From: an uncultured Marinococcus sp.
Lineage (GTDB): Bacteria > Bacillota > Bacilli > Bacillales > Marinococcaceae
NCBI RefSeq assembly: GCF_947493875.1
Contig: NZ_CANLSU010000001.1
Location: 124,001 to 188,000, forward strand
Direction: 5' to 3'
Length of the DNA: 64,000 bases
The position numbers and the translations under genes are program-made. The notes beneath the pieces were generated by a model, which worked only from the letters and a program-made list of their open reading frames with translations, was not told the origin of the DNA and did not search any database. This document shows positions 1 to 64,000 of this stretch, piece after piece. Every line of letters begins with the position of its first letter. Position 1 is the stretch's first letter.

Positions 1-942
1 GGGGGAGAAGAAAGCTCCGGCAGTGGTTCAGAGGAAAGCTCGGGAAGCGGTTCCGGTTCGGAAGAAAGCTCCGGTGAGGAAGGGAGCGGGGGCTCTGGAG
101 ATATTGCTATCGACGGCTCCTCTACTGTTTTTCCAATCATGGAAGCCGTATCTGAAGAGTTTCAGCAGGAACATGGGGATATTGAAGCGCCTGTAGGTGT
201 ATCCGGTTCCGGGGGAGGATTTGAACGCTTTATTGCCGGCGAAACGGATTTGAGTAACGCTTCGCGCCCTATTGAACAGGAAGAAGAAGATGCGCTCGAA
301 GAAGCAGGCATTGAATATACTGAGCTGGAATTAGCCTATGATGGTCTTACCGTAGCTGTGAACCCGGAAAATGATTTCGTGGATAATCTTACCTTTGAAG
401 AACTGTCACAGATTTTCGCTGACGGAAGCGATGCCCAAAATTGGTCGGACATTCGCGACAGCTGGCCGGACGAGCCAATTGATATTTACGCTCCGGGTAC
501 AGACTCCGGCACGTATGATTTCTTCAGTGAAGAAGTGCTTGAAGAAGGCGACGTTTCTCGTGAAGCCCAGCTTTCCGAAGATGACAACGTGCTGGTAAAT
601 GGTGTAGCAGGCAGCCAGAATGCTATTGGGTTCTTTGGCTATGCATACTATGCAGAAAACCAGGATTCTCTGAAAGCAGTGCCTATCGTGCCGCAAGAGG
701 GTGGAGATGAAGGTATTGAGCCTAGCCAGGAAACAATCAACGATCAGTCATATCCTCTTTCTCGTCCGTTGTTTACGTATGTGAAAAATGAATCCCTGCA
801 GGAAAATGAAGACGTTGTTGAATATGTGCGCTTTTTAAATGACAATGCAGCTGATCTCGCAGAAGAAGTAGGATATGTAGCAGCACCAGAAGAAGTGTAC
901 GAAGAAAATACTCAAAAAATTGATGAAGTAGTTAATCAATAG
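1..942 (+). CDS. pstS: PstS, phosphate-binding lipoprotein (5' end outside window)
   Basis: This is the extracytoplasmic phosphate receptor that hands phosphate to the PstCAB importer. The reading frame is open from base 1, so the signal peptide and lipobox Cys lie upstream of the window. Bases 1-99 encode a low-complexity acidic linker of Ser, Gly and Glu with a repeated EESSGSGS unit. The folded domain starts near base 100 with DIAIDGSSTVFPI, the typical PstS opening that forms part of the phosphate pocket. SGSGGGFERF and GTDSGTYDFF are further ligand-binding loops. The gene is first in the operon with pstC, pstA, pstB and phoU. The linker probably holds the receptor away from the membrane anchor, and its acidity fits a salt-adapted cell (inference). 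The assignment is very secure. Confidence 0.96.
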   Translation, partial: GGEESSGSGSEESSGSGSGSEESSGEEGSGGSGDIAIDGSSTVFPIMEAVSEEFQQEHGDIEAPVGVSGSGGGFERFIAGETDLSNASRPIEQEEEDALEEAGIEYTELELAYDGLTVAVNPENDFVDNLTFEELSQIFADGSDAQNWSDIRDSWPDEPIDIYAPGTDSGTYDFFSEEVLEEGDVSREAQLSEDDNVLVNGVAGSQNAIGFFGYAYYAENQDSLKAVPIVPQEGGDEGIEPSQETINDQSYPLSRPLFTYVKNESLQENEDVVEYVRFLNDNAADLAEEVGYVAAPEEVYEENTQKIDEVVNQ

Positions 943-959
943 ACGAAGATGGCATGGGA

Positions 960-988
960 AAGCGAGGGAGCATACACTCCCTTGCTTT
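960..988 (+). terminator. Hairpin between pstS and pstC
   Basis: AAGCGAGGGAG (960-970) pairs with CTCCCTTGCTT (977-987), with one G-T wobble and a 6-nt loop, and is followed by a T-rich stretch. It lies 18 bases after the pstS stop and inside the operon. A partial terminator or mRNA-stabilising structure here would give more PstS than membrane subunits, as is common for binding-protein genes. Confidence 0.65.
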
Positions 989-1033
989 TGTCCTTGCTTT
1001 TGAGGAATTATCTGTTAAGGGGATGTGCAGAGA

Positions 1034-1972
1034 ATGGAAGATCGTTCAAAACTCTCGGTTAGTGAACGAATCGAACAAAGAACAAAGGGTTCGGGTTCAT
1101 CGAGTTTTATGGAAAAGTTAATGCCGGTTGTTTTTTTCATTTGTGCTTTAATATCTATTCTCACTACGGTCGGTATCGTTTTTACTCTTTTATTTGAAAC
1201 AGTGACGTTTTTCAGCAACGTTCCGTTTGCCGATTTTTTTGCTTCTACAGAGTGGTATCCGTTTTTTTCCGATCCGCAGTACGGCATTTGGCCTTTGGTG
1301 AACGGAACACTGATGATAGCGGGAATCGCTATGCTGGTAGCCATCCCCTTTGGTCTGGGAGCAGCCATTTATTTGAGTGAATATGCATCCGAAAAGGTTC
1401 GTAAAACAGTAAAGCCTATTCTTGAGGTATTGGCAGGCATACCGACGATTGTGTATGGCTTTTTTGCCCTCACGTTTGTTACACCAATTCTGCGCTCCAT
1501 TATACCGGGGATGGACATTTATAATGCATTGAGTCCGGGGATTGTAGTAGGTGTAATGATTATTCCAATGATTGCAAGTCTATCAGAAGATGCAATGAGC
1601 TCTGTTCCGAATTCTATCCGCCAGGGTGCTTTTGCTTTAGGAGCCACCCGGATGGAAGTGACTGTAAAAGTAGTGATGCCCGCAGCATTATCAGGGATTG
1701 TTGCTTCTTTTGTTCTGGGAGTATCCCGGGCGATCGGGGAAACAATGATCGTAACGGTAGCCGGCGGGGCAAGTCCAACAATGACAGTAGATCCCACAGG
1801 AGCCGTGCAGACGATGACTGCGTACATTGTGCAGGTGACTCAGGGAGACGCAGGGTATGGCACGCCGATTTATTACAGCATCTACGCTGTCGGTATGACA
1901 TTGTTCGTCTTCACGCTAATGATGAACCTGCTGGCTCACTACATTTCTCGACGATTTCGGGAGGATTACTAA
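1034..1972 (+). CDS. pstC: PstC, phosphate ABC transporter permease
   Basis: This is one of the two membrane subunits forming the phosphate channel. About 312 residues carry roughly six hydrophobic segments and the binding-protein-dependent permease signature around SRAIGETMIVTVAGG, close to the EAA loop that contacts PstB. The start is uncertain. A GTG at 1025 is in frame but only 2 bases after the AAGGGG ribosome site (1017-1022). The ATG at 1034 gives a spacing of 11 and was chosen. The stop abuts the pstA start, so the two genes are probably translationally coupled. The family call is secure. Confidence 0.95.
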   Translation: MEDRSKLSVSERIEQRTKGSGSSSFMEKLMPVVFFICALISILTTVGIVFTLLFETVTFFSNVPFADFFASTEWYPFFSDPQYGIWPLVNGTLMIAGIAMLVAIPFGLGAAIYLSEYASEKVRKTVKPILEVLAGIPTIVYGFFALTFVTPILRSIIPGMDIYNALSPGIVVGVMIIPMIASLSEDAMSSVPNSIRQGAFALGATRMEVTVKVVMPAALSGIVASFVLGVSRAIGETMIVTVAGGASPTMTVDPTGAVQTMTAYIVQVTQGDAGYGTPIYYSIYAVGMTLFVFTLMMNLLAHYISRRFREDY

Positions 1973-2872
1973 ATGAAATTTGCAAATACTGCAGCACAAC
2001 AGAGAGTGCATGATGAAGAAGTACAGGGACTAAGCAGAAGAAATATTTGGAATAAAGTATTTAAGGGTGTCTGTTTTGCGGCTACTGCTTTTAGCATACT
2101 GATGCTTCTCGTATTGCTGATACGAATACTCACTCAAGGAATTGGCTTTCTGGACTGGGGACTTGTAGCAAATTTTGCTTCAAGAAATGCTGAGGATGCG
2201 GGATTGCTGGCGGCTTTAGCCGGGACAATCTGGCTTATGATGGTGGCGGCTCCGGTTTCTTTTATTTTGGGGGTCGGCACGGCAGTGTATCTGGAAGAAT
2301 ACGCACCAAGCAACAAGTTTACCAACCTGCTTCAAACGAATATTTCCAACCTTGCGGGCGTTCCCTCCGTCGTTTTCGGGCTGTTGGGGCTTACGATATT
2401 TAACCGGCTGATGGGAATGGGGGCAAGTGTGGTAGCAGGTGGTCTGACGCTTTCCCTGCTTGTTCTTCCAATTATCGTGGTGGCTTCCAGAGAGGCTATC
2501 AGCGCAGTGCCAACAGATGTTAAGCATGCCTCCTACGCGATGGGAGCAACAAAATGGCAGACAATTTTTAGAATTGTTATTCCCACAGCTCTACCAGGAG
2601 TGCTTACAGGTACGATTTTAGCTTTATCCCGGGCTATTGGGGAAACAGCGCCAATTTTAGTGCTAGGAGCCTTAACATACGTTGCCGCTACACCTTCCGG
2701 TTTACTTTCAAGTTTCACGGCAATGCCGGTACAGATATACAACTGGACTGGGCGCCCGCAACAGGAATTTCAGGATATTGCGGCAGCAGGAATTATCATT
2801 TTATTGCTGATGCTTTTATTCATGAATTCAATTGCTGTATTTATCAGAAGCAAATTCCAAAAACGATTTTAA
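1973..2872 (+). CDS. pstA: PstA, phosphate ABC transporter permease
   Basis: This is the second channel subunit of the high-affinity phosphate importer, 299 residues with about six transmembrane segments. The EAA-type motif is seen at [16 protein letters not shown], close in sequence to the matching motif of PstC. The ATG follows the pstC stop directly, and its ribosome site GGGAGG lies inside the end of pstC, which supports tight coupling and equal amounts of the two permeases. The N-terminal 35 residues are hydrophilic and precede the first membrane helix. Nothing unusual is seen. Confidence 0.95.
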
Positions 2873-2900
2873 TAGAAGGAACAAAGAAAGGGGAAGCAGT

Positions 2901-3719
2901 ATGCAGACGAAGCATGAAAACCGTTCAGTAGAAGGAAATAAAACTACAAATTCAGAGGAAAAAGCACCGCTTGCTTATAACGTAGAGCAGTTGAACCTCT
3001 GGTACGCTGACAATCACGCGCTTCAGGATATTTCCATGGAGATTCCGGAAAAATCAGTGACAGCCATTATCGGACCTTCCGGCTGCGGGAAATCGACATT
3101 CATTAAGACCTTAAACCGGATGACCGAAATGAATCCGATTGTAAAAACGAATGGCTCTATTAAATACCGGGAAAATGAGATCTTTGCAAAGAATTTTAGT
3201 GTCGAGTATCTTCGTACTAAGGTAGGTATGGTGTTTCAAAATCCAAACCCTTTTCCAAAATCGATTTATGACAACGTAACGTATGGTCCGAAGATTCATG
3301 GCATTAAGGATAAAAAGACGCTCGATGAAATTGTGGAGAAAAGCTTAAGAAAAGCAGCTATCTGGGACGAAACAAAGGATAGACTGAAAGAAAATGCTTT
3401 TGGGCTTTCGGGCGGCCAGCAGCAGCGTCTTTGTATTGCCCGCTGTCTGGCAATCGAGCCTGACATTATATTAATGGACGAGCCTACCTCTGCACTGGAT
3501 CCAATTTCTACGCTGAAGATTGAGGAGCTGGTTCAGGAGCTTAAAAAAGACTATACGATTGTCATTGTTACCCACAATATGCAGCAGGCAGCTCGTATTT
3601 CAGACAGCACAGCCTTCTTTTTGAACGGTGTTATTGTAGAATATGACCAAACAGACAAAATATTTTCTTCGCCGGCGAAGAAAGAAACGGAAGATTATAT
3701 TTCCGGCAGGTTCGGCTGA
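2901..3719 (+). CDS. pstB: PstB, phosphate ABC transporter ATPase
   Basis: This is the cytoplasmic ATPase that powers PstCA. It has the Walker A motif GPSGCGKST, the Q-loop [12 protein letters not shown] typical of PstB, the ABC signature LSGGQQQR, Walker [12 protein letters not shown] and the switch His in VTHNMQQA. The ATG at 2901 follows an AAAGGGG ribosome site. An earlier in-frame start would run into pstA and was not used. A 30-residue polar N-terminal extension precedes the conserved domain. Only one pstB is seen here, whereas Bacillus subtilis has two (pstBA and pstBB). Confidence 0.96.
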
Positions 3720-3740
3720 TCCGGAAGAAAGAGGCGAATA

Positions 3741-4397
3741 ATGGGCGTTCGAAAGGCGTACGAGCAGGATTTGACTTATTTGAAGCAGGAAATACTCTAC
3801 ATGGGCAAATATGTGAAGTATGCTTTCGACCAATCACTGCTCGCGTTAAAAACCAATGATAACCAGTCACTTGCCCGGGAGGTTGTTGCAGACGATAAAA
3901 ATGTCAATTCCATGGAGCTGAAAATCATGGATGCGGCAACGCTGACTATTGCCAAACAGCAGCCGGTAGCTACAGACCTCCGCCGGTGCATCGTTGCTTT
4001 AAAAATGGCTAGTGACCTCGAGCGAATGGCAGATATCGCGGTGGATATTGCAAAAGCTTCAGCCAGGCTTAGTGAAAACAGAAGCCGGGAGGATATCGAC
4101 CAATTAATTGATATGGCGGAAATTGCCAAGCAGATGTTTAGCCAGGCTATGGAAGCATATGAAAATCAGGAGCTGATGCATGCCCAGCGTGTTGCTTCTT
4201 TAGACGATCATGTGGACAGCAAGTACAAATCGTTTATACAGAAACAGCTTCGGCAAAGTGCTGATGAAGTACTGCTGGAAGATATTACCCAACTGTCTTT
4301 TATCGGCCGCTATATCGAGCGTTTTGCAGACCATACAACCAACCTGGCAGAATGGGTCGTCTATGAAGTGAACGGACATCATTTTGATTTAAATTAA
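3741..4397 (+). CDS. phoU: PhoU, phosphate-uptake regulator
   Basis: PhoU is a cytoplasmic helical protein that restrains the Pst transporter and signals phosphate sufficiency to the PhoR-type sensor kinase. The 218 residues have the expected two-fold three-helix repeat. Both metal-binding E/DxxxD-type motifs occur, in the segments around DLRRCIVALKMASDLERMAD and DITQLSFIGRYIERFADHTTN. It begins 21 bases after pstB and closes the operon, followed by a terminator at 4414. The B. subtilis pst operon lacks phoU, so pstSCAB-phoU here is the more widespread arrangement. Confidence 0.95.
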   Translation: MGVRKAYEQDLTYLKQEILYMGKYVKYAFDQSLLALKTNDNQSLAREVVADDKNVNSMELKIMDAATLTIAKQQPVATDLRRCIVALKMASDLERMADIAVDIAKASARLSENRSREDIDQLIDMAEIAKQMFSQAMEAYENQELMHAQRVASLDDHVDSKYKSFIQKQLRQSADEVLLEDITQLSFIGRYIERFADHTTNLAEWVVYEVNGHHFDLN

Positions 4398-4413
4398 CAT
4401 GTATACTAGCAAG

Positions 4414-4440
4414 CCTTCGCCTGGCGGCGGAGGTTTTTTT
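4414..4440 (+). terminator. Rho-independent terminator after phoU
   Basis: CCTTCGCC (4414-4421) pairs with GGCGGAGG (4426-4433) with one wobble and a 4-base loop, and a run of seven T follows. It separates the pst-phoU operon from cheA. Confidence 0.85.
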
Positions 4441-4514
4441 ATATTACTCCGGGGCCTTTCGCACCCTTTCAGGAAATTAAGCGTTGAAAAGATAAATTTA
4501 ACCTGCTCTTATCT

Positions 4515-4541
4515 CAAATACCTGTTCTGGTCTGTCGATAT
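4515..4541 (+). promoter_or_regulatory. Sigma-D-like promoter for cheA-cheW
   Basis: CAAA (4515-4518), 15 bases, then GTCGATAT (4534-4541). The B. subtilis sigma-D consensus is TAAA-N15-GCCGATAT, so the match is 3 of 4 and 7 of 8 with exact spacing. It lies about 65 bases upstream of the cheA start, and chemotaxis genes are classic sigma-D targets. Confidence 0.6.
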
Positions 4542-4605
4542 AAAAAGGGAAGAGGCAGCAGCGCACTATTAACCAGTGTTGAGTTCAAAAGGCGGAGGTA
4601 CGGGC

Positions 4606-6579
4606 ATGAGCCATACAGAATATTTGGATATGTTTATTGAAGAAAGCCAGGAGCACATTCAGGCGATTAACGTTCATCTGCTGGAGCTGGAAAAGCAGCC
4701 GGAGGATGAAACCATCATCGGGGAAATTTTTCGTTCGGCCCATACCATGAAAGGCATGGCCGGAACGATGGGATATGAGGACTTAACGAATGTTACGCAC
4801 GCTCTCGAAAATGTTCTTGACCAAATGCGTGAAAAAACGAGACTCGCAGATGCGGAAACAATGGATGTACTGCTTGAAGCAGCAGATGTTGCCGAAGAGA
4901 TTGTAGAGGATATTGCTTCTGGCGGTGAGGGGAAAAAGGATATACAGACTATTACGGCCAAGCTGCTTGGCCAAAGTACCAGGTCCGGGGCAGAAGAGGG
5001 GAAAACAAAAGAAATAAACAGCATAGGCATGGACTGGAATGAATACGACCGGACAGTGATCACCCAGTCCGTGGAAAGTGGTATGCAGGGATATATGGTG
5101 CAAGTCACCCTTGAGGAAAACGCCATGTTAAAAGCAGCACGTGCCTATATGGTATTTGAAGCTCTTGAAGCAGACGGCCACATTATTAAATCAGTGCCGG
5201 AGGCTTCAGATATTGAAGCGGAACGGTTTGATAATGAATTTACCGCAGCAGTAGTAACGACCGCTGCCAAAGAAGATCTGGTGAACCGCGTGGCTTCTAT
5301 TTCGGAAATTAAAACAGTGGCAGCAGAGGAAATTGAAATCCCGGACAGCACAGACAGCGAAGAACGTTTAGAAAAAACACTGTCTCCGGAGACAAAGGAA
5401 TCGAGCTCGCCGGAACGCAAACGTGCAGAAACGAACAAAACCATCCGTGTGAATATCGATCGGCTGGATAAATTGATGAACCTGTTTGAAGAGCTGGTTA
5501 TCGACCGGGGACGCCTTGAGCGTATAGCCGGGGAAATAAGAAGCAGCGAGCTGACAGAAACCGTCGAAAGAATGTCACGGACAACCGGTAGCCTGCAGGA
5601 AATCATTTTACATATGCGGATGGTGCCGGTGGATCAGGTGTTCAGCCGTTTCCCAAAAATGGTGCGCAGCCTGTCGAGAGATCTTGGTAAAAGAATCGAA
5701 CTTGAAGTCATTGGTGCAGAAACAGAACTTGATCGTTCTATTATTGATGAAATCGGGGATCCGCTTGTCCATCTTATAAGAAATTCAATCGATCATGGCA
5801 TTGAAATGCCCGAAAAGAGAAGGCAGAACGGCAAACCGGAAGAGGGTCACGTCGAGCTGCGCGCTTATCACAGCGGCAATCATGTGTATATTGAAATTGA
5901 AGATGACGGCGGTGGAATCGATCGTGAACGTGTGCTCCAAAAGGCCGTGGAAAATGGCGTAATAGCTGCTGAAGACGCTGATACGCTGACGGATTACGAC
6001 GTTCATCAATTTATTTTTTCAGCAGGCTTCAGCACCGTTGATGAAGTGACTGACCTGTCTGGACGAGGGGTCGGTCTGGACGTAGTAAAAAATACGTTTG
6101 AAGCACTTGGCGGCGTCATTAGTGTACATTCTGAAAAAGGAAAAGGCACGAGATTTAGTATTCAGCTTCCCCTGACCCTGTCGATTATTGATGTAATGCT
6201 TGTGGATGTGGGGGAAGAGCATTACGGACTGCCGCTTACTTCTATCGTAGAGACAGCAAGTATTAAGAGCAGCAGCATTTTTTATGTGCATAAACGGAAA
6301 ATGATCGATTTTCGCGGAAATGTTATTCCGGTGATGTTTCTGGAGGATGTATTTGAGGTCCCGGTGGAGCGGGAATGGGAACGTGAAAATTATTCTGTCG
6401 TAGTCGTGCATAAAGGAGAAAAGATGGCTGCGCTTGTCGTCGACAGTTTTATTGGCCAGCAGGATGTTGTACTGAAGTCACTTGGCCATTACCTGCGGGA
6501 CATACGTGCCATATCAGGAGCGACGATCCTGGGAGATGGTAATGTGGCATTAATTGTAGATACAAACGCTCTATTGTAA
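4606..6579 (+). CDS. cheA: CheA, chemotaxis sensor histidine kinase
   Basis: CheA passes phosphate from ATP to CheY or CheB under control of chemoreceptors. The domain order in 657 residues is: P1 phosphotransfer with the His in FRSAHTMKGMAG (about residue 47); P2 response-regulator docking (about 145-240); an acidic linker; P3 dimerisation; P4 kinase with N-box HLIRNSIDHGIE and G-boxes DDGGG and GRGVGLDVVKN; and P5, the CheW-like receptor-coupling domain. The ATG at 4606 follows GGCGGAGG; an upstream GTG at 4576 lacks a ribosome site. Only cheW follows. No CheB, CheC, CheD, CheY or receptor gene is nearby, unlike the usual fla/che operon. Confidence 0.95.
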   Translation: MSHTEYLDMFIEESQEHIQAINVHLLELEKQPEDETIIGEIFRSAHTMKGMAGTMGYEDLTNVTHALENVLDQMREKTRLADAETMDVLLEAADVAEEIVEDIASGGEGKKDIQTITAKLLGQSTRSGAEEGKTKEINSIGMDWNEYDRTVITQSVESGMQGYMVQVTLEENAMLKAARAYMVFEALEADGHIIKSVPEASDIEAERFDNEFTAAVVTTAAKEDLVNRVASISEIKTVAAEEIEIPDSTDSEERLEKTLSPETKESSSPERKRAETNKTIRVNIDRLDKLMNLFEELVIDRGRLERIAGEIRSSELTETVERMSRTTGSLQEIILHMRMVPVDQVFSRFPKMVRSLSRDLGKRIELEVIGAETELDRSIIDEIGDPLVHLIRNSIDHGIEMPEKRRQNGKPEEGHVELRAYHSGNHVYIEIEDDGGGIDRERVLQKAVENGVIAAEDADTLTDYDVHQFIFSAGFSTVDEVTDLSGRGVGLDVVKNTFEALGGVISVHSEKGKGTRFSIQLPLTLSIIDVMLVDVGEEHYGLPLTSIVETASIKSSSIFYVHKRKMIDFRGNVIPVMFLEDVFEVPVEREWERENYSVVVVHKGEKMAALVVDSFIGQQDVVLKSLGHYLRDIRAISGATILGDGNVALIVDTNALL

Positions 6580-6595
6580 GGAGGAAGAGATATTT

Positions 6596-7048
6596 ATGAC
6601 GGAAGAAAATGCTGTGAAGAAAGTCATTATATTCCGGCTGGCAGCCGAAGAATACGGCGTAGAAGTAAATCATGTCCAGTCGATTGAACGCATGCAGAAT
6701 TTCACCCGTATACCTAATGCTGAAAAAAGTATACGCGGCGTCATTAACCTGCGGGGTGTCATTATCCCGATCATAGATCTTCGAAAAAGGCTGTCCTATG
6801 AGGAGGTTCCCTACACAGAAGAGACCCGGATTTTAATTTTAGCTCTTGAAGGCAATCATGCTGGTCTTATAGTTGACGCAGCAAACGATGTGATAGACGT
6901 GTTTGAAAGTGAAATCGGAGCGCCCCCTCAGGCGGCATCGAAAGAAGAACAAATGTATTTAAAAAACATGATCAAGAAAGAAAGCCGTGTATTTACTCTT
7001 TTAAATGTGCACGCAGTAGCAGAAGCTTTGGAAACGTCGTCTGTTTGA
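6596..7048 (+). CDS. cheW: CheW, chemotaxis coupling protein
   Basis: CheW links chemoreceptors to CheA. The 150 residues form one CheW domain, with the expected opening (VIIFRLAAEEYGVEVNHVQSI), a central IPNAEKSIRGVINLRG segment and PIIDLRKRL. It starts 17 bases after cheA behind a strong GGAGGAAGAG ribosome site, so the pair is one transcription unit. The frame stays open for 64 codons after its TGA stop (see the small ORF at 7097). The family call is secure. Confidence 0.94.
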   Translation: MTEENAVKKVIIFRLAAEEYGVEVNHVQSIERMQNFTRIPNAEKSIRGVINLRGVIIPIIDLRKRLSYEEVPYTEETRILILALEGNHAGLIVDAANDVIDVFESEIGAPPQAASKEEQMYLKNMIKKESRVFTLLNVHAVAEALETSSV

Positions 7049-7096
7049 TCCTCAGGGCTGTTCTCCTTTATTATAAAAGAAGAAACTCTTTTTCTT

Positions 7097-7243
7097 ATGC
7101 CTGAAACATACATCAGAGAAAAAGCGGATAGCGTAAATATATTCACAGGACTGTACGCCGCAGATAGAACAAGGTATGATGTTAACAGCGGCGCCAGACA
7201 GCGTGCGTTCGAAATTTTATATAATGGGGACATGCTTCCATGA
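7097..7243 (+). CDS. Possible 48-aa ORF between cheW and rodA
   Basis: This is an ATG-started ORF of 48 codons whose TGA overlaps the rodA ATG by 4 bases (ATGA), the layout expected for translational coupling. The peptide begins MPETYIREKADSV and ends ILYNGDMLP. I recognise no family, signal or membrane segment. No good ribosome site precedes the ATG. The frame is the same as cheW and is open from the cheW stop onward, so it could be the remnant of a longer protein or plain chance. Treat it as a candidate only. Confidence 0.25.
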   Translation: MPETYIREKADSVNIFTGLYAADRTRYDVNSGARQRAFEILYNGDMLP

Positions 7244-8421
7244 GTTTACATCAATCGACTGAAGAAAGACAGTATGATATCAATATGATGTTTGTATTGT
7301 TTTTGTTCGCAGTAGTCAGCTGTTTCTATATTTTTCAGGCTCAGCAGCTCGAACAATACGAAGGCAATTTTATGGTCCAGCAGATTATCTTTTTCGTGCT
7401 GGCTTTTGCCATTATGATGGTCGTTGTACATTTTGATTTTGAGTATTATCTGGTATTGCACTGGTTCTTATATGCTTTTGGACTGGCTCTTTTAGCAGGG
7501 CTGCTGGTCGCACCGTCAAGCATTGCTCCGGTGATTAATGGGGCACAGTCATGGTATGTAATACCGGGGCTTGGACAGTTTCAGCCGGCAGAATTTATGA
7601 GGATTTTTCTGATTTTGACGCTCAGTGCCATCATTTATAATCACCATACCGAGTACAGTGGAAGCAAAAACATGCGCTCTGATTTCATACTTATAGGGAA
7701 GATGTTTCTGCCGACCCTTCCTGTCGTCCTACTTTTAGCAGTACAGCCGGACATAGGGAGTGTTATGCTCGTAGGAGCTATTTTCGTTTCTCTTTTGGTG
7801 GTCTCGGGTATTTCCTATAAAATATTGGCAGTAGCTATTGGGGGCCCACTTTTAGCAATCCTTGGGTTTGTTATTTCTTTTTTCCAGTTTCCTAATTTGA
7901 TGGAGCGGTTTGTATTTTCCAATATGGATCCTTATCAGGTAAGCAGGATCCAGGGATGGCTGAACCCATTTGAGAATCAGGACGCCGGTTTTCAAACAGC
8001 AAGAGCATTGACTGCTATCGGCTCCGGAAGATTATTTGGCAATGATGGGGATCAGGTGTACATTCCGGAGGCCCACACGGATTTCATTTTTGCCGTTATC
8101 GGCTCTGTGCACGGTTTTCTGGGCGGTGCTATGGTCATCACCCTTTATTTTGTGCTTCTGTATCAGATTCTTCTGATCAGCATGCGGTCGCATAACGCTT
8201 ACGGCAAATATATCTGTGCAGGCGTGATTGGATTGTTTGCTTTTCAGATATTTCAAAATATCGGGCAAAGCCTTGGCCTTCTCCCGGTTACTGGTTTTAC
8301 ACTGCCGCTTCTCAGCTACGGAGGAAGCTCGCTTGTCGGAACCATGTTTATTTTAGGCATCGTAATGAGTGTCCGCTATCATTCAAAAAATTACTTCTTT
8401 GCCCACCACAAAAATCAGTAA
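7240..8421 (+). CDS. rodA: RodA/FtsW-family peptidoglycan glycosyltransferase
   Basis: This SEDS protein polymerises lipid II into glycan strands during cell elongation, together with a class B penicillin-binding protein. The 393 residues contain about ten transmembrane segments. Conserved SEDS features are QSWYVIPGLGQFQPAEFMRI, PDIGSVM, the large extracellular loop ending in IPEAHTDFIFAVIGSVHGF with the catalytic-region Asp, and the C-terminal GFTLPLLSYGGSSL. The length matches B. subtilis RodA (YwcF). SpoVE and FtsW belong to the same family, but the absence of mur or division genes nearby favours RodA. The ribosome site ATGGGGA lies 9 bases before the ATG. Confidence 0.88.
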   Translation: MSLHQSTEERQYDINMMFVLFLFAVVSCFYIFQAQQLEQYEGNFMVQQIIFFVLAFAIMMVVVHFDFEYYLVLHWFLYAFGLALLAGLLVAPSSIAPVINGAQSWYVIPGLGQFQPAEFMRIFLILTLSAIIYNHHTEYSGSKNMRSDFILIGKMFLPTLPVVLLLAVQPDIGSVMLVGAIFVSLLVVSGISYKILAVAIGGPLLAILGFVISFFQFPNLMERFVFSNMDPYQVSRIQGWLNPFENQDAGFQTARALTAIGSGRLFGNDGDQVYIPEAHTDFIFAVIGSVHGFLGGAMVITLYFVLLYQILLISMRSHNAYGKYICAGVIGLFAFQIFQNIGQSLGLLPVTGFTLPLLSYGGSSLVGTMFILGIVMSVRYHSKNYFFAHHKNQ

Positions 8422-8423
8422 AA

Positions 8424-8448
8424 GCCAGCCGTAACCCGGCTGGCTTTT
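8424..8448. terminator. Bidirectional terminator between rodA and the YvrJ gene
   Basis: GCCAGCC (8424-8430) and GGCTGGC (8438-8444) form a 7-bp stem flanked by A3 and T4, so it can stop transcription from both converging genes. Confidence 0.85.
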
Positions 8449-8450
8449 GT

Positions 8451-8639
8451 TTATGGTTTTTTAATATGCATGGAATCCTTTGGTGGTTTGGCTCTTTTCG
8501 AAGATAAGAAAAGCTGTTCGCTCTGCCTTTGCACGGTCCAGATGAGCGTATCCAGTTTGCGTTCCATCCGGTAAACAAGAAAAAAGGCAAGAACGACAGC
8601 CGCTCCCTGGTCTCCGGCCAGCTTTATCCATTCCTCCAT
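8451..8639 (-). CDS. YvrJ-family small membrane protein
   Basis: The product is 62 residues with one N-terminal hydrophobic helix (GAAVVLAFFLVYRMERKLD) preceded by MEEWIKLAGDQ and followed by a basic polar tail. This layout matches the YvrJ family of Bacilli, whose function is unknown. It is preceded by AAAGGAGGATTTTTC. It is the last gene of a minus-strand trio with DUF2922 and DUF1659 proteins, a grouping that recurs in Bacilli. The small size and single helix recall holin-like or scaffold peptides, but that is only a resemblance. Confidence 0.75.
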   Translation of the reverse strand: MEEWIKLAGDQGAAVVLAFFLVYRMERKLDTLIWTVQRQSEQLFLSSKRAKPPKDSMHIKKP

Positions 8640-8663
8640 GAAAAATCCTCCTTTGTAAAGAAT

Positions 8664-8686
8664 CCCTCAGCCTAATGGGCTGAGGG
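8664..8686 (-). terminator. Hairpin between the DUF2922 and YvrJ genes
   Basis: CCCTCAGCC (8664-8672) pairs perfectly with GGCTGAGGG (8678-8686) around a 5-base loop. On the minus strand it is followed by a short T-rich stretch and then the yvrJ ribosome site. It may attenuate expression of the YvrJ gene. Confidence 0.55.
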
Positions 8687-8693
8687 AATCAGG

Positions 8694-8915
8694 TTAATTG
8701 GTTTCCCAGATAGTGTCTACATTTCGTTCCACGACTCTTGCGTACACTTTTTTAGTGACGATACCGTCGCTTGTGAAAAAGGCTTCCTTAGCAATAATGG
8801 TGTCCATTAATGCTTCTACCGCCGTTTCATCCACCGGTTCTGCCGGCTCTTCGATAGAAAGGGTAGTAGCTTTGCCGAAATCACTTTCAAAACGCAGCTG
8901 CAGTTGTTTGCTCAT
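8694..8915 (-). CDS. DUF2922 family protein
   Basis: This is a small cytoplasmic protein of about 73 residues, beginning MSKQLQLRFESDFGK and containing ALMDTIIAKEAFFTSDG and VYARVVERNV, which match the DUF2922 family as I know it. The function is unknown. AGGAGG lies just upstream and two adjacent ATGs (8918 and 8915) are usable; the second gives a spacing of 8. It sits between a DUF1659 gene and a YvrJ gene on the same strand. No catalytic motif is visible. Confidence 0.75.
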   Translation of the reverse strand: MSKQLQLRFESDFGKATTLSIEEPAEPVDETAVEALMDTIIAKEAFFTSDGIVTKKVYARVVERNVDTIWETN

Positions 8916-8951
8916 CATCTTCACCTCCTGTGTCTGAAATTACTGCCGGCT

Positions 8952-9179
8952 TTACAACGACGGAGCCGGGGCCTGCATGTTGTACTCATTGTTGCGCTGT
9001 ACACTTTGCACGACGTGAGGCTGGAGAATAGCAATGCCATCCGCAATTTCCTGCAGATCGTCGTCTGAAATCTCAGGATTGATATTGCGGAATGTTTTTC
9101 GTTTGTATTCGCCGCTGCCGTCTTCGCCGGGGCCTAAATAAAACTCAAAAGAAAGATTGGTTTTTGTTAATTGAGCCAT
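8952..9179 (-). CDS. DUF1659 family protein
   Basis: The product is 75 residues, opening MAQLTKTNLSFEFYLGPGED, with KRKTFRNINPEISDDDLQEIADGIA in the middle, the form of the DUF1659 family. The function is unknown. The ATG at 9179 is preceded by GGAGGTGAGAAAC; a GTG at 9188 overlaps that ribosome site and is rejected. It is the first gene of the three-gene minus-strand cluster, and a divergent gene begins about 125 bases away. The two families usually occur together, which supports both calls. Confidence 0.78.
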   Translation of the reverse strand: MAQLTKTNLSFEFYLGPGEDGSGEYKRKTFRNINPEISDDDLQEIADGIAILQPHVVQSVQRNNEYNMQAPAPSL

Positions 9180-9302
9180 GTTTCTCACCTCCTTTCACCG
9201 TATATATTGACGGGCCGAAGCAAAAGGGGGGAGGCAGCTGTGTTTATTTTATGGTGGTTATGGGAATATCACCATGGAATGTTAATCGAAGGAGGATTTA
9301 CA

Positions 9303-9941
9303 ATGAACGTACTGGTAATTGGAGCGAACGGAAAAATTGCACGCCACCTGGTGGAGGAATTGAAGGAAACGGATCACCATGTAACGGCGTTAATTAGAAA
9401 AGAAGAACAATCAGAAGAACTGAAGAGCCTGGGGGCGGACGAAACGATAGTCCGTGATCTGGAAGGAGATATTTCCGATGCTTTTGCCGGTAAAGATGCA
9501 GCCGTCTTCGCTGCTGGGTCAGGCGGTCACACAGGACCGGATAAGACCACTATTATCGACTTGTGGGGCTCGAGAAAATCGGTAGAAGCATCCAAGGCCC
9601 ACGGAGTGAAACGCTTCATCCAGGTAAGTTCGATGAACACGGATGAACCGGAGAACGGTCCGGAAAAAATGCGCCATTACTTCATTGCTAAACGTGTAGC
9701 TGATGACTACCTTGAAGAAAGCGGTCTTGACTATACTATTGTAAGGCCGGGAATGCTGACAAATGACGATCCAAGCGGCACAGTGGAATTAAAACAAAAG
9801 CTGAATGAAAAGGGTGAAATTCCACGTGCGGATGTGGCAAAGGTGATCGCGGCATCCTTGGATACGCCAGGTACTATCCGCAAAAAGTTTGATCTGATCA
9901 GCGGCGATCAGGAAATTGTTGCAGCACTTAACGAATTATAA
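9303..9941 (+). CDS. NAD(P)-binding SDR-like protein (YhfK type)
   Basis: This is a short atypical SDR-family protein of 212 residues. The N-terminal dinucleotide-binding motif is GANGKIARHLVEEL, and VSSMNTDEPENG followed by HYFIAKRVADDYL supplies the Ser and the YxxxK-like position. IVRPGMLTND is the usual later motif. It resembles B. subtilis YhfK and NmrA-like sensors. The substrate is unknown. ATG 9303 follows GAAGGAGG. The frame stays open upstream to a GTG at 9240 with its own AAGGGGGGAGG site, giving a possible hydrophobic N-terminal extension. Confidence 0.85.
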   Translation: MNVLVIGANGKIARHLVEELKETDHHVTALIRKEEQSEELKSLGADETIVRDLEGDISDAFAGKDAAVFAAGSGGHTGPDKTTIIDLWGSRKSVEASKAHGVKRFIQVSSMNTDEPENGPEKMRHYFIAKRVADDYLEESGLDYTIVRPGMLTNDDPSGTVELKQKLNEKGEIPRADVAKVIAASLDTPGTIRKKFDLISGDQEIVAALNEL

Positions 9942-9951
9942 GAAGAAAAGC

Positions 9952-9984
9952 AAACAGCCGGCTGTCCAGAGCCGGCTGTTTTTA
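9952..9984 (+). terminator. Terminator after the SDR gene
   Basis: AAACAGCCGGCT (9952-9963) and AGCCGGCTGTTT (9970-9981) form a perfect 12-bp stem with a 6-base loop and a T run. The CPBP protease gene starts 27 bases later and therefore needs its own promoter or readthrough. Confidence 0.9.
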
Positions 9985-10010
9985 CATAATGACCGTAGGA
10001 GGAAGCAGCC

Positions 10011-10610
10011 ATGATAAACAGTTCAGGCCCCCGAATTTCCGGAGGCGCCCTATGGTTAAACTTTTTTCTGCTGTTTGCAGTGGGTATTGGTATTATTGCT
10101 GCTGTGTTTCAGGGGGAGACCCTGATGTACATAAGCGGCTTGTTTCCCTTTAATACGGCTGCCGCCGATAGCTTTACCGGAGCCTGTACGGGAATAGCAG
10201 CAGGGTTTTTCGCCTGGTGGGCATACAAAAAGCAGTGGTTTTCTGTGCCGGACAATGCATATACCGATCTCTTAAAAGAACTGATCCGCCGCCGGGGGAG
10301 CTTTTGGGCTGTGACAGCCGGAGCGGCGGTGTCAGAAGAAATACTGTTTCGGGCAGCAGTGCTGGGAACGCTGGTTCTTGTACTTCCGGATATCTTTGCT
10401 TTGTGTGCTGCTTCATTTATTTTCATGCTGGTGCATGTGCCTCAATATGCCGGCCAGCAGCTGATTCATGCATGGATTTTCGCTCTGGGACTGCTGCTTG
10501 GCAGCCTGTTTTTATGGCAGGGAACGCTCTGGGGGGCTGCAGCTGCCCATGCCGGATACAATGCGGTTTCCTTTCTTATTTGGAAACGAAGTGAGGCCCT
10601 TCAGGAATAA
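10011..10610 (+). CDS. CPBP-family intramembrane metalloprotease
   Basis: This is a multi-spanning membrane protein of 199 residues with about five or six hydrophobic segments. The CPBP (Abi/CAAX) catalytic motifs are present: SEEILFRAAVLG (EExxxR), FMLVHVPQY (conserved His) and AAAHAGYNAVSF (HxxxN/B-like). Members of this family cleave membrane-embedded substrates or process prenylated or bacteriocin peptides; the target here is unknown. The ribosome site is AGGAGGAAGCAGCC. It is convergent with the LCP gene, only 20 bases away. Confidence 0.88.
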   Translation: MINSSGPRISGGALWLNFFLLFAVGIGIIAAVFQGETLMYISGLFPFNTAAADSFTGACTGIAAGFFAWWAYKKQWFSVPDNAYTDLLKELIRRRGSFWAVTAGAAVSEEILFRAAVLGTLVLVLPDIFALCAASFIFMLVHVPQYAGQQLIHAWIFALGLLLGSLFLWQGTLWGAAAAHAGYNAVSFLIWKRSEALQE

Positions 10611-10630
10611 AAATACTGAACCGGTGGAGG

Positions 10631-11527
10631 TCAGTAGCTTTCGCCTGCCTGATGACGCTCGAGGCGCAGCTGTGCTTTCTCCTGTTCTTCCGAAGGGACG
10701 AGATAATAGCTTATCCCATTCTCTTCAGCGGAAGCTCCCTGAATTTCAGTCGTCTGTATCTGGGCTAGGGCAGGAGTATAGTGATAAGAAAAACTGCGGA
10801 TATCCTGAAATGTCATATCCGTGTGGATGTGATCACCGAGGGCGTAAAGCAGTTCTTCCGCTTTCTGAAGTGTAGCCGGACTCTTTGCTTTCTCAAGCAG
10901 CGCTTCGAGCACCTGCTGCTGGCGGGAATTCCTTCCTAAATCACCCCGCGGATCCTGCTTGCGCATACGGACGTAGTACAGGGCCTGATCGCCATTTAAG
11001 TGCAGATCCCCCCTCGTGTAGGTGAAGGGCTTTCCTTCATCTTTGACGAATTCCAAATCGTTTTGAACTGTAACTCCGCCGTAAGCATCAACGACCTCCT
11101 GGAATCCTTCCATATCGGCTTCGACCGTAAAGTCAATGGAGGTGTCGAGAAACTCTTCCGCTGTTTTTTTTAGTAAAGGCATCCCACCATAGCTGTAAGC
11201 GTGATTTATTTTATCCGTGCCTTCTCTTCCTGGAATGGACACCCTGGTGTCTCGTGGAATATTAAAAAGGAGCGTGGATTCATTGCCGGAATGGACAGAG
11301 ATAATCATAATGACATCAGCACGGGAAGCTGTTTCTTCTTTATCTGTACCCGCTATCAGAATAATCTGTGGCCCGGAAACGGTAGTGGGTTCTTCCGGCG
11401 CTGTTTCCGAGGTGATCTTCTCTTTTTGTCCGGCAGTTATAGTGTAATAATAATAAAAGAGGCCGCCGAGAGATAGGAAGCATGTGAGCAGGAAAGTGAT
11501 CATAAAAAACAAGTATACGCTCCGCAT
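10631..11527 (-). CDS. LytR-CpsA-Psr (LCP) family cell-wall ligase
   Basis: LCP enzymes transfer teichoic acid or other glycopolymers from undecaprenyl carriers to peptidoglycan outside the membrane. The 298 residues begin with a membrane anchor (SVYLFFMITFLLTCFLSLGG), then the LCP domain. Key Arg and Asp residues are seen in TASRADVIMII, FNIPRDTRV, GGMPLLKKTAEEFL and GDQALYYVRMRKQDPRGDLGR. The last segment holds the conserved catalytic Arg cluster. The length is typical. A perfect sigma-D -10 element lies upstream (11569-11576). It belongs to the TagT/TagU/TagV-like family, but the exact paralogue cannot be fixed. Confidence 0.9.
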   Translation of the reverse strand: MRSVYLFFMITFLLTCFLSLGGLFYYYYTITAGQKEKITSETAPEEPTTVSGPQIILIAGTDKEETASRADVIMIISVHSGNESTLLFNIPRDTRVSIPGREGTDKINHAYSYGGMPLLKKTAEEFLDTSIDFTVEADMEGFQEVVDAYGGVTVQNDLEFVKDEGKPFTYTRGDLHLNGDQALYYVRMRKQDPRGDLGRNSRQQQVLEALLEKAKSPATLQKAEELLYALGDHIHTDMTFQDIRSFSYHYTPALAQIQTTEIQGASAEENGISYYLVPSEEQEKAQLRLERHQAGESY

Positions 11528-11568
11528 AATTGACCGCCCTATCTGTAAAAGTCAAAATCTCTATGTTT

Positions 11569-11576
11569 ATATCGGC
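11569..11576 (-). promoter_or_regulatory. Sigma-D-type -10 element before the LCP gene
   Basis: On the minus strand this reads GCCGATAT, the full sigma-D -10 consensus, 41 bases upstream of the LCP start. At the 15-base spacing the -35 position reads TGGA instead of TAAA, so the promoter is only half supported. Confidence 0.4.
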
Positions 11577-11617
11577 AGAAAAGGGAACATGTCCAGTAGA
11601 AAAGCTTGCTCCCTGCG

Positions 11618-11646
11618 TTGACAAAAAGAGAGCGTAACGTTATATT
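11618..11646 (+). promoter_or_regulatory. Sigma-A promoter of the M-box/mgtE transcript
   Basis: TTGACA (11618-11623), a 17-base spacer and TATATT (11641-11646) form an almost consensus sigma-A promoter. The M-box aptamer begins about 20-25 bases downstream. A perfect palindrome (11634-11655) overlaps the -10. Confidence 0.88.
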
Positions 11647-11655
11647 CAACGTTAC
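11634..11655. promoter_or_regulatory. Palindromic operator candidate on the mgtE -10
   Basis: GTAACGTT (11634-11641) and AACGTTAC (11648-11655) are perfect inverted 8-mers separated by 6 bases. The -10 hexamer of the mgtE promoter lies within the site, so a bound repressor would block initiation. I do not know the cognate regulator. Confidence 0.5.
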
Positions 11656-11664
11656 TGCTAATTA

Positions 11665-11892
11665 TAATCTCGTTAGGTGAGGCTCCTGTGTAGATATAGG
11701 CTTCTGCCCAAAAATGTCTAAAGACGCCAATGGGTCAACAGAATCCATCGAATTAAGGTGTTTTCTAATGAAGCTGGATAATACATTTTTATGCTATGCA
11801 GTGCTAAAGCTCGACGAAGGGGAACAGAACGGGCATATACGATGACTGGCTGATTATGCACGTCTTCCCAGCGATGGAAGGCGTTTTTTTGT
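11665..11892 (+). ncRNA. M-box (ykoK) Mg2+ riboswitch with terminator
   Basis: The leader carries the conserved M-box blocks in order: CGTTAGGTGAGGCTCC, TAGATATAGGCTTCTGCCC, AAAATGTCTAAAGACGCCAA, GGGTCAACAG, ATTAAGGTG, AATGAAGCTGG, ATGCTATGCAGTGCTAAAGC and TCGACGAAGG (to about 11820). An intrinsic terminator follows, CGTCTTCC (11861-11868) with GGAAGGCG (11876-11883) and a T7 run. In this family, Mg2+ binding compacts the aptamer and favours termination, so mgtE is made when Mg2+ is low. Confidence 0.95.
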
Positions 11893-11951
11893 TTGAAATA
11901 AGTGTCAGGCGGAAGAAGTGCAGCTGCCTGGCCTGGAGAGGAGGAAAGAGG

Positions 11952-13310
11952 ATGGAAAAATTAAACGAACAGGCACGCGAAGAGTTCGTGGAACTAATAG
12001 CGGAGTCATTGCAGCAGGAGCGCCTAGAAGCGTTTCGTGAATTATTTTTAGATCTGCATCCTGCGGACCAGGCAGAAGTGTTTCTCGAGCTTGATGAAGA
12101 ACGGTCAGTGGTTTACGAATTTTTGTCTCCGGAAGAATTTGCCGAAGTGTTTGACAGCTTTGAACCTGAAGTTCAAAAAGAGGTAGCTCTGCAGCTGAAC
12201 GACCAGTATGCTGCTGAAGTATACAACAATATGTATGCTGATGATGTCGCTGACTTTCTGGGAGAGCTTGAGCCAAGGCAGATGACCCATATTCTGCAGG
12301 CGATGGACCAGGAGGATGCCAACGACGTACGGGAATTGCTGGCCTATGAAGAGAAAACAGCCGGGGCCATCATGACAAAGGAATTTGTGTCAATTAAAGC
12401 AGCGGATACGATTGATGCAGTCATTGAACAGCTGCGACGGGAAGGGCCCGACGCAGAAATGATCTATTATCTGTATGTAGTTGACGAGCGGGATAAGCTG
12501 GCCGGAGTAGCATCGATCCGCGATTTGATTGTAGCGGACTCAGACCGGACCGTGGCCGAAGTGATGAGCAGCCGGGTCGTATCTGTGCATGTAGAGGATG
12601 ACCAGGAAGAGGTCGCCCAGCTGATACAGAAGTATGATTTTCTGGCAACGCCTGTTATAGACAGTGAAGGCAGGCTTGTCGGAATTGTAACGGTGGATGA
12701 TGCGCTTGATGTACTTGCAGAAGAAGCATCAGAGGACATTGGAGAAATCTCCGGCTCCCGTGGCTCGACAGACGTGAGCGTTAACGCCTTTAAAGCAGCA
12801 AGACTCCGCGCTCCCTGGATTATTCTGCTGATGTTTTTGGGGCTGTTTACCGCCCAGGTGATTGGCTGGTTTGAAAGCACGCTCGAGAGTGTCGTTTTGC
12901 TTGCAGCGTTTATTCCGATGATTATGGGATCGGCCGGAAACACGGGCACGCAGTCGCTTGCTGTATCCGTGCGTGCGCTTGCCACGGGAAACATCGAACG
13001 AAAAGGGCTGTGGCGGACGATCAGCCGGGAATTTTCCACGGGTATTATGATTGGGATCGCCTCAGGTATTGTAATTACGATATTATTGTATCTTTTTTAC
13101 GGGGAGCCCCTGATAGGAATTATTGTTGGTTTTTCCATTATGGTTTCACTGGGAGTCGCAAGCGTTATCGGTACGCTTGTGCCGCTTGTAATCAACAAGC
13201 TCAAGCTCGATCCTGCCATTGCTTCAGGACCTTTTATTACAACGCTCACCGACATTATCAGCCTGCTGATTTATTTCACGGTAGCTTCGTCACTCATCCA
13301 GAGTATTTAA
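11952..13310 (+). CDS. mgtE: MgtE magnesium transporter
   Basis: This is a Mg2+ channel of 452 residues. The domain order is: acidic N-domain (1-130) with the EEF/DLHPADQAEVFLEL superhelix motifs; two CBS domains (about 135-255) that sense cytosolic Mg2+; a plug helix; and five transmembrane helices. GSAGNTGTQSLAVSVRALATG is cut by the selectivity helix, and PFITTLTDIISLLIYF carries the ion-binding Asp of TM5. ATG 11952 follows GAGAGGAGGAAAGAG. The M-box riboswitch directly upstream supports Mg2+ as the substrate, and the length is normal for the family. Confidence 0.96.
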   Translation: MEKLNEQAREEFVELIAESLQQERLEAFRELFLDLHPADQAEVFLELDEERSVVYEFLSPEEFAEVFDSFEPEVQKEVALQLNDQYAAEVYNNMYADDVADFLGELEPRQMTHILQAMDQEDANDVRELLAYEEKTAGAIMTKEFVSIKAADTIDAVIEQLRREGPDAEMIYYLYVVDERDKLAGVASIRDLIVADSDRTVAEVMSSRVVSVHVEDDQEEVAQLIQKYDFLATPVIDSEGRLVGIVTVDDALDVLAEEASEDIGEISGSRGSTDVSVNAFKAARLRAPWIILLMFLGLFTAQVIGWFESTLESVVLLAAFIPMIMGSAGNTGTQSLAVSVRALATGNIERKGLWRTISREFSTGIMIGIASGIVITILLYLFYGEPLIGIIVGFSIMVSLGVASVIGTLVPLVINKLKLDPAIASGPFITTLTDIISLLIYFTVASSLIQSI

Positions 13311-13442
13311 GGGCAGGTTTTTCCAAAAGAATGATGAAAAGGGGGAGGCGCTGTCTCTTCTTTTTTTGTGGGCAGTTAATTAGATTAACATTTACGGGTT
13401 GTGATAAACTAACACTATCCTGGATGAAAAGGAGCGAGGGCT

Positions 13443-13916
13443 TTGCAGTTAACAACCTATACGGATTATGCATTACGGATGGTAATGTACCTGGCTGCTC
13501 ATGATGAAGACGAGTCCCTGCATAGTATTAAGCAAATATCAACTGCATACTCCATTTCATACAACCATCTGACAAAGGTCGGGCATGAGCTGTCGAAGCT
13601 TGGCGTCATTCACACGGTGAAGGGCAGAAACGGAGGAATTCGTCTGGCCAAAGAACCGGAGGAAATCAATGTTGGCTGGATTGTAAGGCAGACAGAAGAT
13701 AATCTGACGCTCGTGGAATGCTTTGATCCGGAATCGAACCAGTGCATTTTAGCAGGCAGATGCCGGCTCCAGGGTATTTTGGGAGAGGCACTGAAAGCGT
13801 ATTTGTCGGTGCTCGATAAGTATACGGTCAAAGACATCACAGCGAACAAGGAAATGCTTCATGGCCTGTTTGCAGCGTCAACGGCAAAAAACCAGCCGCC
13901 GATTTCTTTTTCTTAA
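13443..13916 (+). CDS. nsrR: NsrR, Rrf2-family nitric-oxide-sensing repressor
   Basis: This Rrf2 winged-helix regulator of 157 residues opens MQLTTYTDYALRMVMYLA. Three Cys in CFDPESNQCILAGRC have the spacing of the [Fe-S] ligands of NsrR, whose cluster reacts with NO and relieves repression of genes such as hmp. The start is TTG at 13443 with an AAAGGAGCGAGG site. No obvious NO-detoxification target lies next to it. IscR or another Rrf2 member is less likely, given the Cys pattern and the fit to NsrR of Bacilli. Confidence 0.85.
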   Translation: MQLTTYTDYALRMVMYLAAHDEDESLHSIKQISTAYSISYNHLTKVGHELSKLGVIHTVKGRNGGIRLAKEPEEINVGWIVRQTEDNLTLVECFDPESNQCILAGRCRLQGILGEALKAYLSVLDKYTVKDITANKEMLHGLFAASTAKNQPPISFS

Positions 13917-13991
13917 GAAAAGATATCATCGTGCTTGCCCCGGTCACGGTGACATTCGTTAATCATCCAGGAAACTAATTATACATAATAA

Positions 13992-14028
13992 AGCAGCAGC
14001 CCCGTGGATATGGGACTGCTGCTTCTTT
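13992..14028. terminator. Terminator between convergent nsrR and ktr gene
   Basis: AGCAGCAG and CTGCTGCT with inner CCC/GGG pairs (13992-14023) form a long hairpin, with T-rich flanks on the plus strand. It can serve both converging genes. Confidence 0.75.
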
Positions 14029-14045
14029 CATGGCCTAAATAAAGG

Positions 14046-14699
14046 TTAGTTTGTTTCTTCAAACCGCCGCAGATCGTTATTGTGGCCGATAGCAATAAGT
14101 ACGTCTTCTTTATAAAGACGATCCTGGGCTGTTGGAGATATATTAACGTCTTTTCCGCGGCGAATGCCCAGAACGGTGACGCCGTATTTGGCCCGGATAT
14201 CGAGCTGGGCCAGCGTCTTTTTATGCATGGACGCCGGTGCGGTAATTTCTATAATAGAATACTCTGCGGAGAGTTCGATATAGTCGATGACACGGTCAGA
14301 GACGAGGTGCTGGGCAATACGGTTGCCCATGTCATGCTCCGGGTGGATAATCTTGTCTGCCCCAATTTTATCGAGAACCTTATGATGGTGAAAGTTCTGT
14401 GCTTTTACCCAGACCGAAGGGATATCCATCTCCTTTAGTAAAAGAGTGCATAAAATGCTTGCCTGAAGATCATCACCAATAGCGACAATCACGTGATCAA
14501 AATTTGTAATCCCCAGGTTTCTCAGCTCTTTTTCATCTGTGCCGTCGGCGACGGCGCTGTACGTAGAATGATTGGTAATGTCGTCGAGTTTTTCTTCATT
14601 ATTGTCAATGGCCAGCACGTCATGACCGAGCTTGTACAATTCTGTACTGACGCTGACACCGAACCGTCCGAGACCGATAATGGCAAATTGTTTTTTCAC
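14046..14699 (-). CDS. ktrA: Ktr potassium uptake, RCK gating subunit (KtrA/KtrC)
   Basis: This cytoplasmic octameric ring subunit gates a KtrB or KtrD K+ channel. The N-terminal RCK_N domain has the nucleotide motif IGLGRFGVSVSTELYKLG and an acidic strand-end (AIDNNEEKL) for the adenosine ribose. HPEHDMGNRIAQHLVSDRV leads to the RCK_C domain (about 135-217), which in this family binds c-di-AMP. The GTG start lies behind AAAAAGGAGAAAG. No KtrB/KtrD partner is adjacent, as for ktrC of B. subtilis, so the A/C assignment is open. Confidence 0.9.
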   Translation of the reverse strand: MKKQFAIIGLGRFGVSVSTELYKLGHDVLAIDNNEEKLDDITNHSTYSAVADGTDEKELRNLGITNFDHVIVAIGDDLQASILCTLLLKEMDIPSVWVKAQNFHHHKVLDKIGADKIIHPEHDMGNRIAQHLVSDRVIDYIELSAEYSIIEITAPASMHKKTLAQLDIRAKYGVTVLGIRRGKDVNISPTAQDRLYKEDVLIAIGHNNDLRRFEETN

Positions 14700-14778
14700 A
14701 CGACTTTCTCCTTTTTCCGAAGCTTGGGGTCATTTTCCTGTAATGGTATCGTTAATGTACCGCCGCAGCCATGATTTG

Positions 14779-15171
14779 TCAAACAGAAGCCGGATGCAGG
14801 ACTTCATCATCTGTTAAAGCGGAACGGCCGGAGAAATACAGATGAAGACAGCGCTCGGTCTGCTTTTTTAAATTAACATTTAAATGGGAAGTCCGGCCCG
14901 AGCCGCCGTTAAGATAGTACACGTAGTGCGTGAAAACACCGTCATTTTCTTCAAAAAAGACCTGTATATTCTTTTTTTCCATGTAGAGGCGAAGCTGATA
15001 GAGATCGTGCTGAAGAGCATTGGAAGCTTGTTGGAATAAGCGTTCGTAGGGCTCCTGGAGACGAACATCAGAAGATTTAAGCGCCTTCGTATCGAGCGCC
15101 AGTACTTTTTTCACAATAGGAAGGAGAACAGCGTAATGGATAACGATATGCTCTTTTTCTGTCATAACCAT
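14779..15171 (-). CDS. YhjD-like conserved protein of unknown function
   Basis: This is a soluble helical protein of 130 residues with no signal peptide or catalytic motif. The pattern ALLPIVKKVLALDTKAL, LQEPYERLF, a Leu/Lys/Arg-rich helix, NIQVFFEENDGVFTHYVYYLNGG and a C-terminal LHLYF resembles the YhjD-like proteins of Bacillus. I hold that resemblance from memory and did not test it. The ribosome site is GGGAGAG. It lies 79 bases upstream of the ktr gene on the same strand and could share its transcript. Confidence 0.55.
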   Translation of the reverse strand: MVMTEKEHIVIHYAVLLPIVKKVLALDTKALKSSDVRLQEPYERLFQQASNALQHDLYQLRLYMEKKNIQVFFEENDGVFTHYVYYLNGGSGRTSHLNVNLKKQTERCLHLYFSGRSALTDDEVLHPASV

Positions 15172-15298
15172 TTCTGTTCTCTCCCTTCGTTACTGGTTAA
15201 ATCCATTATACGAATATATGTTCCCGTTTTTCAACAGAATTTTTCGTCTGCATTGAATTTTTTCAACTGTATAACTCGAATTTTTCTGGAAAATGGTC

Positions 15299-15304
15299 TA
15301 TAAT
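15299..15304 (+). promoter_or_regulatory. -10 element of the IDEAL-gene promoter
   Basis: TATAAT lies in an AT-rich stretch. At a 17-base spacing the -35 position reads TCGAAT, close to a weak TTGAAT. It would drive the small ORF at 15390 and the IDEAL gene. Confidence 0.5.
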
Positions 15305-15389
15305 GATATTATGTAAGCGGATACAATAAATTGTTATTCTTCACGGAGTTGTCGGACAATTAGTTTTATTGGCGTTAAAGGTGGGTATA

Positions 15390-15494
15390 GTGCAGTACAC
15401 ACAAAATTATTGGCAATCAATAGAGAGGCATTGGGAGGCCATGCGCGCGTCGCCCGCTTTAAAAAAGATCAGCGCCCGGCGGGTGCTGCAATAA
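15390..15494 (+). CDS. Possible 34-aa leader ORF before the IDEAL gene
   Basis: A GTG start at 15390, preceded by AAAGGTGGG, opens a 34-codon ORF. The peptide reads MQYTQNYWQSIERHWEAM and then a basic helix with SPALKKISARRVLQ. It ends 20 bases before the ATG of the IDEAL-domain gene, so the two could be cotranslated. Trp, Arg and Lys are enriched. No known family was recognised. The good ribosome site and its position downstream of a TATAAT support it, while its size argues for caution. Confidence 0.4.
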   Translation: MQYTQNYWQSIERHWEAMRASPALKKISARRVLQ

Positions 15495-15514
15495 GAACAG
15501 GGGGTTCGGCGAAT

Positions 15515-15808
15515 ATGTTACATCCAACTCATGAACAGCACTTTATGAAAAAAGTGAAACCAATCCAAAATGGAAGAAGACCTTCACGGCAGATTCTTCA
15601 GTCTCTATATGCTCAAATGATGATGGAGTACGCTGTGTTTGAATTTAACAGAGAGCGGCTTCTGCGCAAAATTGATGACTCCCTGGATATGCATGACGAA
15701 AAAGCTTTTAAGGAATGGACAGGGGCTTATAAAGAATTGATGAGTGAATATAAAGATGGCAAGGTATTATTCGAGCAAGGCTATAAATTAGAGCTTGAAT
15801 TTGAATAA
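15515..15808 (+). CDS. IDEAL-domain protein
   Basis: The product is 97 residues. The C-terminal half, QMMMEYAVFEFNRERLLRKI followed by DDSLDMHDEKAFKEWT, is the IDEAL domain, a short helical module found in several Bacillus proteins and named for its I-D-x-A-L core (here IDDSL). The function is not known to me. The N-terminal 35 residues are basic and probably unstructured. The ATG at 15515 has AGGGGG about 10 bases upstream; the frame is open further upstream but without a better start. A terminator follows at 15820. Confidence 0.72.
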   Translation: MLHPTHEQHFMKKVKPIQNGRRPSRQILQSLYAQMMMEYAVFEFNRERLLRKIDDSLDMHDEKAFKEWTGAYKELMSEYKDGKVLFEQGYKLELEFE

Positions 15809-15819
15809 AGACTTATATC

Positions 15820-15855
15820 AGCATCCTTTGGGCTCCGCCTGAGGGGTGCTTTTTC
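15820..15855 (+). terminator. Terminator after the IDEAL gene
   Basis: AGCATCC and GGGTGCT (ending 15850) pair around an inner region that can also fold, followed by T5. It closes the small operon before dcd. Confidence 0.7.
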
Positions 15856-15963
15856 ATGGCATGATAGATCAGGAAAAGCTATTGCCGGTTGTCGCGGTGT
15901 TGGCGTTTTTTTGCATTGTTCTTTATACTGGGAAAGAAAAGAAACGAAAAGGAGGCAGAGCTG

Positions 15964-16500
15964 TTGATACTTTCCGATCAAACAATCCGCTCAATGATGG
16001 CACAGGGCGATCTTAGTATCGATCCATTAGAGGACCATCAGATTCAGCCGGCATCGGTGGACATTCGTCTGGGCACTCATTTTCTGAAAATCGACGAGAA
16101 CGCTATCGAATCCATTCAACTGGACCGGCCCGCTAAGTATGTAGAATTTGAAAGCGATCAGGTAATTATTCCCCCGCATTCTTTTCTGCTTGCGACCACA
16201 AAGGAATACATCAGACTTCCTCAGCACATTACGGCCTTTGTAGAAGGAAGAAGCTCTATCGGGCGGATGGGACTCTTTATTCAAAATGCAGGCTGGGTGG
16301 ACCCGGGATTTGAAGGGGAGATCACACTTGAACTCTACAACGCCAACCGCCTGCCGATTCGTTTAACGTCCGGAAGGCGGCTTGCCCAGCTTGTTTTTGC
16401 TGAGATGGATCAAAAGGCCGGAGCGCCTTATGCGGGCAAATACCAGGGACAGCGGAATGCGATGGGAAGTCACGCCTTTTTGGATCAGGAAAACGAATAA
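15964..16500 (+). CDS. dcd: dCTP deaminase
   Basis: This homotrimeric enzyme converts dCTP to dUTP for thymidylate synthesis. The 178 residues contain the family blocks ILSDQTIRSMMAQGDL, IQPASVDIRLG, VEGRSSIGRMGLFIQNAGWV and GFEGEITLELYN, the last carrying the catalytic Glu. The start is TTG at 15964 behind AAAAGGAGG. An extended frame from 15889 lacks any ribosome site and was not used. Some members also hydrolyse dUTP to dUMP; the sequence does not let me decide. A terminator follows at 16546. Confidence 0.93.
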   Translation: MILSDQTIRSMMAQGDLSIDPLEDHQIQPASVDIRLGTHFLKIDENAIESIQLDRPAKYVEFESDQVIIPPHSFLLATTKEYIRLPQHITAFVEGRSSIGRMGLFIQNAGWVDPGFEGEITLELYNANRLPIRLTSGRRLAQLVFAEMDQKAGAPYAGKYQGQRNAMGSHAFLDQENE

Positions 16501-16545
16501 TGCTGCGCCATACATAGTTAAAATGAGAAATAACGATTCAAACGA

Positions 16546-16575
16546 CTCGTGACCTTTACTGTTCACGGGTTTTTT
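16546..16575 (+). terminator. Terminator after dcd
   Basis: CTCGTGA (16546-16552) pairs with TTCACGGG-side bases (16562-16568) with one wobble, followed by T6. Confidence 0.75.
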
Positions 16576-16615
16576 CGAGGTAAGCGTGAGCAGAGGCACA
16601 GGTGAAAAAAGATGT

Positions 16616-16621
16616 TATAAT
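16616..16621 (+). promoter_or_regulatory. -10 element of the que operon promoter
   Basis: TATAAT lies 43 bases before the queC start. No clear -35 is seen at the standard spacing. The 40-base leader is too short for, and shows no trace of, a preQ1 aptamer. Confidence 0.5.
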
Positions 16622-16663
16622 GGGAGCGCTGTGAAATGTTTTGGTGGAAAGAGGGAATAACAA

Positions 16664-17335
16664 TTGGGTTTTCAAAATGATAAAGCGGTCGTTGTTTTTA
16701 GTGGGGGACAGGACAGTACTACTTGTTTGTTCTGGGCACTGGAACAATTTGAAGAGGTCATTGCCGTAACTTTTTCTTACGGACAGCGGCACGATAAAGA
16801 AATAGAAGTAGCAAAGCGAATTGCTGAGGATATAAATGTGGAGCATCATGTGCTGGATATGGGGCTCTTAAGCCAGCTGGCACCGAACGCGCTGACTCGC
16901 GATGATATTGACGTGGAGGCAGGAGAGGACGGGGAGCTTCCTTCTACGTTTGTAGAGGGGAGAAACCTGTTGTTCTTTTCTTTTGCGACGATTCTTGCTT
17001 CGCAGAAAAAGGCAAAGCACATTGTGACAGGCGTATGTGAGACAGATTACAGCGGGTATCCGGACTGCCGGGATGTATTTGTGAAATCATTGAATGTCTC
17101 GTTAAATCTGGCTATTGGCAAAGAGTTTGTGCTGCATACACCTTTAATGTGGCTCGATAAAAAAGAAACCTGGGAGCTTGCCGACCGGCTCGGAAGGCTT
17201 GAGTATGTGAAGGACGAAACGCTTACCTGCTATCACGGCATACCGGGGGACGGCTGCGGGGAATGCCCAGCCTGTAAACTGCGCCGTGCAGGCTACGAGC
17301 AATATATGGAACAAAAAGAAAGGAAAGGATTATGA
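16664..17335 (+). CDS. queC: QueC, 7-cyano-7-deazaguanine synthase
   Basis: QueC converts 7-carboxy-7-deazaguanine to preQ0 with ATP and ammonia. The N-terminal PP-loop [12 protein letters not shown] binds ATP, and the C-terminal [20 protein letters not shown] gives the four zinc Cys. The length of 223 matches the family. The start is TTG at 16664 with AAAGAGGG 9 bases upstream. The stop overlaps the queD start by 4 bases (ATGA). Queuosine modifies the wobble base of GUN-anticodon tRNAs. Confidence 0.96.
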
Positions 17336-17772
17336 TTTATTCGTATTACCCACAGTGGCCGCACGACTATCGGTACGAATTAAACAAGGACATGCATCTA
17401 AGTGCGGCACACTATATTCCCTCCGAAGACGCGGGAAAGTGCCGCCGGGTGCATGGACACACCTATACAATCAACGTGACAGTGGCCGGCGATGAATTGA
17501 ACCGGAACGGGTTTTTAATTGATTTTACCGTTTTAAAAAAATGGATCCATAAACGCTATGACCATACGCTGCTGAATGACCATCCGGAGTTTGCCAGTGA
17601 GGAAACCGAGGCTGCCTACCCGACGACAGAAGTAGTCGCCCAGGTGATCTGGAAAACAGTGCAGCAGAAGCTCGATGAAACGCCGAATAAACCTAAATGC
17701 CTGCAGGTACTCGTCAGGGAGACGCCGACAAGCTATGCGGTCTTTCGGCCCAAAGAGGGGGACTTTGCTTAA
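17332..17772 (+). CDS. queD: QueD, 6-carboxy-5,6,7,8-tetrahydropterin synthase
   Basis: QueD acts on 7,8-dihydroneopterin triphosphate in the first committed step of queuosine synthesis. The 146 residues show zinc His ligands in [10 protein letters not shown] and [12 protein letters not shown], with the catalytic Cys just before (GKCRRVHGH), and the C-terminal [11 protein letters not shown]. It starts inside the end of queC and its stop abuts queE, so the order C-D-E is coupled. It belongs to the PTPS-like fold, and the context rules out a biopterin enzyme. Confidence 0.95.
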
Positions 17773-18492
17773 ATGAAACCAACACCTGTACTGGAAATAT
17801 TCGGTCCGACAATCCAGGGCGAAGGCATGGTCATCGGGCGGAAAACAATGTTTGTACGCACCGGTGGCTGTGACTACCGGTGCTCCTGGTGTGATTCCGC
17901 CTTTACATGGGATGGTTCACAAAAAGCCGTGGCGATGAGTGCGGAAGCCATTTATGAAAAGTTAAAAGAAGCCGGCGGCAGAAGCTTCAACCATGTCACT
18001 ATTTCCGGAGGCAATCCTGCAATGCATCCCGGTCTTGGAGAGCTTGTAGCGCTCTTGCAGGAGCAGGGCATCGAGACAGCGATTGAAACGCAGGGATCAA
18101 TCTGGAATGACTGGGTGAAGGAAATCGATGAAGTAACAGTTTCCCCGAAGCCGCCGAGTTCGCTGATGAAAACGGATTGGGCCAGGCTGGATTATTATAT
18201 GGGAGAACTGCTTCCACGCAGGGAAAAAGAAGTCAGTCTGAAGGTGGTCGTTTTTGATGAAGGCGATCTGGATTATGCGATGGAAGTACATGAGCGTTAT
18301 CCTGCCGTAACAATGTATCTGCAGGTAGGAAATGACGATACCGTAACACCGGAGGTAGAAGAGCTGAGAGACCATCTCCTCGCTAAATACGAATGGCTTA
18401 CAGAAAAGGTCCTGCAGGAGGAACGTTTAAACGGGGTGCGGGTACTGCCGCAGCTGCATACGCTGCTCTGGGGAAATAAACAGGGAGTATAA
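17773..18492 (+). CDS. queE: QueE, 7-carboxy-7-deazaguanine synthase
   Basis: This radical-SAM enzyme contracts the pterin ring to 7-carboxy-7-deazaguanine. The [4Fe-4S] motif is GGCDYRCSWCDSAFTW (CxxxCxxC). IFGPTIQGEGMVIGRKTMFVR is the typical N-terminus, and ISGGNPAMHPGL binds SAM. The 239 residues match the Bacillus form, which requires Mg2+. The ATG follows the queD stop directly. No oddity is seen. Confidence 0.96.
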   Translation: MKPTPVLEIFGPTIQGEGMVIGRKTMFVRTGGCDYRCSWCDSAFTWDGSQKAVAMSAEAIYEKLKEAGGRSFNHVTISGGNPAMHPGLGELVALLQEQGIETAIETQGSIWNDWVKEIDEVTVSPKPPSSLMKTDWARLDYYMGELLPRREKEVSLKVVVFDEGDLDYAMEVHERYPAVTMYLQVGNDDTVTPEVEELRDHLLAKYEWLTEKVLQEERLNGVRVLPQLHTLLWGNKQGV

Positions 18493-18507
18493 GGAGGAAA
18501 AACAGAC

Positions 18508-18999
18508 ATGCCGGAAAGAGAAGATATTGAACAACTGGATCAGCTGGGAAGCGAAAAAACAGCGTATACATTTGAATACGATCCTTCTCTGCTTGAAGTA
18601 TTTGAAAACACCCACCCGTACCGGGATTATTTTGTGAAATTTAACTGTCCGGAATTTACCACCCTCTGCCCGAAAACAGGACAGCCGGATTTTGGCACGC
18701 TGTATATCAGCTACATTCCGGACGAAAAAATGGTGGAAAGCAAATCGCTGAAATTGTATTTATTCAGCTTCCGAAATCACGGGGGCTTTCATGAAGATTC
18801 AATCAATACGATTGTAAATGATCTGGTAGAATTGATGAATCCCCGCTATCTGGAGATATGGGGCAAATTCACCCCTCGTGGCGGTATTTCAATTGATCCA
18901 TTTGTAAACTACGGCAGAGCTGGAACTAAGTACGAGCAGCTTGCAGAAAACAGGCTGTTTCAGCACGATTTATACCCTGAGCCGGTGGATAACCGCTAA
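18508..18999 (+). CDS. queF: QueF, NADPH-dependent preQ0 reductase
   Basis: QueF reduces the nitrile of preQ0 to the aminomethyl group of preQ1. The 163 residues are the short unimodular form. The catalytic Cys lies in [14 protein letters not shown] with its Asp partner, and the QueF NADPH signature is seen as [16 protein letters not shown]. It follows queE by 15 bases behind AAGGAGGAAAAAC. It completes queC-queD-queE-queF, so this cell makes preQ1 de novo. A terminator follows. Confidence 0.96.
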
Positions 19000-19027
19000 G
19001 CCTTTCCCGATATGGGAGAGGCTTTTT
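18999..19027 (+). terminator. Terminator after the que operon
   Basis: AGCCTTTCCC (18999-19008) pairs with GGGAGAGGCT (19013-19022) around a 4-base loop, followed by T5. Confidence 0.88.
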
Positions 19028-19128
19028 CTATAGGGAAGGGCAATGGTTCAAAGGTTTGAAGTAAATAAGAAGAGGGGTAGAGAAGTAAGGAAATATGAAA
19101 ATTCGTGAAAACAGGAGGAGCAGGCAGG

Positions 19129-20853
19129 ATGAGCAATCAAACAGCGGGAAATAAAGTGGTCGAAATACTTAAAGAATGGGGCGTAAACCATCTATACGGC
19201 ATGCCGGGGGATTCCATCAATGAGTTGATGGAAGAATTGCGCAAAGACGAAGACGGGATGAAGTATATCCAGATTCGTCATGAAGAAACGGGCGCTCTTG
19301 CCGCAGCTGCGTATGCGAAGCTGACGGGAAAGCTGGGCGTTTGTTCTTCGATTGCGGGGCCTGGAGGAGTTCACCTATTAAACGGGCTGTATGATGCGAA
19401 AAGAGATAAAGTGCCGGTGCTTGCCCTGGTCGGCCAGGTGGACACGACAATCATCGGCACAGATAACTTTCAGGAAATCCAGCTGAATCAGATGTTTGCT
19501 GACGTCAGTGTATTCAACGAGCGTGTTCAGAGTGCCGAACAGCTTCCCGATATGCTGCATCAGGCGATACGTACGGCCTACACAGAAAAAGGAGTATCGG
19601 TACTCGTTATCCCGGATGATATTTCGGCTGCAGAAATAAAACGTGAACTCCCGATATCTTCCGGCGTGCTTGCGAAGCCGAGGATCCGCCCGGAAAAGGA
19701 AGACATGGTGGAGGCTGCCAGGCTGCTGCACGATGCGCAGAAGCCGGTGATACTGGCGGGAAAAGGTGCCAGGTACAGCACTGACGAACTGCTGATGTTT
19801 GCTGAACATATCCAGGCACCATTGGTGTCTACACTGCTTGCAAAGGGTGTCGTGCCGGACGAGCATGAGCACAGCCTGGGACAAAACGGCCAGATTGGAA
19901 CGACACCAGCATACGAAGCGGTGCAGGAAGCCGATTTGATAATTCTGGCCGGCACCTCTTTTCCTTATCGGGAGTTTATGCCGAAAAATACCAAAGCAAT
20001 TCAAATTGATATCGACCCCAGAGCGATAGGGAAATACTATCCTGTAACGGTAGGTCTGGTCTCTGAACTCGGTCCAGTGCTTCAATGGTATACGGAAAAT
20101 CTTGAACGCCGGGAACCATCCTCCTTTATGCAGAAATATAAAGATAAAAGAAAGGAGTGGTGGGACGAGCTTGATAAAGATATGACAGAAGAGACTGATA
20201 GGCTGCAGCCTCCGCAGGTGATTCATGAAGTACAGCAGTTTTTGGAGGAAGACGCGGTAGTCTCTGTCGATGTCGGAAATGTCACCGTATGGGCTACGCG
20301 CTATTTAAAGCTGAAAAAACAGGAGTTTGTGATATCCGGATGGATGGCTACGATGGGCTGCGGCCTTCCCGGCGCGATTGCCGCCAAAGCGGCCTGGCCT
20401 GAAAAGCAGACGGTCATGCTTGCCGGAGACGGTGGTTTTGCTATGGGAATGCAGGATTTTGCCACTGCTGTAAAGTACAGACTTCCAATGATTTGTGTCA
20501 TATTTAATAATGAAAAGATTGGAATGATTGAATACGAGCAGCAGCAAATGGGTCATCTGGATACAGAAACAGACATCAGTGGGATAAACTTTGCGGCATT
20601 TGCCAAAGCATGCGGCGGTGAAGGCTACCGTGCCAGCACAAAGACCGAGCTTCATGAGGCACTGCAAAAAGCAGTACTTGCCACGAGGCCGGTAGTTATT
20701 GATTGCGTCGTGGATATGCAGCCACCGCTTCCGGGCCGGGTATCTTATCAGCAGGCGGTGCACTACAGCGAATTTATTATTAAAAATGTTTTTGAACGTG
20801 GAGAGCTTTCGCTGCCGCCGCTGAAAAAAGGATGGAAGCGAATAAAAAAATAA
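19129..20853 (+). CDS. Pyruvate oxidase (thiamine-diphosphate enzyme, YdaP type)
   Basis: This is a ThDP- and FAD-dependent enzyme of 574 residues that oxidises pyruvate to acetate or acetyl phosphate. The N-terminal Pyr domain has HLYGMPGDSINELM and the catalytic Glu in IRHEETGALAAAAYA. The middle domain binds FAD. The C-terminal PP domain has the ThDP motif, beginning GDGGFAMGMQDFATAVKYRLP and ending in NNEK. The length equals B. subtilis YdaP. Whether the electron acceptor is O2 (H2O2 formed) or a quinone cannot be told. ATG 19129 follows AGGAGGAGCAGGCAGG. Acetolactate synthase was considered but fits less well. Confidence 0.87.
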   Translation: MSNQTAGNKVVEILKEWGVNHLYGMPGDSINELMEELRKDEDGMKYIQIRHEETGALAAAAYAKLTGKLGVCSSIAGPGGVHLLNGLYDAKRDKVPVLALVGQVDTTIIGTDNFQEIQLNQMFADVSVFNERVQSAEQLPDMLHQAIRTAYTEKGVSVLVIPDDISAAEIKRELPISSGVLAKPRIRPEKEDMVEAARLLHDAQKPVILAGKGARYSTDELLMFAEHIQAPLVSTLLAKGVVPDEHEHSLGQNGQIGTTPAYEAVQEADLIILAGTSFPYREFMPKNTKAIQIDIDPRAIGKYYPVTVGLVSELGPVLQWYTENLERREPSSFMQKYKDKRKEWWDELDKDMTEETDRLQPPQVIHEVQQFLEEDAVVSVDVGNVTVWATRYLKLKKQEFVISGWMATMGCGLPGAIAAKAAWPEKQTVMLAGDGGFAMGMQDFATAVKYRLPMICVIFNNEKIGMIEYEQQQMGHLDTETDISGINFAAFAKACGGEGYRASTKTELHEALQKAVLATRPVVIDCVVDMQPPLPGRVSYQQAVHYSEFIIKNVFERGELSLPPLKKGWKRIKK

Positions 20854-20856
20854 AAG

Positions 20857-20890
20857 AAAACCAGCTGATTTTATTTATCAGCTGGTTTTT
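20857..20890. terminator. Bidirectional terminator, pox gene and ytxH
   Basis: AAAACCAGCTGAT (20857-20869) and ATCAGCTGGTTTT (20877-20889) form a perfect 13-bp stem. The ytxH stop codon and last codons lie inside it. Confidence 0.92.
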
Positions 20891-21179
20891 GCATTGATTG
20901 ATACTGCATACTTGATGCACCTTTGATACGGGCTTCCAGACGAATATTATCGAGTTTTCCGTGAAGCAGTTCATACCGGATCTTTCCGGATTCGTACAGC
21001 TTGTCGGAACGGGCTTTCGCCTTCCCTTTTATCCTTGCAGGTGTCTGCTGGACAGTGCCTGCTCCGGAAGATACTTTGCGGCGGTAATCTTTTCCGCTTT
21101 TCGGAGCGGTGAGCAGACTGGCAAGCACTGACACAGCGTACCCCGCAGCAACCCCCGACCATAGGCTCTTTTTATGCAT
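20871..21179 (-). CDS. ytxH: YtxH-family general-stress protein
   Basis: The product is 102 residues. One N-terminal hydrophobic segment with the family signature GYAVSVLASLLTAPKSGKDYR is followed by a long basic, helical, probably coiled-coil tail. The role is unknown; homologues are sigma-B-dependent in B. subtilis. The start overlaps the ytxG stop by 8 bases, so the pair is cotranscribed from the sigma-B-type promoter at 21744-21769. Confidence 0.83.
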   Translation of the reverse strand: MHKKSLWSGVAAGYAVSVLASLLTAPKSGKDYRRKVSSGAGTVQQTPARIKGKAKARSDKLYESGKIRYELLHGKLDNIRLEARIKGASSMQYQSMQKPADK

Positions 21180-21627
21180 TTCCTGTATTCTCCTCTTTCC
21201 AGTCCTTAATGGCCTGGCGCTTCTGGTACATATAGTATCCTAAAGCAAGGCTGCCGTAAAGGCCGCCAAGAGCCTGCTCATTCACTTTGCCTTTACCCTC
21301 GGTGGAGCTTCGTTTCATGCCTGCTGTCATATCAACAAGGCTTGAAGTGAGCTTTCTCGAAGCTTCTCCAGCGTCACCTACAATATAAAACAGCGGACTC
21401 AACGAGTGGAGCTTTTCATTTACATCCAGAATCGTTTCGTTGCTGTTATGTAAAATCAGCTCCGATTGATTCATCACCTGGTCGAGTTGCTCCGGCAGTT
21501 TGTCTACTGTTTCGTTCACCCCATTCAATGTTTTAGTGAGGTTGCTTAAGACGCGTGCCAAGAAAATAACTAATACTGCAAAAGCTATTGCGATGATTAG
21601 TAGAGCTATGCCACCGATCATACCCAT
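21172..21627 (-). CDS. ytxG: YtxG-like DUF948 membrane protein
   Basis: This is a DUF948 protein of 151 residues. An N-terminal transmembrane helix (GIALLIIAIAFAVLVIFLARVL) is followed by an amphipathic coiled coil (LTKTLNGVNETVDKLPEQLD). It lies directly upstream of ytxH with overlapping reading frames, as in the ytxGHJ stress operon of B. subtilis. The ribosome site is AAGGAGGAATGG. The molecular function is unknown. The preceding sigma-B-type promoter suggests induction by salt, heat or energy stress. Confidence 0.83.
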   Translation of the reverse strand: MGMIGGIALLIIAIAFAVLVIFLARVLSNLTKTLNGVNETVDKLPEQLDQVMNQSELILHNSNETILDVNEKLHSLSPLFYIVGDAGEASRKLTSSLVDMTAGMKRSSTEGKGKVNEQALGGLYGSLALGYYMYQKRQAIKDWKEENTGNA

Positions 21628-21743
21628 GATTCACCATTCCTCCTTACAATAAATGCGATTAATCCTACAGCCTAATAAATGGTACCATGATTCATGGCAG
21701 AGCACCAGGGCGTGCGGATCATATAATGGTGTCTAACTCTCTC

Positions 21744-21769
21744 GTACCCTGCTTTTTAGAGCCCTAAAC
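21744..21769 (-). promoter_or_regulatory. Sigma-B promoter for ytxG-ytxH
   Basis: On the minus strand: GTTTAG (21769-21764), 14 bases, GGGTAC (21749-21744). The sigma-B consensus is GTTTAA-N12-15-GGGTAT, so each box has one mismatch at standard spacing. It lies about 117 bases upstream of ytxG. Confidence 0.75.
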
Positions 21770-21905
21770 AGTTTCTCTTATAAATTACCGGAAAGAAATT
21801 GGCGCCTGCAGGCATTAAAGAGAGGGCTTTTGGGTGAAATCCTGTTTTTATATGCATATAATGCGGGAAGAGAAAAGTAATAAAAAATAACGAGGAGGAA
21901 AAAAC

Positions 21906-22349
21906 ATGCCCTGGACCATGAATGACTATCCTTCATCCTTAAAAAACTTAGACAAGCCGGTAAAGAAAAAAGCAATCGATATTGCTAATTCGATGCTCGA
22001 CGACGGGTACGATGAAGGCCGTGCCATTCCAATCGCGACTGAGCAGGCAAAAGAATGGTACAGCAATGCTTCTAAAGAAGAAGTGACCGAATTCATGGAG
22101 GAGGAAGATCCGAAATCCCGGGACGAGGAAGAAAGCAGTTCTGACCCGGAACTGATGGAAAAGGCGGAGCTGGTAGAAGCACATGAAGACGGCTGGGCTG
22201 TACGGGCAAAAAGTGCGAAAAAACCGGATGTAGTCTATGACAGCAAATCAGAAGCTATCGAACGTGCAAAAGAAGTGGCAGAAAAGAAAGGTACAGAAGC
22301 CATTATTTACAAAAAGGATGGCACAGTAGAAAAAAGACATTCCTATTAG
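21906..22349 (+). CDS. Protein with ChaB-like N-terminus and DUF2188 C-terminus
   Basis: The product is 147 residues, strongly acidic in the middle. The N-terminal 55 residues (MPWTMNDYPSSLKNLDKPVK, then IANSMLDDGYDEGRAIPIAT) resemble the ChaB-like module. A DPKSRDEEESSSDPE linker leads to a DUF2188 domain (about 85-147: EDGWAVRAKSAKK, DSKSEAIERAKEVAEKKGTE, IIYKKDGTVEKRHSY). No activity is known. The ribosome site is ACGAGGAGGAAAAAAC. Homologues are often stress-induced, but I see no sigma-B site here. Confidence 0.75.
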   Translation: MPWTMNDYPSSLKNLDKPVKKKAIDIANSMLDDGYDEGRAIPIATEQAKEWYSNASKEEVTEFMEEEDPKSRDEEESSSDPELMEKAELVEAHEDGWAVRAKSAKKPDVVYDSKSEAIERAKEVAEKKGTEAIIYKKDGTVEKRHSY

Positions 22350-22356
22350 ACTAAAA

Positions 22357-22388
22357 AAGAGCAGCTGCCCAGGACGCAGCTGCTCTGT
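22357..22388 (+). terminator. Terminator-like hairpin after the DUF2188 gene
   Basis: GAGCAGCTGC and GCAGCTGCTC form a perfect 10-bp stem around ccaggac. The T run is weak, so termination may be partial. Confidence 0.7.
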
Positions 22389-22471
22389 TCAATGGTCTTA
22401 GGAAACAGGACAGCGGCCAGGGTTTTTTATCCGGCAGCTGTCTTTTACAAGCTATTAAAAAAATCCGCGCC

Positions 22472-22762
22472 TTACTGAACGTCTTCAGCGAGTCGTTCCA
22501 CTTCTTTTGCAGCATTGAAATCTTTTTCAGTAACGCCGCCCTGATCTACCGTGGTAAAGGAAATAGTAACCTGCGTGTGATCAATGGTGATTTTAGGATG
22601 GTGCTGCACATTTTCTGCATGCGCTGCCACTTCTTTAACAAATTCAATACCATTCAGGTAATCAGAAAATTTATATTCCCGTACAATGGCCCTGTCCCCG
22701 TCGCTATTCCAGTTTGGCAGATTGCTCAGTTCATTTTGGATTTCTTCTGCAGACATGATCAT
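22472..22762 (-). CDS. Pterin-4a-carbinolamine dehydratase
   Basis: The product is 96 residues with the DCoH/PhhB motif (H-H-P with a downstream His): HAENVQHHPKITIDHTQVTI, then TVDQGGVTEKDFNAA. The family regenerates pterin cofactor after aromatic hydroxylation. No phenylalanine hydroxylase is nearby, and in such genomes the enzyme is thought to act in other pterin metabolism, including molybdopterin. The start at 22762 has AAGGAAGGG 11 bases upstream; a second ATG lies at 22756. Confidence 0.9.
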   Translation of the reverse strand: MIMSAEEIQNELSNLPNWNSDGDRAIVREYKFSDYLNGIEFVKEVAAHAENVQHHPKITIDHTQVTISFTTVDQGGVTEKDFNAAKEVERLAEDVQ

Positions 22763-22780
22763 TGTTCCACATTCCCTTCC

Positions 22781-23638
22781 TTATTGGTGATTTTTTCTCT
22801 CCCGTCTTAAAGGGAGAGTAGTACATCTGAAAGAGCCCCCGGATTTAATAATTTCATCGTAGGAAACTTCATGAACTATAAAACCGTATTCCCGTAATTG
22901 TTTGTTAACATGCATATTTTCCGGGAGTGATATAACATGGCGGCGTCCGAGGGAGAATACATTAGTCCCCAGCCGGCTCTGTTCCGCTTCTGGTACAGAA
23001 ATAATATTAAAAAACTGTTTGACTGTTTCCAGGCTCTCCGTTTCAAAGGCCGGTTCATAAGCAATAGCAGTAGAGCTGTCCAAGATATTAAAGATACAGT
23101 CCAGATGCAGATGGCGGTTGTCAAAATGAACCGGAATAATCCGCTTATCAGGACAAACCTTCTGAAGTTCGTCGAGGCCTTCTTTAGATGTCCGGGAGCT
23201 TTGGCCGATAAAAAGAAGCTTTTCCGAAAGCATAACGTCGCCGCCTTCGATGGTGCCGCTTTTTAAATGGGTGCATTCCCCGTAACGCTGTTCGTACCAG
23301 CCTGCTAATGCCGTGGTTTCTCCTGAGCGAATAGAAGTACCCATATTTGATACAATTAATTGATCATCAACCACAAAACCAATATCCCGGGTGAAGACCT
23401 GCTCGGGCAGAGAGGCGGAGGCGGGCAGAAAATGCACAGAAGCTCCGAATTCCTGAATGACAGCCGTAAGCTGGTTATGCTGTAATACTGCTTTTTCTAT
23501 ATCAATATCAGTGGAAGCGTACTGCTTCTGCATTTCGTTTATTACTTCCTTAATAGCCATATGCCTGGGTTCGCACATGATAACGTCCGCTAAAACAGAA
23601 TATTCATCTTCCACATACGCAGTTATGGTGTTGGTCAA
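22781..23638 (-). CDS. DDAH-like amidinohydrolase (YkgA type)
   Basis: This is a guanidino-group-modifying enzyme of 285 residues related to dimethylarginine dimethylaminohydrolase and arginine deiminase. Active-site blocks are FTRDIGFVV, TIEGGDVMLSEKLLFIGQSS, the catalytic His in RHLHLDCIFNIL and the nucleophilic Cys near the C-terminus in GGSFRCTTLPLRRE. The substrate (arginine, dimethylarginine or another guanidine) cannot be read from the sequence. The start is TTG at 23638 behind AAAAGGAGCGGG. It is divergent from accC and about 20 bases upstream of the pterin dehydratase. Confidence 0.85.
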   Translation of the reverse strand: MTNTITAYVEDEYSVLADVIMCEPRHMAIKEVINEMQKQYASTDIDIEKAVLQHNQLTAVIQEFGASVHFLPASASLPEQVFTRDIGFVVDDQLIVSNMGTSIRSGETTALAGWYEQRYGECTHLKSGTIEGGDVMLSEKLLFIGQSSRTSKEGLDELQKVCPDKRIIPVHFDNRHLHLDCIFNILDSSTAIAYEPAFETESLETVKQFFNIISVPEAEQSRLGTNVFSLGRRHVISLPENMHVNKQLREYGFIVHEVSYDEIIKSGGSFRCTTLPLRRERKNHQ

Positions 23639-23739
23639 AAGAACCCGCTCCTTTTCTCTTTAAACATACATTATACCAGACAAAACGACGGGAATTATGT
23701 ATGCTTAACGGAAAGAAAAGAAAAGTTTTAAAAAAATTG

Positions 23740-23768
23740 TTGAGAAGAATTGACAAAAGGAATAAAAT
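23740..23768 (+). promoter_or_regulatory. Sigma-A promoter of accC-tetR-accB
   Basis: TTGAGA (23740-23745), a 17-base spacer and TAAAAT (23763-23768). A second TTGACA at 23750-23755 lacks a partner at standard spacing. This leaves a leader of about 105 bases. Confidence 0.6.
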
Positions 23769-23879
23769 GAAGGGTAGCATAATTATGAAAAATCCTTACA
23801 TATCAAGGGTTTTCGAGATAGATCGTCAGCGGGGACGGAAATCAGCCGCTGGTTGTTTACAGAAAGAGAGGAACGAAGT

Positions 23880-25241
23880 ATGTTTAAACGAATATTAATA
23901 GCCAACCGCGGCGAGATTGCAGTTCGCATTATAAGAGCCTGCCGGGAACTTGGAATTGAGACTGTAGCCGTATATTCAGAAGCAGATAGAGATGCCCTGC
24001 ATGTTCATATGGCAGACGAAGCTTACTGTGTGGGGCCGTACGCTTCCTCCGAAAGCTACTTAAAGATGACTAATTTAATTTCCACTGCTTTAAAGACAGG
24101 AGCGGAGGCTATTCATCCAGGGTACGGCTTTTTAGCAGAGAACGCTGAATTTGCCGAGATCTGTGCAGATCATGACATTACGTTTATCGGTCCTTCTCCA
24201 GAAGCTATCCGCCGGATGGGAACGAAGGACGTAGCGAGAGAAACAATGAGAGATGCAGGGGTGCCGGTGGTCCCGGGAAGCAACGGATTGCTTGATGAAA
24301 ACACAGACGTTCACGCACTCGCAGAGGATATCGGTTATCCTGTGATGATCAAGGCTACTGCCGGCGGCGGTGGAAAAGGAATGCGGGCAGCTCAAACCGC
24401 TGAAGACCTGGACAAGTGCATCCAGATGGCCCGCCAGGAAGCTGAAAGCTCCTTTGGGGACGCCGGAGTTTATATGGAGAAGCTGGTCGTGGAGCCAAGG
24501 CACATTGAAATCCAGGTTATGGCAGACAGTCATGGAAACGTTATCCATTTAGGAGAAAGAGACTGTTCGATCCAGAGACGCCACCAGAAGCTTGTAGAAG
24601 AGGCCCCGTCGCCGGCGCTCGATGAAGAGACGAGAAAGGCAATGGGGGAAGCTGCCGTACAGGCTGCAAAAGCAGTGGATTACTGCGGGGCAGGCACAGT
24701 GGAATTCCTCTTGGATGCACATAAAAAGTTTTATTTTATGGAGATGAATACGAGAATTCAGGTTGAGCACCCTGTGACAGAAGAAGTGACCGGTGTTGAT
24801 TTAATTAAAGAACAAATTTATGCAGCTGCCGGCCATGAACTGCAGGTGAAGCAGGAGGAAATTGAAATTGAAGGATGGGCGATGGAATGCAGAATCAATG
24901 CAGAAAGTCCGGCAAAAAATTTCAGGCCTTCTCCCGGAAAGCTTGAACTTTATCTGCCTCCTGGCGGACTCGGTGTACGGGTGGACAGTGCGATGTATAC
25001 AGGATTTAAAATTTCTCCCTACTACGATTCAATGGTAGCCAAGCTGATCGTGCGCGGAAAAAACAGGGAAGAAGTGATTGCCCGGATGAAACGGGCACTG
25101 CTTGAATTTGTCGTAGACGGAGTCGATACGACGATCCCGTTTCATCTGAAGCTTTTGAACCATGAAGATTTCATTTCCGGAAACTTTACTACAAACTTTT
25201 TGGACACCCATTCTATTATGGAAGAAGAAAACAGTGTCTAG
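23880..25241 (+). CDS. accC: AccC, biotin carboxylase
   Basis: This is the ATP-grasp enzyme that carboxylates biotin on the carrier protein. The 453 residues contain [34 protein letters not shown], the glycine-rich ATP loop [32 protein letters not shown] and the active-site [14 protein letters not shown]. All key residues are present. It shares a transcript with a TetR regulator and accB, in the order C-tetR-B instead of the usual accB-accC. It could serve acetyl-CoA carboxylase or another acyl-CoA carboxylase; no carboxyltransferase is adjacent. Confidence 0.93.
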
Positions 25242-25264
25242 CATATAGGAAGGCGGAAGGATCG

Positions 25265-25897
25265 ATGGCGACCAGATCGACAAAAAAGCGGATTACGGAT
25301 GCAGCGTTAGAGCTGTTTGAAGAATTTGGCTTCCATGCGGTCACCGTCGATCGCATTGTGAAACAAAGCCATACATCCAAAGGCGGTTTTTATCACAATT
25401 TTACGTCCAAAGAAGAGCTTTTGTACACTATTCACGAATCCTTCATCACCTATGTGCTTACAAAAGCAGACGAAGTACAGTCCAGATATGACACGCCGGC
25501 TGAACGGTTATATGAAGTGATACGCTCGTTTGTCCGTATGTTTGAAGTGTACCGTCCGCATGTAACAGTGTTTTATCAGGAAGGAAAGCATTTGTCTGCG
25601 GATTACTTTAAACGGCTCGAAGCTAAACGGGATGAATACAAGAACACGATGTTTCAATTGGTCGAAAACGGCATTGAGGAAGGCGAGTTCCGAAAGGAGC
25701 TTCCAGTGCCTATTACGTCGATGGCGATATTTGGAATGATGAACTGGACATACAAGTGGTACAAATCAAGCGGACTGTACTCACTTCAGGATATCGCAAA
25801 CATATTTGGCGATCTGGTGATGAATGCGGTCCTTACCGACGAAGCCAGAAAACAGCAAAAGTACCAGCATTTTTTCTTGAATTCAACGCATGTGTAA
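25265..25897 (+). CDS. TetR/AcrR-family regulator
   Basis: This transcription factor of 210 residues has an N-terminal TetR helix-turn-helix (ITDAALELFEEFGFHAVTVD and TSKGGFYHNFTSKEELL) and a ligand-binding C-domain with FNMMN-like aromatic helices (GMMNWTYKWYKSSG) resembling FadR-type acyl-CoA regulators. It lies 23 bases after accC and 29 before accB. It may sense an acyl-CoA and control its own operon. Starts at ATG 25265 after GGAAGGATCG. Confidence 0.88.
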   Translation: MATRSTKKRITDAALELFEEFGFHAVTVDRIVKQSHTSKGGFYHNFTSKEELLYTIHESFITYVLTKADEVQSRYDTPAERLYEVIRSFVRMFEVYRPHVTVFYQEGKHLSADYFKRLEAKRDEYKNTMFQLVENGIEEGEFRKELPVPITSMAIFGMMNWTYKWYKSSGLYSLQDIANIFGDLVMNAVLTDEARKQQKYQHFFLNSTHV

Positions 25898-25926
25898 GTG
25901 TTTATTTTTGAGAGGAGAGAACCCTA

Positions 25927-26412
25927 ATGTATTCTATTGAAGAAATTAAAGAGCTCATTCAGGCAGTGGACGAGTCCTCAGTCGGAGAACTGGAGATCCG
26001 GAATGATATGAAAGAAAAGGTTACTATACGTAAAGAGGCAGCGATGCGCCCTGTGGCACAGCAGACCACAGCTCCGGCGCCGCAGCCAGCCGCCCAGCCG
26101 GCACCGCAGCAGTCAGAAACGAAAAAAGAAGAAACACCGGAAGAGAGCAGAAAACAGGAAGTGGATTCCAATTATTATGAAATTACATCGCCGATGGTAG
26201 GTACGTTTTACCGTTCGCCTTCACCGGAAGCAGGCGTTTATGTGGAAAAGGGAGCTGCAATTAAGCCGGACACCATCGTCTGCATCGTAGAGGCAATGAA
26301 GTTAATGAATGAGCTTGAAGCAGAAGTCACTGGAGAAATCGCCGAGATTTTAGTGGAAGACGGAGAGCTGGTAGAATACGGACAGCCTCTTTTTCGGGTG
26401 ACTCCTTCATAA
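25927..26412 (+). CDS. accB: AccB, biotin carboxyl carrier protein
   Basis: The product is 161 residues: an N-terminal AccB segment ([20 protein letters not shown]), a Pro/Ala/Gln-rich linker (45-75) and a C-terminal biotinyl domain. [16 protein letters not shown] is the AccB-specific thumb region, and the Lys of [13 protein letters not shown] is the biotin attachment site. The thumb marks it as the acetyl-CoA carboxylase type rather than a bare biotinyl domain. It is the third gene of accC-tetR-accB, followed by a terminator. Confidence 0.93.
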
Positions 26413-26415
26413 AAA

Positions 26416-26452
26416 ATATGCTCCGGGACTGAGAAGCCCCCGGAGCATATTT
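26416..26452. terminator. Terminator between convergent accB and membrane-protein gene
   Basis: ATATGCTCCGGG (26416-26427) and CCCGGAGCATAT (26439-26450) form a perfect 12-bp stem, with A/T-rich flanks on both sides. Confidence 0.88.
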
Positions 26453-26460
26453 GTATTTGT

Positions 26461-26901
26461 TCAGGAAAACGAAGCGCCGATAAACATCAGAAGAACACTG
26501 CTGAAGCTGAGCACAAAAGGAACATTGGCCACAAAGGAAAACTGTCGGTGCCAGAGAACGAACAGCTGATCGATCGTAAAAAATAAAACAGCGGCGAAAA
26601 TTCCCATGAGTGCGATGTTCCAGTGCTGGGAAAAGGCATAAACAAAAGCTCCGCCAATCATGTGAAGAACAAGTGAGACCTCGGGGAGGCGCCTGAAGAA
26701 AAGGTTGGTAATCCAGTCTGAACAGATCGAAAGAATAGTGCCGTAAACAATAATTGGTACGAGTGAAAAAAAGCCATAGATTGTATAGCTGTGCATTAAG
26801 TCAGCCAGGTTGCTGTCCCCGTTTGTCGTAAAGGGGAGGACAAGAGCCATAACGAATAAAAAGAGTGCCCAGACGGCCAGTGAGGTGTGCAGTTTATTCA
26901 T
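26461..26901 (-). CDS. Integral membrane protein of unknown function
   Basis: The product is 146 residues with about five hydrophobic helices (for example AVWALFLFVMALVLPF, FFSLVPIIVYGTILSI and FVLSFSSVLLMFIGASF). I recognise no family, and there is no obvious charged catalytic or transport motif inside the membrane. ATG 26901 is preceded by GGGGGGATCG; a TTG just upstream is also possible. It is a single gene, convergent with accB. Confidence 0.6.
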   Translation of the reverse strand: MNKLHTSLAVWALFLFVMALVLPFTTNGDSNLADLMHSYTIYGFFSLVPIIVYGTILSICSDWITNLFFRRLPEVSLVLHMIGGAFVYAFSQHWNIALMGIFAAVLFFTIDQLFVLWHRQFSFVANVPFVLSFSSVLLMFIGASFS

Positions 26902-27064
26902 CAACGATCCCCCCTGTGGTATTTAAGTTTGTATTACCGCTTTCATATAGAACTAAACCCGTATATAGGTTCGGGGATAAAAAGCCTCTGGTTCTGATCG
27001 AAAGAGAGGATATGATACGATAGGAAAGGAATTTTTAACGAAGGTACAAAGAAAGGGTTAGACA

Positions 27065-27631
27065 ATGATTTGGACAATAACTCCATGGGTTTTTTATGTC
27101 ATATGCGCCATTGTTACATTAGTAATAGGAGCAGCAGCAGCGTATGCGCTCCACCGGGCTGGCGCTAACCGGTCAAAGCGGATAGAACGGCTGCTTTCCC
27201 CGCTGCTCGCTGTTTTTATGGTGGGATTATTTTTTTATTTAAGCTTTAGTTTTGCCGATCGTCTGCAGCCGGGAGAACAATTAATAACTACAGACAGCCT
27301 TGAAGAAGCACAGGAAACAAAAGCAATTATCCCCCTGGGCTCTTACGCGGTACTCGATAACGTATATGCTTTTGGGTATTATAAAAATGACCAGTGGGAG
27401 GGAAGAGATGTTCTAGTCAATATTCAGGTAACGGACGAAGAAGCCTTTCTAAAATCGTACGAGCCCTATATAGCTGGAAACGGCCTGTTTTTTAACCACT
27501 CCCGTGTGGAGTTTGAAGAAGCGTATGAAAAGGAATGGCAGTCACCCGCCGAGGAAGCCCAAAGCCGGCTGCTGGACGGGGAGAGCCTGAAGCTGGACGG
27601 TGTAACAATTGAAGCTGAGCAGACAGAATAG
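27065..27631 (+). CDS. Membrane-anchored protein of unknown function
   Basis: The product is 188 residues with two N-terminal transmembrane helices (about 7-28 and 46-65) and a soluble C-terminal domain of about 120 residues, rich in Glu, that probably faces outside. FGYYKNDQWEGRDVLVNIQV and FLKSYEPYIAGNG suggest a beta-rich fold. No family was recognised. It lies 21 bases upstream of the FAH-family gene with a good ribosome site between, so the two may be cotranscribed. Confidence 0.6.
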   Translation: MIWTITPWVFYVICAIVTLVIGAAAAYALHRAGANRSKRIERLLSPLLAVFMVGLFFYLSFSFADRLQPGEQLITTDSLEEAQETKAIIPLGSYAVLDNVYAFGYYKNDQWEGRDVLVNIQVTDEEAFLKSYEPYIAGNGLFFNHSRVEFEEAYEKEWQSPAEEAQSRLLDGESLKLDGVTIEAEQTE

Positions 27632-27652
27632 TATTCAAGGAGGAAAATAACC

Positions 27653-28528
27653 ATGCGGATTGCAGCAGTGGAACAAAACGGCCATTCTTTTCTTGCCGGA
27701 TACGATGAAGAATTTGATGTGTATGTCGATTTAGAAATTGGGGAAAACGGTGATTTGAGAAAATGGCTCGAAGAAACCGTCAACGGAAAAGCCCTGCTTG
27801 TAGAGCGGTGGCAGGATTATGCAGAAAGCCGTCATCAATTCAAAACGTATGCTTCGGAAAATGTAAAAGTACTTCCGCCGGTTAAGAGGGAAGGGCAGAA
27901 CATTATCTGTATCGGAAAAAATTATGCTGATCATGCTGCGGAAATGGGTACGCAAAATGCTCCGGAGGCCCCGCTGGTATTTACGAAATCATCCTCCTCG
28001 TTAATCGCGGATGGTGAGATTATAGAATTGGATGAATCATTTACAAACGCTCTGGATTATGAAGGGGAAATAGCTGTAGTGATTGGAAAAGCCGGACGGA
28101 GGATATCAAAAGAAAATGCAATGGATCACGTATTCGGCTACACGTTGTTCAATGATATTACTGCCCGGGATGTACAAAGGCGTCACCAGCAGTTTTTCCT
28201 TGGAAAAAGCGGGGACACGTACGGCCCTATCGGCCCGCATGTTACTGTCGGTCCTTCCGGCGAGCCGTCAGACTGGAAGCTGGAAACTTATGTAAACGGG
28301 GAGAAAAGGCAATCCGGAAGTATGTCGGAGCTTATCTTTGATATTGCAGAGCTGATCGAGCAATTATCCAAAGGCATGACGCTCAGACCCGGTGATGTTA
28401 TTGCTACGGGCACCCCGGCTGGTGTCGGCTCAGGGTTCAATCCGCCTAGGTATTTAAAGGATGGAGATGCGGTAGACGTTCATGTGGAGGCGATTGGTAC
28501 GCTCTCCAATAAAGTGAAAAAAATATAG
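27653..28528 (+). CDS. Fumarylacetoacetate hydrolase (FAH) family protein
   Basis: The product is 291 residues. The N-terminal 70 residues are a lead domain. The FAH fold starts near NIICIGKNYADHAAEMG. Metal ligands are seen in ALDYEGEIAVVIGK (E-x-E) and GYTLFNDITARDVQ (Asp). RRHQQFFLGKSGDTYGPIGP and VIATGTPAGVGSG complete the signature. Members hydrolyse or decarboxylate 2,4-dioxo acids (acylpyruvases, oxaloacetate decarboxylases, HpaG-type); the substrate is unknown. Its stop lies one base from that of the convergent PucR-type gene. Confidence 0.88.
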   Translation: MRIAAVEQNGHSFLAGYDEEFDVYVDLEIGENGDLRKWLEETVNGKALLVERWQDYAESRHQFKTYASENVKVLPPVKREGQNIICIGKNYADHAAEMGTQNAPEAPLVFTKSSSSLIADGEIIELDESFTNALDYEGEIAVVIGKAGRRISKENAMDHVFGYTLFNDITARDVQRRHQQFFLGKSGDTYGPIGPHVTVGPSGEPSDWKLETYVNGEKRQSGSMSELIFDIAELIEQLSKGMTLRPGDVIATGTPAGVGSGFNPPRYLKDGDAVDVHVEAIGTLSNKVKKI

Positions 28529-28529
28529 C

Positions 28530-29429
28530 CTACGCAATACCCGAGCCGTACTGTGTTTGAAGCAGCATAAATAGCGGGGCAGCGTGCAGAAACTGTTTGA
28601 CGTCGATGCCGATCCGTTCTGTTATTTTGTCGAGCCGGTATTTCAGCGTATTTCTGTGCAGGTGAAGCCTTTTGGCGGTGGCACTGCTGTTTAAGTTTTC
28701 CAGGAAGAAAGTATAAAGAGTGTGCATTAATTCTTCATCCTGCTCGAGGCCGCTGAGAGCATAATGAAGCAATTCTTTTTTAGAGAACCGGGTACTTTCG
28801 ACCATATGGATGCAGGGCAGTGCTTCAAAAGGGGCAAAGGAACGCCTGGAGGGCTGCTGCTCCTGAAGAAAAGAAAACATTTCCTGTTCCTGCTGATAAA
28901 TTAAACGGATGTTTTCGCTGCGGTATATCTTCCTTCCGTAATAGACAGAAGCATCGACCATCGTATCGCCCATCAGCAGGCCTGATAATTCCTGGGCCTC
29001 AAACACTTCCTCCTCGTCTGAGTCATCATCCGGGATAACAGCGAGAAGCTTTTCATCCCCGAGGACGGTAAGGATGACTGCACGCTGGTAATATTCAAGC
29101 AGGGTATCGTAAATGTCGTTTTTCCAGCGATGAAGGCTGGAGCCTTCAAGAAATAAAAAACGAAACGGGTTGGGAATCTGCTCGGGAAGCGTATCGCTTT
29201 TTGCCTGAAGATAGGCCGCCCACGGGGAATATTCCCGGGCGCCAGGGGAAACGGGCACAAGCATAGTTTCAAGCAGCTGCTTCTCCCTGGTGGAGAGGGA
29301 ATGAGTGGGAAAAGCCATTTGTGTACCGTCCGGAAGTCTGTAATAAAGGTGGTGTCCGGGCTGGCTGATTTCCTTCCATTGCTCCTCGGGCACTGCTTCT
29401 GGAAATAGCGAAATAATATCATTATACAA
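28530..29429 (-). CDS. PucR/CdaR-type helix-turn-helix regulator
   Basis: This transcription factor of 299 residues has an unidentified N-terminal sensing region and a C-terminal PucR HTH. LNSSATAKRLHLHRNTLKYR plus LDKITERIGIDV is the classic signature. The start is TTG at 29429 after GGAGGCGG. PucR and CdaR relatives control purine or sugar-diacid catabolism. The convergent FAH-family gene may be a target, but that is only proximity. No terminator separates the two genes. Confidence 0.85.
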   Translation of the reverse strand: MYNDIISLFPEAVPEEQWKEISQPGHHLYYRLPDGTQMAFPTHSLSTREKQLLETMLVPVSPGAREYSPWAAYLQAKSDTLPEQIPNPFRFLFLEGSSLHRWKNDIYDTLLEYYQRAVILTVLGDEKLLAVIPDDDSDEEEVFEAQELSGLLMGDTMVDASVYYGRKIYRSENIRLIYQQEQEMFSFLQEQQPSRRSFAPFEALPCIHMVESTRFSKKELLHYALSGLEQDEELMHTLYTFFLENLNSSATAKRLHLHRNTLKYRLDKITERIGIDVKQFLHAAPLFMLLQTQYGSGIA

Positions 29430-29562
29430 GCTGACCGCCTCCTATTCTTACATTATTGTATCAGACACGGATTATTCTAAGGTACAAGACTTTTAACGAA
29501 TCAATGGATAGGTGGTAGAATGAACCAGAACCAGAAAGCTAAAATAGAAAGGATGAATAAGA

Positions 29563-29934
29563 GTGGCTTACGAATTAGAAGGAATCCGTCAGCTGGATGT
29601 AGACGAGCTGAAAGAGCAATATAATAACGGTAAAAAAGCACCGATCATGATTGATATAAGAGAGCCGGGCGAATACGAGGAACGTCATATACCGGGTGTA
29701 CCTCTGCTTCCGATGAACCAGGTCCCGGAAGTGATCGATCAGTTTAAAAAAGATGAATCATACGTATTTATCTGCCGAAGTGGCTCGAGAAGCCAGCATA
29801 CGGCCCAGTATTTTCAGGACAATGGCATTGAAAATGTTTATAATTTTGCCGGCGGAATGCTCGCCTGGGATGAAGAAACGAATTCCGGCATGGAAAACCC
29901 ATTAAAGGACGTAAACGATTTGTATAAAAAATAA
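29563..29934 (+). CDS. Rhodanese-domain protein (YtwF-like)
   Basis: This is a single-domain sulfurtransferase of 123 residues. IDIREPGEYEERHIPG is the N-terminal rhodanese motif. The catalytic Cys lies in the loop FICRSGSRSQHTAQYF and could carry a persulfide. The start is GTG at 29563 with AAAGGATG upstream. The role is probably cytosolic sulfur transfer or detoxification. A terminator follows at 29946. Confidence 0.9.
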   Translation: MAYELEGIRQLDVDELKEQYNNGKKAPIMIDIREPGEYEERHIPGVPLLPMNQVPEVIDQFKKDESYVFICRSGSRSQHTAQYFQDNGIENVYNFAGGMLAWDEETNSGMENPLKDVNDLYKK

Positions 29935-29945
29935 TTACGAAGAAG

Positions 29946-29971
29946 CTGCAGATTAATTTCTGCAGTTTTTT
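29946..29971 (+). terminator. Terminator after the rhodanese gene
   Basis: CTGCAGA (29946-29952) and TCTGCAG (29959-29965) form a 7-bp stem followed by T6. Confidence 0.82.
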
Positions 29972-30037
29972 ATATAACAGCTTCCATAGTTTTCACTAAA
30001 AAAGCTTACCGTCTCTTCTTCTCTATAAAGATGAAGG

Positions 30038-30062
30038 GTTTAGTATTAACTGATTTGGGAAA
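30038..30062 (+). promoter_or_regulatory. Sigma-B-like promoter before the 104-aa gene
   Basis: GTTTAG (30038-30043), 13 bases, GGGAAA (30057-30062). The -35 box has one mismatch to the sigma-B consensus GTTTAA, the -10 box two. The spacing is allowed. It lies 51 bases before the start codon. Confidence 0.5.
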
Positions 30063-30112
30063 TAACGAAAAAGAGCATTGAATTCAGTTGAGCGAAACAG
30101 GAGGCGTATTGT

Positions 30113-30427
30113 ATGCAGAAAAATAGTATTTTATGGACCGTATTGACAGCACTGATTGTTGGCGCAGCCGTTTATTTTCTTAAAGACGGAGAAACAAGAG
30201 CGCAGGTGAAGGACGTATCAAAACGTACAGCAGCCAAGGTAGGCGGCAAAACAAAAGAAGAAGAAGATAAAGAATTGAATGAAACTGTAGGTAACCCGAA
30301 TCCGCAGGATTTTGAAGATAACAAAATGGTTTCTGAAGGTGCTCAGTACTCTGTCCTTCATTACGAAGAAGCAGAGGAAAAAGAGGAAAAGCCGCTCCGG
30401 ACAGCAAAGGAAAAGGATGAAAAATAG
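30113..30427 (+). CDS. Small YtxH-like stress protein, unknown function
   Basis: The product is 104 residues. One N-terminal hydrophobic helix (ILWTVLTALIVGAAVYFLKD) is followed by a Lys/Glu-rich tail with an acidic C-terminus. The opening resembles YtxH or YtxG-type anchors, but the tail does not match a family I know. The ribosome site is AGGAGGCGTATTGT. A sigma-B-like promoter upstream would place it with ytxGH in the stress regulon. A terminator follows. Confidence 0.6.
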   Translation: MQKNSILWTVLTALIVGAAVYFLKDGETRAQVKDVSKRTAAKVGGKTKEEEDKELNETVGNPNPQDFEDNKMVSEGAQYSVLHYEEAEEKEEKPLRTAKEKDEK

Positions 30428-30436
30428 GCAACAGAA

Positions 30437-30480
30437 GGACAGCTGTCGAAGTGCTTAATGCACGCAGCTGTCTTTTTTTG
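30437..30480 (+). terminator. Terminator after the 104-aa gene
   Basis: ACAGCTG and CAGCTGT arms enclose an inner GTGC/GCAC stem, followed by T7. Confidence 0.85.
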
Positions 30481-30591
30481 TTTCTGAAGCTGATTGAAGG
30501 AAATGGAAGGCTTCGGTCTTTTCAATGATTGCTTTACTGGGGTACAATATTCAGAGTGTACTACTATAACGGCTGTAAAGGATGAAATGGC

Positions 30592-31347
30592 ATGATTACT
30601 ATCGAAAAGCAAACAATCGCAGATATTCCCAGCCTGCATATCTCGAAGCAGGCAGACAAACATCATCCGCAGCCGACGGTTTTATTTTGGCATGGCCTTG
30701 GCAGCAGCAAAGAACAGAATCTTTCCTTTGCCTATTATCTGGCAGAAAAGGGAATACGGGTCGTGCTTCCGGATGCTCTTTATCACGGAGAACGTGAGGG
30801 CGATATGGAAGCCGGCAGAAGAACCTATGCGTTTTGGGATATTGTCATGCAGGCGGTGGAAGAAACCGAAGCTCTGCTGAATGAAATGACTACATATGAA
30901 TGGATTGACAGCGGCCGGGTATACGTTTCCGGTACGTCCATGGGAGGAATTATTTCATGCGGGGCACTCAAGTCATTCGAGTGGATCCATGGAGGCATGA
31001 TTCTGATGGGATCGCCGTCCTGGAAAGCGATGGCCGAAGAACAGATTCGGTCATTGAAGAAAACACCTGACTGGGCGCTGTCGGAACGCGAAGAGCAGGA
31101 GCTGCTGGATAAACTGGCTGCGTATGATCTCTCTCTTGACCCCGCCAAAGTGGAAGCAAAGCCTATCTTTTTTTGGCACGGAAAAGAAGATGACGTCGTA
31201 CCCTACGAATTATCGTATCGTTTTTATGAGCGTCTTCCGGAGAGGGAGTCCTCGTGGCAGGCTTATTATCTGCAGCAGGAAGCAGGGCACAAAGTAACGA
31301 GAGAAGGAATGATTGCTGCTTCTGAATGGGCCTCTTCCCATATTTAA
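30592..31347 (+). CDS. Alpha/beta hydrolase, YitV-like esterase
   Basis: The product is 251 residues. The catalytic triad is visible: Ser in YVSGTSMGGII, Asp in FFWHGKEDDVVP and His in QEAGHKVTREG. The oxyanion region is LFWHGLGSSKEQN. It resembles B. subtilis YitV, a predicted esterase. The substrate is unknown. It lies 30 bases upstream of the YitT-family gene and probably shares its transcript. Confidence 0.85.
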   Translation: MITIEKQTIADIPSLHISKQADKHHPQPTVLFWHGLGSSKEQNLSFAYYLAEKGIRVVLPDALYHGEREGDMEAGRRTYAFWDIVMQAVEETEALLNEMTTYEWIDSGRVYVSGTSMGGIISCGALKSFEWIHGGMILMGSPSWKAMAEEQIRSLKKTPDWALSEREEQELLDKLAAYDLSLDPAKVEAKPIFFWHGKEDDVVPYELSYRFYERLPERESSWQAYYLQQEAGHKVTREGMIAASEWASSHI

Positions 31348-31377
31348 AGCAAACGTGCAGTAGAAAGGAGGACGACT

Positions 31378-32223
31378 ATGCTTACAAGCCATTCATCTAT
31401 CGTATCGGAAGTCATACGCGTCCTGGTTATCGTATTCGGGGCGTTGATTATGGCAGTGGGCCTGAATTTGTTTTTGGAGCCGGCAAATGTATTTGCGAGC
31501 GGAGCCACGGGGATTGCGCAGATTATTGCAGGTTTTCTGCCGCTCTCCACAGGGGTGCTCTTGTTTTTAATTAATATACCGATTGCTATGCTCGGCTGGT
31601 TTAAAGTAGGACGGCTGTTTACGTTCTACAGCTTTTTGCACGTAGCACTGACGACATTTTTTCTTGACCTTATACCTATCACCGAACTTTCAGGAGACAT
31701 TTTATTAAACAGTGTCTTCGGCGGTGCGATTACAGCCGCCGGAGCTGCGGTAGCCTTAAAATGGGGGGCTTCTGCGGGCGGACTGGATATTGTGGCCCTG
31801 GTATTGGCCCGTATGGGGGACCGCCCGGTCGGCACGTATTTCATGCTGCTGAACGGGATCATCGTTATAGCGGCCGGCTTTCTGTATAACTGGGAAAGTT
31901 CTTTATACACCCTCGTAACGCTCTATGTCGGCTCAAGGGTCATAGATACTATTCACACACGGCACGTAAAGCTTACAGCTTTAATTGTAACGAAAAACCC
32001 GGATGAGATGCGCGATGCTATTCATCAAAATCTGACCAGGGGGATCACACGAATTCCGGCCCGGGGAGGATTTGATGCGAGCGAAAAAGAAATATTAATG
32101 ACAGTGATTACAAGGTATGAAATGTACACGCTTCAGCAGGTGGTTCAGGAAGCAGATCCGGAGGCATTCACAAACATTATTAACACGACAACTGTGTTTG
32201 GTCTGTTCCGGAAAGACGACTGA
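31378..32223 (+). CDS. YitT-family membrane protein (DUF161 and DUF2179)
   Basis: The product is 281 residues. Five or six N-terminal transmembrane helices with the family opening NLFLEPANVFASGATGIAQI and KWGASAGGLDIVALVL are followed by a soluble C-terminal DUF2179 domain (about 200-281, GITRIPARGGFDASEKEIL). The transported substrate, if any, is unknown for this family. The ribosome site is AAAGGAGGACGACT. It is followed by a BsuPI-like lipoprotein gene. Confidence 0.88.
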   Translation: MLTSHSSIVSEVIRVLVIVFGALIMAVGLNLFLEPANVFASGATGIAQIIAGFLPLSTGVLLFLINIPIAMLGWFKVGRLFTFYSFLHVALTTFFLDLIPITELSGDILLNSVFGGAITAAGAAVALKWGASAGGLDIVALVLARMGDRPVGTYFMLLNGIIVIAAGFLYNWESSLYTLVTLYVGSRVIDTIHTRHVKLTALIVTKNPDEMRDAIHQNLTRGITRIPARGGFDASEKEILMTVITRYEMYTLQQVVQEADPEAFTNIINTTTVFGLFRKDD

Positions 32224-32251
32224 TCAAAATAAAAGCCGGGAAGTGAGAGAG

Positions 32252-32722
32252 ATGGCCGTGAAAAAGTGGTTAGCTGCAGTAATAGCCTGTTTCTGTATGC
32301 TTTCTGCTGCTGCGTGTGGCAGCGGACAGACTGCTGAAGAGCCTTCCGCCGCTAGTCTGGAAGCTTCAATGACAAAAAATAATTGGGAGCTTACCGGTAA
32401 TCTGGACACTGAAAACAACACCTGGCATTTGGAATTTGAAAATACAGGCAGCGAAGAAATGAAGCTGGATTTTTCGGACGGCCAGGAAATAGAAGTTATT
32501 ATTACAGAAGAAGGCGTTTCCGAACCAGTTTATAGTTATTCGGAGGGAAAGGTATTTACGCAGGCGGAGAAATCTGTGGAAATCAGCGCCGGGAACATAC
32601 GAAGGTGGGACGGGGAGCTTGATGCAGATCTTCTCGACTCTGAAAATTCGTACCGGGCAGAGTTTCGGATCCTTGCTGAAAACCTGGACGCCCCGACCTT
32701 GAAAACGTCCGAAAATCCGTAA
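32252..32722 (+). CDS. Lipoprotein with BsuPI-like domain
   Basis: The product is 156 residues. The signal peptide MAVKKWLAAVIACFCMLSAAAC ends in a lipobox Cys at residue 22. The mature part holds a beta-sandwich resembling the intracellular proteinase inhibitor BsuPI, with WHLEFENTGSEEMKLDFSDG, FTQAEKSVEISAGN and WDGELDADL. Here the domain is outside the membrane, so it may guard envelope proteins from proteases or bind a partner there. The ribosome site is weak (GGGAAGTGAGAGAG). A terminator follows. Confidence 0.75.
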   Translation: MAVKKWLAAVIACFCMLSAAACGSGQTAEEPSAASLEASMTKNNWELTGNLDTENNTWHLEFENTGSEEMKLDFSDGQEIEVIITEEGVSEPVYSYSEGKVFTQAEKSVEISAGNIRRWDGELDADLLDSENSYRAEFRILAENLDAPTLKTSENP

Positions 32723-32752
32723 AAGCAGGAGCTGGCAGAGCTCCTGCTTTTT
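32721..32752. terminator. Terminator between lipoprotein gene and azlD
   Basis: AAAAGCAGGAGCT and AGCTCCTGCTTTTT form a near-perfect stem of at least 12 bp with a 5-base loop. It is usable by both converging genes. Confidence 0.9.
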
Positions 32753-32756
32753 AGTA

Positions 32757-33059
32757 TCAATAAATAAAATAAGCAGCAAAAGAAAGAAAGCCAATGGTAC
32801 CGCAAATGACAGCAGTGAACCTGCCGCCTGTAAAAGCGATCAAAAGGGCAATGCCGAGGCCGAGCATACCGAACCAGGGATCAGGCGGGGAACGCAGGGC
32901 CCCGGGGAGCAGGAGGGCTCCGAGCGCTGCGTACGGGATGAGCTGAAGTGCCTGCTGCACGGAAACGGGCAGGCGGTTAATATTTAACGAAAAGAAAGGA
33001 ACAACTCTCGTGACGTATGTAATAACGCCCATTCCAATGATTAAAAGAAGCATATTCAT
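32757..33059 (-). CDS. azlD: AzlD, branched-chain amino acid exporter small subunit
   Basis: This is a small membrane protein of 100 residues with four hydrophobic helices. ITYVTRVVPFFSLN and LIPYAALGALLLPGAL are typical of AzlD. With AzlC it forms a LIV-E type exporter of branched-chain amino acids and analogues such as azaleucine. The start overlaps the azlC stop by 4 bases (ATGA). Confidence 0.92.
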   Translation of the reverse strand: MNMLLLIIGMGVITYVTRVVPFFSLNINRLPVSVQQALQLIPYAALGALLLPGALRSPPDPWFGMLGLGIALLIAFTGGRFTAVICGTIGFLSFAAYFIY

Positions 33060-33766
33060 GACTGACTCTCCTTTTTATGCTGAAAGGAACTGACATATAC
33101 GACAATAATGACTGAGGCTGTCATTGCTGCTGGAATAGCCCATCCCGGGGAAAGCCAGAGCCCAAGAAACGTGTTGACAGCTGCGCTTAAGCCAGCGGTG
33201 TAAAGAGCCATACGGTATTTTAAAATGGCAGGAAACAGCAGCGCAGCAAAAAGGGCGTACAAGGCAAAATCCATGCTGATCTGCAGAAAACCGGGGAAAA
33301 AGGCACCAAAATAATAGCCGGCACATGAAAAAATGACCCAGCTGATATATGCTGCCAGAAAGATTCCAATTCCAAAATTTGCTGTCGTTTTATTCCTTTT
33401 GGCGGAGATGAGCGCGAAGACTTCATCGGTTAAGCCAAAGGCTAAGACGCCCTGCTTCCATTTAGAAGCAGAGAAAAGAATTTGTTTGGCGGAAGCGCTC
33501 ATTAATAAATGCCGGATATTTATGAGAAACGTAGAAATCCAGATGCTGTACAACCCCGCCCCGGCCGTAATCAGTCCAATAGCCATATACTGGGCAGCAC
33601 CGGAGAAAATTATAATACTCATAAGTGCAGTTTCAAAAATGGACAGGCCACTGTTGGCACCAAGCAGACCAAATCCCAAAGCAGCTGGAATATATCCGGC
33701 AGCGATAGGAAGCCCCTGAATAAGGCCGCTGTTCCAGGAATGATCTAGTGCAGCTGTATTGCTCAT
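33056..33766 (-). CDS. azlC: AzlC, branched-chain amino acid exporter large subunit
   Basis: The product is about 236 residues with seven or so transmembrane helices. The family opening is FIQGLPIAAGYIPAALGFGLLG-like (here GLIQGLPIAAGYIPAALGFG), with GAAQYMAIGLI and LTDEVFALI. ATG 33766 has AGGAGG 6 bases upstream; the GTG at 33772 is too close to it. It is divergent from an XRE-cupin regulator across an AT-rich region with a repeated 11-mer. Confidence 0.92.
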   Translation of the reverse strand: MSNTAALDHSWNSGLIQGLPIAAGYIPAALGFGLLGANSGLSIFETALMSIIIFSGAAQYMAIGLITAGAGLYSIWISTFLINIRHLLMSASAKQILFSASKWKQGVLAFGLTDEVFALISAKRNKTTANFGIGIFLAAYISWVIFSCAGYYFGAFFPGFLQISMDFALYALFAALLFPAILKYRMALYTAGLSAAVNTFLGLWLSPGWAIPAAMTASVIIVVYVSSFQHKKESQS

Positions 33767-33784
33767 AATCACCCTCCTTTTTTA

Positions 33785-33815
33785 TTATATTATACTTTTG
33801 TATGTTATATTATAC
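33785..33815. promoter_or_regulatory. Phased direct repeat between azlC and regulator
   Basis: TTATATTATAC occurs at 33785-33795 and exactly again at 33805-33815, 20 bases start to start (about two helical turns). It overlaps likely -10 elements of one or both divergent genes, so it is a good operator candidate for the XRE-cupin regulator. Confidence 0.55.
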
Positions 33816-33830
33816 AATAGAGGTGAAAAA

Positions 33831-34397
33831 ATGAAAGAATCCATTGGAAAAGAAATCGGCAAAATGTTACGTCAGCTTCGTCATGAGCGCGGTTGGAGCC
33901 TGGACAGACTGGCTGAAGCAACAGGGGTGAGCAAGCCAATGCTTGGACAGATTGAGCGCGGGGCATCGAACCCGACCATTACGACAATGTGGAAGATTGC
34001 AGAAGGGATGGGCGTAGGATTTTCTACTTTTTTGCAGAAACAGCGTCCGGACATGGAATTTGTTTCCGCTGATGAAGCTGAATGGCTTGAAGGGGAGAAC
34101 GGCTACGCGGTCCGGAATATTTTTTCCAAACACGAACAGGCTCCGGTCGAATGGTATGAATTTGTGCTGGCTGCAGGAGGGAGCCATTACTCCTCTGCCC
34201 ACCCATTTGGAGTAGAGGAATACATTTTTGTGCACGAAGGGCGGATGGAAGTGCAGACCAATGAGGAAAGTAAACAGCTAATGAGGCCGGAGGACGCGCT
34301 TCGTTTCCGGGCGGATCATAACCATGCCTATATTAATGCCGGCACGGAAAAAGTGAAGGGTGTGCTTATGCTTTTTTATACGGCTTACCGGCAATAA
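33831..34397 (+). CDS. XRE-family regulator with cupin sensor domain
   Basis: The product is 188 residues. The N-terminal XRE helix-turn-helix (GWSLDRLAEATGVSKPMLGQ) is followed by a C-terminal cupin fold (about 95-188, with GVEEYIFVHEGRMEVQ and ALRFRADHNHAYINAG) that probably binds an effector. This layout is common in regulators of amino acid exporters and catabolism. The ATG at 33831 follows AGAGGTG. Its divergent position makes azlCD the likely target. Confidence 0.88.
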   Translation: MKESIGKEIGKMLRQLRHERGWSLDRLAEATGVSKPMLGQIERGASNPTITTMWKIAEGMGVGFSTFLQKQRPDMEFVSADEAEWLEGENGYAVRNIFSKHEQAPVEWYEFVLAAGGSHYSSAHPFGVEEYIFVHEGRMEVQTNEESKQLMRPEDALRFRADHNHAYINAGTEKVKGVLMLFYTAYRQ

Positions 34398-34424
34398 AAA
34401 AAGCCTTCCCACTTGAAGGGAAGA
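34398..34424 (-). terminator. Terminator of the minus-strand GNAT gene
   Basis: On the minus strand CTTCCC-TTCAAGT-GGGAAG is followed by GCTTTTTTT. It directly adjoins the stop codon of the XRE-cupin gene on the other strand. Confidence 0.7.
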
Positions 34425-34430
34425 CAGGAG

Positions 34431-34883
34431 TTAAAAACGGAAGCCGTAGCGCTTGGAAATAACGTCGTAAAAGCCGAGGGAATTATACAATGCTTTTGTG
34501 GCTGCGTTGTTCACTCCGGTTTCCAGCTCAATGCCCTTGATGTCATTATGCTCGGCCCAGTAAATAATTTTTAACAGCAGCTTCTTGGCAATGCCCCGGT
34601 TGCGGTACTGCTGATCCACATAGAGATCATTCAGCCAGACATAATAGCCTCCCTTTTCAAGACTGATGCCAATATTTAAAAAAGCAGCTCCCACAATCTT
34701 TTCTTCTGTTTCGGCTACAAAAATATGCGCGGTGGAGTCAGAATCAAGGGAAAGATCGATAGCCCGCTGCAGAAAGCGGTAAGCATCCTTCATGCCGATG
34801 GAATCCATCTGCCCCATGAGCAGATCTGCTATTTGATTTCTCACGTACTGTTCGGTATCTGTAGGTACTTTATACACCTGCAT
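34431..34883 (-). CDS. GNAT-family N-acetyltransferase
   Basis: The product is 150 residues. The acetyl-CoA motif A is WLNDLYVDQQYRNRGIAKKLL, followed by GIELETGVNNAATKALYNSL and GFYDV, the classic GNAT C-terminal part. The substrate is unknown. The gene is upstream of its own terminator and downstream of the HAD phosphatase gene on the same strand, with a 33-base gap. Confidence 0.88.
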   Translation of the reverse strand: MQVYKVPTDTEQYVRNQIADLLMGQMDSIGMKDAYRFLQRAIDLSLDSDSTAHIFVAETEEKIVGAAFLNIGISLEKGGYYVWLNDLYVDQQYRNRGIAKKLLLKIIYWAEHNDIKGIELETGVNNAATKALYNSLGFYDVISKRYGFRF

Positions 34884-34916
34884 CGTTTGAACACATCCTT
34901 ATTCAAAATCACGCGT

Positions 34917-35753
34917 CTAATTTTTAAAAAGCACCGGGTCGTATGCAGAAAGCTTTAACCGCTCTTCTAAATAATGGGCGATGCCGTCTTCTTCGTTTGT
35001 GCCAATAACTTCATTTGCCACTGATTTCGTATCTGTACTGGCATTCCCCATGGCAAGCCCCGTTCCGGCGGCTTCAAGCATTTCCAGATCGTTATCCTCA
35101 TCCCCGAAAGCAATCACATCCTCCATCGTAAGCCCCGCATAAGCAGCGACTTTTTCGAGGCCGTTTGCTTTATGATTTCCCTTTTTAATAATTTCAATCA
35201 TATGATGAGGCTCTCCCCACGAGCGCTGGTGCATGCCCTGGGCTTCACTGGATGAGAGCAGTTCCTGCAGGCGTTCAGCTGTGCCTTCCTGGGGATATAC
35301 AAGCAGGGAGGTAGGAGAGTTCGGAAGCACTCTTTCAAGCCTTCCTGCTCCGGTTACCGGCCCCTGGAAAGCCAGAAGATCAATAAAGGATTCGTCATGC
35401 TCATCCATGTACACGTCGTCGAGCACTTCGGCGAGCATGTTTTGAACATTTAACGTCCGGCATGTCTCAATTACTGTCCGGGCAAGATCCAGATCAAGCG
35501 GTTCATGGAAGGAGCGGAAAGAGCGGTCGGCCGGGTGGTGCACATACGCTCCGTTAAAATTAACGATAGGCGTGGAAAGGCCGAGCTGCTGGTAGTACAT
35601 TTTACTCGCCCGGTATGGTCTGCCGGTAGCAATAGCTATTGTGTGTCCGGCATGTTTAGCCTGCTGGATTACTTTCCAGGTCTTTGTGGAAATTGTTTTA
35701 TCATCTTTTAGAAGCGTCCCGTCTAGATCAAGAGCTATCAAATGTTTTTTCAT
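34917..35753 (-). CDS. Cof-type HAD-superfamily phosphatase
   Basis: The product is 278 residues. HAD motif I is LDLDGTLLKDD, with catalytic Asp residues. Motif II lies in IAIATGRPYRASKMY, and motifs III and IV are KANGLEKVAAYAGL and VIAFGDEDNDLEML. The Cof/class IIB cap occupies about 85-190. Such enzymes hydrolyse sugar phosphates or flavin nucleotides; the exact substrate is unknown. The ribosome site is AAAGAAGAGG. Confidence 0.9.
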   Translation of the reverse strand: MKKHLIALDLDGTLLKDDKTISTKTWKVIQQAKHAGHTIAIATGRPYRASKMYYQQLGLSTPIVNFNGAYVHHPADRSFRSFHEPLDLDLARTVIETCRTLNVQNMLAEVLDDVYMDEHDESFIDLLAFQGPVTGAGRLERVLPNSPTSLLVYPQEGTAERLQELLSSSEAQGMHQRSWGEPHHMIEIIKKGNHKANGLEKVAAYAGLTMEDVIAFGDEDNDLEMLEAAGTGLAMGNASTDTKSVANEVIGTNEEDGIAHYLEERLKLSAYDPVLFKN

Positions 35754-36119
35754 AAAAACCTCTTCTTTCCTGATGGAAATATAAATGTAGGCTTACGTCT
35801 GTATAGAAACAGCGTCGTTAAACACGATCCGCTCTTTATTTTACTGGAACACAAGCAAAAAGAAAAGAAAAGGAATACCGGTGACATGAGAAAACAGATA
35901 TAAAAATTTCAGCCATTTATACATTAATTGTACATTTTCATACATAAACTATATTCTCCGAAAAAAGGCTGAACAAATAGAAAAAGCTTAATAAACTCAG
36001 CTTGTGACGGAAAAGAAAAAATATAAAGAAAAAATAAAAATACAGTTGCATTAATATATATTCAGACTTATAATAATCACCAGAACATATTGTATAAAGA
36101 TAAATAGAGGTGCAACTTT
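35754..36119. other. 366-base AT-rich region upstream of argC
   Basis: The left part holds the HAD-gene start region. The middle is AT-rich, with a short inverted repeat TACATTAATTGTA (about 35928-35940). The right part carries the arginine-operon promoter and an ARG-box-like site. No small ORF with a ribosome site was found, and the leader is too short for a riboswitch. Confidence 0.6.
36046..36074 (+). promoter_or_regulatory. Arginine operon promoter overlapped by an ARG box
   Basis: TTGCAT (36046-36051), a 17-base spacer and TATAAT (36069-36074). Within the spacer, TTAATATATATTCA (36051-36064) matches the ArgR/AhrC half-site pair TGAATWWWWATTCA with one mismatch. A repressor bound here would cover the -35 to -10 region, so repression by arginine-loaded AhrC is likely. 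Confidence 0.75.
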
Positions 36120-37151
36120 ATGAATACAGCGATTATTGGAGCAACTGGCTATGGGGGAGTGGAATTAATACGCATGCTCTCCCAGCACCGCGGCGTTAAA
36201 CAAATTGACGTTTATTCCTCCTCAAAGCAAAATACGAAGCTTTCTGATATGTATCCGCATATGAAGGATTTATATAATGAAGTTCTGCAGCCGCTTGAGA
36301 CGGCTGACTGGTCCGCATATGATGTTGTGTTTCTTTCCACGCCGCCCGGAATATCAGCGGAGTGGAGCGAAACCATTGCAGCGCACACCAGAGTAATTGA
36401 TTTGTCCGGGGATCTCCGGCTGAAGAACGCAGGAACCTACGAGCAGTGGTATCAGCGTCAAAGCGCACCAGAGACCCTGCTTCAGGAGGCGGTTTACGGT
36501 TTGACGGAATGGAACAGGGAGGAAGTGGCAGGCACTTCTCTTTTGTCAAACCCGGGATGCTATCCGACAGCAGTACTTCTTGGTCTTCTGCCCCTGGTGG
36601 ATAAGGATGCTATTGATCCTGCAAATATTATCATTGATGCAAAAACAGGCACTACAGGAGCGGGACGGACACCATCAGAGACCACTCATTTCAGTGAAAT
36701 GGACGGCAATTTAAAAATATATAAAGTGAATGAGCATAAGCATACACCGGAGATTGAACAGGCACTGGACACGCATACGGGTAAAAATCATCCCGTTACG
36801 TTCAGCCCTCACCTCGTGCCGATGACAAGAGGAATTTTAGCTACTATGTACGTGCCGCTTACCGGGGGAACAAAAAGCGGGCAGATAGAGGAACTGTTTC
36901 ACCAGGCTTATGATAAAGAGCCCTTCGTCAGAATACGGGGAGAAAAATCCTTTCCAGCAACTAAAGAAGTGTATGGCAGTAATTTTTGCGATATCGGCTG
37001 GACAGTGGACGAGCGCACCAACCGCCTGACGATCGTTTCTGTAATTGATAACTTAGTTAAGGGCGCTTCGGGGCAGGCGATACAAAATATGAATGTGATG
37101 CTGGGAGCAGATGAGAACGAAGGGATTTCTCAGCTTCCAGTTTATCCATAA
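36120..37151 (+). CDS. argC: ArgC, N-acetyl-gamma-glutamyl-phosphate reductase
   Basis: ArgC reduces N-acetylglutamyl phosphate to the semialdehyde using NADPH. The 343 residues open with IIGATGYGGVELIRML (dinucleotide fold). The catalytic Cys lies in SNPGCYPTAVLLGL, and the His partner in HLVPMTRGILATMYV. It is the first gene of argC-argJ-argB-argD-carA-carB-argF. The ribosome site is AGAGGTG. All active-site blocks are intact. Confidence 0.97.
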   Translation: MNTAIIGATGYGGVELIRMLSQHRGVKQIDVYSSSKQNTKLSDMYPHMKDLYNEVLQPLETADWSAYDVVFLSTPPGISAEWSETIAAHTRVIDLSGDLRLKNAGTYEQWYQRQSAPETLLQEAVYGLTEWNREEVAGTSLLSNPGCYPTAVLLGLLPLVDKDAIDPANIIIDAKTGTTGAGRTPSETTHFSEMDGNLKIYKVNEHKHTPEIEQALDTHTGKNHPVTFSPHLVPMTRGILATMYVPLTGGTKSGQIEELFHQAYDKEPFVRIRGEKSFPATKEVYGSNFCDIGWTVDERTNRLTIVSVIDNLVKGASGQAIQNMNVMLGADENEGISQLPVYP

Positions 37152-37167
37152 GAAAGGAAGAAAAATC

Positions 37168-38400
37168 ATGGTAGAGGCATCGACAGCAGAGCAGGTAATA
37201 GAAGTATCGGGAGGAAGCATTTTAAGTCCTGCCGGTTTCTCCGCAGCGGGTATTCATACAAAGGTCAAAAGAAAAAGAAAAGATCTTGGAGCTATTATTT
37301 GTGACGTGCCGGCGTCGAGTGCCGCTGTATATACGTTGAATAAAATTCAGGCAGCACCGCTGCAGGTGACGAAGGAAAGCATTGCCAAAGAGGGAAAGCT
37401 CCGGGCGATTGTCGTCAACAGCGGGAATGCCAATTCATGTACAGGCAGACAGGGACTTGAAGATGCCTATACCATGAGAAAAAACAGTGCCGAAAAATTC
37501 GGCCTGCCGGAGCATCAGGTAGCGGTAACCTCTACCGGTGTGATCGGCGAAGCGATGCCCATGGATAAAATAAACGAAGGTATTGCACACCTCGAGCCGG
37601 AAACCGGATTTGAACGGGCGCAGGATTTTAATGAAGCAATCATGACCACAGACGTCGCCGGAAAGCACGCATGCTTTCAGACGTGGGTGGACAATAAAGC
37701 AGTGTTTATCGGTGGCGTGGCGAAGGGCTCCGGAATGATACACCCGAACATGGCTACGATGCTCGGGTTTGTGACCACGGATGCTGCCATTGAACCTGCT
37801 CATCTGCAGACGGCGCTTTCAGAAATTACGAACAAAACGTTTAACCGGATTACCATTGACGGCGATACATCCACAAATGACATGGTAGTTGTCATGGCGA
37901 GCGGCAAGGCGGAAAACAGTCCGCTGCACCCGGATCATCCTGACTGGAACGCGTTCGTTACTGGATTGAAAGAGACATGTGAATCCCTTTCGAAAAAGAT
38001 TGCAAGAGATGGGGAAGGCGCCACGAAGCTGATTGAAGTGAAGGTCGAGGGTGCTGCTACAGATGAAGAAGCCGGCCAGGCGGCCAAGCAGATTGTTGGA
38101 TCAGATCTGGTAAAAACCGCTGTATACGGCACAGACGCCAACTGGGGCCGGGTGATTGTCGCTCTCGGCTACAGCGAAGTTGAGCTTGACCCAGACACTG
38201 TGGATATATCAGTAGGACCGGTGGAAACCTTAAAAGCAAGCACCCCGGTTCATTTTTCCGAAGAGGATGCAAAAGCGTACCTGGAAAATGACACGGTGGA
38301 AATAACGGTAAACCTCCACGTGGGAAATGGAAGCGGCAAAGCATGGGGATGCGACCTGACATATGACTATGTAAGAATTAACGCCGGGTACCGGACGTAA
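37168..38400 (+). CDS. argJ: ArgJ, bifunctional ornithine acetyltransferase / N-acetylglutamate synthase
   Basis: ArgJ recycles the acetyl group from acetylornithine to glutamate, and in many Bacilli can also acetylate from acetyl-CoA. The 410 residues include [19 protein letters not shown]; autocleavage before the Thr of MATM yields alpha and beta chains and the nucleophile. The 3'-side [11 protein letters not shown] loop binds substrate. ATG 37168 follows AAAGGAAG; an upstream extension would run into argC. The cyclic pathway means no argE is needed. Confidence 0.96.
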
Positions 38401-38421
38401 GAAAAGAAGGGGGAGAAGAGC

Positions 38422-39210
38422 ATGAACAGCATCACTGTAGTTAAATGCGGCGGTTCCACAGTGAACAAACTCACAGCTGAATTTTTCAAAAGTATAGCGT
38501 CTATGAAGAAAAAGGGCATGAACCCGGTGCTTGTGCACGGGGGAGGGCCTGAAATCAACCGTATGCTTGAACAGATGCAGATTGAGTGTGAGTTTGTAAA
38601 CGGGCTTCGAAAGACAACGCCCGAGGTACTTGAAGTAGCAGAAATGATTCTTTCCGGAAAAGTGAATAAGTGCCTCGTTTCCTCCCTTCAATCTGCCGGC
38701 TCTCCGGCGTTTGGCATGTCCGGTATTGACGGAGGTCTTCTGGAAGCTGAGCAGGTGGCTGATCAGGATCTCGGGCTCGTCGGCAACGTCGTGAATGTTA
38801 ATACCTCCTGCATATACTCCATGCTCGAAAGTGGATTTGTTCCGGTGATCGCTCCTATTGCGGCGGATAAAAACGGCAAGAAATTAAATGTGAATGCTGA
38901 CGCGGCTGCTTCGGCTGTCGCCCAGGCGATAGGCGCAAAAGAGCTTCTGTTTATTACAGATGTTGAAGGTGTGCTTATCGACGGAAGCAAAGCGGACTAT
39001 ATTCACGTAGAGAAGCTTGAGCAGCATATTCAAGACGGAGAAATTTACGGCGGAATGATACCGAAGGTCCAGGCAGCAGCGGCAAGCCTGACTGGAGATC
39101 TGGAAAAGGTCATTATTGCCGGCGCAGACGGGCATACAGACGAAGCAGGCGGGAAGCTGAAGGGAACGGCAATAATCAGAGAACAGGTCCAGGCTCCGTC
39201 CCTGACTTGA
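38422..39210 (+). CDS. argB: ArgB, N-acetylglutamate kinase
   Basis: ArgB phosphorylates N-acetylglutamate. The 262 residues have the amino-acid-kinase fold: VVKCGGSTVNKL (phosphate loop), NPVLVHGGGPEINRML, a central acetylglutamate site including VNVNTSC, and NADAAASAVAQAIGA near the ATP site. The length is that of arginine-insensitive Bacillus forms; the N-terminal helix that allows feedback inhibition in longer enzymes is absent. The ribosome site is AAGGGGGAGAAGAGC. Confidence 0.95.
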   Translation: MNSITVVKCGGSTVNKLTAEFFKSIASMKKKGMNPVLVHGGGPEINRMLEQMQIECEFVNGLRKTTPEVLEVAEMILSGKVNKCLVSSLQSAGSPAFGMSGIDGGLLEAEQVADQDLGLVGNVVNVNTSCIYSMLESGFVPVIAPIAADKNGKKLNVNADAAASAVAQAIGAKELLFITDVEGVLIDGSKADYIHVEKLEQHIQDGEIYGGMIPKVQAAAASLTGDLEKVIIAGADGHTDEAGGKLKGTAIIREQVQAPSLT

Positions 39211-39223
39211 AAGGAGGAGAACA

Positions 39224-40381
39224 ATGCAGCAGACAGAACAGAAATCGCACCTATTTGAAACGTATAAAAGATGGGAACTCACTTTTTCACATGCAGAGGG
39301 CTGTACCGTCACGGATAAAGAAGGAAAAGAATACACGGATTTAATGGCTGGCATCAGCGTTGTCAATCTTGGCCATGGTGATCCTGATGTAATAAAGCAT
39401 GTAGAGAAGCAGCTGCACGCCGGATGGCACGGCTCCAATTTTTTTCAGTATGAACAGCAGGAGCGCGCTGCAGAGCTTTTGACGAAGCTTTCAGGACTGG
39501 ATCTTGTATTTTTTGCAAACAGTGGTACAGAGGCAAATGAAGCAGCTATAAAGTGCGCCAGAAAATATACCGGGCGTACGAAAATCCAAAGCTTTGTCCA
39601 GTCTTTTCACGGGCGGACATACGGAAGCATGGCAGCAACCGGCCAGGACGCCATTCATCAGGGATTTGGCCGCATGCTCGAGGACTTTGAGTATTTACCG
39701 TATAACGATGTGAATGCACTGGAGAAAGCTGTGGATGAAAACACCGCGGCAATTATGCTTGAGCCGGTGCAGGGTGAGGGCGGTGTTATTCCAGGAAGTC
39801 CGGCATTTATTCAAAAAGCCGCGGAGCTTGCCCGGCAGCACGGAGCACTGCTGATTGTGGATGAAGTACAGACAGGCCTGGGACGCACTGGTACGATGTT
39901 TGCCTATGAGCAGGCAGGCGTGAGCCCTGATATCGTAACGACGGCAAAGGCTCTTGGCAACGGATTTCCGGTAGGGGCGATGATCGGCAAAGGATATTTG
40001 CAGGAGGCCTTTGGCCCTGGGGCCCATGGCTCTACATTTGGCGGAAATCCGCTTGCTATGGCTGCTGTTGAAGGAACGCTTCAAAAGCTGATGAGTATTA
40101 ACGCCCCGAAGATGGCAGCAGAAAAAGGACGATTTTTCACGAATCTTCTTGAAGAAAAAATCGTTTCCCTGCCGGTGGTAAAAGAAATACGCGGACCGGG
40201 ACTTATGATTGGCATAGAGCTTACCGAAAGTGCTGCACCTTATGTACTCGCCATGCAGAAAAAAGGATTTCTGCTGATTGCTGCAGGACCTAATACTTTG
40301 AGGCTTCTGCCGCCGCTGACAATTCCGTACGATGACTTGGAAAAAGCCGCAGCAGCACTGAGAGAAGTGCTTGAAAAATAA
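39224..40381 (+). CDS. argD: ArgD, acetylornithine aminotransferase
   Basis: This PLP enzyme forms N-acetylornithine from the semialdehyde and glutamate. The 385 residues are a class III aminotransferase: FANSGTEANEAAIKCARKYTG binds the phosphate, LLIVDEVQTGLGRTG holds the Asp that contacts the pyridine ring, and the Schiff-base Lys lies in TTAKALGNGFPVGAMI. It follows argB by 13 bases with AAAGGAGGAG. It could also take ornithine or 4-aminobutyrate, but the context is clear. Confidence 0.95.
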   Translation: MQQTEQKSHLFETYKRWELTFSHAEGCTVTDKEGKEYTDLMAGISVVNLGHGDPDVIKHVEKQLHAGWHGSNFFQYEQQERAAELLTKLSGLDLVFFANSGTEANEAAIKCARKYTGRTKIQSFVQSFHGRTYGSMAATGQDAIHQGFGRMLEDFEYLPYNDVNALEKAVDENTAAIMLEPVQGEGGVIPGSPAFIQKAAELARQHGALLIVDEVQTGLGRTGTMFAYEQAGVSPDIVTTAKALGNGFPVGAMIGKGYLQEAFGPGAHGSTFGGNPLAMAAVEGTLQKLMSINAPKMAAEKGRFFTNLLEEKIVSLPVVKEIRGPGLMIGIELTESAAPYVLAMQKKGFLLIAAGPNTLRLLPPLTIPYDDLEKAAAALREVLEK

Positions 40382-40405
40382 AAAACGTACCAGGAGGGTT
40401 TGTAG

Positions 40406-41485
40406 ATGAAAAGTTATATAAAATTGGAAACAGGCGAAATATTTGAAGGCAGCTGGCAGCAAGCCTTTCCGGATACGTATGGGGAAATTGTATTTTTTAC
40501 AGGAATGACCGGCTACCAGGAAGTAATGACAGACCCTTCCTTTCACGGCCAGATAGTAGTCTTCACTTATCCGTTAATCGGAAACTACGGCGTGAATCCA
40601 ACAGACAATGAAAGTACGCAGCCGCAGCCGGCGGGGATCATAGTCAGCGAAGCCTGCAGCAATTCGGGTCATTATGAAGGCGACCAGACACTAGCGGAAG
40701 CAGCGCTTGCGGCCGGAATTCCCGTTATGGAAAACGTGGACACGCGGGCTTTAGTCAAAAATATCCGGGAAAAAGGCGATATGGGCGCAGTAATGACCGG
40801 GAGCCCGGAATCTGTGGATGTTGGGGAATATGAGCCACTCGGAGAGCGCGATGTGATTAATACTGTAACGGTGGACAAGCAGATAACGGTCGGCAGCGGC
40901 GACCGGCACGTAGTAGTGATGGACTTTGGCTACAAGCAGTCGATGGTGGACCAGCTGAACAAAAAAGGGTGCAAAGTAACGATTGTGCCTTATGATACAC
41001 CGAAGGATGCAATTGAAGACCTGGCTCCGGACGGCCTGCTGTTTTCCAATGGCCCCGGCAACCCGAAGCAGCTTGACCATTATTTGAGCACCTATAAGGA
41101 GCTTGCCGAAGGCTATCCGACTTTAGGAATCTGTCTGGGTCACCAGCTCCTTGCACTTGCATTCGGCGGGGATACGGAAAAGCTTCGTTTCGGTCATCGC
41201 GGCGCCAATCAGCCGGTACAGGATCTGGAGACGAACAAAGTGTTTATGAGCTCTCAAAACCACAGCTATGTTGTCACCGATGAGTCTCTTCCAAAAGAGT
41301 CTTTCCGGATAAAATACAAAAACGTCAACGATGGTTCGGTAGAGGGCATGATGCATACGAAATTTCCAATCATGACAGCTCAGTTTCACCCGGAAGCCCA
41401 CCCGGGGCCGGCAGACAGCGAAGAAATTTTTGATGAATTTTTGGAAACGATAGAGAATAAAGGGAGAGAAGCCACCTATGCCTAG
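40406..41485 (+). CDS. carA: CarA, carbamoyl-phosphate synthase small (glutaminase) chain
   Basis: CarA releases ammonia from glutamine for CarB. The 359 residues have the CPSase small-chain N-domain (MTGYQEVMTDPSFHGQIVVF) and a class I glutaminase with Cys in LGICLGHQLLALAFGG and the His-Glu pair in AQFHPEAHPGP. It lies within the arginine operon, so it is the arginine-specific copy; a pyrimidine-operon copy may exist elsewhere. It overlaps carB by 8 bases. Confidence 0.96.
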   Translation: MKSYIKLETGEIFEGSWQQAFPDTYGEIVFFTGMTGYQEVMTDPSFHGQIVVFTYPLIGNYGVNPTDNESTQPQPAGIIVSEACSNSGHYEGDQTLAEAALAAGIPVMENVDTRALVKNIREKGDMGAVMTGSPESVDVGEYEPLGERDVINTVTVDKQITVGSGDRHVVVMDFGYKQSMVDQLNKKGCKVTIVPYDTPKDAIEDLAPDGLLFSNGPGNPKQLDHYLSTYKELAEGYPTLGICLGHQLLALAFGGDTEKLRFGHRGANQPVQDLETNKVFMSSQNHSYVVTDESLPKESFRIKYKNVNDGSVEGMMHTKFPIMTAQFHPEAHPGPADSEEIFDEFLETIENKGREATYA

Positions 41486-44400
41486 AGATAAAAAAATAAA
41501 CAAAGTACTGGTGATCGGCTCTGGTCCGATCGTCATCGGGCAGGCTGCAGAATTTGATTACTCAGGCACCCAGGCATGCCTGGCACTGCGGGAAGAAAAC
41601 ATTGAAGTTATTCTGCTGAATAACAATCCGGCAACTGTAATGACAGATAACACCTGTGCCGACAAAGTATATTTTGAGCCGCTCACCGTAGAAACAGTGG
41701 AGCGGATTATAGAGCAGGAGCACCCGGACGGCGTGCTCGCCACCCTTGGCGGACAGACCGGTTTAAACCTCGCGCTTGCTTTTTCCGAACAGCAGACGCT
41801 CGAAAAGTACGGGGTGGAGCTTCTTGGTACGCCGATCGAATCCATCCGGCAGGGGGAGGATAGAGAAGCATTCCGCGCACTAATGCACGAACTGGATGAG
41901 CCGGTACCTGAAAGCGAAATTGTGGAGAAAAAGGAAGAAGCACTGACATTTGCGGAAAAAACCGGATATCCGATTATCGTGCGCCCGGCGTACACCCTTG
42001 GCGGAGGCGGAGGCGGCATTGCCCAAAATGAAAAAGAGCTTAGCCACATCATCGAGGGCGGGCTGGAGGCAAGTCCGATTCACCAATGCCTGGTGGAAAA
42101 GAGCATAGCAGGGTTTAAAGAGATTGAGTACGAAGTGATGCGGGATGCCAATGACACGTGCATCACCGTCTGCAACATGGAAAACATCGACCCAGTAGGC
42201 GTTCATACCGGAGACTCCATCGTGGTGGCGCCGTCCCAGACCCTGACGGACGTAGAGTACCAGATGCTTCGGAGCTCTTCGTTAAAGGTTATCCGGGCGC
42301 TTGGGATTGTGGGCGGATGCAATATCCAGTTTGCGCTCGACCCGGTCAGCAAGCAGTACTATTTGATCGAGGTAAACCCGAGAGTGAGCCGTTCTTCCGC
42401 TTTAGCTTCTAAAGCCACCGGTTATCCAATTGCCCGCATGGCAGCCAAAATCAGCATTGGCTATCACCTGCATGAGCTGTTAAATCCGGTCACCGGACAT
42501 ACGTACGCAAGCTTTGAACCGGCGCTCGACTATGTAGTAGTAAAGTTTCCGCGCTGGCCATTTGATAAGTTTTCCTACGCAGACCGCACGCTTGGTACGC
42601 AGATGAAGGCGACAGGGGAAGTCATGGCTATTGAAAGAAATCTTGAGGCCGCGCTGCAGAAAGCAGTAAGGTCACTGGAGATTAAACTTGACGGGCTGGC
42701 TCTGCCGGAATGCAGGGAGACGGCTGATGAAAATATTTTAAACGAAATCCTGCAGCAAAACGATAAGCGGTTCTTTTACATTATGGAATGGCTTCGCCGC
42801 GGCGGGGATATGGAAACCATTCATGAAAAAACCGGTATTCAGTATTTTTTCCTGCGGACCTTTTCTGCCCTTATTCAAAAAGAAAAAGATATTGCTGGGC
42901 TTTCCTGGGAGGATTGGGATGAAGAGCAACTGCTCCTGTGGAAAAAGGCCGGCTTTACGGATGAACAGCTGCACGTCCTCTCCGGAGTGGAGATTGGAGA
43001 AATACTTCAGCTGAGAAACAAGCTGAATATGTTCCCTTCGTATCATATGGTTGATACGTGCGCAGCGGAGTTCACTGCGGAGACTCCTTACTACTACTCC
43101 AGCTGGTACAAGGAAAGCGACCGCCAGGCCGAACCGGTCGAAAATAAAGTACTGGTTGTCGGTTCCGGGCCGATCCGGATCGGGCAGGGGATTGAATTTG
43201 ATTACTGCTCGGTGCACGGGGCGCGGGCGTTGAAAGAAGCCGGCTACGAAGCGGTAATTGTAAACAATAACCCTGAAACGGTAAGCACCGACTTTGAAAT
43301 GGCGGATCATTTGTACTTTGAGCCGCTCACGGCTGAAGACGTGCTTCACGTAGCCAGGGAAGAGCACGTAACGAAAGTGATCGTACAGCTTGGCGGGCAG
43401 ACAGGGATCTCGCTCACTGAGTCGCTTGAACAAGCAGGGATGGAAGTGCTCGGCACGACATCTGATATTATTGACCAGCTCGAAGACCGGGACCGCTTCT
43501 ACCAGTTTATGCAGCAGGTGAACGTTCCGCATATTCCGGGAGTTTCCGGCCACAGCAGAGAGGAAACGCTGAAGCAGGCAGAAGAAATCGGTTATCCGGT
43601 GCTTCTCAGACCTTCCTACGTCATCGGTGGCCGTGGTATGGCGATTGCGACCAAAGAGGAAGAACTGGTGGAGTATATTGAAGATCCGGCCAATGATATT
43701 GAATACCCGATATTGATTGATTCCTACAAGCCGGGTACAGAGCTTGAGGTGGATGTGTTAACAGACGGCAGCGACATATGGATACCTGGTATATTTGAAC
43801 ACGTAGAGGAAGCGGGTGTTCATTCGGGCGATTCCATGGCTGTAACTCCTCCGTTCAGTATCAGTGAAGAGGTGAAGCAGCTTCTGGTGGACTACACGCA
43901 GAAAATTGCGGAGGGCATGGAGTTTCACGGTATCTTTAATATTCAGTTCGTCTATGACGCCGGCGAATTGTACGTGATTGAAATAAATCCAAGAGCGTCG
44001 CGGACAGTGCCGGTTTTTGCCAAAATCACCGGTGAGAAAGTGATTGAAGGAGCGGTTCACCTTCTGCTTGGTCATTCACTTAAAACGTGGACAAATGAGA
44101 AAGGGCTTCATAAAGAGCCGGGCTATTATACGGTGAAAGCCCCGGTCTTTTCCAACGATAAATTAAGCGGGCTTGATCCGGTACTGGAAGCAGAAATGAA
44201 ATCCACCGGGGAACTGATCGGCATATCAAAAGATCTTTCCGGGGCCTTCCAGAAAGCATTTGCCTGGTCGGAAACGCAAATCCCTCTGCTGTTCAAAAAA
44301 ACGGGGAGTGTCTACTGTGAAATTGCTGCCGGGGAATACGAAAAAGCAAAACCCTCCCTGGACAAACTGGAAGGCATGGGCTATACATTAGTATTCCCGC

Positions 44401-44642
44401 AGCACAAACCATTTGATGAATGGATTTACTCAGAGGATGCTTCAGCATTTATCAGTATTCCGGAGATTGGCCATAAAACAGGCAAAGGGCGCCGCCAGAA
44501 AGCGTTAATTGAACGTAAAACGATCGTAACGAATGCACGTACGCTGAGTGTGATGGTTCAGGCGATTCAAGGGACGCCGGAGCTGCCTGCCCCAATTGAA
44601 TCCTGGCTGCAAAATTACGCTTTGTCCGAAAAAGGAGTGTAG
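41478..44642 (+). CDS. carB: CarB, carbamoyl-phosphate synthase large chain
   Basis: The product is 1,054 residues with two homologous ATP-grasp halves. The first forms carboxyphosphate and carbamate (VLVIGSGPIVIGQAAEFDYS, later RPAYTLGGGGGGIA). The second phosphorylates carbamate (VLVVGSGPIRIGQGIEFDY, later RPSYVIGGRGMAIA). The C-terminal MGS-like domain (from about 930) is shorter and divergent. The usual length is about 1,030-1,070. The start overlaps carA, and the stop is 3 bases from argF. UMP or PRPP control, common in pyrimidine copies, is not expected (inference). Confidence 0.97.
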   Translation: MPRDKKINKVLVIGSGPIVIGQAAEFDYSGTQACLALREENIEVILLNNNPATVMTDNTCADKVYFEPLTVETVERIIEQEHPDGVLATLGGQTGLNLALAFSEQQTLEKYGVELLGTPIESIRQGEDREAFRALMHELDEPVPESEIVEKKEEALTFAEKTGYPIIVRPAYTLGGGGGGIAQNEKELSHIIEGGLEASPIHQCLVEKSIAGFKEIEYEVMRDANDTCITVCNMENIDPVGVHTGDSIVVAPSQTLTDVEYQMLRSSSLKVIRALGIVGGCNIQFALDPVSKQYYLIEVNPRVSRSSALASKATGYPIARMAAKISIGYHLHELLNPVTGHTYASFEPALDYVVVKFPRWPFDKFSYADRTLGTQMKATGEVMAIERNLEAALQKAVRSLEIKLDGLALPECRETADENILNEILQQNDKRFFYIMEWLRRGGDMETIHEKTGIQYFFLRTFSALIQKEKDIAGLSWEDWDEEQLLLWKKAGFTDEQLHVLSGVEIGEILQLRNKLNMFPSYHMVDTCAAEFTAETPYYYSSWYKESDRQAEPVENKVLVVGSGPIRIGQGIEFDYCSVHGARALKEAGYEAVIVNNNPETVSTDFEMADHLYFEPLTAEDVLHVAREEHVTKVIVQLGGQTGISLTESLEQAGMEVLGTTSDIIDQLEDRDRFYQFMQQVNVPHIPGVSGHSREETLKQAEEIGYPVLLRPSYVIGGRGMAIATKEEELVEYIEDPANDIEYPILIDSYKPGTELEVDVLTDGSDIWIPGIFEHVEEAGVHSGDSMAVTPPFSISEEVKQLLVDYTQKIAEGMEFHGIFNIQFVYDAGELYVIEINPRASRTVPVFAKITGEKVIEGAVHLLLGHSLKTWTNEKGLHKEPGYYTVKAPVFSNDKLSGLDPVLEAEMKSTGELIGISKDLSGAFQKAFAWSETQIPLLFKKTGSVYCEIAAGEYEKAKPSLDKLEGMGYTLVFPQHKPFDEWIYSEDASAFISIPEIGHKTGKGRRQKALIERKTIVTNARTLSVMVQAIQGTPELPAPIESWLQNYALSEKGV

Positions 44643-44645
44643 CAA

Positions 44646-45596
44646 ATGGCAACAAATCTGAATAATTCTGCCTCAACCCTGCAGCAACAGAGTATGTTAA
44701 CGCTGCTTGATTTTTCAGCGGAGGAAATCAAGCAGCTGCTTGAGCTGGCAGCACACATGAAGAAAAACCCCTCCGCTTATTATAATCATCTCGCGCATCG
44801 TTCCCTTGGAATGATTTTTGAGAATGCGTCAACGAGAACCCGCGTGTCCTTTGAGGTAGCTATGACTCAGATGGGAGGCCATTCCTTATTCCTGAGCCCC
44901 CGGGACATGCAGATCGGCCGCGGAGAGCCGATCCAGGACACAGCCAAGGTGCTTTCGAGGTACGTTGATGCGCTGATGATCCGGACAAACGATCACGGAA
45001 AAGTCGAGGCGCTCGCTGAACATGCAGACGTACCGGTTATCAACGCACTCACGGATCTGTATCATCCGTGTCAGGCGCTTGCTGATTTGCTTACGGTGCA
45101 GGAGCGGAAGGGAAGCTTTGAGGGCTTAAAAAGTGTCTTTATCGGCGACGGGAATAATGTCGCCCATTCCTGGATCATAGCAAGCGTGAAAATGGGGATG
45201 GACGCGGTGCTCGCAGCACCGGAAGGGTATGGCCCGGATCCGGACGTATGGAAGCAGATTGAGCAGGCAGCGGAGCAGTCAGGAGCATCTGTCACCCGCA
45301 CAAAAGACCCTGAAGAAGCAGCAAAAGGAGCGGACGTTATTTATACGGATGTATGGACGAGCATGGGCTATGAAGAGGAGCAGGCGAAGCGCCTCGCGGC
45401 CTTTAAAGGCTTTATGATTTCTGAAGAGCTTACGGCAAAAGCTTCGGAAGACTACATGTTTTTACACTGCCTCCCGGCCCACCGGGAGGAAGAGGTAGCG
45501 GCTTCGGTCATTGACGGTCCTCATTCAGCTGTTTATGATGAAGCGGAAAACAGACTGCACGTGCAAAAGGCAATACTTGCTTCGGTCATCGGCTAG
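44646..45596 (+). CDS. argF: ArgF, ornithine carbamoyltransferase
   Basis: ArgF makes citrulline from ornithine and carbamoyl phosphate. The 316 residues carry the carbamoyl-phosphate motif FENASTRTRVSFEVA, the HPCQALADLLTV loop and the ornithine motif HCLPAHREEEV, with the catalytic Cys. It closes the operon, three bases after carB. argG and argH are not in the window, so the last two steps are encoded elsewhere. A terminator follows at 45602. Confidence 0.96.
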   Translation: MATNLNNSASTLQQQSMLTLLDFSAEEIKQLLELAAHMKKNPSAYYNHLAHRSLGMIFENASTRTRVSFEVAMTQMGGHSLFLSPRDMQIGRGEPIQDTAKVLSRYVDALMIRTNDHGKVEALAEHADVPVINALTDLYHPCQALADLLTVQERKGSFEGLKSVFIGDGNNVAHSWIIASVKMGMDAVLAAPEGYGPDPDVWKQIEQAAEQSGASVTRTKDPEEAAKGADVIYTDVWTSMGYEEEQAKRLAAFKGFMISEELTAKASEDYMFLHCLPAHREEEVAASVIDGPHSAVYDEAENRLHVQKAILASVIG

Positions 45597-45601
45597 ACCG
45601 G

Positions 45602-45637
45602 GAAACCGTTCCTAATGTACAGGGACGGTTTCTTTTA
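45602..45637 (+). terminator. Terminator of the arginine operon
   Basis: GAAACCGTTCC (45603-45612 region) pairs with GGGACGGTTTC (ending 45632) with one mismatch, followed by TTTT. Confidence 0.85.
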
Positions 45638-45723
45638 TGCGAAGAAAGGAGGATAAACACTTGGATTAGCTTGTTTCTGCTTGTATAATTGCCGGGAAGC
45701 CGGTAAACAGCGGGAGGGATGAC

Positions 45724-45897
45724 ATGACAGTGAAGCGTGCCGCAGCAGGGGTAATAATTTTTATTTGCGTATTGATCGCTGTATATTTAGGCATCGTTTA
45801 TTTTTTCCAGGGAAGCCAGACGACGGCCATTCTTACAGCTATCACGGGAGCGCTGATCGCCGAATGGACATACCACCGTTCGTTCGTAAAGGAATAA
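45724..45897 (+). CDS. 57-aa membrane protein
   Basis: This is a short ORF with a strong GGGAGGGATGAC ribosome site. The 57 residues have two hydrophobic helices: VIIFICVLIAVYLGIVYFF and TTAILTAITGALIAEWTYH. It starts MTVKRAAAG and ends with a basic tail. I do not recognise a family. Two helices joined by a short loop, GSQ, suggest a hairpin in the membrane. It lies alone between the arginine operon and fabF, and its size would hide it from many gene callers. Confidence 0.65.
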   Translation: MTVKRAAAGVIIFICVLIAVYLGIVYFFQGSQTTAILTAITGALIAEWTYHRSFVKE

Positions 45898-46050
45898 AGG
45901 TTATATGAATAAAACGGTGTGCAGAAAGTAGACAACCGTGCGTGACTCGTATAAAATTATTCCCAGACTAATGAAAATATCCAGCCTGGTTCGTACATAG
46001 GCACGGAGTATATACATGAGAATGTGGAAGATAACAAAGGAGAGAGTAGC

Positions 46051-47295
46051 ATGAATGAAAACAGGCGAGTGGTTGTAACAGGAATGGGAACAGTCAACCC
46101 GCTGGGCCAGACAGTGGAATCTTCGTGGAAAAATGCTGTTGATGGAGTCTCCGGCATTAGTGCTATCGAAAGGATGGACGTCTCCGAGCTTCCGATGAAA
46201 ATCGGGGGAGAAGTAACGGACTTCGATCCATCGGCTTATTTGGAAAAGAAAGAGCTGCGGAAAATGGACCGCTTCACTCAGTTTGCTATTGTGGCTTCTA
46301 TGCAGGCACTTGAGGATTCCGGCTATACAATTACTGAAGAAAATGCAGCCCGGACCGGTGTTTGGATAGGCTCCGGCATTGGCGGCATGGAAACGTACGA
46401 AACCCAGTTTCAGAACTTTATGGAGCGCGGCTATAAACGCGTCAGCCCGTTCTTTGTACCAATGATGATCCCGGATATGGCTTCCGGCCAGGTGTCCATT
46501 TACACAGGTGCCAAAGGAGTGAATTCCTGTACGGTGACAGCATGTGCCACAGGCTCCAACTCGATTGGGGACGCGTACAAAGTGATTCAGCGCGGCGATG
46601 CTGATGCTATGATTACGGGCGGCACAGAAGCTCCGATCACAAAAATGGCGATTGCCGGCTTTAGTTCAGCCAAGGCGATCACCATGAATGAAGATCCGAA
46701 TACGGCGTCGCGTCCGTTTGATAAAAACCGGGACGGGTTTGTGATGGGCGAAGGAGCGGGCATACTGATGCTTGAAAGCCTGGAATCCGCCGAAGCGAGA
46801 GGGGCAGAAATCTACGCTGAAATCGTCGGCTACGGCTCTACCGGGGATGCGTATCATCTGACCGCTCCGGCGCCGGACGGTGAAGGTGCCCAGCGCTCCA
46901 TGCAGATGGCTATGGATGATGCGGGACTTACAGCTGAAGACATTCAGTACATTAACGCCCATGGTACGAGTACACAGTACAATGATAAATTTGAAACGAC
47001 AGCTGTACGAAAGGTATTTCAGGAGCATGCAGACAATGTATGGATGAGCTCCACCAAATCGATGACCGGTCATCTGCTTGGAGCGACCGGAGGTATTGAG
47101 GCAATATTTAGTATTCTTTCTTTAAAGGATAACGTCGTACCTCCAACTATTAACCTGCACGAGCCGGATCCGGAATGTGATCTTGATTATGTGCCAAACG
47201 AAGCCCGGAAAGGTGATATCCAGGCCGTTTTAAGCAATACCTTTGGTTTTGGCGGACATAATGCTACGCTGGCATTTAAAAAATGGCAGGCATAA
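46051..47295 (+). CDS. fabF: FabF, 3-oxoacyl-ACP synthase II
   Basis: FabF condenses malonyl-ACP with acyl-ACP to lengthen fatty acids. The 414 residues contain the catalytic Cys in [14 protein letters not shown] and the His residues in [12 protein letters not shown] and [14 protein letters not shown], with the C-terminal [17 protein letters not shown] 46051 follows AAAGGAGAGAG. FabH, often upstream in Bacillus, is absent here. The gene is single, with a terminator at 47294. It is likely under FapR control elsewhere in the regulon, but I could not confirm a FapR box. Confidence 0.95.
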
Positions 47296-47330
47296 AAAAG
47301 TCTGGGCCCCTGTGCCCAGGCTTTTTTTGT
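47294..47330. terminator. Bidirectional terminator, fabF and DHH-CBS gene
   Basis: AAAAGTCTGGGC and GCCCAGGCTTTTTTT pair with few mismatches around a short loop, with A/T runs on both sides. Confidence 0.9.
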
Positions 47331-47332
47331 AT

Positions 47333-49888
47333 TTAAGACTGATAGCTGTGAATAAGAGATTCAGCGTAATCCAGTGCTTCTTGGGAGGAAGTAATTTCTT
47401 CGTTAATAATCCCTTTTTCGGTTTCGCTGATAATGAATTTATAAAGCGGTCCGGGACGGAGGCCAAGACGTTGAAGTTCAGCGCCAGAAACCCACGACGG
47501 CAGGTCCTGCCACTTGTCCTGGTACTGTCTGAGCAGAGCCGCTTTTTCCGGGTGCCCGGCACTGTATTCAAGGCAGTAAGCAGCAATTTCAACAGAAAGA
47601 GGGGACACATGGGCAGCAGTGCGGTGAAAATCACCGGGTTTTTCGATGGAGGCATCCCAGCTTTCATCGAGCAGGTGGTGTACGTGCCGGACAAGCTGTT
47701 TATCCTGTTTCCGGACGGCGACCCGCTCGGCAGAAAGCACCCGCCCGCTTTCCTGTAGAAATAACGGAAGCAGGGTCATAAACAATGATGACTGGAGACT
47801 GGTAATATACGGAAGAAGCCGTTCGGCCGGGTCGTCCCATACAGCGCCAGGAAGGAACGCAGATAAAACATCAAGCTTCTGAAGACGATAAAACAGCTGG
47901 GCGGGAGGCATTTCGGCAGTCAGGCGCTGAAATTCAGCGAGTATTCTATCAGTAGACAGCGCATGAATAGCATTAACCGCCTGCGCAATAAACGCTTCCG
48001 TCTCATGATCCATCGCAAAGCCAAAACGGTGTTCAAAGCGGACGGCACGGAGGATACGGGTCGGGTCTTCCACAAAGCTTAAATTGTGGAGCACCCGTAT
48101 GGCCCCCCGTTTTAAATCCTCGAGCCCAGAAAAGTGGTCGATGAGATCCCCAAACTCTTCGGGGTGAAGAGCAAGAGCCATGGCGTTGATCGTAAAATCC
48201 CTCCGAAACAGGTCTTCTTTCAGGGTGGAGCTCTCCACGTCCGGCAGGGATCCGGGTTTTTCATAAAATTCGGTCCGGGAGCTTGCGATATCCATTTTTA
48301 ACCCGTCCGGCCAGGTAATCGTAGCAGTGCCAAAGGCTTCGTGCTTGTGGAGTTCGCCGTGCCATTTAGAAGCAATGTCCGAAGCGAAGGCTATACCGTC
48401 GCCTTCAACGGCAATGTCAATATCTTCATTTTCCTTCTGCAAAATAATATCGCGAACGACTCCACCGATCAGATAGGTGCGCAGATGCTGCCGGGCGCCC
48501 TCCTCTCCAACGGCCCGAAGCCACTGCTGGATAGAGTCCGGCAGAGTCATGCGCATATTCTCTTCCATATTGACGGTTTCGGAGGCAGTGGAATCTTCAC
48601 GCAGACGGGCAATAATATCACTGCGCGAGACGAGGCCAATTAATGCTCCGCGGTGATCAATGATAGGGAGCCGTCCGACGTTATGGTGGACCATCTGCTG
48701 CTGCAGTTCTTCAAACCGGTGATAGGGGGCTGCGGTATGGAGATTGGAACTCATATAGCCTTTGACCGGAGCGTGTCCGAGCTGATGGTGCATGGCTTTA
48801 TCAATATCACGACGGGAAATAATGCCGACTAATTCATATTGGTCGTTTACTACCGGAAAGCCGCTGTGTCCGTAACGGAGCACCATATCTTCTGCCTCCC
48901 GGATCGTCGTTTCAGGCTTCAGTGTTTTTACGGGTCTGCTCATCAGTTCTTCTGCCGTAATGGAGCGGCCGATTGCAGATTGAAGCTGTGATTTGATCTG
49001 GTCGTAAACATCGTCGAGCAGCTGATCCTTGATAGTGGCCGATCCGGCACGGGAGTGGCCGCCTCCGCCGAAGGGGGCTAAAATGTCGGGGAGGTGAATA
49101 CGGTCGGTGGCCGAGCGCCCGATAACAAATATTTTGCCCTGGGCCCTGGTTAAAGTAATGACAGCGCTCGCACCGGTTGTTTCTATTAAATTGGAGGTAA
49201 CGGTATTCAAGCCGCCGATATGCTTGTCGCCGGAATCGAATTTGGTAATCAACAGCTGAAGCCCTTCGCGCTCAATGACCTCTGCTGCTCCGAGGTAGGC
49301 CCGCAGAGCATACTGCTGATCCGGAGAAAGTGAATCCTCCATGTATTGACCGACGGTATCCAAATTCATCCCCTGCTCCATTAAAAATACAGCAGCCTGA
49401 AGGTCTCTAAGCGTTGTACTAGGATAGACGAGCGATCCGGTATCGGTATAAAGACCAAGAGCAAAAAGGGTAGCCTCGACCGGAGTAAGAGAAAGCTGGC
49501 GCTGCATCAATTCTTCAATGAGAATAGTGACAGCAGCTCCTGTCGGTTCAATCCGGGCATCAATAGAGGCCTCCGTTGAATCAGGTGTTTCTTTATTTGT
49601 GTGATGGTCATAAATGATCCAGTAAGGAGCCGAGGAAAAGGCAAGACCATCCCTGGCCCGATCCGGCTCGGAGACATCGGTTAAAATCACTGTATGCAGA
49701 TCGTCCCAGTCGATATGCCGGGAGGAAACAAACGGGAATTCATCCTTAAAAAGAGCGAGGTACTCGTTGACTTCCTCGGACTGGTCGTCCTGCAGAACGA
49801 GGCGGGCTTCCGGATAAAGTCTGGAAGCAGCTACAGCAGAAGCGAGAGCGTCAAAGTCCATATGGCGGTGGGTTAAAATTACATCCAT
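47333..49888 (-). CDS. DHH-CBS-tRNA nucleotidyltransferase fusion (probable A-adding enzyme)
   Basis: The product is 851 residues. The order is: DHH phosphoesterase (1-~150, THRHMDFDALASAV and IIYDHHTNKE); DHHA1 (FGGGGHSRAGSA, ~275); two CBS domains (~315-430); a class II nucleotidyltransferase head (~475, LIGGVVRDIILQ with the DxD EDIDIAVEG); and a neck/body with VEDPTRILRAVRFEHRFGF. The same architecture is known for A-adding tRNA nucleotidyltransferases of Aquifex, Deinococcus and some Bacilli, which add the 3' A after a separate CC-adding enzyme. It may instead be a full CCA enzyme; sequence alone does not prove which. Confidence 0.85.
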   Translation of the reverse strand: MDVILTHRHMDFDALASAVAASRLYPEARLVLQDDQSEEVNEYLALFKDEFPFVSSRHIDWDDLHTVILTDVSEPDRARDGLAFSSAPYWIIYDHHTNKETPDSTEASIDARIEPTGAAVTILIEELMQRQLSLTPVEATLFALGLYTDTGSLVYPSTTLRDLQAAVFLMEQGMNLDTVGQYMEDSLSPDQQYALRAYLGAAEVIEREGLQLLITKFDSGDKHIGGLNTVTSNLIETTGASAVITLTRAQGKIFVIGRSATDRIHLPDILAPFGGGGHSRAGSATIKDQLLDDVYDQIKSQLQSAIGRSITAEELMSRPVKTLKPETTIREAEDMVLRYGHSGFPVVNDQYELVGIISRRDIDKAMHHQLGHAPVKGYMSSNLHTAAPYHRFEELQQQMVHHNVGRLPIIDHRGALIGLVSRSDIIARLREDSTASETVNMEENMRMTLPDSIQQWLRAVGEEGARQHLRTYLIGGVVRDIILQKENEDIDIAVEGDGIAFASDIASKWHGELHKHEAFGTATITWPDGLKMDIASSRTEFYEKPGSLPDVESSTLKEDLFRRDFTINAMALALHPEEFGDLIDHFSGLEDLKRGAIRVLHNLSFVEDPTRILRAVRFEHRFGFAMDHETEAFIAQAVNAIHALSTDRILAEFQRLTAEMPPAQLFYRLQKLDVLSAFLPGAVWDDPAERLLPYITSLQSSLFMTLLPLFLQESGRVLSAERVAVRKQDKQLVRHVHHLLDESWDASIEKPGDFHRTAAHVSPLSVEIAAYCLEYSAGHPEKAALLRQYQDKWQDLPSWVSGAELQRLGLRPGPLYKFIISETEKGIINEEITSSQEALDYAESLIHSYQS

Positions 49889-49901
49889 GGCAGCTGCCTC
49901 C

Positions 49902-50180
49902 TTAGTCGTTATTTTTCACATGCATCAAATGGCTGTGGAAATGATTGAGAGCCATCGTAAGAATGGCCTCGGGGCGCGTCTGATCAGCCTCCATGTTCAC
50001 CTCGTCAAAATAGCGGGTGATATCTTCAAGCTGGTCCTTCTGCTCTTTGTATAAGTGCACCTGCAGTACCCGGGTTTCGTTCGCAAGCTCCCGGGCAAGC
50101 TGATTGATGGACTGCTGCAGCTGTTCGGACTCCTTCAGTAGTTCCCGCAGCTGTTTTTGCTTTTCTTCTCGTACAGTCAC
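49902..50180 (-). CDS. Coiled-coil protein of unknown function
   Basis: The product is 92 residues. The first 50 are Gln/Glu/Leu-rich and probably coiled coil (LRELLKESEQLQQSINQLAR). Then IEDITRYFDEV-like (QLEDITRYFDEVNMEAD) and a C-terminal helix with MALNHFHSHLMHV. GTG start at 50180 after GGAGGG. It lies 13 bases upstream of the DHH-CBS gene, so the two are probably cotranscribed. No family was recognised. Confidence 0.65.
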   Translation of the reverse strand: MTVREEKQKQLRELLKESEQLQQSINQLARELANETRVLQVHLYKEQKDQLEDITRYFDEVNMEADQTRPEAILTMALNHFHSHLMHVKNND

Positions 50181-50239
50181 TTGCGACCCTCCATGTGCGA
50201 GATGTGTTTTCCCTATACTAATACCCGGGAAGGAAAAAA

Positions 50240-50262
50240 TAAAAGCTCCCGACTTGGGAGCT
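50240..50262 (-). terminator. Terminator of trpS
   Basis: On the minus strand AAGCTCCC-AAGTC-GGGAGCTT is followed by TTATTTTTT. It lies just after the trpS stop. Confidence 0.87.
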
Positions 50263-50263
50263 T

Positions 50264-51458
<1,195 letters not shown>

Positions 51459-51465
51459 AGCTTCA

Positions 51466-52461
51466 TCACCACTCTGATCCGAGACCAATAAAGGTTAAAT
51501 ACGAAGCAATAAAATAAACGATGACAAGTGTGATGGAGGGCCAAAGATAAAAGATCGGTGTTTTTCGTTTACTGCCCCGGAGGACAGCATAAAATATTAT
51601 GGCAGCTAGGAGCGTGATGCCAAGAGAAGTCACCAGATTTGTCCGGCTTGCAGCGGAAATGATCGGTTCGCCTCTGTAGAAAATATCGCTCAGGGCAAGC
51701 AGGGTCAAATTGAAGAGGTTGCTGCCCAAAATGGATCCGAGAGCCAGGTTGTAGTTTTTCAGCTTCATCGCTACATAAACGGAAACGGCTTCGGGAAGCG
51801 AGGTCGAAGCAGCGATTAAAAAACTTCCGATAAAACTCGACCCGAGTCCGGTGATGACAGCGATACGGTCACCGGTGGTAGTGAGAACCGTACCGGCAGC
51901 GAGCGTAAATAAAGCAGCGATAATAAACCCCGTTCCAGCCTGGCGCAGGGAGATATCGGGCTTTTTCACGTCCTCTTCTTCCTCATCAGGAATGACGCCT
52001 TCATTCTGACGGTTGGCCCAGACAATCCCTGCTGCATAGAGGACCAGAAGAGTGAGCGCATCAACGCCGACGCCAAAAACGCTCCAGGAAAGCTGCAGTA
52101 GAAAAGCCGCTCCTGTGACAAAAGCAAGCACGGCCCCCAGACCGGCAGTGTATGTATGGCCGGGCGAGACGCGGTTAAACAGCTGCTTACGCCGATAAAA
52201 AATATCGAATACAGCAATGATAAGAATATTAAACAGGTTACTCCCGAGCACGTTTCCAACCGCAATGTCCGGGTTATCCAAAAATACGGCCGTTAAGCTG
52301 GTGGTAACCTCGGGCAGCGAAGTGGCCCCGGCCAGCAAAAGGGTACCGACCATCATACCGCCAAGAGAAGATTTTTCACTGATGATGTCGGAGTACGAAG
52401 ACAGCTTGGTAGCTGCGATGACTGTAACGACAGCTGCCACAAAAAAGAATAAAAAGACCAA
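51466..52461 (-). CDS. Na+/Ca2+ (K+-dependent) exchanger family membrane protein
   Basis: This CaCA-family antiporter of about 331 residues has two inverted repeats. The alpha-1 motif is ATSLPEVTTS with GNVLGSNLFNILI, and alpha-2 is STSLPEAVSV with GSILGSNLFNLTL. About ten transmembrane helices flank a central acidic loop (PDEEEEDVKKPD), the YrbG type. The start at TTG 52461 has AGAGGAGA 9 bases upstream; a longer N-terminus is open but lacks such a site. Ion choice cannot be read from sequence. It suits a sodium-rich habitat. Confidence 0.85.
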   Translation of the reverse strand: MVFLFFFVAAVVTVIAATKLSSYSDIISEKSSLGGMMVGTLLLAGATSLPEVTTSLTAVFLDNPDIAVGNVLGSNLFNILIIAVFDIFYRRKQLFNRVSPGHTYTAGLGAVLAFVTGAAFLLQLSWSVFGVGVDALTLLVLYAAGIVWANRQNEGVIPDEEEEDVKKPDISLRQAGTGFIIAALFTLAAGTVLTTTGDRIAVITGLGSSFIGSFLIAASTSLPEAVSVYVAMKLKNYNLALGSILGSNLFNLTLLALSDIFYRGEPIISAASRTNLVTSLGITLLAAIIFYAVLRGSKRKTPIFYLWPSITLVIVYFIASYLTFIGLGSEW

Positions 52462-52636
52462 CGATATATCTCCTCTCACAAACATTAACTTCAATGTAAA
52501 ACGCTTTAGAACAGGGTTAGTGTATCGTAACTTCCCCCCAAGGTCAAAAGGAAGAAGCGTGAAAACCCCTTCATCTATGTAAATATTGGATGACAACGAC
52601 TATAATAAAGTAGAAAGAATTCAAAGGAGGACTACA

Positions 52637-52918
52637 ATGAAGATATTTGCCGTCTTACTCACCATGAAGGATGAAGAAAAATCACAAAAGTACCGCCCGC
52701 AGCATTTGAAGTTTCTCGAAGATGAAGAGCTGAATGGAAATGTGCTTGCGTATGGACGTTTCGTCGACGGCGCCGGCGGTTTAATCATGTATCGCGGAGA
52801 AGAAGAGGAGGCTGTCCGGAAAATAGTGGAACAGGATCCTTACATACAGCTTGGCGCCCGGGACTACCATATGCATGAGTGGGATATGAAATCACATGTA
52901 TGGACGAAAGGGGAATAG
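52637..52918 (+). CDS. YciI-like protein
   Basis: The product is 93 residues with a YciI fold (ferredoxin-like): MKIFAVLLTMKDEEKSQKYR, a central HLKFLEDEELNG and YGRFVDGAGGLIMYRGE. A conserved His and Asp (about 22 and 44) may form the active site. The true activity of most YciI proteins is unknown. The ribosome site is AAAGGAGGACTAC. It lies 5 bases upstream of the dehydrogenase gene, so the two form one operon. Confidence 0.85.
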   Translation: MKIFAVLLTMKDEEKSQKYRPQHLKFLEDEELNGNVLAYGRFVDGAGGLIMYRGEEEEAVRKIVEQDPYIQLGARDYHMHEWDMKSHVWTKGE

Positions 52919-52923
52919 TACTT

Positions 52924-53799
52924 ATGAAAAAAGCTGCTTTCATCGGACTTGGAAACATGGGCATGCCGATGGCCCTGAATATTTTGAATAAAGGATTCGA
53001 TGTCTACGGGATCAATAAAGGAAACGAAAAAGAAGACCGCTTTCAGGAAGCCGGGGGTACTACCGGCATTACCCCGGCAGAGGCGGCTGAACAGATGGAT
53101 ATCGTCATGACCTGTCTTCCAAAACCGGAGCATGTAGAAGAAATGATGCTCGGTGAAAACGGCGTTATTACAAACGCCTCGCACGGACTTCTCGTGATTG
53201 ATTTCAGTACCGTCTCTGCAGAACTGCATGAAAAGATTGAAGCAGAGGCGGCGCAAAAGGGTGTAGACTATCTGGATGCCCCGGTAAGCGGCGGTACGAC
53301 AGGGGCTGAAGCCGGAACACTTGCTGTAATGGTTGGCGGAAGCGAACAGGCTTTTGAAAAAGCTGGAGCGATTTTTGAAGCAGTGGGAAAAAATATTACG
53401 TATGCCGGGAGCATCGGCAAAGGCACAAAAGTAAAGCTGATTAATCAGTACATGGTAGGTATGCATACTGCAGCGGTAAGCGAAGGGTTAACGATGGCGG
53501 AAAAAGCCGGAGTCGATCTGGAAATGCTTCATTCCGTTATCACAAACAGCATGGGACAAAGCAAAATCTATGACCGGCACTATACGGAATTCATTCATGA
53601 AAACAAAGAGGAACCCGGATTTGCTCTGGAACTGCTTTTAAAGGATCTTGGGCTGGCCAATGAAATGAGTGATCGTGTTGGAGTACATCCCAGGGCAGGA
53701 AGAGAAGTCCTTTCTTTATTCGAGGGGGCGGAGCATGAAGGGTTTGGAAAAAAAGACATGAGCAGCTTGTTTTACTACGTGAAAAACAACGAAAAATAA
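52924..53799 (+). CDS. Beta-hydroxyacid dehydrogenase (3-hydroxyisobutyrate dehydrogenase-like)
   Basis: This NAD(P)-dependent enzyme of 291 residues has the nucleotide motif FIGLGNMGMPMALNIL, the substrate motif DAPVSGGTTGAEAGTLAVMV and the catalytic Lys in GKGTKVKLINQYMVGMH. It belongs to the family of 3-hydroxyisobutyrate, tartronate-semialdehyde and succinic-semialdehyde reductases; the substrate is open. ATG 52924 follows GAAAGGGGAATAG. It is the second gene of the YciI operon, with a terminator at 53815. Confidence 0.88.
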   Translation: MKKAAFIGLGNMGMPMALNILNKGFDVYGINKGNEKEDRFQEAGGTTGITPAEAAEQMDIVMTCLPKPEHVEEMMLGENGVITNASHGLLVIDFSTVSAELHEKIEAEAAQKGVDYLDAPVSGGTTGAEAGTLAVMVGGSEQAFEKAGAIFEAVGKNITYAGSIGKGTKVKLINQYMVGMHTAAVSEGLTMAEKAGVDLEMLHSVITNSMGQSKIYDRHYTEFIHENKEEPGFALELLLKDLGLANEMSDRVGVHPRAGREVLSLFEGAEHEGFGKKDMSSLFYYVKNNEK

Positions 53800-53814
53800 A
53801 AAATATGTAGACAC

Positions 53815-53852
53815 GGAACCTGCCTTCCTGCGTGAAGGCGGGTTCTTTACGT
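53815..53852 (+). terminator. Terminator after the dehydrogenase gene
   Basis: GAACCTGCCTTC and GAAGGCGGGTTC form a stem of about 12 bp with one wobble and a 6-base loop, followed by T-rich sequence. Confidence 0.85.
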
Positions 53853-53853
53853 T

Positions 53854-54381
53854 TTACGAATGCATAGCTTCAGCAACGGCCTGCTCAAGACGATCGTCAA
53901 GAGAAGACAGGCGGGTGAAGGCCTCTTCTTCAGTGATAGTCCGGTAGTGATGGCGTCCGGACGGCTCTTCATCGAGTTCATCTGCATCAGCCACCACCTG
54001 CTGCAGCGGGGTCCGCTGAATATTGGCAGCCGGGAGATAGGAATCGGTATGAAGTAAAACAGCCATACTGACCTCCTTTGCCCGTGACGGATCTTCGCCG
54101 AGCCGGATTAAGAGCTTGTGCGCACGCTCTGCTCCTTTGATGGCGTGAATGTCGTTTGTACGGTATTCTTCGAAATCCCATTTTCCATTTTTGTAAAAAA
54201 GATAATGGCCCATATCGTGCAGAAAACCGGCTTTCACTGCTAAATCCACATCCACGTTTCGTTCTCTGGCAAGCTCTAATGCTATATCAGCCACGCGGAT
54301 GGCATGGGCGAGTCCGGAACGGCGGACATATTTTTGAGTAATAGGGTGCTTGTAAATATCAATCATCGTCACTCTGCTCAT
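53854..54381 (-). CDS. HD-domain hydrolase
   Basis: The product is 175 residues with an HD phosphohydrolase fold. Metal ligands appear in HAIRVADIALELARE, in AGFLHDMGHYLF (the HD pair), in the His of VSMAVLLHTDSYLP and in VVADADELDEE. No output domain is fused. Possible substrates are nucleotides or diadenosine polyphosphates, as for YqeK relatives. The ribosome site is AAAGGAGGAGCACC. Confidence 0.85.
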   Translation of the reverse strand: MSRVTMIDIYKHPITQKYVRRSGLAHAIRVADIALELARERNVDVDLAVKAGFLHDMGHYLFYKNGKWDFEEYRTNDIHAIKGAERAHKLLIRLGEDPSRAKEVSMAVLLHTDSYLPAANIQRTPLQQVVADADELDEEPSGRHHYRTITEEEAFTRLSSLDDRLEQAVAEAMHS

Positions 54382-54594
54382 TGGTGCTCCTCCTTTATAG
54401 ATTATTTTGCAAAAGGGACCCCGGCCGATGAAGGCTGAGGACCCTGTGGAAGTATCGCAAGTTTTAAAGATATTTTTAACATTATAATAACTAAATGCCC
54501 AGAATGCAAGAGAAATGAAAGATTAACTAACATTCAATAATTATTTAAATATGAATATTAAGTAACAAAAATTAGCGGAAAATAAAAAAGATGG

Positions 54595-54623
54595 TTGGTA
54601 ATATATATATTTAAACGTATAAT
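54595..54623 (+). promoter_or_regulatory. Sigma-A promoter of the secreted DUF4015 gene
   Basis: TTGGTA (54595-54600), a 17-base spacer and TATAAT (54618-54623), in a very AT-rich stretch. The rest of the 320-base gap (54382-54701) shows only AT-rich sequence and no small ORF. Confidence 0.8.
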
Positions 54624-54701
54624 TAAACTAAGAAAAAAATTCCATTAAATAGTGACTATTGGATTGCTTTTTTTACAAAAAATAATAAAGGCAGGGACAA
54701 C

Positions 54702-55910
54702 ATGAAAAAAAATTTAGGTATTTGGGCCTTAGCTGCTGCATTAACTGTTACCTCGGGATTGACTGCAGCAGAGGCAAAGGCGGACGAAGGAAACGGAAAC
54801 GATCTGGCTTCAATGACAACCGGTGGACATACATTAACACTTGCAGGCAGCATGCCGCGCTTTACATATGATTCGGGACTTAATTTCAGCTATCCGGAAG
54901 AAGGGGTCAAAGGAATATATGTTACTGGCCATTCGGCGGGAGGCGATCGGATGGATAAGTTAATTGATCTGGTTGACTCGACAGATTTAAATTCCATGGT
55001 AATAGATATTAAAGATGATCACGGAAACTTAACGTTCAGCGTCCCGGAAGGATCAGACCTCCCTGATATAGGAAAAAATATGATCAAAGACCCCGAAGCG
55101 CTGATGAAAAAACTGGAAGAGCATGACATATACCCGATCGCAAGAATCACAACTTTTAAGGATAATGTACTTGCCAACAAGCATCCGGAATACTCCTATC
55201 AGACAAGCGGGGGGGACACATGGTCGAATGGAAGCGGCCATATGTTTACAAACCCTTTTATGAAAGAGGTCTGGGATTATAATCTTCAGATAGCGGAAGA
55301 GGCAGCCAGGCTTGGTTTCCAGGATATTCAGTTTGATTATATACGTTTCCCGGAAGGATTTGAAACAAGGGATGACCAGCTCAAATATTCCACGGGAGAT
55401 TATGATAGCGGAGACGACAATGTACAGGAACGAGTGGATGCTGTTACGGATTTCGTCGCCTATTCTGAAGAGACGCTTCAGACTAAATATAATGTAAATG
55501 TTTCAGCAGATATCTTCGGCTATTCTGCCACCCAGGAACGGGCGCCGGGCATCGGCCAGGATTTTCGGTTAATCTCTGAGAATGTAGATGTTATCAGCTC
55601 CATGATTTACCCAAGCCACTGGGGAAGCGGCTATTTTAATATCGACAAGCCGGATACAAAGCCGTACGAGGTTATCGATGCCTATGCGGAGGCAGAAAAC
55701 AAGATTTTATCTGGTCTTGAGGAGCAGCCGACAACCCGGCCGTGGATTCAGGACTTTACTGCAAGCTATTTGGGAAGCGGTAATTATCTTCAGTACGGAA
55801 GCGCCGAAGTGGAGGCACAAATCCAGGCGCTGCAGGATAACGGTATTGAAGAGTACCTGCTGTGGGATGCCCAGAACTCTTATTCCAAAGGTACGGATTA
55901 TACGCCGTAA
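54702..55910 (+). CDS. Secreted putative glycoside hydrolase (DUF4015)
   Basis: The product is 402 residues. The signal peptide (KKNLGIWALAAALTVTSGL) ends at an AxA site near AEAKAD. A TIM-barrel-like DUF4015 domain follows: KGIYVTGHSAGG, MVIDIKDDHGNLTFS, YPIARITTFKDN, FQDIQFDYIRFPEGF, VSADIFGYSA and MIYPSHWG. DUF4015 proteins are predicted glycosidases, with acidic residues at the barrel ends; the polysaccharide is unknown. The protein is acidic overall, fitting a salt-adapted secretome. A weak hairpin follows the stop. Confidence 0.85.
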   Translation: MKKNLGIWALAAALTVTSGLTAAEAKADEGNGNDLASMTTGGHTLTLAGSMPRFTYDSGLNFSYPEEGVKGIYVTGHSAGGDRMDKLIDLVDSTDLNSMVIDIKDDHGNLTFSVPEGSDLPDIGKNMIKDPEALMKKLEEHDIYPIARITTFKDNVLANKHPEYSYQTSGGDTWSNGSGHMFTNPFMKEVWDYNLQIAEEAARLGFQDIQFDYIRFPEGFETRDDQLKYSTGDYDSGDDNVQERVDAVTDFVAYSEETLQTKYNVNVSADIFGYSATQERAPGIGQDFRLISENVDVISSMIYPSHWGSGYFNIDKPDTKPYEVIDAYAEAENKILSGLEEQPTTRPWIQDFTASYLGSGNYLQYGSAEVEAQIQALQDNGIEEYLLWDAQNSYSKGTDYTP

Positions 55911-55925
55911 AAAGCATAATCCAGG

Positions 55926-55958
55926 GGGGGCGGAAGTTAAAGACCGCTCCTTTTTGCT
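55926..55958 (+). terminator. Terminator after the DUF4015 gene
   Basis: GGGGCGG pairs with CCGCTCC, with one wobble, and is followed by T5. Confidence 0.7.
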
Positions 55959-56115
55959 GTGCGCACGAGCGAGAAAGAGCAAATGCAACAACGTCCCACT
56001 GTGAGGTTAATATGCCGGGAAAAGCGCTCTCAAGAGTCTTAAATAAGTACTGAAGACACTTACTATATAAAGGTATTCGCGTTATAATGAAGATAACACA
56101 AATTTGGGGGTCATT

Positions 56116-56688
56116 ATGTCTAAACTAAACTGGTACGAAAAATTGAACCAATACTTTCCAGTTGAAGAGATGAAATCAAAAAAGCATATGGAAGTTCTGC
56201 TGGATGAAAAAGGTGATATTTACCATAAGGATGAAGGGCCTCTTCATGTTATGATGTATGTAGAGACAGAGGAATTTGTTTTTATCGATTATTTGCTGGT
56301 ATCGAAAGAAGCAAGAGGGGAAGGGCTCGGGCAGAAATTACTTGACAGTCTGAAAAGTAAGAATAAACCGATTATTCTGGAAGTGGAGCCTCTTGATTAC
56401 GAAGAGAGTGATACGACAAAACGATTCCGTTTTTATGAAAGAGCCGGCTTTCGTCAGGCGAAATCCATTGGCTACAGCAGAATTTCCCTGGCAACCAATG
56501 AAGTGAATACGCTCGAAATTTTATACTGGTCGCCGGACGATGCCTCGGAAGAAGTTATTTATGAAAAAATGAAGCATACGTACAAAAACATTCATACGTA
56601 TAAGGATGAAGAAATCTACGGAAAAGCGTATCAGGACGTGACGGAAGTTCTTACGTATGATGACAAAGACGAATTGAAGAACGCTTAG
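56116..56688 (+). CDS. yjbC: GNAT-family acetyltransferase, YjbC type
   Basis: The product is 190 residues. A GNAT core (YLLVSKEARGEGLGQKLLDS) with a longer C-terminal region (YWSPDDASEEVIYEKMKHTY) matches YjbC, which in B. subtilis lies just upstream of spx and is linked to disulfide-stress and salt responses. ATG 56116 has TTGGGGGT upstream. It is followed 19 bases later by a 46-aa gene, and then by aldA and spx, so the local order is altered relative to B. subtilis. Confidence 0.82.
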   Translation: MSKLNWYEKLNQYFPVEEMKSKKHMEVLLDEKGDIYHKDEGPLHVMMYVETEEFVFIDYLLVSKEARGEGLGQKLLDSLKSKNKPIILEVEPLDYEESDTTKRFRFYERAGFRQAKSIGYSRISLATNEVNTLEILYWSPDDASEEVIYEKMKHTYKNIHTYKDEEIYGKAYQDVTEVLTYDDKDELKNA

Positions 56689-56707
56689 AAAGGAGGGCGA
56701 AGAGGTT

Positions 56708-56848
56708 ATGAAAAATGCGGTTGCAAAAAAACGCAGGAAAATGAAAAGAGAAGTGCTCAGAGATATGCTTAAAAAGAACCTCAAGGGCCTGAATAAAGAA
56801 AAATCGCCCGAAAAGGGCGTTCCGACTCCTTCAAGACACACCGCTTAA
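56708..56848 (+). CDS. 46-aa basic protein after yjbC
   Basis: This very short ORF has a strong ribosome site (AAAGGAGGGCGAAGAGG). The peptide starts MKNAVAKKRRKMKREV and contains LRDMLKKNLKGLNKEK, ending in PTPSRHTA. About a third of its residues are Lys or Arg, and the middle is likely one amphipathic helix. It could bind nucleic acid or a partner protein. It is cotranscribed with yjbC (19-base gap), and a terminator follows directly. No family was recognised. Confidence 0.6.
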   Translation: MKNAVAKKRRKMKREVLRDMLKKNLKGLNKEKSPEKGVPTPSRHTA

Positions 56849-56858
56849 TACAGTGCAG

Positions 56859-56887
56859 GCGCAGCTCATAGAAGCTGCGCTTTTTTT
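56859..56887 (+). terminator. Terminator after the 46-aa gene
   Basis: GCGCAGCT (56859-56866) and AGCTGCGC (56873-56880) form a perfect stem, followed by T7. Confidence 0.92.
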
Positions 56888-56955
56888 GACGAAAGGTTTA
56901 AGAGTCGGGCTGCGGTGGAAAACCTTAATTTGTAATAAAAATTGGAGGGTTTCTG

Positions 56956-58407
56956 ATGCAGACACATCAACTGTACATTAACGGAGAATACGTAAACGCT
57001 TCTAGTGATGAATATATTGAAATTGAAAATCCGGCTACGGAAGAAACGATTTCCCGAACGGTAAAAGCGACAAAAGAGGATGTGGACAAAGCTGTTGCAG
57101 CCGCCTCTGCTGCCCAAAAAGGGTGGGAGCTGACACCAAATATCGAACGCGGAAAAATTGTCCGTGCCCTTGGAGATAAAATAGAAGAGAATAAAGACCG
57201 GTTTATTGACCTTCTTCAGGAAGAGCAGGGCAAAGATTATGGTCTGGCAAGCGGTGAAGTGGATCTTGCCATTGATTATTTCCGCTATATGTCCGAGTGG
57301 GCAAGAAGAATAGAAGGAGAGATCCTGCCAAGCGACCGTGAAAATGAGAATATCTTTATTTATAAAAAACCTATTGGCGTTGTCGGCGGTATTGTGCCGT
57401 GGAACTTTCCAGTGTTTATTCTGGCCAGAAAAGTGGCAACAGCGCTTGTCACCGGCTGCACGATTGTGCTGAAGCCAAGCCAGCAGACGCCAAATACAGC
57501 TGTCGAATTTACAAAGCTTATCGAAGAAATGGACGAAGTGCCAAAAGGGGTTTACAACCTGATCACAGGCACAGGCTCAGAAATAGGAAATGCTCTGGCT
57601 TCCCATGAAAATGTAGACATGATAACAATGACCGGAAGCGTGCCTGCAGGAACGAAAGTAATGGAGGCTGCGGCGCAGAACATTACAAAAGTTAATCTCG
57701 AACTCGGCGGGAAGGCACCGGCCATTGTAACGGCGAACGCAGATATTGATACTGCAGTGAAGCACATTACGACCTCCCGGCTTGCTAATAACGGCCAGGC
57801 CTGTACAAACGCAGAACGGGTATATGTGCATGAAAGCATAGCTGAAGAATTTACCAAACGTCTGCAGGAAGCGTTCGAACAAAAAACAATGGGAGACCCG
57901 CGCGCATCCAAAAATGCTGACGTCGGCCCGCTCGTGAGCAAAGACCGCCTCGATGAAGTGCACGCGATGGTGGAAAGTGCTAAAAAAGACGGAGCAAAAG
58001 TAGTTGCCGGCGGTGAACCAGGCGATCAAAATAAAGGTTATTTTTATAAGCCGACGGTGATCAGCAACGCCCGGCATGACATGGAAATCATGCAGGATGA
58101 AATTTTTGGTCCGGTTATCCCTATCGATACGTTCCAAACGCTTGATGAAGCAATTGAAAAAGGCAACGATACTGTATTCGGTCTTTCTTCCTCCGTTTAT
58201 AGTGAGGATATGAATGAAATTATGAGAGTTGTCAACGAACTGCGCTTTGGCGAAACGTACGTCAACCGGGAAAATTTCGAAGCTGTCCAGGGCTATCACG
58301 CCGGCTTCCGGAAATCCGGACTTGGCGGCGCCGATGGCAAGCATGGAGTGGAAGACTTCTTAGCTACTCACGTTGTTTATATGCAGTACAATAATGAAAA
58401 AAATTAA
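56956..58407 (+). CDS. aldA: Aldehyde dehydrogenase, AldA (lactaldehyde/glycolaldehyde) type
   Basis: This NAD-dependent dehydrogenase of 483 residues has the catalytic Cys in NNGQACTNAERVYV, the Glu in NLELGGKAPAIV and the cofactor loop MTGSVPAGTKVM. The C-terminal block TYVNRENFEAVQGYHAGFRK, then SGLGGADGKHGV, closely follows E. coli AldA, which oxidises lactaldehyde and glycolaldehyde. It lies between yjbC and spx, where B. subtilis has no such gene. The ribosome site is TTGGAGGG. Substrate specificity is inferred, not shown. Confidence 0.88.
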   Translation: MQTHQLYINGEYVNASSDEYIEIENPATEETISRTVKATKEDVDKAVAAASAAQKGWELTPNIERGKIVRALGDKIEENKDRFIDLLQEEQGKDYGLASGEVDLAIDYFRYMSEWARRIEGEILPSDRENENIFIYKKPIGVVGGIVPWNFPVFILARKVATALVTGCTIVLKPSQQTPNTAVEFTKLIEEMDEVPKGVYNLITGTGSEIGNALASHENVDMITMTGSVPAGTKVMEAAAQNITKVNLELGGKAPAIVTANADIDTAVKHITTSRLANNGQACTNAERVYVHESIAEEFTKRLQEAFEQKTMGDPRASKNADVGPLVSKDRLDEVHAMVESAKKDGAKVVAGGEPGDQNKGYFYKPTVISNARHDMEIMQDEIFGPVIPIDTFQTLDEAIEKGNDTVFGLSSSVYSEDMNEIMRVVNELRFGETYVNRENFEAVQGYHAGFRKSGLGGADGKHGVEDFLATHVVYMQYNNEKN

Positions 58408-58408
58408 A

Positions 58409-58447
58409 GAAATTTGGCTGGAGGATGAACCTTCAGCCAATTTCTAA
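58409..58447 (+). terminator. Terminator after aldA
   Basis: AGAAATTTGGCTGGAGG and CCTTCAGCCAATTTCT pair with a few mismatches around a 6-base loop. It isolates aldA from spx. Confidence 0.8.
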
Positions 58448-58788
58448 CGTATATATGGTAAGGGCGGAAACAATTAAATGAGTTGTTGAAAAACAAACCA
58501 GGTAATTGAGAATCGTTCATTTAAAGTAAAAAGTGAACAGTTTAAATGGATTGTCACAAAACGTTAACAAATTGTGCGCTTAGAAAGTTTTAAAACCATG
58601 TTGAAGAGGTATAAATAAAGTATTGTTGAATTAAAGTCCAAAAGTATAATCATTCACAAACCAGTTAAAACCTCTTTTCAAATTAGAATAATTATTGTAT
58701 AATAATCCTGTGACTAAAAAGCAGAGAATATTATACGTTGTTTTCGCCCATTTTACTCCCATAGTTGGGGAAGGAGAGATTTGTTAAC
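58448..58788 (+). other. Regulatory region of spx
   Basis: This region of about 340 AT-rich bases has no gene. TTGTTG (58623-58628), 16 bases, TATAAT (58645-58650) is one promoter candidate. TATAAT at 58698-58703, with a weak TTTTCA -35, is a second. The second -10 lies within the inverted repeat ATTATT-GTAT-AATAAT (58691-58706). Several promoters and repressors control spx in B. subtilis, which fits such a long region. Confidence 0.6.
58691..58706. promoter_or_regulatory. Palindrome on the proximal spx -10
   Basis: ATTATT (58691-58696) and AATAAT (58701-58706) are inverted repeats overlapping the TATAAT at 58698. The site resembles PerR boxes (TTATAATnATTATAA) in composition but not exactly. 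In B. subtilis the spx P3 promoter is repressed by PerR and YodB. Confidence 0.4.
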
Positions 58789-59184
58789 ATGGTGACATTG
58801 CTTACATCTCCAAGTTGTACATCCTGTCGGAAAGCGAAAGCATGGTTGGACGAACATGAGATCGCTTATAATGAAAGAAATATTTTTGCGGAACCTTTAA
58901 CTGTGGATGAAGTGAAAGAAATTGTCCGCCTGACGGAGGACGGCACCGATGAAATCGTCTCCCGCCGCTCAAAAGTATTTCAGGAATTAGACGTGGAAAT
59001 GGAAAACCTTCCATTGCAGCGCCTTTTCCAGTTAATCAGTGAACATCCCGGTCTGTTGAGACGGCCGATCATTTATGATGATAAACGTTTACAGGTTGGA
59101 TACAATGAAGCTGAAATCCGTCGCTTCCTTCCAAGAAAAGTCCGTACTTTTAACTTGATGGAAGCGCAAAAAATGGTAAACTAA
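58789..59184 (+). CDS. spx: Spx, redox-responsive transcription regulator
   Basis: Spx binds the RNA polymerase alpha subunit under disulfide stress and redirects transcription. The 131 residues are an ArsC-like fold with the redox pair Cys10 and Cys13 in [15 protein letters not shown] and the conserved Arg near 92 in [17 protein letters not shown]. The C-terminal tail ([11 protein letters not shown]) is the usual ClpXP-recognition region. ATG 58789 follows GGAAGGAGAG. The adaptor SpxH and the related MecA lie in the same block. Confidence 0.96.
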
Positions 59185-59484
59185 AAAGAAAGAAAAATTT
59201 CGGCGCCGGTCGGAATTTTTCTTCTTTTTATAATTACGCTTTGTTTTGCTAAAATGAGTTTCTTTCCTTGACATGAGTGTGATTTTATCTGAAAATATAA
59301 AACCAAACCAGTGTTAAATTATTGATGCTCCGCTCCCTCAACGAACGTTGCATCCTGGGATGAGCACAACTCACAAAGGGTCCAGTACGGCGCTATGATT
59401 AAAAGGATTACTATATGTTATTGTTAGGGTATAGTATTTCATAGTAAGTAGAAGACGACCCTAGCTTGAGGAGGGAGAAGAATA
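59185..59484 (+). other. Region between spx and mecA
   Basis: A terminator-like hairpin (GAAAAATTTC with GGAATTTTTC, about 59193-59223) with a T run closes spx. TTGACA (59268-59273) has no clean -10 at 17 bases (GAAAAT). AT-rich sequence continues to the mecA ribosome site GAGGAGGGAG. No small ORF was found. Confidence 0.55.
59193..59228 (+). terminator. Terminator after spx
   Basis: GAAAAATTTC and GGAATTTTTC arms, with a GC-rich centre, are followed by TTCTTTTTA. Confidence 0.75.
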
Positions 59485-60147
59485 GTGGAAATCGAAAGAA
59501 TCAACGAGTCGACAGTGAAGTTTTACATTACGTACACGGATATTGAAGACCGCGGTTTCGATCGGGATGAGATTTGGTATAACCGTGAACGTGGAGAAGA
59601 GTTATTCTTTGATATGATTAATGAAGCTCACGACTTAGAAAACTTTGAAATAGAAGGACCGTTATGGATTCAGGTACAGGCACTTGATCAGGGTATGGAA
59701 ATTGTCGTCACTAGAGGTCAGGTCACCGATGGAAATGTGAAGCTTGAAATTCCGGTATCAGAAAACAAAGAGGAAGCTCCGGTGGACGATAATATCGTGG
59801 ACATGCTTGATGAACAATACCGTTCGTCTAAATCAGACAGAAACGGATCTCTTGAGTCTGAGGATCTGGAAATCGTTATTTCCTTCCAGGACATGGAGGA
59901 TTTGATCAGCTTGAGTAAGGCCTTCCATGTATCGGATGTTCACAACGAAGTATATTTCTTTGAAAATCGGTATTATCTCTATTTAGTATTCGATCAGCGT
60001 TATACAGAGGATGAACAGGACAACATGGTGAGTCACGTGCTGGAGTATGGTAATGAATCTGATCTGTCCATTTTCCGTATACGTGAGTATGGTACGACGA
60101 TTGCATCTGAATATGGTCTCCAAACCTTCAATGAAAACTTTTCATAA
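59485..60147 (+). CDS. mecA: MecA, ClpC adaptor protein
   Basis: MecA delivers substrates such as ComK to the ClpCP protease and helps ClpC assemble. The 220 residues have the N-terminal substrate domain (MEIERINESTVKFYITYTDI), a flexible acidic linker (about 88-115) and the C-terminal ClpC-binding domain (FEFEDMEDLISL-like, with YLYLVFDQRY). GTG start at 59485 after GAGGAGGGAG. Its place beside spx and coiA is conserved in Bacilli. Confidence 0.94.
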   Translation: MEIERINESTVKFYITYTDIEDRGFDRDEIWYNRERGEELFFDMINEAHDLENFEIEGPLWIQVQALDQGMEIVVTRGQVTDGNVKLEIPVSENKEEAPVDDNIVDMLDEQYRSSKSDRNGSLESEDLEIVISFQDMEDLISLSKAFHVSDVHNEVYFFENRYYLYLVFDQRYTEDEQDNMVSHVLEYGNESDLSIFRIREYGTTIASEYGLQTFNENFS

Positions 60148-60159
60148 TTGTGTGTATCT

Positions 60160-60192
60160 CTAAAAGGCTGGCGTGTGACGCTGGTCTTTTAT
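60160..60192 (+). terminator. Weak terminator after mecA
   Basis: CTGGCGT and ACGCTGG can pair with two wobbles over a 3-base loop, followed by TCTTTTATTTTT. coiA starts about 60 bases later. Confidence 0.5.
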
Positions 60193-60248
60193 TTTTATTT
60201 TACATACCCCCTCCCCGCATTTTATCCCCCGGAAAGAAGGCTGATCTC

Positions 60249-61439
60249 ATGTTTAATGCTCTCAATGCGGACGGCCGGGCAGTTTCAAGCCTGGATTCCG
60301 CCAATTCTCCCCCTTACTACTGCCCGGAGTGCGGGCACGAAGTACATCTGCGTAACAAATCAAATGCCCGTCCTCATTTTGTTCATTCCCGGCGTGCAGA
60401 CTGCCGCCTGCTTTTTGGAGAATCCAGGGAGCACACCCAGGGGAAGACCCTGCTTGCCAGCTGGCTTAAAGATCAAAATCTTTCTCCAGTTATTGAGAAG
60501 CAGCTGCCGGAGGAGGGAAGAAGGGCGGACGTATTCGTCCAGTGGACAGAGCGCGAAGTGGCGCTGGAGATACAAAGGAGTACGATTGATTCACCACAGC
60601 TTTTGACGAGAAGCCGTACATATGCAGAAAAAGGAATCCTTTCACTGTGGTTTTTTTCTTCAAAACTGGTGCAGCGAAAAAATGCTGGGAGCTGGTTTTG
60701 GAACGAAGCAGTATGGTCTTCTATACTTTCCGGATATTTTAATGCGGTGCCTGTGCTGAATCCCTCTTCCCGGGAGCTTTCGATCGTGCAGCCGCTTTTT
60801 GAAGCTTCGCCCAGGCGCATAGCAGCGTGTGCCTTAAGAATCCCTCTGGCTGATATAAAGCTGGAGTGTTTTTTCACTCCTTTGAAGCTTTCATTTAACT
60901 GTATTGAAGAAATACTTGCACATAAAAGCAAGTGGCGCTTTTCGTCTTATCAATTTAAAGGGTGCGCACAATATTGGGGCAGCCTGGATATATATACCCG
61001 GCACCTCTCTCATATTAGTCTTCATCCTGCGGACCTCGGCTGGCCGACACCGTATTGTTATGTTTTCCGGGGCCCGCCGCTCGTATGGCAGACCCTGTTG
61101 TTTTACCGGGTTATTCACCAAAAAAATGATACATTGAACAATATTTTAATTCTAGTGCAAAAGGATCCATTGCTTTCTTCATTGATACGCCCTGGTTTAC
61201 GTACGGAAGTTTATCTGCGTCATGCGGTCTGGCATTTTTTGCAATGGCTGAAGGCCCGCAAGACGGTCTGTGTTCATCACGGGCGCTGGCACTTGAAAAA
61301 AGATCTGTCGTTTGAAGCATCGGCGGAAAAGGGATGGTCGCAGGATCGCAGTTTAGCCAGAAAATTCACGGCATATACTAAAAAGCTTGAGGCAGAAAAA
61401 CGATTCATTGGAACAACTGGAAATAGTTCGATACAATAG
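60249..61439 (+). CDS. coiA: CoiA, competence protein
   Basis: CoiA is needed for genetic transformation in several Firmicutes, where it acts in processing incoming DNA. The 396 residues hold an N-terminal Cys-rich zinc-like motif (YYCPECGHEVHLRN) and a PD-(D/E)xK-like nuclease region (EEGRRADVFVQWTEREVALE followed by IQRS, ~100). ATG 60249 follows AAGAAGG; an earlier start would overlap the mecA end without a ribosome site. The gene is intact. Its presence does not prove natural competence. Confidence 0.88.
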   Translation: MFNALNADGRAVSSLDSANSPPYYCPECGHEVHLRNKSNARPHFVHSRRADCRLLFGESREHTQGKTLLASWLKDQNLSPVIEKQLPEEGRRADVFVQWTEREVALEIQRSTIDSPQLLTRSRTYAEKGILSLWFFSSKLVQRKNAGSWFWNEAVWSSILSGYFNAVPVLNPSSRELSIVQPLFEASPRRIAACALRIPLADIKLECFFTPLKLSFNCIEEILAHKSKWRFSSYQFKGCAQYWGSLDIYTRHLSHISLHPADLGWPTPYCYVFRGPPLVWQTLLFYRVIHQKNDTLNNILILVQKDPLLSSLIRPGLRTEVYLRHAVWHFLQWLKARKTVCVHHGRWHLKKDLSFEASAEKGWSQDRSLARKFTAYTKKLEAEKRFIGTTGNSSIQ

Positions 61440-61468
61440 AAGAGAAAGATAAAGGGAGGTGCGTTCCA

Positions 61469-63283
61469 TTGAGTTCATCTGCTGTAGAACAACTGCCAAA
61501 ACGCGAAGAAATCAGTGAACAGTATAAATGGAATTTAGAGGATATTTTTTCAAGCAATGAAGAATGGGAAGACGAATTCAAGCACATTCAAAGCCTGATT
61601 CCGGCAATCGAGTCGTATAAAGGACGCCTCGGAGAATCGGGTCATATGCTGTATGAAGCCCTGCAGCAGCAGGATAAAATTACAGAGCGTTTCAGTCGCT
61701 TATTTGTTTATGCGCATATGCGTTATGATCAAAATACAAATGAATCGCTGTATCAGGGAATGGAGGACCGTGCAAGAAGACTGGCGAGCCAGCTTGGTCA
61801 GGCTACCGCTTTCCTCGTGCCGGAAATTTTGACTATCCCTGAAAAAACAATTCAAGCATTTTATGAGGAAGAGCCGGAACTCCGGTTGTATGAACACGCA
61901 CTTGATGCTATCAATAAAGAACGCCCGCATGTGCTGACAGAATCAGAAGAAGCACTTCTTGCCCAGGCTTCTGAAGTGATGGCTGTGCCGGGAAACACCT
62001 TTGGCATGCTAAATAATGCAGATATGGAATTTCCGTCCATAAAGGATGAGAACGGAAACGATGCCCAGGTGACACACGGACGTCTGCTGAACTTTCTGGA
62101 AAGCGACGACCGCCGTGTGCGCGAAGAGGCTTTTAAAGCTGTCTACAGCACCTACAGCAGGTTTAAAAATACAATTTCAAGCACGCTGGGCGGACAGGTG
62201 AAAAAGAATACTTTTAATGCAAGTGTCCGTAAATATCGTTCAGCTAGAGAAGCTGCGCTGAGCAATAATCATATTCCGGAGAAGGTGTATGACCAGCTTA
62301 TTTCGACCGTTCATGATTATCTCCCACTGCTTCACCGTTATGTGAAGCTGCGTAAGCAGGTGCTTGAACTCGATGAGATTCATAACTATGATTTGTATAC
62401 GCCGCTGGTCAAGGACATTGACATGAAAATGACGTACGAGGAAGCAAAAGAAACCGTTCTTGAAGCGCTGCAGCCGCTGGGAAAGGAATACACAGAAACA
62501 ATTGCCGGCGGATTTGAAAAAGGCTGGGTAGACGTTTATGAAAACGTTGGAAAACGGAGCGGAGCCTATTCCTCCGGAGCTTATGGGACAATGCCGTATA
62601 TTTTAATGAACTGGCAGGACAGTATTAACAATGTATACACGCTGGCCCATGAACTCGGACATTCGATGCACAGCTATCTGACTCATCAAAATCAGCCTTA
62701 TCCTTATGCTGATTACACCATTTTCGTGGCTGAGGTAGCTTCTACTGTCAATGAAGCGCTGCTTACCAGGCACTTACTGGCAAAAACGACAAATAAAACA
62801 GAAAAAGCGTATTTATTGAACCAGTACCTCGAAGGCTTCCGGGGAACGGTGTTCCGTCAGACAATGTTTGCTGAGTTTGAGCAGTTAATCCATGAAAAGG
62901 CAGAAGCAGGGGAAGCACTGACGCCCGATCTGCTGAACGCGCTTTATTATGAGTTAAATGAACAGTATTTCGGGCCGCATATGACGCTCGATGATGATAT
63001 TGCGCTTGAGTGGGCAAGGATTCCTCATTTTTATATGAACTTTTATGTTTATCAGTATGCCACCGGCTACAGCGCTGCGGCTGCTTTGTCCCAGCAGATT
63101 GTTGAAGAAGGGGAGCCTGCGGTGGAACGCTACCTGCAGTTCCTAAAATCGGGAAGCTCGGATTATCCGATCGAAGTTCTCAAAAAAGCAGGAGTCGACA
63201 TGACTACTTCGACTCCGATTGAACTGGCCATGAAGTCCTTCGAAGATACCCTAAATGAACTGGAAGAACTGCTGCTTCAATAA
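61469..63283 (+). CDS. pepF: PepF, oligoendopeptidase F
   Basis: This cytoplasmic M3 zinc endopeptidase cleaves short peptides. The 604 residues contain the HExxH zinc motif in YTLAHELGHSMHSYL and the downstream Glu in FVAEVASTVNEALL. The N-terminal WNLEDIFSSNEEWEDEF is the usual opening. The start is TTG at 61469 after AAAGGGAGGTG. In B. subtilis pepF overproduction inhibits sporulation, and the gene sits beside coiA as here. A strong terminator follows. Confidence 0.95.
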   Translation: MSSSAVEQLPKREEISEQYKWNLEDIFSSNEEWEDEFKHIQSLIPAIESYKGRLGESGHMLYEALQQQDKITERFSRLFVYAHMRYDQNTNESLYQGMEDRARRLASQLGQATAFLVPEILTIPEKTIQAFYEEEPELRLYEHALDAINKERPHVLTESEEALLAQASEVMAVPGNTFGMLNNADMEFPSIKDENGNDAQVTHGRLLNFLESDDRRVREEAFKAVYSTYSRFKNTISSTLGGQVKKNTFNASVRKYRSAREAALSNNHIPEKVYDQLISTVHDYLPLLHRYVKLRKQVLELDEIHNYDLYTPLVKDIDMKMTYEEAKETVLEALQPLGKEYTETIAGGFEKGWVDVYENVGKRSGAYSSGAYGTMPYILMNWQDSINNVYTLAHELGHSMHSYLTHQNQPYPYADYTIFVAEVASTVNEALLTRHLLAKTTNKTEKAYLLNQYLEGFRGTVFRQTMFAEFEQLIHEKAEAGEALTPDLLNALYYELNEQYFGPHMTLDDDIALEWARIPHFYMNFYVYQYATGYSAAAALSQQIVEEGEPAVERYLQFLKSGSSDYPIEVLKKAGVDMTTSTPIELAMKSFEDTLNELEELLLQ

Positions 63284-63284
63284 A

Positions 63285-63328
63285 AAAAATCCGCGGAGAT
63301 GCGTTTACATCTCCGCGGATTTTTTTTT
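63285..63328. terminator. Bidirectional terminator between pepF and spxH
   Basis: ATCCGCGGAGATG (63289-63301) and CATCTCCGCGGAT (63308-63320) form a perfect 13-bp stem, extended by A and T runs of eight on either side. Confidence 0.95.
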
Positions 63329-64000
63329 CAGGTAACGGAAGGCACATACTCCCAGTAGGCTCCATTTTTTAACGGCACATGCTTCATTTTTCTTAACAGC
63401 ACAAGCTGTTTCAGCTGCTTTTCAGCTTCCTTTTCACTCCAGTCGAATACGACAGAGACCTCTTTGGTCGTAATTCGCGGATAGCGGGAGAGAAACCTTT
63501 CAAGCGTTAGTGAATGAGAAGGCTCCGGAGCGTGCCCGAGCATGTCAGAGAGAATTTCTTCGTAGACCTGATAGGGATACAGCCCGGAAACCTTCAGTCC
63601 TCCATCTTCAACGTGATCGTTAAAAAACACGAATGTTGGAGCTTGATCGACCTCCATCTCGCGGGAGGTTCTGATATCGCAATTCAGAGCTTTCCGGGTA
63701 CAGGCAGAATGTATATCGCGCTGAAATTCTTCAATGTCCAGCCCGGTAGCTTCCGCAATCTGGATAAGCGTTTCTTCTGTGGAGATGTCCTGGCCATGCA
63801 GAAACAAATTCTCTCTAATATTCCGGAAAAACACTGAAGCCAGCTGCTTTCCCTGCATTTCTGCAGCCTTCATGGCGAGCGCAGGAATGTAAGCAGAAGG
63901 AGCCGAGTGCTTCAGCCACACGCTTCCGTCTGCCGGCATGCCGGTACGGGTAGCCACTTCCTCATAAAACAAAGCCATTTCTTTTTTCATATCTTCTTTC
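63328..64000 (-). CDS. spxH: SpxH (YjbH), ClpXP adaptor for Spx (5' end outside window)
   Basis: This DsbA-related adaptor delivers Spx to ClpXP. The frame is open to the window edge. Residues upstream of MKKEMALFYEEVATRTGM, including the Cys-rich thioredoxin-like N-terminus, lie beyond base 64000. Visible blocks are ALAMKAAEMQGKQLASVFFR, IQIAEATGLDIEEFQRDIHS, VDQAPTFVFFND and a C-terminal KHVPLKNGAYWEYVP, close to B. subtilis YjbH. The opposite orientation to pepF is also the B. subtilis arrangement. Confidence 0.92.
   Translation of the reverse strand, partial: KEDMKKEMALFYEEVATRTGMPADGSVWLKHSAPSAYIPALAMKAAEMQGKQLASVFFRNIRENLFLHGQDISTEETLIQIAEATGLDIEEFQRDIHSACTRKALNCDIRTSREMEVDQAPTFVFFNDHVEDGGLKVSGLYPYQVYEEILSDMLGHAPEPSHSLTLERFLSRYPRITTKEVSVVFDWSEKEAEKQLKQLVLLRKMKHVPLKNGAYWEYVPSVT

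Follow-up and report, generated by a model that had tools for sequence, protein, structure and literature searches.

A DHH-CBS-tRNA nucleotidyltransferase fusion in Marinococcus is probably the A-adding half of a split CCA-repair system

The fused gene and its surroundings

The window, by which we mean the whole stretch of 64,000 nucleotides that was analysed, comes from an uncultured Marinococcus. Its minus strand carries a gene in which phosphoesterase, CBS and tRNA nucleotidyltransferase domains are joined. The features of this locus are as follows, with positions in the window and residue numbers of the fused protein.

47333..49888, minus: whole gene, DHH-DHHA1-CBS-CBS-class II tRNA nucleotidyltransferase, a single ORF of 851 aa with an ATG start
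49454..49882, minus: DHH phosphoesterase domain, residues 3-145 (Pfam)
49601-49609, minus: DHH triad D94-H95-H96, kept in 118/118 fusions
48980..49231, minus: DHHA1 domain, residues 220-303, with GGGGH at 274-278 (Pfam, marginal score)
48578..48961, minus: CBS pair, residues 310-437, with predicted adenine-nucleotide sites at D361 and D424 (Pfam, conservation, superposition on AcuB)
48752..48799, minus: inter-CBS linker KxxxHxLxHAPxKxxM, residues 364-379 (conservation in the fusion family)
48095..48478, minus: nucleotidyltransferase head domain, residues 471-598 (Pfam PolyA_pol)
48218..48274, minus: flexible loop of 19 residues (539-557), retained (alignment)
48056..48070, minus: motif D, EDPTR, residues 607-611, nucleotide selection (alignment)
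47843..48022, minus: neck, PolyA_pol_RNAbd, residues 623-682 (Pfam)
49897..49903, minus: ribosome-binding site AAGGAGG, 8 nt upstream of the fusion ATG, overlapping the stop codon of the upstream ORF
49902..50180, minus: upstream ORF of 92 aa, ending just before the fused gene

The C-terminal part has the marks of a class II tRNA nucleotidyltransferase: the head (E 9e-29; PF01743, 100.8 bits against a cut-off of 23) and the neck (PF12627, 26.5 bits against 22) both lie above their thresholds, and the catalytic DxD pair (D489, D491) and the EDxxR form of motif D are present. The DHHA1 match is marginal (26.1 bits against 25.9), and Pfam finds two CBS stretches, the best at residues 313-367. NF041569, the NCBIfam family of A-adding tRNA nucleotidyltransferases, comes top of 31 families and is matched over profile positions 1-705 of 880, with 509.7 bits against a curated cut-off of 1440. 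The structure model has a mean pLDDT of 84.5, falling below 50 at residues 539-552; since its pTM is 0.52, the arrangement of the domains is uncertain and is left out of the argument. Elsewhere in the window, the ornithine carbamoyltransferase gene (44646-45596) gives a weak and probably spurious Glyco_hydro_101 match (25.5 against a cut-off of 25).

Homologues of the full-length type (831-881 aa) are found at 19 other loci of the same order, and they align over nearly the whole length, so the fusion is neither a chance event nor an assembly join. A scan of a genome collection gives matches at 97-98% in M. luteus and M. halotolerans (among the matches listed), which places the window in Marinococcus. 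In the pieces of 9-10 kb fetched for the 19 fusion loci, fabF is a neighbour in 15 and trpS also in 15. One relative (G026), a poor assembly, has a 370-aa piece instead. A natural split was considered there and rejected: the fabF and trpS genes of that assembly also fall into several pieces, and the break is most likely an assembly error. The 92-aa ORF belongs to no Pfam or NCBIfam family and is matched in 9/19 of the relatives' fusion loci; the 13-nt gap suggests that it is probably co-transcribed with the fused gene.

Relation to known enzymes

The fused enzyme is of a kind already known. By sequence, the closest solved chains are 3h37 and then 4wby, and by both sequence and fold the closest enzyme is the CCA-adding enzyme of T. 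maritima (3h37, 5hc9; Z 30.8). The chains 4wby, 4wc2, 4wbz and 1vfg, which presumably represent AaL, the A-adding enzyme of Aquifex aeolicus, have the same class II head-neck-body-tail fold (Z 25.0-28.9) and are 31-32% identical to the fusion over the aligned part; these solved chains, of 390-410 aa, hold the nucleotidyltransferase part only. Native AaL is also fused. Bralley and colleagues reportedly found in 2005 two tRNA nucleotidyltransferases that share CCA addition in Bacillus halodurans, and are said to have described C- and A-adding enzymes in Geobacter sulfurreducens in 2009. As far as the accessible text of PMC3925840 goes, the A-adding enzyme of Aquifex aeolicus works with a separate CC-adding enzyme, and T. 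maritima has a single enzyme that adds CCA, unlike the two-enzyme genome here. The native T. maritima enzyme likewise has a DHH domain (called Nrn) and CBS domains, and the available part of that report gives these accessory domains as not needed for CCA addition (PMC8208693). In the portions of two further papers open to us, a cluster of CCA-adding enzymes is described among Bacilli DHH-DHHA1 proteins (PMC9757072), and the tRNA nucleotidyltransferases count among the architectures given for DHH-DHHA1 proteins (PMC12709177).

A second enzyme with a shortened loop

The preliminary description had predicted a separate CC-adding enzyme in this genome. The search for a second class II nucleotidyltransferase finds exactly one further PF01743 gene, making two in all, and the prediction holds; the refuting outcome, a genome with no other nucleotidyltransferase, did not occur. 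Its product is 385 aa long, and alignment gives its flexible loop 7 residues, against 19 in the fusion. Deletion of this loop is the published mark of bacterial CC-adding enzymes, in the part of PMC4797355 that is accessible. By the same alignments, the loop has 19 residues in 20/20 fusions, 21 in 29/29 single CCA enzymes and 4-11 in 21 second enzymes of the same order. The genome has the sequence features of a split CC- and A-adding system: a second class II enzyme, a partner without the full loop and a fusion with it.

The two genes occur together throughout the sample of the own genome plus 60 relatives (61). The fusion is present in 28/28 genomes of the same family (in pieces in the poor assembly G026) and in 4/33 from the order's other families; all 32 fusion genomes have a second enzyme, and all 29 fusion-less genomes have one enzyme. 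As the 61 genomes are related, these are not 32 independent cases. The second enzyme is an open frame of at least 378 aa in 31/32, the other (G023) having 260 aa. In a 22-row alignment of second enzymes, G28, G29, D44, R99, D100, D142, P143 and R145 are invariant, which argues that the short-loop enzymes are not decaying genes. This bears on the main rival reading, in which the fusion would add the whole of CCA, as the T. maritima enzyme does, and the 385-aa enzyme would be a helper or a decaying duplicate: residues kept in all 22 rows speak against gene decay, and a second nucleotidyltransferase kept in every fusion genome of the order also speaks against this reading.

The partner also tells against taking the fused protein for a poly(A) polymerase instead of a tRNA enzyme. 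The Pfam name of the head, PolyA_pol, and a match to NCBIfam pcnB (83.3 bits) point that way, but the pcnB cut-off is 305.65 bits, and the structures that match best belong to CCA-adding enzymes and related enzymes of tRNA. Moreover, this reading needs a separate A-adding activity, yet the sole other enzyme has lost its loop. On the scores and the partner this identity was dismissed, and we regard it as highly improbable.

The shortened loop reaches outside the order: among 41 partners that were measured, 39 have loops of 3-13 residues, one has 17 (G112) and one 20 (G071). Two further fusion genomes have long-loop second enzymes, of 18 (G103) and 20 residues (G104). The second enzymes are 351-425 aa long in the same order and 433-530 aa outside it (L183-L202). 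Many of these out-of-order enzymes carry, by eye, an HDxGK stretch typical of HD domains.

The locus of the partner and its origin

The short-loop gene of the own genome has bshA on one side and birA on the other, names that we assigned from the sequences. The same two genes flank the second enzyme in 20/20 further loci, and the single CCA genes have birA as a neighbour in 29/29 and bshA in 28/29, so that the short-loop gene is the positional counterpart of an ordinary cca. In 20 loci elsewhere in the phylum (pieces of about 3.5-4.4 kb), bshA and birA neighbours are absent. Since the partner occupies the usual cca locus, it appears to be the resident CCA enzyme, reduced where it stood. In a tree of 18 second and 29 ordinary enzymes with the loop columns removed, and with the near-copies L083, L084 and L102 left out, one change separates the two kinds (support 88), and the tree of bshA plus birA also gives one change (support 91). 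The trees are therefore compatible with a single origin of the short-loop enzymes in this order; the long branches of several short-loop rows make their placement unsure. Such branches could also mean relaxed constraint, as would suit a partner that the fusion does not need.

CCA encoded in the tRNA genes

All 47 tRNA gene contexts of the own genome (47 tRNA matches) encode CCA, so the fusion and its partner probably repair tRNA ends. Across the seven hand-chosen, related genomes compared, coverage being partial outside the own genome, CCA is encoded in 55/55 contexts from 61 matches (G052) and 61/62 from 70 (G032) in two further genomes with fusion and partner, and in 72/72 from 94 in one with the fusion alone (G149). 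The single-enzyme genomes encode it in 32/43 contexts from 50 matches (G045), 67/75 from 96 (G036) and 35/59 from 84 (G038). Under another de-duplication, the counts become 34/45 in G045 and 56/56 in G052. This contrast between fusion and single-enzyme genomes is suggestive only.

Fusions without a partner

Evidence that a fusion may act as a full CCA-adding enzyme comes from the wider phylum. In a sample of 91 genomes, 35, the own genome included, have a frame of more than 800 aa carrying the head domain, and 11 of these 35 show only one PF01743 gene; completeness is 93% or higher in nine of these. The 20 long frames that were fetched all match the fusion profile, including all nine without a partner, one of which (G143) starts at profile position 69, at a contig end. 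A search of the 11 single-PF01743 genomes with a profile of CC-type enzymes brought up no second enzyme. Five positive controls scored E 6e-101 or better with it; four of them (G000, G064, G078, G123) had contributed rows to the profile and one (G098) had not. Two weak matches, G077 (E 0.005) and G118 (E 0.008), are not counted as second enzymes; both are confined to profile positions 233-328, which lie outside the head. Named loci gave access to 50 genomes: a second match is present in 41 and absent from nine, eight of these nine being MAGs. In a tree of 83 fusions, from which seven near-duplicate loci had been dropped, the partnered and lone states change at least five times, or 10 times counting MAGs, and the direction of change cannot be told.

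An attempt to separate A-adding from CCA-adding fusions by loop length or motif D gave nothing, as both are alike in lone and partnered fusions. Full CCA addition is presumably the activity of some fusions, and the one described here could share it. With nine partner-less fusions in genomes at least 93% complete, and the same layout of DHH and CBS in the T. maritima enzyme (PMC8208693, in its accessible part), the layout by itself does not prove A-adding activity. The preliminary description had proposed a probable A-adding enzyme from the domain layout. That assignment now draws its support from the partner gene, and the layout does not decide it. Weighing the partner-less fusions, with their ordinary loop and motif D, against the second enzyme kept across the order, we judge full CCA addition by the Marinococcus fusion unlikely, though the most serious of the rivals.

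Some relatives of the fusion in the phylum sample lack accessory domains. One (G093, L229 2209-3558; 449 aa) consists of the transferase only, yet matches fusion profile positions 1-18 (i-Evalue 1.5e-4), a pattern that would fit loss of DHH and CBS through an internal deletion. In another (G070, L235 2218-4191; 657 aa), DHH is joined to the transferase and the CBS part is unmatched. Relatives without DHH and CBS, or without CBS, fit accessory rather than essential roles for these parts.

The DHH and CBS parts

Conservation was read from 118 fusions. The order and the phylum sample contributed 20 each, and the other 78 come from the best 80 named loci (L117 and L163 were left out, having no full ORF match); the set leans to close relatives and holds some species twice. 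All 118 keep D71, D94, H95, H96, D149, D162, G277 and H278, and D11 and D13 show no exception among the 115 that are ungapped at these positions. In the CBS pair, G355, G405, R406 and G418 never vary, 117/118 have D361, and position 424 is D in 97/118 and N in 21. Columns kept in at least 95% of the fusions number 23/131 in CBS, 30/146 in the transferase head, 19/190 in DHH, 5/119 in DHHA1 and 14/251 in the neck-body-tail; the named residues of the linker reach the same level. Such near-invariance of key residues suggests that the DHH and CBS parts are both probably functional.

The fusion carries the motifs of DHH-DHHA1 phosphoesterases, namely the DHH triad, the metal-binding Asp residues and GGGH, and shares the DHH and GGGH motifs with NrnA, GdpP and DhhP; structure comparison also likens its DHH core to GdpP. 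These motifs make it probable that the N-terminal part, of the NrnA/GdpP superfamily, is active as a metal-dependent phosphodiesterase. NrnA differs in an R-x-R-x-R motif suggested to bind substrate, in the accessible text of PMC9757072; the fusion lacks it and reads GRSATDR at 257-263, where R258 is kept in 115/118 fusions and R263 in 42/118. The idea that the fused DHH part replaces a missing NrnA was rejected, because DHH also occurs in three more frames of the own genome; their lengths, 816, 660 and 336 aa, suggest RecJ, GdpP and an NrnA-like protein.

The DHH core also resembles family II pyrophosphatases (Z about 21, rmsd 2.5 over about 180 residues), and CBS-regulated pyrophosphatases exist, according to the part of PMC11172384 available. 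The domain could then be a built-in pyrophosphatase that hydrolyses pyrophosphate and drives nucleotide addition forward. This is made less likely by the second subdomain, which is a DHHA1 with GGGH as in NrnA and GdpP, and residues 1-309 best match DhhP and GdpP by sequence, with a pyrophosphatase fourth of five; we think such a role quite improbable, and keep to the phosphodiesterase assignment.

The CBS pair superposes on AcuB (Z 19.8-19.9, rmsd 1.4 over 124 residues), whose solved structures have bound AMP, ADP or ATP, and matches it by sequence (E 4.3e-10). AcuB is a CBS sensor of adenine nucleotides in which Asp52 and Asp122 hold the ribose, one of them having Arg51 next to it, and it has a C-terminal ACT domain, to go by the accessible portion of PMC13121692; Pfam finds no ACT domain in the fusion. 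Both CBS sites of the fusion have an acidic residue at the ribose site, D361 and D424, and on a reading of the motifs these and R360 look like the counterparts of Asp52, Asp122 and Arg51. The CBS pair is thus predicted to bind adenine nucleotides, and probably regulates one or both activities of the chain. A literature search, covering mostly papers outside subscription and these in part, brought up no work that we recognised on the function of DHH or CBS in the fused enzyme.

A model for the two enzymes

Putting the partner, its loop and its locus together, we propose, with a probability of roughly 0.78, that tRNA CCA repair is split between two enzymes here and that the fused protein is the A-adding half. 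Its transferase portion, from head to tail (about residues 440-851), would add A76 to tRNA ending in CC, and the 385-aa partner, encoded elsewhere in the genome, would add C74C75. The deleted flexible loop would keep the partner from switching to ATP. The pair would serve mainly to repair damaged or trimmed tRNA ends.

A bolder version would make the fusion a self-contained, energy-sensing machine for tRNA ends, in which CBS reads AMP/ATP, DHH cleans ends or fragments, by removing faulty 3' nucleotides or clearing short adenylated fragments, and the transferase restores A76. Taken jointly these steps are speculative, and we hold the whole to be doubtful. The catalytic residues of DHH are invariant and CBS is about as conserved as the head, though both parts are reported as dispensable for CCA addition in T. 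maritima, and this makes their role a well-posed question.

Marinococcus is a halophile that is not known to be pathogenic, and the short-loop partner in its bshA-cca-birA locus offers a clear case in which a resident CCA enzyme seems to have been cut down at its own locus, with a fused enzyme encoded elsewhere supplying the last step. If the fusion did work as such a machine, lineages that acquired it, which encode CCA in nearly every tRNA gene, could let the resident enzyme shrink to a CC-adding helper.
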